From Actinomycetales bacterium (lineage in GTDB: Bacteria; Actinomycetota; Actinomycetes; Propionibacteriales; Nocardioidaceae): 12,512 nucleotides of DNA. The stretch is taken from positions 1-12,512 of the forward strand of contig JAAZCT010000182.1 of assembly GCA_012513165.1 (NCBI GenBank), in the 5' to 3' direction. The first letter of the stretch is position 1. Every line of letters starts with the position of its first letter. The position numbers were made by a program, and so were the translations under genes. The notes under the pieces were generated by a model. The model was given only the letters and a program-made list of their open reading frames with translations. It was not told the DNA's origin and did not search any database. This document shows positions 1 to 12,512 of the stretch, one piece after another.

Positions 1-127
1 CTCCTACACCGACCGGGTGGTTTTTTTGGCGGACGGCAAGATCGTGACCGAATTGCGAGAGCCGACAGCTGAGTCGGTACTCGCGAAGATGGCGGAGCTG
101 CAGCACCTAAGCGCTAGCGCACTGTAA
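1..127 (+). CDS. ABC transporter ATP-binding protein, C-terminal end (5' part outside window)
   Basis: An open frame entering from the left edge (first full codon at 2) gives about 41 residues ending at a TAA at 125-127. The reading contains YTDRVVFLADGKIV and ends ESVLAKMAELQHLSASAL. The D-RVVFL-DGKIV pattern is typical of the C-terminal end of LolD/MacB-type ATPases, just after the H-loop region. Its TAA overlaps the ATG of the permease by one base (TAATG), which implies one transcript and coupled translation. By family knowledge it powers the permease at the inner face of the membrane. The Walker motifs lie outside the window, so the call rests on this tail and the neighbour. A perfect 10-bp palindrome, GCGCTAGCGC, sits at 111-120 just before the junction. 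Confidence 0.8.
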   Translation, partial: SYTDRVVFLADGKIVTELREPTAESVLAKMAELQHLSASAL

Positions 128-2676
128 TGCTGAAACTCACGTTGAAGAACCTTGCCGCGCGCAAGGTCAGACTGCTGTTGAGCGCCTTCGCGATCGTTTT
201 GGGCGTTGGCTTCGTGGCTGGATCATTCGTCTTCACGGACACGATGGCCAGTAGCTTTGACAAGATCGCCTACGGCACGGTTTCTGATGTGAACGTGCGT
301 CCGGCCCAGGACGACTCGGATCAAATAGCCGCGTCTATGAACATGGACGACCGCAAGATCCCGGCCTCGGTGGTGAAAGACATTGCTGCCGTCGACGGAG
401 TGAAGTCCGCGGTCGGCAGCGTCCAGGGTTCGGGCATCATGGTCATCACTAAAGAGAACCGCTTGCTGAGCACGACTGGTGCACCCACGCTCGCTTTCAG
501 CGCCGACGATTCGGTCAACACCGTTGGCGATCCGTTCATGTCGTTGACGGCGGGCCGTGAGCCACTCAAAGAGGGCGAGATTGCTCTTGACGAGCGCTCC
601 GCGGCCGCGGCGGGATACAAGGTTGGCGACACGGTCAAACTGGCCACGGCGGGGAACCCGCCCATCGTCAAAGCAAAGCTCACAGGAACCTTCGAGTTCG
701 GTGGCGGCAGTCTCGCTGGTGCGACCTTGGTGCTCTTCGACGTTGAGACTGCACAAAAGATGTTCTTGTCAGGCGAAGACGCCTTCAACAGCGTGTCGAT
801 TCAGCGCGAACAAAGTGTTTCTGAGGCGGTGCTCGCTAAACGCGTTCAGCAGGTGCTCCCCGAAGGGATCGAAGCGGTTTCGGGCACCAAACTGGCTGAA
901 GAAACCAAGTCGACCTTCGATCAGGTTCTCGGCTTCCTCAATACATTCTTACTCGTCTTCGCAGGGATTTCCCTCGTCGTGGGTTCGTTCTTGATCGTCA
1001 ACACGTTCTCGATGTTGGTAGCTCAGCGCAGCAGCGAGCTGGCCTTGCTGCGTGCCATCGGCGCCGAACGCACACAAGTGCGAACAGCTGTGTTGATTGA
1101 AGCGTTTGTTGTGGGACTCATCGGTTCGATTTTGGGATTGCTCTTTGGTTTCGGCTTGGCGGGTGCCCTCAAGGCCGGATTGGGTTACCTCGGAATTGAC
1201 CTCAGCGGAACGGCGCTGGCGTTCCTACCTCGGACCGTCATCGTGTCTCTCGTTGTTGGTCTGGTTGTGACCTTGTTTGCCGCATACGTGCCGGCGCATC
1301 GAGCGTCCAAAGTGCCTCCGATCGCGGCTATGCGTGACGACCAAGCGATGAGCGAAGGCGCGGTGCACTGGCGCGTTGGAGTTGGCAGTCTCTTGGCTGT
1401 TGCCGGTTTGTCGCTGATGGGAATCGCGTTGTGGACAGACGTGCCCAAACCAGGGTGGTGGGTTGGCGGCGGCATTATTGCCATGCTGCTCGCAGTGGTC
1501 GCCACGAGTGTGGTCACGTCGATTCCGGTGCTGCTCGGGTTGGGCAAGGCGTTTCGGAGCATGTTCGGATTCATCGGCAGGCTCGCGGAGCAGAACTCGT
1601 TGCGCAATCCGCGTCGAACTTCAGCCACCGCGTCGGCGCTCACGATCGGCTTGGCACTCGTCACAACGATGGCGATCCTTGGCGCCTCTGTGAACGCCTC
1701 GATTGACGACACGGTTGACGAACAATTCACGACGGACTTCGTGGTGCGCAACCCGATGGGGATGCCGATTTCCACTGAACTCGTGAGAGAGATCGGTGAA
1801 CTGCCGGGTGTCGCCACCGCGACGTCTTCGCAGATCGTGGGATTCACGGTCCGAGATTCGCCCGTGTACGCCTCGGCAGCGGATCCAGAAGCATGGGCCG
1901 AAGTCTTCACGATCAAGTACGTTGCGGGCGGCGCGCCGATCGAGAAGGGCGCTATTGCGTTCTCGGAGTCCACGGCCGATAACCTCGGGATCAAGGTAGG
2001 CAACGAGGTCGAGTTGGGCTTCGGTTCGGGTTCGCAGCAGGCGACCGTCTCGGGTGTGTACGCCGACGTCGGTTCCTTGGGGCAGGCCCTCGTGCCTTTC
2101 TCGACCGTTGACGCGGCCGGAATCAAACGAGCCGACTCGACGATTGCGGTCAATAAGAAGGAGACTGCCGGGTTCCAGACCACGCGCGCGGCTATCGAGC
2201 GAGTCACCGCTGATAACCCGAGCGTCGTGGTGCAAGACAAGGAGAGCTTTGCTGAGGCCCAGCGGGCCCAGGTCAACACGTTGTTGAACCTGATTTATGC
2301 GCTGCTTGGCTTGGCCATCGTGATCGCCATCCTGGGCATCATCAACACGTTGGCGTTGAGCGTGATCGAGCGAACGCGAGAACTTGGCCTGCTGCGAGCC
2401 GTCGGACTCGAACGTGGTCAGTTGCGACGAATGGTGACGCTTGAATCCATCGCGATCGCGGTACTGGGCGCAGTCTTGGGTATCGCGGCTGGCGTACTGT
2501 TCGGCGTCGCGTTACAACGCACGTTCGCTGATACGGGAATCACCGTGCTGTCGATTCCGGTGATGCAGTTGGCGATATTCCTTGTGGTTGCCGCACTGGT
2601 TGGGATTCTGGCGGCGGTGTTCCCGGCACGTCGGGCAGCGAAACTCAACATTCTCGACGCGATTGCGATCGAGTAG
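127..2676 (+). CDS. ABC transporter permease, two FtsX/MacB-type domains
   Basis: This is an 849-residue membrane protein with the duplicated layout of actinobacterial FtsX-type permeases. There is one membrane segment at about 13-36, then an extracytoplasmic domain, then three segments at about 268-395. Two or three central segments follow (about 418-437, 444-473, 504-526), a second extracytoplasmic domain, and three final segments (about 718-845). The first three-segment block contains SSELALLRAIGA and the second RTRELGLLRAVG. These are the charged cytosolic turns that contact the ATPase in this family. Each half ends in a P-A-R/H-RA-K motif (VPAHRASK, FPARRAAK). The start is the ATG fused to the upstream stop, with no good ribosome site, so translation is probably by re-initiation. 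Such permeases usually act in lipid, lipoprotein or antimicrobial-peptide export, or as mechanotransmitters. The substrate cannot be read from the sequence. Confidence 0.9.
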   Translation: MLKLTLKNLAARKVRLLLSAFAIVLGVGFVAGSFVFTDTMASSFDKIAYGTVSDVNVRPAQDDSDQIAASMNMDDRKIPASVVKDIAAVDGVKSAVGSVQGSGIMVITKENRLLSTTGAPTLAFSADDSVNTVGDPFMSLTAGREPLKEGEIALDERSAAAAGYKVGDTVKLATAGNPPIVKAKLTGTFEFGGGSLAGATLVLFDVETAQKMFLSGEDAFNSVSIQREQSVSEAVLAKRVQQVLPEGIEAVSGTKLAEETKSTFDQVLGFLNTFLLVFAGISLVVGSFLIVNTFSMLVAQRSSELALLRAIGAERTQVRTAVLIEAFVVGLIGSILGLLFGFGLAGALKAGLGYLGIDLSGTALAFLPRTVIVSLVVGLVVTLFAAYVPAHRASKVPPIAAMRDDQAMSEGAVHWRVGVGSLLAVAGLSLMGIALWTDVPKPGWWVGGGIIAMLLAVVATSVVTSIPVLLGLGKAFRSMFGFIGRLAEQNSLRNPRRTSATASALTIGLALVTTMAILGASVNASIDDTVDEQFTTDFVVRNPMGMPISTELVREIGELPGVATATSSQIVGFTVRDSPVYASAADPEAWAEVFTIKYVAGGAPIEKGAIAFSESTADNLGIKVGNEVELGFGSGSQQATVSGVYADVGSLGQALVPFSTVDAAGIKRADSTIAVNKKETAGFQTTRAAIERVTADNPSVVVQDKESFAEAQRAQVNTLLNLIYALLGLAIVIAILGIINTLALSVIERTRELGLLRAVGLERGQLRRMVTLESIAIAVLGAVLGIAAGVLFGVALQRTFADTGITVLSIPVMQLAIFLVVAALVGILAAVFPARRAAKLNILDAIAIE

Positions 2677-2695
2677 AGCCTGAAAGTAAACGGAG

Positions 2696-2736
2696 CCCCC
2701 GACGCCGGAATTTCTTAGGCGTTGGGGGTTTCTGTT
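2696..2736 (+). terminator. Intrinsic terminator after the permease gene
   Basis: Arms CCCCCGACGCC (2696-2706) and GGCGTTGGGGG (2718-2728) form an 11-bp stem with one G-T wobble and an 11-base loop. The T-rich run TTTCTGTT follows. It lies 19 bases after the permease stop, so it ends the ABC operon. Confidence 0.85.
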
Positions 2737-2741
2737 AGAAT
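2733..2741 (+). promoter_or_regulatory. Candidate extended -10 promoter of the rpsF operon
   Basis: TGT followed by TAGAAT (2736-2741) matches an extended -10 (TGn plus TAnnnT). It is the only convincing -10 between the upstream terminator and rpsF. No good -35 is visible; TTCTTA at 2712-2717 is the nearest, at 18 bp. The element overlaps the T-run of the preceding terminator. A transcript would start near 2748, at the base of the leader hairpins. This is inference from sequence alone. Confidence 0.5.
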
Positions 2742-2746
2742 TTCAC

Positions 2747-2809
2747 GGTTGCCCGAATGGGCAGCCACCTCCTGTGGCGGAAAGTCCGTCACCGCTTAGT
2801 CCAAAGGAG
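2747..2809 (+). promoter_or_regulatory. Structured rpsF leader; candidate S6:S18 autoregulatory element
   Basis: Two hairpins can be read. GGTTGCCC (2747-2754) pairs with GGGCAGCC (2759-2766) around a GAAT loop. GTGGCGG (2774-2780) pairs with CCGTCAC (2786-2792) around AAAGT. Directly before the second hairpin, CTCCT (2769-2773) is complementary to AGGAG (2805-2809), the core of the rpsF ribosome site. The second hairpin would then be enclosed by a stem that hides the ribosome site, leaving an unpaired 3' stretch that starts with CCG (2792-2794). From memory, S6:S18 leaders in other bacteria show a stem with a bulged CCG resembling the S6:S18 site in 16S rRNA. Pairing is seen in the sequence; the function is inferred. 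Confidence 0.45.
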
Positions 2810-2815
2810 ATCGCA

Positions 2816-3112
2816 GTGTCACTGCGCAAATACGAAATCATGGTCATTCTTGACCCAGATCTCGATGAACGTACTGTCGCACCAAGCCTCGACACCTACC
2901 TCAACGTTATTCGCCAAGATGGCGGAACTGTTGATAACGTCGATGTGTGGGGAAAGCGTCGTCTTGCCTACGAAATCAACAAAAAGAACGAAGGCATTTA
3001 CGCACTTCTCGACGTCACGGCCGCACCGGATTCGGTGAAGGAACTCGATCGTCAGTTCACTTTGAACGAATCGATTGTCCGTACTAAGGTCACGCGCCCA
3101 GACGCACGCTGA
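2816..3112 (+). CDS. rpsF: 30S ribosomal protein S6
   Basis: This 98-residue protein begins [20 protein letters not shown] (V read as Met), the standard S6 opening. It continues through [11 protein letters not shown] and [12 protein letters not shown], the conserved core of S6. S6 binds 16S rRNA as a heterodimer with S18 in the platform of the small subunit. The GTG start at 2816 is chosen because AAAGGAG (2803-2809) lies six bases upstream and the protein then has normal family length. An in-frame GTG at 2774 would add 14 residues not seen in S6 and would use up the leader. It is first in the operon with ssb, rpsR and rplI, and its partner S18 is encoded two genes downstream. Confidence 0.97.
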
Positions 3113-3130
3113 TCCTGGCCCCCCTCAACC

Positions 3131-3139
3131 TGTGGACAA
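3131..3139 (-). promoter_or_regulatory. Single DnaA-box match between rpsF and ssb
   Basis: TGTGGACAA on the plus strand reads TTGTCCACA on the minus strand. This is the form of the DnaA box favoured in high-GC actinobacteria. It lies in the 98-bp rpsF-ssb gap (3113-3211), 72 bases before the ssb start. A 9-mer can occur by chance, but the position before ssb and the cluster before dnaB make it worth noting. The rest of this gap holds only a weak inverted repeat, TGAGGA (3162-3167) with TCCTCA (3182-3187). Confidence 0.4.
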
Positions 3140-3211
3140 TCGCTCGCTTTTGTCAGTCAGGTGAGGAACACTCGACCTTAGTCCTCAGCATCGGTTCGAA
3201 AGGCTTTACAC

Positions 3212-3727
3212 ATGGCAGGCGAAACAATCATCACCGTCGTAGGAAACTTGACGGATGATCCGGAATTGAAGTTCACCCCATCAGGCGCGGCAGTGGCCAA
3301 CTTTACGGTTGTGTCCAATACCCGCACCTTTGATCGTCAGACCAACGAATGGAAAGAGAGCGACACGCTCTTTTTGCGTTGCGCCGCATGGCGTCAGTTG
3401 GCTGAGAACGTCGCAGGCTCCTTGCAAAAGGGTCAGCGCGTGATCGTGACGGGTGCACTTCGGGTACGCAACTTTGAGCGTCAAGATGGTTCCAAGGGAA
3501 CCAGCGTTGAACTCAACGTTGAAGAAGTTGGCCCTTCGCTCCGGTTCGCCACGGCCCAAGTCACTCGCGTTGCTCGCTCAGATGCGGGTGGATTCGGTGG
3601 CGGCCAGCCAGGTGGAGCAGCTCCAGTTGCTGATGCAGGCGGATTCGGTCAGTCCGGCAACGCCGGCGGCCAAGGCGCGAGTGCATGGGATATGGGAGCA
3701 CCGTCTTCGGGCTCGACTCCCTTCTGA
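3212..3727 (+). CDS. ssb: Single-stranded DNA-binding protein
   Basis: This is a 171-residue SSB. Residues 1-115 form the OB fold: [20 protein letters not shown] at the start, then [16 protein letters not shown] and [20 protein letters not shown]. It coats single-stranded DNA at forks and repair sites as a tetramer. Residues 125-160 are a flexible Gly/Gln/Ala-rich linker. The extreme C-terminus keeps the Pro-Phe end but reads SSGSTPF. The acidic residues normally just before it (for example DEPPF in actinobacteria) are missing; the nearest acid is Asp160. That tip normally docks partner proteins. The ATG has GAAAGG (3198-3203) eight bases upstream. It sits in the usual rpsF-ssb-rpsR-rplI block. 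Confidence 0.97.
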
Positions 3728-3760
3728 CATACCTCACGAAAGATCTAAAGGAACACCATT

Positions 3761-3997
3761 ATGGCTAAACCCATTGTTCGGAAGCCAACCAAGAAGGGCA
3801 ACCCTCTTGCTGCTGCCGGCGTAACAACCATCGATTACAAAGACACTGCGCTTTTGCGCAAGTTCATCTCGGACCGCGGCAAGATCCGCGCTCGTCGAGT
3901 GACGGGTGTCTCCGTACAGGAACAGCGTCAAATCGCTAAGGCAATCAAGAATGCCCGCGAAATGGCATTGCTCCCCTACACGTCCAGCGGACGCTGA
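3761..3997 (+). CDS. rpsR: 30S ribosomal protein S18, cysteine-free (zinc-independent) form
   Basis: This 78-residue protein contains [40 protein letters not shown] and the end [15 protein letters not shown]. All are diagnostic for S18, the partner of S6 on the 30S platform. There is no cysteine at all. Where zinc-binding S18 has a C-x-x-C near the N-terminus, this one reads NPLAAAGV, and the later NCVQHQR position reads VSVQEQR. It is therefore a C-minus S18 at the standard locus. AAAGGA (3747-3752) lies eight bases before the ATG. Only 14 bases separate its stop from rplI, so it belongs to the operon. Confidence 0.97.
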
Positions 3998-4011
3998 GAA
4001 AGGGAATCACC

Positions 4012-4458
4012 ATGAAGCTCATTCTCACGCACGAAGTATCCAACCTTGGCTCGCCCGGCGATATCGTCGAGGTCAAGGACGGCTACGGACGTAACTTCCT
4101 GCTGCCACGCAACTTCGCCATCCGGTGGAGCAAGGGCGCAGAGAAGCAAGTTGACTCGATCAAGGCAGCACGCAATTCGCGCGCTGTTCACGATCTGGAA
4201 ACAGCACAGTCCATCAAGGGCAACCTTGAAGCCAAGGCAATCAACGTCCCAGTTGTTGCAGGCCCAGGCGGACGCCTGTTCGGTGCTGTCACTGTTTCCG
4301 ATATCGCTGCCGCTCTTGCAACTGCAGGAGTCGACGTGGACAAGCGTCGCATCGAGGTGGGTAACCCCATCAAGGCGCTTGGTGCACACAAAGTCAGCGT
4401 CAAGGTACACCCAGAGGTGCAAGCCCAGGTTGCCTTGAACGTCGTCGCAGCCAAATGA
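4012..4458 (+). CDS. rplI: 50S ribosomal protein L9
   Basis: At 148 residues it is the normal length for L9. The N-terminal domain starts [20 protein letters not shown] and runs on through [15 protein letters not shown], the L9 signature that binds 23S rRNA at the base of the L1 stalk. A central helix (about 42-75) links to the C-terminal domain with [17 protein letters not shown] and [23 protein letters not shown] (3999-4004) precedes the ATG by seven bases. Its TGA overlaps the ATG of the following lipoprotein gene (ATGA, 4455-4458), which suggests coupled translation. A terminator-like hairpin begins ten bases after the stop. Confidence 0.97.
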
Positions 4459-6116
4459 TTCGCATTTCGCCGAGCCTCTTTAGAGGGGCTCGGCGTTTTG
4501 CTTTTCTCACCAGTCTCGCGCTGGTGCTTTCCGCCTGTTCGCTTCTCGGTGGTTCGGAGGAGCAAGGCGAACTTCCGTTGGCTGACTACGTTGCGGCAGA
4601 GTCTCAGGATCTGGCTGACGGCGGTACCTTGACACTGGGCGCGGAATACCTGCCGGCCAATTTCAATCCGCTGCATACCGACGGCAGCAATAGCGATGCG
4701 CCCCGGATTCTTGCCCCCACGATGGGCTCGGCCGTTCGCGTGCTGGCTGACGGGTCATGGGAAGTCGACAAGGACTACGCCAAGAGCGTGTCGATCGTGG
4801 ACCGCAAGCCCTTGGTGATTGAGGTTGAACTCGAACCGAAAGCCGTCTGGGAAGGCGGCACGCCGATTCGGTCGAAGGATATGGTCGCCTTTGTTAAAGC
4901 GATGAAAGATTCGCGCTTCAGCGGCGATGCTCATCCGGCAATGTCTGATATTGATTCGGTCGATGTCACATCAGATCTGAAGTACCAAGTGAAGTTCAAA
5001 CGTGTCAATGCGGATTGGCCTGCCGTGATCTATCCGGCACTGCCAGCAGCGATTACCACCTCTCAAGACACTTTTAATTCCGGCTTTCAAACCCAAGCCA
5101 TCCCCTCAAATGGCCCGTTCAAAGTCGCGCTCATTTCGACAGAGACCAACACCATCCGGCTGGAACGCAATCCGCGTTGGTGGGGAACGAAGCCGCCACT
5201 GTCCGAAATCGTTTGGAGGTTTGCCGAACCTGATGTCTTGGCTCAGGCGTTCGAACTCGGCGAACTGGACATGGCTCCACTCAGACACTTAGACAAAAAG
5301 TCCCTGCCTTCCGGCGCGGAAGTGCGAGTTGCTGCGAGTAGTTACTGGAGCCAAATCACTCTAAACGGCGGGCGCGGGCCGTTAGAGGATGCGAAGGTCC
5401 GTCAGGCAGTTGCCCTGGCAGTTGATCGGAAAGCATTTGCTGAGGATCAGAAGGTCGAACTCGGTCGAGCAGGTCCCCCGTTAGACACGGTCGTCACCAT
5501 GCCCGGTCAAGTGGGGCATCACGCCGTGGGCACAAAGCGCGATCTCGAAGCAGCACGAAACCTGTTGGATCAGGCGGGGTGGAAAGACGCTGATGGCAAG
5601 GCCGTCAAAGACAAGAAGCAATTGGAATTGGTTCTTCCAATCCCCGAGAAGCAAGAGCCCGCAAAGCGGCGAGCGGAATTGATCACCAAACAACTGGCCG
5701 AGATCGGGATAACGGTCAAGACGGAAGTTGTCGCTGCCGACACGTTCTACGAAAAGCGCGTCATCCCTCTGGATTTCGATCTCGTGACGTTCACGCGCCG
5801 TGGTTCGGCGTTCAATGTTTCACAAAGTCGCCTGTGGTTCACTCCGCGTGATAGCCCTCAGAATTTCACGGGTAAGGAGTCGAAAGAGACTGCTAAAGCA
5901 TTCTCGGCAGTTCTGACGCAACTCGATCCAGATAAGCGAAGCGAAGCCAGTGAGACCCTCGAGACCATTGTGGCGAATCAGGCTTCGGTCATTCCATTGG
6001 TTGTGATCCCCGCAGCTTGGGTGGTGCGCGACGGAGTCGTGAATTTCGGGCCGACACAGTTCGAGCAACTCGACTGGACGAAGGTGGCTTGGCACAAGGA
6101 CTCTCAGGAGAAGTAG
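4455..6116 (+). CDS. Family-5 extracellular solute-binding lipoprotein (peptide/nickel/metallophore class)
   Basis: This 553-residue protein has a lipoprotein signal peptide: a basic start with RGARR at 10-14, a hydrophobic stretch, and the lipobox LSAC with Cys28. The mature part fits SBP_bac_5 (DppA/OppA/NikA class). [16 protein letters not shown] is the usual first strand and landmark of these proteins. Others are [20 protein letters not shown], the NGPFK-like [10 protein letters not shown], and [15 protein letters not shown]. Such proteins capture small peptides, metal chelates or sugars outside the membrane for an ABC importer. No permease or ATPase gene is adjacent, so the partner is elsewhere. 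The ATG at 4455 is the only start that leaves a full signal peptide; it overlaps the rplI stop. It is one base from the next gene, so the two form a pair. The ligand is unknown. Confidence 0.88.
4468..4505 (+). terminator. Terminator-like hairpin after rplI, inside the next gene's signal-peptide codons
   Basis: Arms CGCCGAGCCTCT (4468-4479) and AGGGGCTCGGCG (4484-4495) pair over 12 bp with one T-G wobble. The tetraloop is TTAG and TTTTGCTTTT (4496-4505) follows. The form and position, just after the last ribosomal gene, are those of an intrinsic terminator. The lipoprotein frame starting at 4455 reads straight through it (residues 5-17), so it may act as a partial terminator that lowers expression of the two downstream genes. 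Confidence 0.75.
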
Positions 6117-6117
6117 C

Positions 6118-6903
6118 GTGGCAAGAACCAGACGAACTGTCCAGCATTGGCCCGCAGTTTTACGAGAACTCACGGTGTCGCGTGTCGTTGATGTGACGCC
6201 AACACTGCGTCGCATCACGTTGACTGGTTCAGCTTTGGCTGAGTTCGAGGTCGAGGGCGGCATCGCTGCTGCCTTTCGAAGTGAAGGTTTCGACGATTCG
6301 GTGAAAGTCCTCGTGCCGTTCGATGGCGAAGACCGTCCGCCGTTGCCGGTGCAGGGGCCAGATCGACTTGAATGGGGAGCCGCAGGCGGTCGACCGATCG
6401 CGAAAGACTACACGCCGCGTGCAGCCTCGGCGACCGAGCTTGATCTCGAGTTCGTCCGACACGGTCATGGATTTGCCTCCACGTGGGTCGAAACAGTTGC
6501 ACCGGGTTCGCTCACCTGGATCGTCGGCCCAACTCGGTCCTCGCTCTGGCCTGAAGACATTGATGCGGCGATCCTGCTTGCCGACGAAACGGCGTTACCG
6601 GCCATCGGCCGCCTACTTGACGAATGGCCGGAAGAACGAACCACTGAGACCACGATCATCGTCGAGGTCCCCACACCCGAAAGCATTGTGAACCTATCGG
6701 CGCCGTCGTGTGGCCGAGTGGTGTGGGTTCACGGGAGAGACGCTTGGGTCCACACCGTCGAACAGGTGGCTTGGCCCGAAGGAGACGTCTTCGTGTGGGT
6801 CGCAGGAGAAGCGGGCGCGGTTCGCCGGATCCGGCAGTTTGTTTCGACCGAACGCGGAGTCCCTAAGGACCTTTTAGACGCGACCGGCTATTGGAGAGAC
6901 TGA
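6118..6903 (+). CDS. Siderophore-interacting protein (FAD/NAD(P)H ferric-chelate reductase family)
   Basis: This 261-residue protein shows the full SIP layout. The FAD-binding beta barrel (about 15-125) carries KDYTPR at 96-101, the flavin-binding R-x-Y-(T/S)-x-R-like motif of this family. A reductase domain follows, with WIVGPTRSS (134-142) and LLADETALPAIGRLLDEW (153-170). The end is FVWVAGEAGAVRRIRQF and GYWR, the SIP signature. Family members in the cytosol reduce Fe(III) in imported siderophores to release the iron. The GTG start has AGGAG (6106-6110) seven bases upstream, and one base separates it from the stop of the solute-binding gene, so the pair is almost certainly co-expressed. 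No clear iron-regulator box was seen upstream. The gene converges on the exporter gene with a 21-bp gap. Confidence 0.92.
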   Translation: MARTRRTVQHWPAVLRELTVSRVVDVTPTLRRITLTGSALAEFEVEGGIAAAFRSEGFDDSVKVLVPFDGEDRPPLPVQGPDRLEWGAAGGRPIAKDYTPRAASATELDLEFVRHGHGFASTWVETVAPGSLTWIVGPTRSSLWPEDIDAAILLADETALPAIGRLLDEWPEERTTETTIIVEVPTPESIVNLSAPSCGRVVWVHGRDAWVHTVEQVAWPEGDVFVWVAGEAGAVRRIRQFVSTERGVPKDLLDATGYWRD

Positions 6904-6924
6904 GTCGTCCTCGTTCGCGAGCAG

Positions 6925-8238
6925 CTAGCGGCTATGTGCGCCAAGGACGAGCCAGTCGTCTGTTCGTTGCCGCAACCACAAGGTCACGAACCGTGCCAGC
7001 ATGAAGGCAGCGTACGCAATCCAGATTGAGACAAAGCCGGCACCGGTCACCGATACCAGCAGGGCAAGCGGAATATACGCGACCAGAGTGAATACGCCGG
7101 CCCACGCCAAGAAGCGGCCGTCGCCAGCGCCGATCAGCACCCCGTCCAGCACGTAGACGACTCCGGAAATCGGCATCGCGATCGCGATCACGATGAGTGC
7201 CGGGGTGGCCTGCGACTGGATCGCGGGGTCGCTGCTGAATATCGAGGGGATCGCTATTGATCCGAAGCCGATGATCCCGCCCAAGAGCAGGCCGCTGGCC
7301 CAACCCCAGGTGATAAGTCGAGCCGTGATGGTTCGGGTCCTCGTGAACTCGCCCGCGCCTAACGCGTGACCTGTGAGCGTCTGGCCGGCGATCGCTATCG
7401 CATCCAAAGCAAACGCCGTCACCATGACAACGGTCATCGCAATTTGGTGCGCCGCGAGAGAGGCGTCTCCGAGATTGGAGGCCAGCCAGGTTGCGATCAG
7501 GAATACCGCGCGGAGTGTCGCGGTGCGAATGATGAGGGCGAATCCGTCAATGGCGGCGGCCAAGACGGCGCGGAGATTCGGCCAGGTGGTGATTCCGACG
7601 TGAGCGGCGCGGCGGGCCACGACACCGAGGAGCCAGAATGCGGCCGACCATTGGGCAAGCACGAGACCCCACGCCGCGCCAGGCAGGCCCAAGTTAAAGG
7701 TGAAGACGAGAGCCAAGGTTGCACCGACGTTGACGACATTGGCGGAAATCATCACGATGAGCGGTGTGCGCAGATCGAGGACTCCGCGTAGGGCCCCTGT
7801 GGTTGCCATCACGATGAGCGCAGCAGGTATGCTCAACGCGGCGACTTTGAGATAACTCTGTGCCAATTCGTGGACCAGGTCCGAACTCGAGAAGATCCCC
7901 GCGACTGGACCTGAGACCAAGTACACGAGCCCAGCTAGGGCGGTGCCGAGTCCAGCCGCGAGCCAGATTGCGCCCATCGCGCTGGACATGGCGGCCGAGG
8001 GCTTGCCGGCACCTTGCTGTCGTGAGACCAGCGCTGTGCTCCCGTAGGCCAAAAAGATGCACAAACCGATGAGGCCCGAGAGCACTGTTGAACTTGCGCC
8101 AAGTGCGGCTAGCTCGGCGCGACCAAGCCGTCCGACAATGGCGGTATCGGCCGCCAACATGAGCGGTTCGCTGATCAAAGCAGCGAAAGCGGGGACGGCA
8201 ATAGCGAGGATAGTTCGATTGAACCCCGTCCGTCCCAT
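6925..8238 (-). CDS. MATE family efflux transporter (DinF-like)
   Basis: From the ATG at 8238 this gives 437 residues with about twelve membrane segments in two similar halves. Near the N-terminus, FNRTILAIAVPAFAALISEP and ADTAIVGRLGRAELAALGAS are the hallmark of DinF-type MATE proteins. The Asp in ADTAIVG is the conserved cation-site region. The second half has ALDAIAIAGQTLTGHALGAG, the matching repeat. MATE proteins expel cationic compounds using a Na+ or H+ gradient; the substrate here is unknown. A MATE gene between rplI and dnaB is also what I recall in Streptomyces, so this is the conserved neighbour. An in-frame GTG at 8289 would add 17 residues, but they are polar and would run into a DnaA-like site. 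The ATG has no ribosome site; TATTGT six bases upstream (8245-8250) would suit a leaderless message. Confidence 0.9.
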   Translation of the reverse strand: MGRTGFNRTILAIAVPAFAALISEPLMLAADTAIVGRLGRAELAALGASSTVLSGLIGLCIFLAYGSTALVSRQQGAGKPSAAMSSAMGAIWLAAGLGTALAGLVYLVSGPVAGIFSSSDLVHELAQSYLKVAALSIPAALIVMATTGALRGVLDLRTPLIVMISANVVNVGATLALVFTFNLGLPGAAWGLVLAQWSAAFWLLGVVARRAAHVGITTWPNLRAVLAAAIDGFALIIRTATLRAVFLIATWLASNLGDASLAAHQIAMTVVMVTAFALDAIAIAGQTLTGHALGAGEFTRTRTITARLITWGWASGLLLGGIIGFGSIAIPSIFSSDPAIQSQATPALIVIAIAMPISGVVYVLDGVLIGAGDGRFLAWAGVFTLVAYIPLALLVSVTGAGFVSIWIAYAAFMLARFVTLWLRQRTDDWLVLGAHSR

Positions 8239-8337
8239 GGGTACACAATAGATGGTCGCTTCGGAGGGTCGTTTTGTCGACTTATCCACCGAAGCCTGTG
8301 AAGAACTTTATCGGTTCACACGAGGTATATTTTTATT

Positions 8338-8346
8338 TTATCCACA
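8338..8346 (+). promoter_or_regulatory. Perfect DnaA box TTATCCACA, abutting the A/T tract
   Basis: It is an exact match to the consensus DnaA box and overlaps the right end of the A/T run 8326-8341. This arrangement of box next to melting tract is what gives the region its origin-like look. Confidence 0.75.
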
Positions 8347-8458
8347 GCGCGTGAACAGAGTATCCGCAGGTCAGGAGACACTGTGATCTGTGTTACATGC
8401 GCGTACCCACAGGCATCTCCACAGGCTGTGCACATGTCAGGTCGGCGTTGCCCACAGG

Positions 8459-8467
8459 TTATCCACA
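8459..8467 (+). promoter_or_regulatory. Perfect DnaA box TTATCCACA, dnaB-proximal
   Basis: This is the second exact consensus match. It lies 11 bp after the weaker site TTGCCCACA (8448-8456) and 192 bp before the dnaB start. The two adjacent sites on one face of the helix would favour cooperative DnaA binding. Confidence 0.75.
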
Positions 8468-8658
8468 GGTTCAGACCCTCATGCTGGGCTTGAAAGTAGA
8501 CGGGGCTCTAACGGATCATCTATCGTCATTCATGGTGCCCGAAGCGGCAGGTTTTTCTTAGGCAAATTCTGCAGCCGCCTCACTTGTCGGTGGCACCCGA
8601 TAGATTGCGTTGCAAACGAAATCATGATTGGAATTCTCGGGCTTTGAAGGGAGCCGAC

Positions 8659-10083
8659 TTGAGCGTCGCTGACCTCTACGAACCTGCCGAACCGATGGAA
8701 CACTCCTCGGGCGGTAGCGCCTTCGCCCCTCCCCAAGATATGGCTGCTGAGCAAAGTGTGCTTGGTGCGATGCTGTTGAGCAAGAATGCCATCGACCCGG
8801 CCGCCGATGCGCTCGAGGGCCGCGATTTCTACCGCCCCGCCCACGAGACCATCTTTGATGTGATATGCGATTTGGCATCGCGCGGCGAGCCTGCTGATGC
8901 CATCACTGTCGCAGCGGAGCTAACCCGGCGCGGTGACATCGGAAAAATTGGCGGCGCTGCCTACTTACACGACCTAGTTCAGGGAACGTCGATTGCTGCG
9001 AACGTCGATTACTACGCCGATATCGTTCACGAGAAGGCTGTCCTTCGGCGCCTGGTTTCGGTGGGCCAGCGCATTGCCCAGCTCGGTCAAGCGGGGCAAG
9101 GCGACGTCGCCGAGATCGTCGATGCTGCACAAGCCGCCGTACTTGACGTGGACGGCGCAAGCAATAAAGAGGATTACCGTCTCTTGTTTGATGTCGCGGC
9201 TTCGGCCATCGACGAACTTGAACAAATCGAACTCCGTACCGGAGACGTCCAAGGCATCATGTCCGGTTTCCCAGAACTTGACCGCCTCACGACGGGCTTC
9301 AAGTCAGGTCAAATGATCGTCATTGCAGCACGGCCTGGTGTGGGCAAGTCGACGCTCGGGCTGGACATCGTGCGCAACGCGGCTATTCGCCAAGGTAAGA
9401 CGGCGGCGTTCTTCTCCTTGGAAATGACCGCGTCTGAAATAGCGATGCGTTTGCTTTCCGCAGAAGCACGCGTGGCGATCAACCATATGCGCGGTGGCAC
9501 GATGGGTACCCGCGAGTGGACGGCGATCTCGGCGGCTATGAACAACGTCCACGCGGCCCCGATCGTGATTGACGATAGCCCCAACATGACGATGCCGGAG
9601 ATTCGCTCCAAGGCTCGCCGGATCAAGAAGCAACACGGCCTTGATCTGATTGTGTTGGACTACCTCCAGTTGATGACCTCGGGCAAGCGCGTCGAGAGCC
9701 GCCAAGTCGAAGTGTCGGAGTTCAGCCGCCAGATCAAGTTGCTGGCCAAGGAACTAGAGATCCCGGTTATCGCGATCAGCCAGTTGAACCGTGGTTCCGA
9801 GCAGGGCACAGACAAGACACCGCAGCTTTCGCAGTTGCGTGAATCTGGCTCGATCGAACAAGACGCCGATATCGTGATGCTGCTGCACCGTCCTGACGCC
9901 GCGGGCGCAGGTGAATCCAATCGCCCGGGCGAAGCCGACATCATTGTGGCCAAGAACCGTTCGGGACCGGTCAATAAGGTCGACGTTGTGTTCCAGGGCC
10001 ACTATTCGAAGTTTGCGCCTGCTGCCCGAGACGTCGAGCCACCCGACGGTGGCGGTGGCGTCAGCGCGTCCGACTTTGCTTGA
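8659..10083 (+). CDS. dnaB: Replicative DNA helicase DnaB
   Basis: This 474-residue protein is the hexameric helicase that unwinds the fork. The N-terminal domain (about 24-165) contains PPQDMAAEQSVLGAMLLSK and DFYRPAHETIFDVICDL. The RecA-like motor domain (about 195-460) has Walker A ARPGVGKST (224-232), Walker B IVLDYLQL (331-338), SEFSRQIKLLAKEL, SQLNR (374-378) and LRESGSIEQDAD (393-404). The Walker A and Walker B regions are uninterrupted, so there is no intein, unlike several mycobacterial DnaB proteins. The TTG start is chosen because AAGGGAG (8647-8653) lies five bases upstream. An in-frame TTG at 8584 would add 25 unfamiliar residues, and an ATG at 8695 would also be possible. It is the last plus-strand gene and converges on the peroxidase gene. 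Confidence 0.96.
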   Translation: MSVADLYEPAEPMEHSSGGSAFAPPQDMAAEQSVLGAMLLSKNAIDPAADALEGRDFYRPAHETIFDVICDLASRGEPADAITVAAELTRRGDIGKIGGAAYLHDLVQGTSIAANVDYYADIVHEKAVLRRLVSVGQRIAQLGQAGQGDVAEIVDAAQAAVLDVDGASNKEDYRLLFDVAASAIDELEQIELRTGDVQGIMSGFPELDRLTTGFKSGQMIVIAARPGVGKSTLGLDIVRNAAIRQGKTAAFFSLEMTASEIAMRLLSAEARVAINHMRGGTMGTREWTAISAAMNNVHAAPIVIDDSPNMTMPEIRSKARRIKKQHGLDLIVLDYLQLMTSGKRVESRQVEVSEFSRQIKLLAKELEIPVIAISQLNRGSEQGTDKTPQLSQLRESGSIEQDADIVMLLHRPDAAGAGESNRPGEADIIVAKNRSGPVNKVDVVFQGHYSKFAPAARDVEPPDGGGGVSASDFA

Positions 10084-10086
10084 CGT

Positions 10087-10132
10087 ACCCGGTGATTAGC
10101 CGAGCAGCGAGTCTCCGATAAAACCACCGGGT
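10087..10132. repeat. Inverted repeat between dnaB and the peroxidase gene end
   Basis: ACCCGGTG (10087-10094) and CACCGGGT (10125-10132) are perfect 8-bp inverted copies 30 bases apart. They straddle the peroxidase stop, just after the dnaB stop. With a 30-base loop and no T-run it is a weak candidate for a shared end-of-transcript structure; it could be chance. Confidence 0.3.
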
Positions 10133-11307
10133 TCGCAGCCGGGCGGGATCACGAAGACGGCCGAACCAATGGCGGTAGTCCACTCGTTCAGCATGTCGAG
10201 TTCAGCTAGTCGCTGCTGAATCGGCACGAACTGGTGGTCGACATCGGCTTGGAACGAAGCAAATAGAAGTCCGCTGTTGGAGGTGCTATCTCCGGACGGC
10301 GCGATGTCATAGTTGTAAGGCCTGCGGAAGATCACTTGGGTGGGATCGTCGGTCTGTGCCCGACGGATGTGCGCGTAGGGCGCGATGACTTCCAGCCCTA
10401 GGGCATCTTTCGCCTCGAGGTCTGGTTCGTCGTGTTCTCTAGTGCCGGTAAGAGGCGCGCCGTTACTCAACCGGCGTCCCATCGCCTCCTCGCGACCGAG
10501 TCGGCTGACAGGATCCCAGGTGTCGAGGTCCATTGCGATGCGCCGCAATACGAGACTCGTACCGCCGGCCCACCAGCCCTTATCGGCCCAGACTGCCGCA
10601 GAGAACTCTTTTGTACCAGGGATGGGATTGACGGTTCCATCAACTTGCCCAAACAAGTTGCGCATGGTGGTGCCGGTCTTGACGGTGCTGGCAGCGTGCC
10701 GAAATCCGTCTTGCCTCCATCGCAGGGTCCCGAAGCTGCGAATGTCCTTGCTCAATACGCGGACAGCGTGAGACACCGCGACCGGATCCTCGGCGGAGAC
10801 CTGCACGACAAAGTCACCGCCAGACCACTGGTCTTGAAGTTCGTCGGTGCTGAAGGAGGGCAGCGGCTTGAGCCAACTCGGCGCCACGCCACCAGCAAGC
10901 TTGATGAATCGTGGCCCAAAACCGAACGTGACCGTGAGTCGTGAGGGTTTGCGAGCCAGTTCGGGTTCTGTGTCGGCAAGTGCCGGGTCGCCCTGAGTGA
11001 GGCGCGCTGCGCTGTTGGACGTGAGGCGCATCAGGCGAACAAGGGTCGACTTGTCGGACCCATCGGCCAAATCGAAAGCAAGGAAACTTACCTGAGCAGC
11101 GGGCTCGGTGGCGATTCCGGCTTGGTGTTTCCCGTGGAACGCGATCCGTTCAGCGCCATGCAAACTGACGACCGTCTCAGGTGTCGAGGCGAGAGCCCGA
11201 TCGAGGCTGACGCCGACCACGGCGCCCGCTCCAACGGCAGCGCCTGTGGTTAACAGGCGTCGCCGTGACACGAAGGAAGAATCAGTGCTTTTTTCCATGG
11301 CTTTCAT
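10096..11307 (-). CDS. Tat-exported DyP-type heme peroxidase (EfeB/DtpA-like)
   Basis: From the ATG at 11307 this is 403 residues. A twin-arginine signal starts at about residue 14 (SRRRLL, then a hydrophobic Ala/Gly/Val stretch to about 35), so the folded protein is exported. The DyP core has the distal motif GQVDG (220-224), the heme-ligand His in YAHIRRA (His313), and FRRPYNYD with the distal Arg (about 328-329). It ends PIQQRLAELDMLNEW and IPPGCEPGGFIGDSLL, typical of the family. Members use heme to oxidise substrates with peroxide, and EfeB/DtpA forms are linked to iron or copper handling outside the cell. The start overlaps the end of the copper-chaperone gene by 26 bases, implying coupled translation. 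ATG 11298 or TTG 11340 are other possible starts. The substrate is unknown. Confidence 0.93.
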   Translation of the reverse strand: MKAMEKSTDSSFVSRRRLLTTGAAVGAGAVVGVSLDRALASTPETVVSLHGAERIAFHGKHQAGIATEPAAQVSFLAFDLADGSDKSTLVRLMRLTSNSAARLTQGDPALADTEPELARKPSRLTVTFGFGPRFIKLAGGVAPSWLKPLPSFSTDELQDQWSGGDFVVQVSAEDPVAVSHAVRVLSKDIRSFGTLRWRQDGFRHAASTVKTGTTMRNLFGQVDGTVNPIPGTKEFSAAVWADKGWWAGGTSLVLRRIAMDLDTWDPVSRLGREEAMGRRLSNGAPLTGTREHDEPDLEAKDALGLEVIAPYAHIRRAQTDDPTQVIFRRPYNYDIAPSGDSTSNSGLLFASFQADVDHQFVPIQQRLAELDMLNEWTTAIGSAVFVIPPGCEPGGFIGDSLLG

Positions 11308-11803
11308 ATGACTCGTTGGCGCCTTCGAATTCCTTAACAACAGCGGTGAAATCCTGGGCGGATCCGTCGTCGAAGTGGAGGGTGAACGTGACTTCGTCCC
11401 CCGGAAGCAGCGGCTTCTTGAGGTCCATCAACATGATGTGATTTCCACCGGGCTCGAGCATAAGCATGCGATCGGGCTCAAGAGTGAACCCGTCTTTCAC
11501 TTCTTGCATCATCGAACTGTGATCAGCGGCGGTGACGGTCTCGTGCAACTGCGTGTCTGAACTTGCGTCGGAGGTCACCTTGGTAATCGTGAGGGCCTTC
11601 TCCGAGTCGTTCTCGAGTGTGGCAAACGCTGCGGTCATTCCGCTATCGGCCGCTTTGACCCAGGCATCGGAGACGTGAATTTCGACCTGATCGTGCGTGT
11701 GATCTGCCTTATCGCTCTTCTGATCGTCGGAACATCCGGCTAGAACGAAGCTGGCAGCGAGAGCGAGAGTTGCGACAAGACGAAAAGGGCGCGAGACATT
11801 CAT
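11282..11803 (-). CDS. PCu(A)C-type copper chaperone lipoprotein
   Basis: This is a 173-residue lipoprotein. The signal peptide ends in the lipobox LAGC with Cys24. The PCu(A)C domain (about 38-160) contains VSDAWVKAADSGMTAAFATL, LHETV with His87, Met98/Met99, and LEPGGNHIMLMDL with His122, Met124 and Met126. This fits the H-M...H-x-M copper(I) site of the family, although the Met-to-His spacing is a residue or two off the usual pattern. His residues also lie near the mature N-terminus (DHTHDQ) and at the very end (HGKKH). Family members carry Cu(I) outside the membrane, for example to cytochrome oxidase assembly factors. GAGGA lies shortly before the ATG, so it has its own good ribosome site. 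It overlaps the peroxidase gene, a pairing like ECuC and DtpA in Streptomyces. Confidence 0.92.
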   Translation of the reverse strand: MNVSRPFRLVATLALAASFVLAGCSDDQKSDKADHTHDQVEIHVSDAWVKAADSGMTAAFATLENDSEKALTITKVTSDASSDTQLHETVTAADHSSMMQEVKDGFTLEPDRMLMLEPGGNHIMLMDLKKPLLPGDEVTFTLHFDDGSAQDFTAVVKEFEGANESYESHGKKH

Positions 11804-11877
11804 AACGTTCCTCAGAAATATGTGAAATCAAACTTATGGCCATATTCTCACACCCACTGGGGCATTGAAATCGCGGA
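11804..11877 (-). promoter_or_regulatory. Gap upstream of the copper-chaperone gene; possible promoter
   Basis: This 74-bp gap separates the copper-chaperone start from the stop of the next minus-strand gene. It is more A/T-rich than its flanks, with CATAAG and TTTGATTTCACATATTT on the minus strand, followed by the ribosome site GAGGA. A promoter here is plausible, but no good -35/-10 pair can be fixed. No terminator hairpin was seen, so read-through from the upstream gene is also possible. Confidence 0.35.
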
Positions 11878-12512
11878 TCATTGGTAGGTGATGAGTCCCG
11901 GGCGGGGTTTCACTTGCTTCCAGGTTTCGGTGGTATTGAGCATGGGCACGTCCTCGTCGATGAAGTTTTTCCAACCCCATTCGACGTTCGCCGGCGCGTT
12001 CTTTCGGATGTGATTCCACGTGCTGTGTTTCGCTGCGGTTGGCCCCTGCCCGTCCACGTGAATCACGGTGGCCAGTTCGGGATGGTCGGTGCGAACTTTG
12101 TCGCGGTCGCGAATCATCTGGGTTTGAAACTGGTGCAGCACGAACATCTTTTGTGGCAGCACGTTCTCGCGCGTGAGATCTGCTAGCCAAGCCGAAACTT
12201 CGTTCACCTGCTTGGCCGACACGTGTCCAATCCGTTGCAGCGGCTTGCCCTTCTTGCCGAGCTTCCATTCGGGATCCAAGGCCAAGCCGACATGAGGTTC
12301 GAGTAGTAGCTCTTCGTAAAATTGCGCCTGCTCGAGCATGCTGGCGCGTCCCGGCTGCAGGTCGAGGATGACGGTGACGCCCTCTTTCTTGGCGAGATCA
12401 ATGAGCGGTCGCAGTTCGGCGATGGGGGTTCTGCCCGAATAGTCTTTGCGCGGCCCGGGGCCGGCGGTCGCGATTGTGGTGATGATCTCGAATGACGGCT
12501 GGAACGTTACTC
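11878..12512 (-). CDS. Conserved actinobacterial protein of unknown function, TIM-barrel-like (5' part outside window)
   Basis: The frame is open from the right edge to a TGA at 11878-11880, giving 210 residues of the C-terminal part; the Met at 12339 is internal. The reading includes FEIITTIATAGPG, TVILDLQPGRASM, PHVGLALDPEWKLGKKGKP, QRIGHVSAKQVNEVSAWLAD, KMFVLHQFQTQMIRDRD, HVDGQGP and EWGWKNFIDEDVPML. I recognise this as a family widespread in actinobacteria, often lipoproteins, with no proven function. Alternating strands ending in acidic or polar tips (VILDLQ, GLALDPEW, FVLHQFQ, VIHVDGQG) suggest a (beta/alpha) barrel, possibly a hydrolase. Conserved Asp, Glu and His in these tips could form an active site; this is inference. 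The N-terminus and any signal peptide are not visible. Confidence 0.7.
   Translation of the reverse strand, partial: VTFQPSFEIITTIATAGPGPRKDYSGRTPIAELRPLIDLAKKEGVTVILDLQPGRASMLEQAQFYEELLLEPHVGLALDPEWKLGKKGKPLQRIGHVSAKQVNEVSAWLADLTRENVLPQKMFVLHQFQTQMIRDRDKVRTDHPELATVIHVDGQGPTAAKHSTWNHIRKNAPANVEWGWKNFIDEDVPMLNTTETWKQVKPRPGLITYQ

Follow-up and report, generated by a model that had tools for sequence, protein, structure and literature searches.

A same-facing, phased row of DnaA boxes before dnaB, kept across an actinobacterial class, as a likely site of DnaA control over the helicase gene

The intergenic gap in front of dnaB, the gene of the replicative helicase, holds a row of DnaA boxes that face the same way and keep a class-wide phase of 10.95 bp. 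The row has a counterpart in all but one of 90 class genomes, and DnaA molecules probably line up on it head to tail in a filament that would control dnaB transcription. The row was found in a window of 12,512 nucleotides from an Actinomycetales bacterium, namely contig C27, which belongs to a genome assembly of 1.50 Mb that is 82% complete and split into 352 contigs. Among the genes on C27 are rpsF, ssb, rplI, dnaB and, on the minus strand, one for a MATE transporter, and the boxes occupy the MATE–dnaB gap at about 8240–8658 (Table 1). An Rfam search of the window returned no match, and a scan for sigma-70-like promoters near dnaB gave a single consensus match, at chance level. An 85-residue ORF that runs across the array (8390–8647) is unlikely to be a gene: alignment of the genus gaps shows indels there, and what is conserved is the box blocks.

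Table 1. Features of the MATE–dnaB gap and its flanking genes, in window coordinates; rows are those of the alignment of 30 genus gaps.
Feature	Position	Strand	Remark
Divergent MATE-family transporter gene	6925..8239	-	Predicted start at 8239; the ORF could begin at 8289
Near-box TTATCCACC	8282..8290	+	Not retained as a box in relatives
A/T run of 16 bp	8326..8341	.	Longest run only 4–10 bp in 29 relatives
Perfect DnaA box TTATCCACA	8338..8346	+	Columns of its TCCACA part are conserved; GTCTCCACA is the most frequent row (14/30)
Degenerate in-register box GTATCCGCA (eighth)	8360..8368	+	Opens the conserved CGCAGGTCAG block
Box GTACCCACA	8403..8411	+	TTGTCCACA in 19/30 rows
Box ATCTCCACA	8415..8423	+	Commonest forms in relatives TCGTCCACG and TCGTCCACC
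Box CTGTGCACA	8426..8434	+	Most conserved box; identical in 27/30 rows
Box TTGCCCACA	8448..8456	+	TTTTCCACA in 19/30 rows
Perfect box TTATCCACA	8459..8467	+	In register; not a box in most genus rows
Conserved TAnnnT-type elements	8519..8606 (columns about 8519–8536 and 8585–8606)	+	Predicted dnaB promoter region
dnaB, replicative helicase	8659..10083	+	TTG start placed at 8659 by aligning relatives; the ORF opens at 8584

An earlier note on this DNA had pointed to seven DnaA-box-like 9-mers of one orientation upstream of dnaB, at spacings within one base of multiples of 11. All seven are present on the plus strand, and their start-to-start steps (56, 65, 12, 11, 22 and 11) agree with the described spacing; steps of 11 and 12 are interrupted by larger gaps of 22–65, so the row is not unbroken. 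The length of the A/T run was also given correctly, but its last 4 bases fall inside the first perfect box, so the two do not merely abut. The stretch 8240–8583 (344 bp) is the richest in boxes of the whole window, and its counts (2 perfect, 4 with at most one mismatch, 11 with at most two, 9 on one strand) were never reached in 1000 dinucleotide shuffles. The excess over the whole window is modest, with 44 boxes at up to two mismatches against 31.7 expected, a count that 5 of 200 shuffles reached. Over the genome as a whole, single boxes show no enrichment (TTNTCCACA occurs 23 times, the reversed word 19 times), and at least two of these 23 fall within 200 bp of each other only in the dnaB gap and at one place on contig C111. 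It is clustering, not single-box abundance, that stands out.

Conservation in the genus was assessed in an alignment of 30 gaps, own included, drawn from the 35 of 37 genus genomes with a DnaB match (G001 and G002 had none). Here and in the surveys below, a near-box is TTNTCCACA with at most one mismatch. At least one near-box precedes dnaB in all 30 genus loci examined. Between 8327 and 8467, the mean frequency of the commonest base is 0.84 in box columns and 0.58 in linkers; it is 0.40 in sampled columns from the rest of the gap. The boxes at 8338, 8403, 8415, 8426 and 8448 lie on conserved columns (means of 0.84–0.99), and in most genus rows those at 8282 and 8459, the latter being the second perfect box, are not retained as boxes. 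Alignment of the gap in relatives, a check proposed in the earlier note, thus upholds the five central boxes but neither these two nor the A/T run. Conserved elements outside the row were also seen. The sequence at 8274–8281, TTGTCGAC, lies beside the near-box at 8282, and the palindromic TTGTCGACA-type element that spans 8274–8282 occurs as the exact 9-mer in 16 of the 30 rows, as close variants in several more, and before dnaB in four of five genomes of another genus of the family. The non-box block GCAGGTCAG (8366–8374) roughly equals the boxes in conservation; GCAGGTCA is present in 30/30 genus gaps and, in the class survey described next, in 30/90 gaps on the dnaB strand versus 5 on the other. 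We know of no factor for the GCAGGTCAG/GCAGGTCA block.

The survey was then widened to the source's own class, presumed to be Actinomycetes, to which CrgA and the gene order point. Outside the genus, 111 class genomes had a match to the DnaB N-domain, and 90 of them, from 29 families, were analysed, a selection made before any upstream DNA was examined. In the 600 bp before DnaB, the mean number of near-boxes is 3.84 per genome, compared with 0.285 in shuffles. Near-boxes number at least one in 89 of the 90 genomes and at least three in 70, leaving 20 with fewer than three, one of which has none; a perfect box is found in 61. Their orientation is biased, with 264 on the dnaB strand and 82 on the opposite one. 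When each family is represented by one genome, 20 of 29 have at least three. When the core of the genus array is used as a 56-bp profile, 68 of the 90 gaps outscore both their eight shuffles and the opposite strand, and the remaining 22 do not. The distance from array to dnaB differs among families, so that an activator of fixed geometry fits less well.

Several controls bound this signal. Upstream of recA, among the best 30 of 58 genomes, near-boxes average 0.87 versus 0.21 in shuffles (at least one in 17/30, at least three in 2/30); real upstream DNA therefore carries some excess, far below that at dnaB. A DnaB scan of named genomes, taken as an outgroup, returned mostly clostridial and other loci, 78 of 80 being usable. 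Among these, 67 loci with titles of other phyla average 0.70 near-boxes against 0.60 shuffled (at least three in 2/67), and 11 with actinobacterial titles average 3.64, with 0–3 in those whose class is unclear or is another actinobacterial one. In other classes of the phylum, sampled as one genome for each of 39 families with the dnaB start approximated from the domain match, the mean is 1.21 versus 0.29 shuffled; seven have at least three, and the strands are balanced (22 plus, 25 minus). By these counts, the oriented array characterises chiefly this class, possible examples elsewhere being few, and it is, judged by its distribution, ancient.

The phase of the row is likewise a property of the class. 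Same-strand spacings peak at 11, 12, 21, 44, 45, 54, 64–66, 109–110 and 130. The best period is 10.90 bp over the 90 genomes and 10.95 bp with one genome per family, and none of 2000 position-jitter nulls reaches either. Giving each family equal weight yields a period of 10.95 bp (bootstrap 10.9–11.05, 26 families); it is still 10.95 when computed from spacings of 40–140 bp (10.9–11.0) or 60–200 bp (10.85–11.05), and the weighted score at 10.5 is about zero or negative. None of 60 permuted consensuses gave at least 20 spacings; that control is thus uninformative, and the jitter null and the bootstrap carry the register claim. The view that spacings follow 11 rather than 10.5 bp, drawn earlier from this one gap, accordingly holds class-wide. 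Its corollary, that only neighbouring boxes share a face of the helix, is sound for relaxed DNA but probably does not suit DNA that is wrapped around a DnaA filament. Right-handed wrapping lengthens the repeat seen at the protein surface. The DnaA oligomer is described in a review as a right-handed helical filament with the DNA wrapped outside (PMC4285127). A period of 10.95 bp would be what such a filament selects. The register could also be partly inherited from ancient 11–12-bp duplications.

A partly comparable layout is that of the low-affinity arrays of E. coli oriC, R5M-tau2-I1-I2 and C3-C2-I3-C1, in which weak 9-mers next to stronger boxes face the same way exactly two bases apart, giving 11 bp (PMC4451416). 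Those arrays lie inside an origin with an unwinding element, whereas the dnaB array lies outside oriC, before a gene, and has some larger gaps. The closest published relative is mycobacterial. Hicks and co-workers mapped DnaA by affinity purification and recovered from M. smegmatis homologs of the same five sites (PMC7738170). DnaA binding upstream of dnaB, located by affinity mapping and ChIP-seq, is reported for M. tuberculosis as well as M. smegmatis, and in a DnaA mutant with weaker binding at that site dnaB is under-expressed (PMC7738170). That site, in the Rv0057 region, shares with the present array its position relative to dnaB, its DnaA boxes and, presumably, its class; the present array has the sequence features of such a site, conserved DnaA boxes directly upstream of dnaB. 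The two differ in kind of evidence: binding was measured in mycobacteria (PMC7738170), and geometry and breadth were measured here. In Caulobacter, which belongs to another phylum, dnaB is reported to be in the DnaA regulon and has predicted DnaA boxes upstream (PMC8203912).

The earlier note had left three options for the cluster: a second origin-like site, a titration site and a DnaA switch for dnaB. The last is the best supported, both by conservation upstream of dnaB in genus and class and by the reported mycobacterial binding (PMC7738170), and the switch itself would be of the form proposed here. A strong box would nucleate DnaA, and weaker boxes two to three bases apart would then fill cooperatively. 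The filament, placed upstream of the promoter, would raise dnaB expression while active DnaA is plentiful. By analogy with one mutant of another genus, activation of dnaB is more likely than repression. Because dnaB lies 27–80 kb from dnaA in relatives, replication would also reach the array early, which would let it take up additional DnaA.

A second dense cluster lies on C111 (locus L013, 4005–4084, boxes at 4022–4081), between crgA (3768–4004, PF06781) and a rhomboid-like gene. Since crgA is rv0011c (PMC3989709), this position matches the mycobacterial Rv0010c–Rv0011c site, and the cluster is likely its counterpart, as judged by gene context. Rv0010c–Rv0011c is an extra-origin DnaA site, to which the box cluster in the equivalent gap 3' of crgA corresponds here; it is a palindromic pair, as opposed to the same-facing row at dnaB (PMC7738170). 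Hicks and co-workers saw no obvious counterpart of it in other species (PMC7738170). We surveyed up to 400 bp after crgA (less in 2 of 30) in the best 30 of 59 class genomes, with the own genome added for geometry. At least one near-box follows crgA in 27/30, at least two in 24/30 and none in 3/30, with a mean of 2.67 against 0.16 shuffled. The geometry is shared: plus to plus at 12–13 and plus to minus at 10 or 23. Inverted pairs 10–11 bp apart occur in 12 of 31 loci, own included, and in no shuffle. Among the 12 class genomes in which dnaA could be placed, dnaB and crgA lie on opposite sides of it in eight (directly in G069, G073, G099, G106 and G107; if the contig is circular in G060, G082 and G110). 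They lie on the same side in four (directly in G109; if circular in G078, G090 and the own-genus genome G005), two of which, G078 and G109, have no near-box at the crgA site. A placement on either side of oriC is therefore not a fixed property of the two sites. Within the window itself, a perfect TTGTCCACA occupies 3131–3139 on the minus strand, between rpsF and ssb. A near-box lies within 150 bp before ssb in 13 of 19 genus loci (11 of these have it on the minus strand, at −75 to −97) and in 2 of 11 loci in other families of the order, counts that carry no shuffle control; by position, ssb may also be a DnaA target.

The strongest rival is that the array is mainly a sink, titrating DnaA near oriC, with its placement before dnaB incidental. 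We consider this unlikely, and a titration role is in any case compatible with a dnaB switch. Streptomyces reportedly has the DnaA-box clusters H69, H24 and D78, described by Smulczyk-Krawczyszyn in 2006. Initiation control has been reported for DnaA-box clusters of Streptomyces and B. subtilis, which lie near but outside oriC, as the dnaB array does (PMC4585315, PMC5295017), and their reported effect is to restrain initiation (PMC4585315). The placement expected of a sink is present: dnaB starts 27–80 kb from dnaA in 12 genus genomes, within 53 kb in 11 of them, on the upstream side of dnaA and oriented away from it. These are the 12 of 25 genus genomes with both genes on one contig (G005, G012 and G017, with the genes at opposite contig ends, were left out); in the own genome the genes are on separate contigs. 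The conserved cluster that adjoins crgA also fits a sink. Against it, all but one of the 90 class genomes retain the association with dnaB, and orientation and register are constrained beyond what a pure sink needs. Moreover, a strong effect in B. subtilis required the removal of all six clusters, and elsewhere the same paper states that clusters with significant roles were not identified there (PMC5295017).

Another rival, which is improbable, takes the row as a target of some other regulator, or as part of the control of the divergent MATE gene, with a likeness to DnaA boxes that reflects descent alone. The thought arises from the best-conserved 9-mer, CTGTGCACA, which is a poor DnaA-box match (2 mismatches to TTGTCCACA, 3 to TTATCCACA) with a palindromic TGTGCACA core, and from the non-box block CGCAGGTCAG, which is about equally conserved. 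The near-boxes found throughout the class are nonetheless of DnaA type, and DnaA is reported to bind the corresponding mycobacterial place (PMC7738170).

Still less probable is a second or relic replication origin, made of DnaA boxes and an A/T melting tract, for which the boxes and the 16-bp run overlapping a perfect box would speak. DnaA is encoded on contig C156, in the usual origin order rpmH-dnaA-dnaN-recF-gyrB-gyrA (the other names were read from translations and order), so that dnaA and dnaN, whose location the earlier note wished to know, stand apart from the dnaB contig. Their intervening gap is of oriC type (locus L012, 5706–6045, 340 bp), with three near-boxes in mixed orientation, and over 30 genus and order loci, own included, this gap averages 3.77 near-boxes in both orientations. 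The gap of the own genome contains no perfect TTNTCCACA, which makes the dnaB array closer to consensus than oriC, and no A/T run longer than 6. Since the A/T run before dnaB is private to this genome among the 30 aligned gaps, no melting tract is conserved. The dnaB gap thus has the box cluster of an origin and lacks both a conserved A/T unwinding element and the dnaA–dnaN placement, and the second-origin option is not supported. Further near-boxes lie between rpmH and dnaA (L012, 4101–4165; ATATCCACA, CAATCCACA and TTTTCCACA, on the minus strand), which is the place of the mycobacterial rpmH–dnaA DnaA site. The GC content is 0.586 on the dnaB contig and 0.534 on the dnaA contig, and the DnaB and DnaA identities to relatives are alike; mixed binning is possible. 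Finally, chance clustering in a single genome, to which the mere two perfect boxes, the modest window excess and the near-equal genomic counts might be ascribed, is refuted by the class survey and has next to no probability given zero of 1000 shuffles and conservation over 29 families.

DnaA control of dnaB from the phased row is thus the preferred reading. A DnaA site before dnaB is of a known kind. Among the open-access titles and abstracts listed, we found no account of its conservation throughout the class, of the register or of a paired site at crgA, PMC7738170 being the nearest. A broader reading, which we put forward tentatively, is that the class keeps two ancestral DnaA control loci near oriC, the phased dnaB array and the inverted-pair crgA site, through which DnaA activity would be coupled to the supply of helicase and to cell division. 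The register of 10.95 bp, longer than the 10.5 bp of relaxed DNA, would then be an evolutionary imprint, over up to 200 bp, of right-handed DNA wrapping on a double-stranded DNA-bound DnaA filament. The timing of initiation is less understood in actinobacteria than in E. coli. An array kept class-wide before dnaB would be one concrete regulatory link from initiator to helicase, and its register may make it possible to read from sequence how DnaA filaments are shaped on double-stranded DNA away from origins. Two of the extra-origin mycobacterial DnaA sites reported by Hicks and co-workers (PMC7738170) are suggested to be ancestral to the class rather than mycobacterial oddities.
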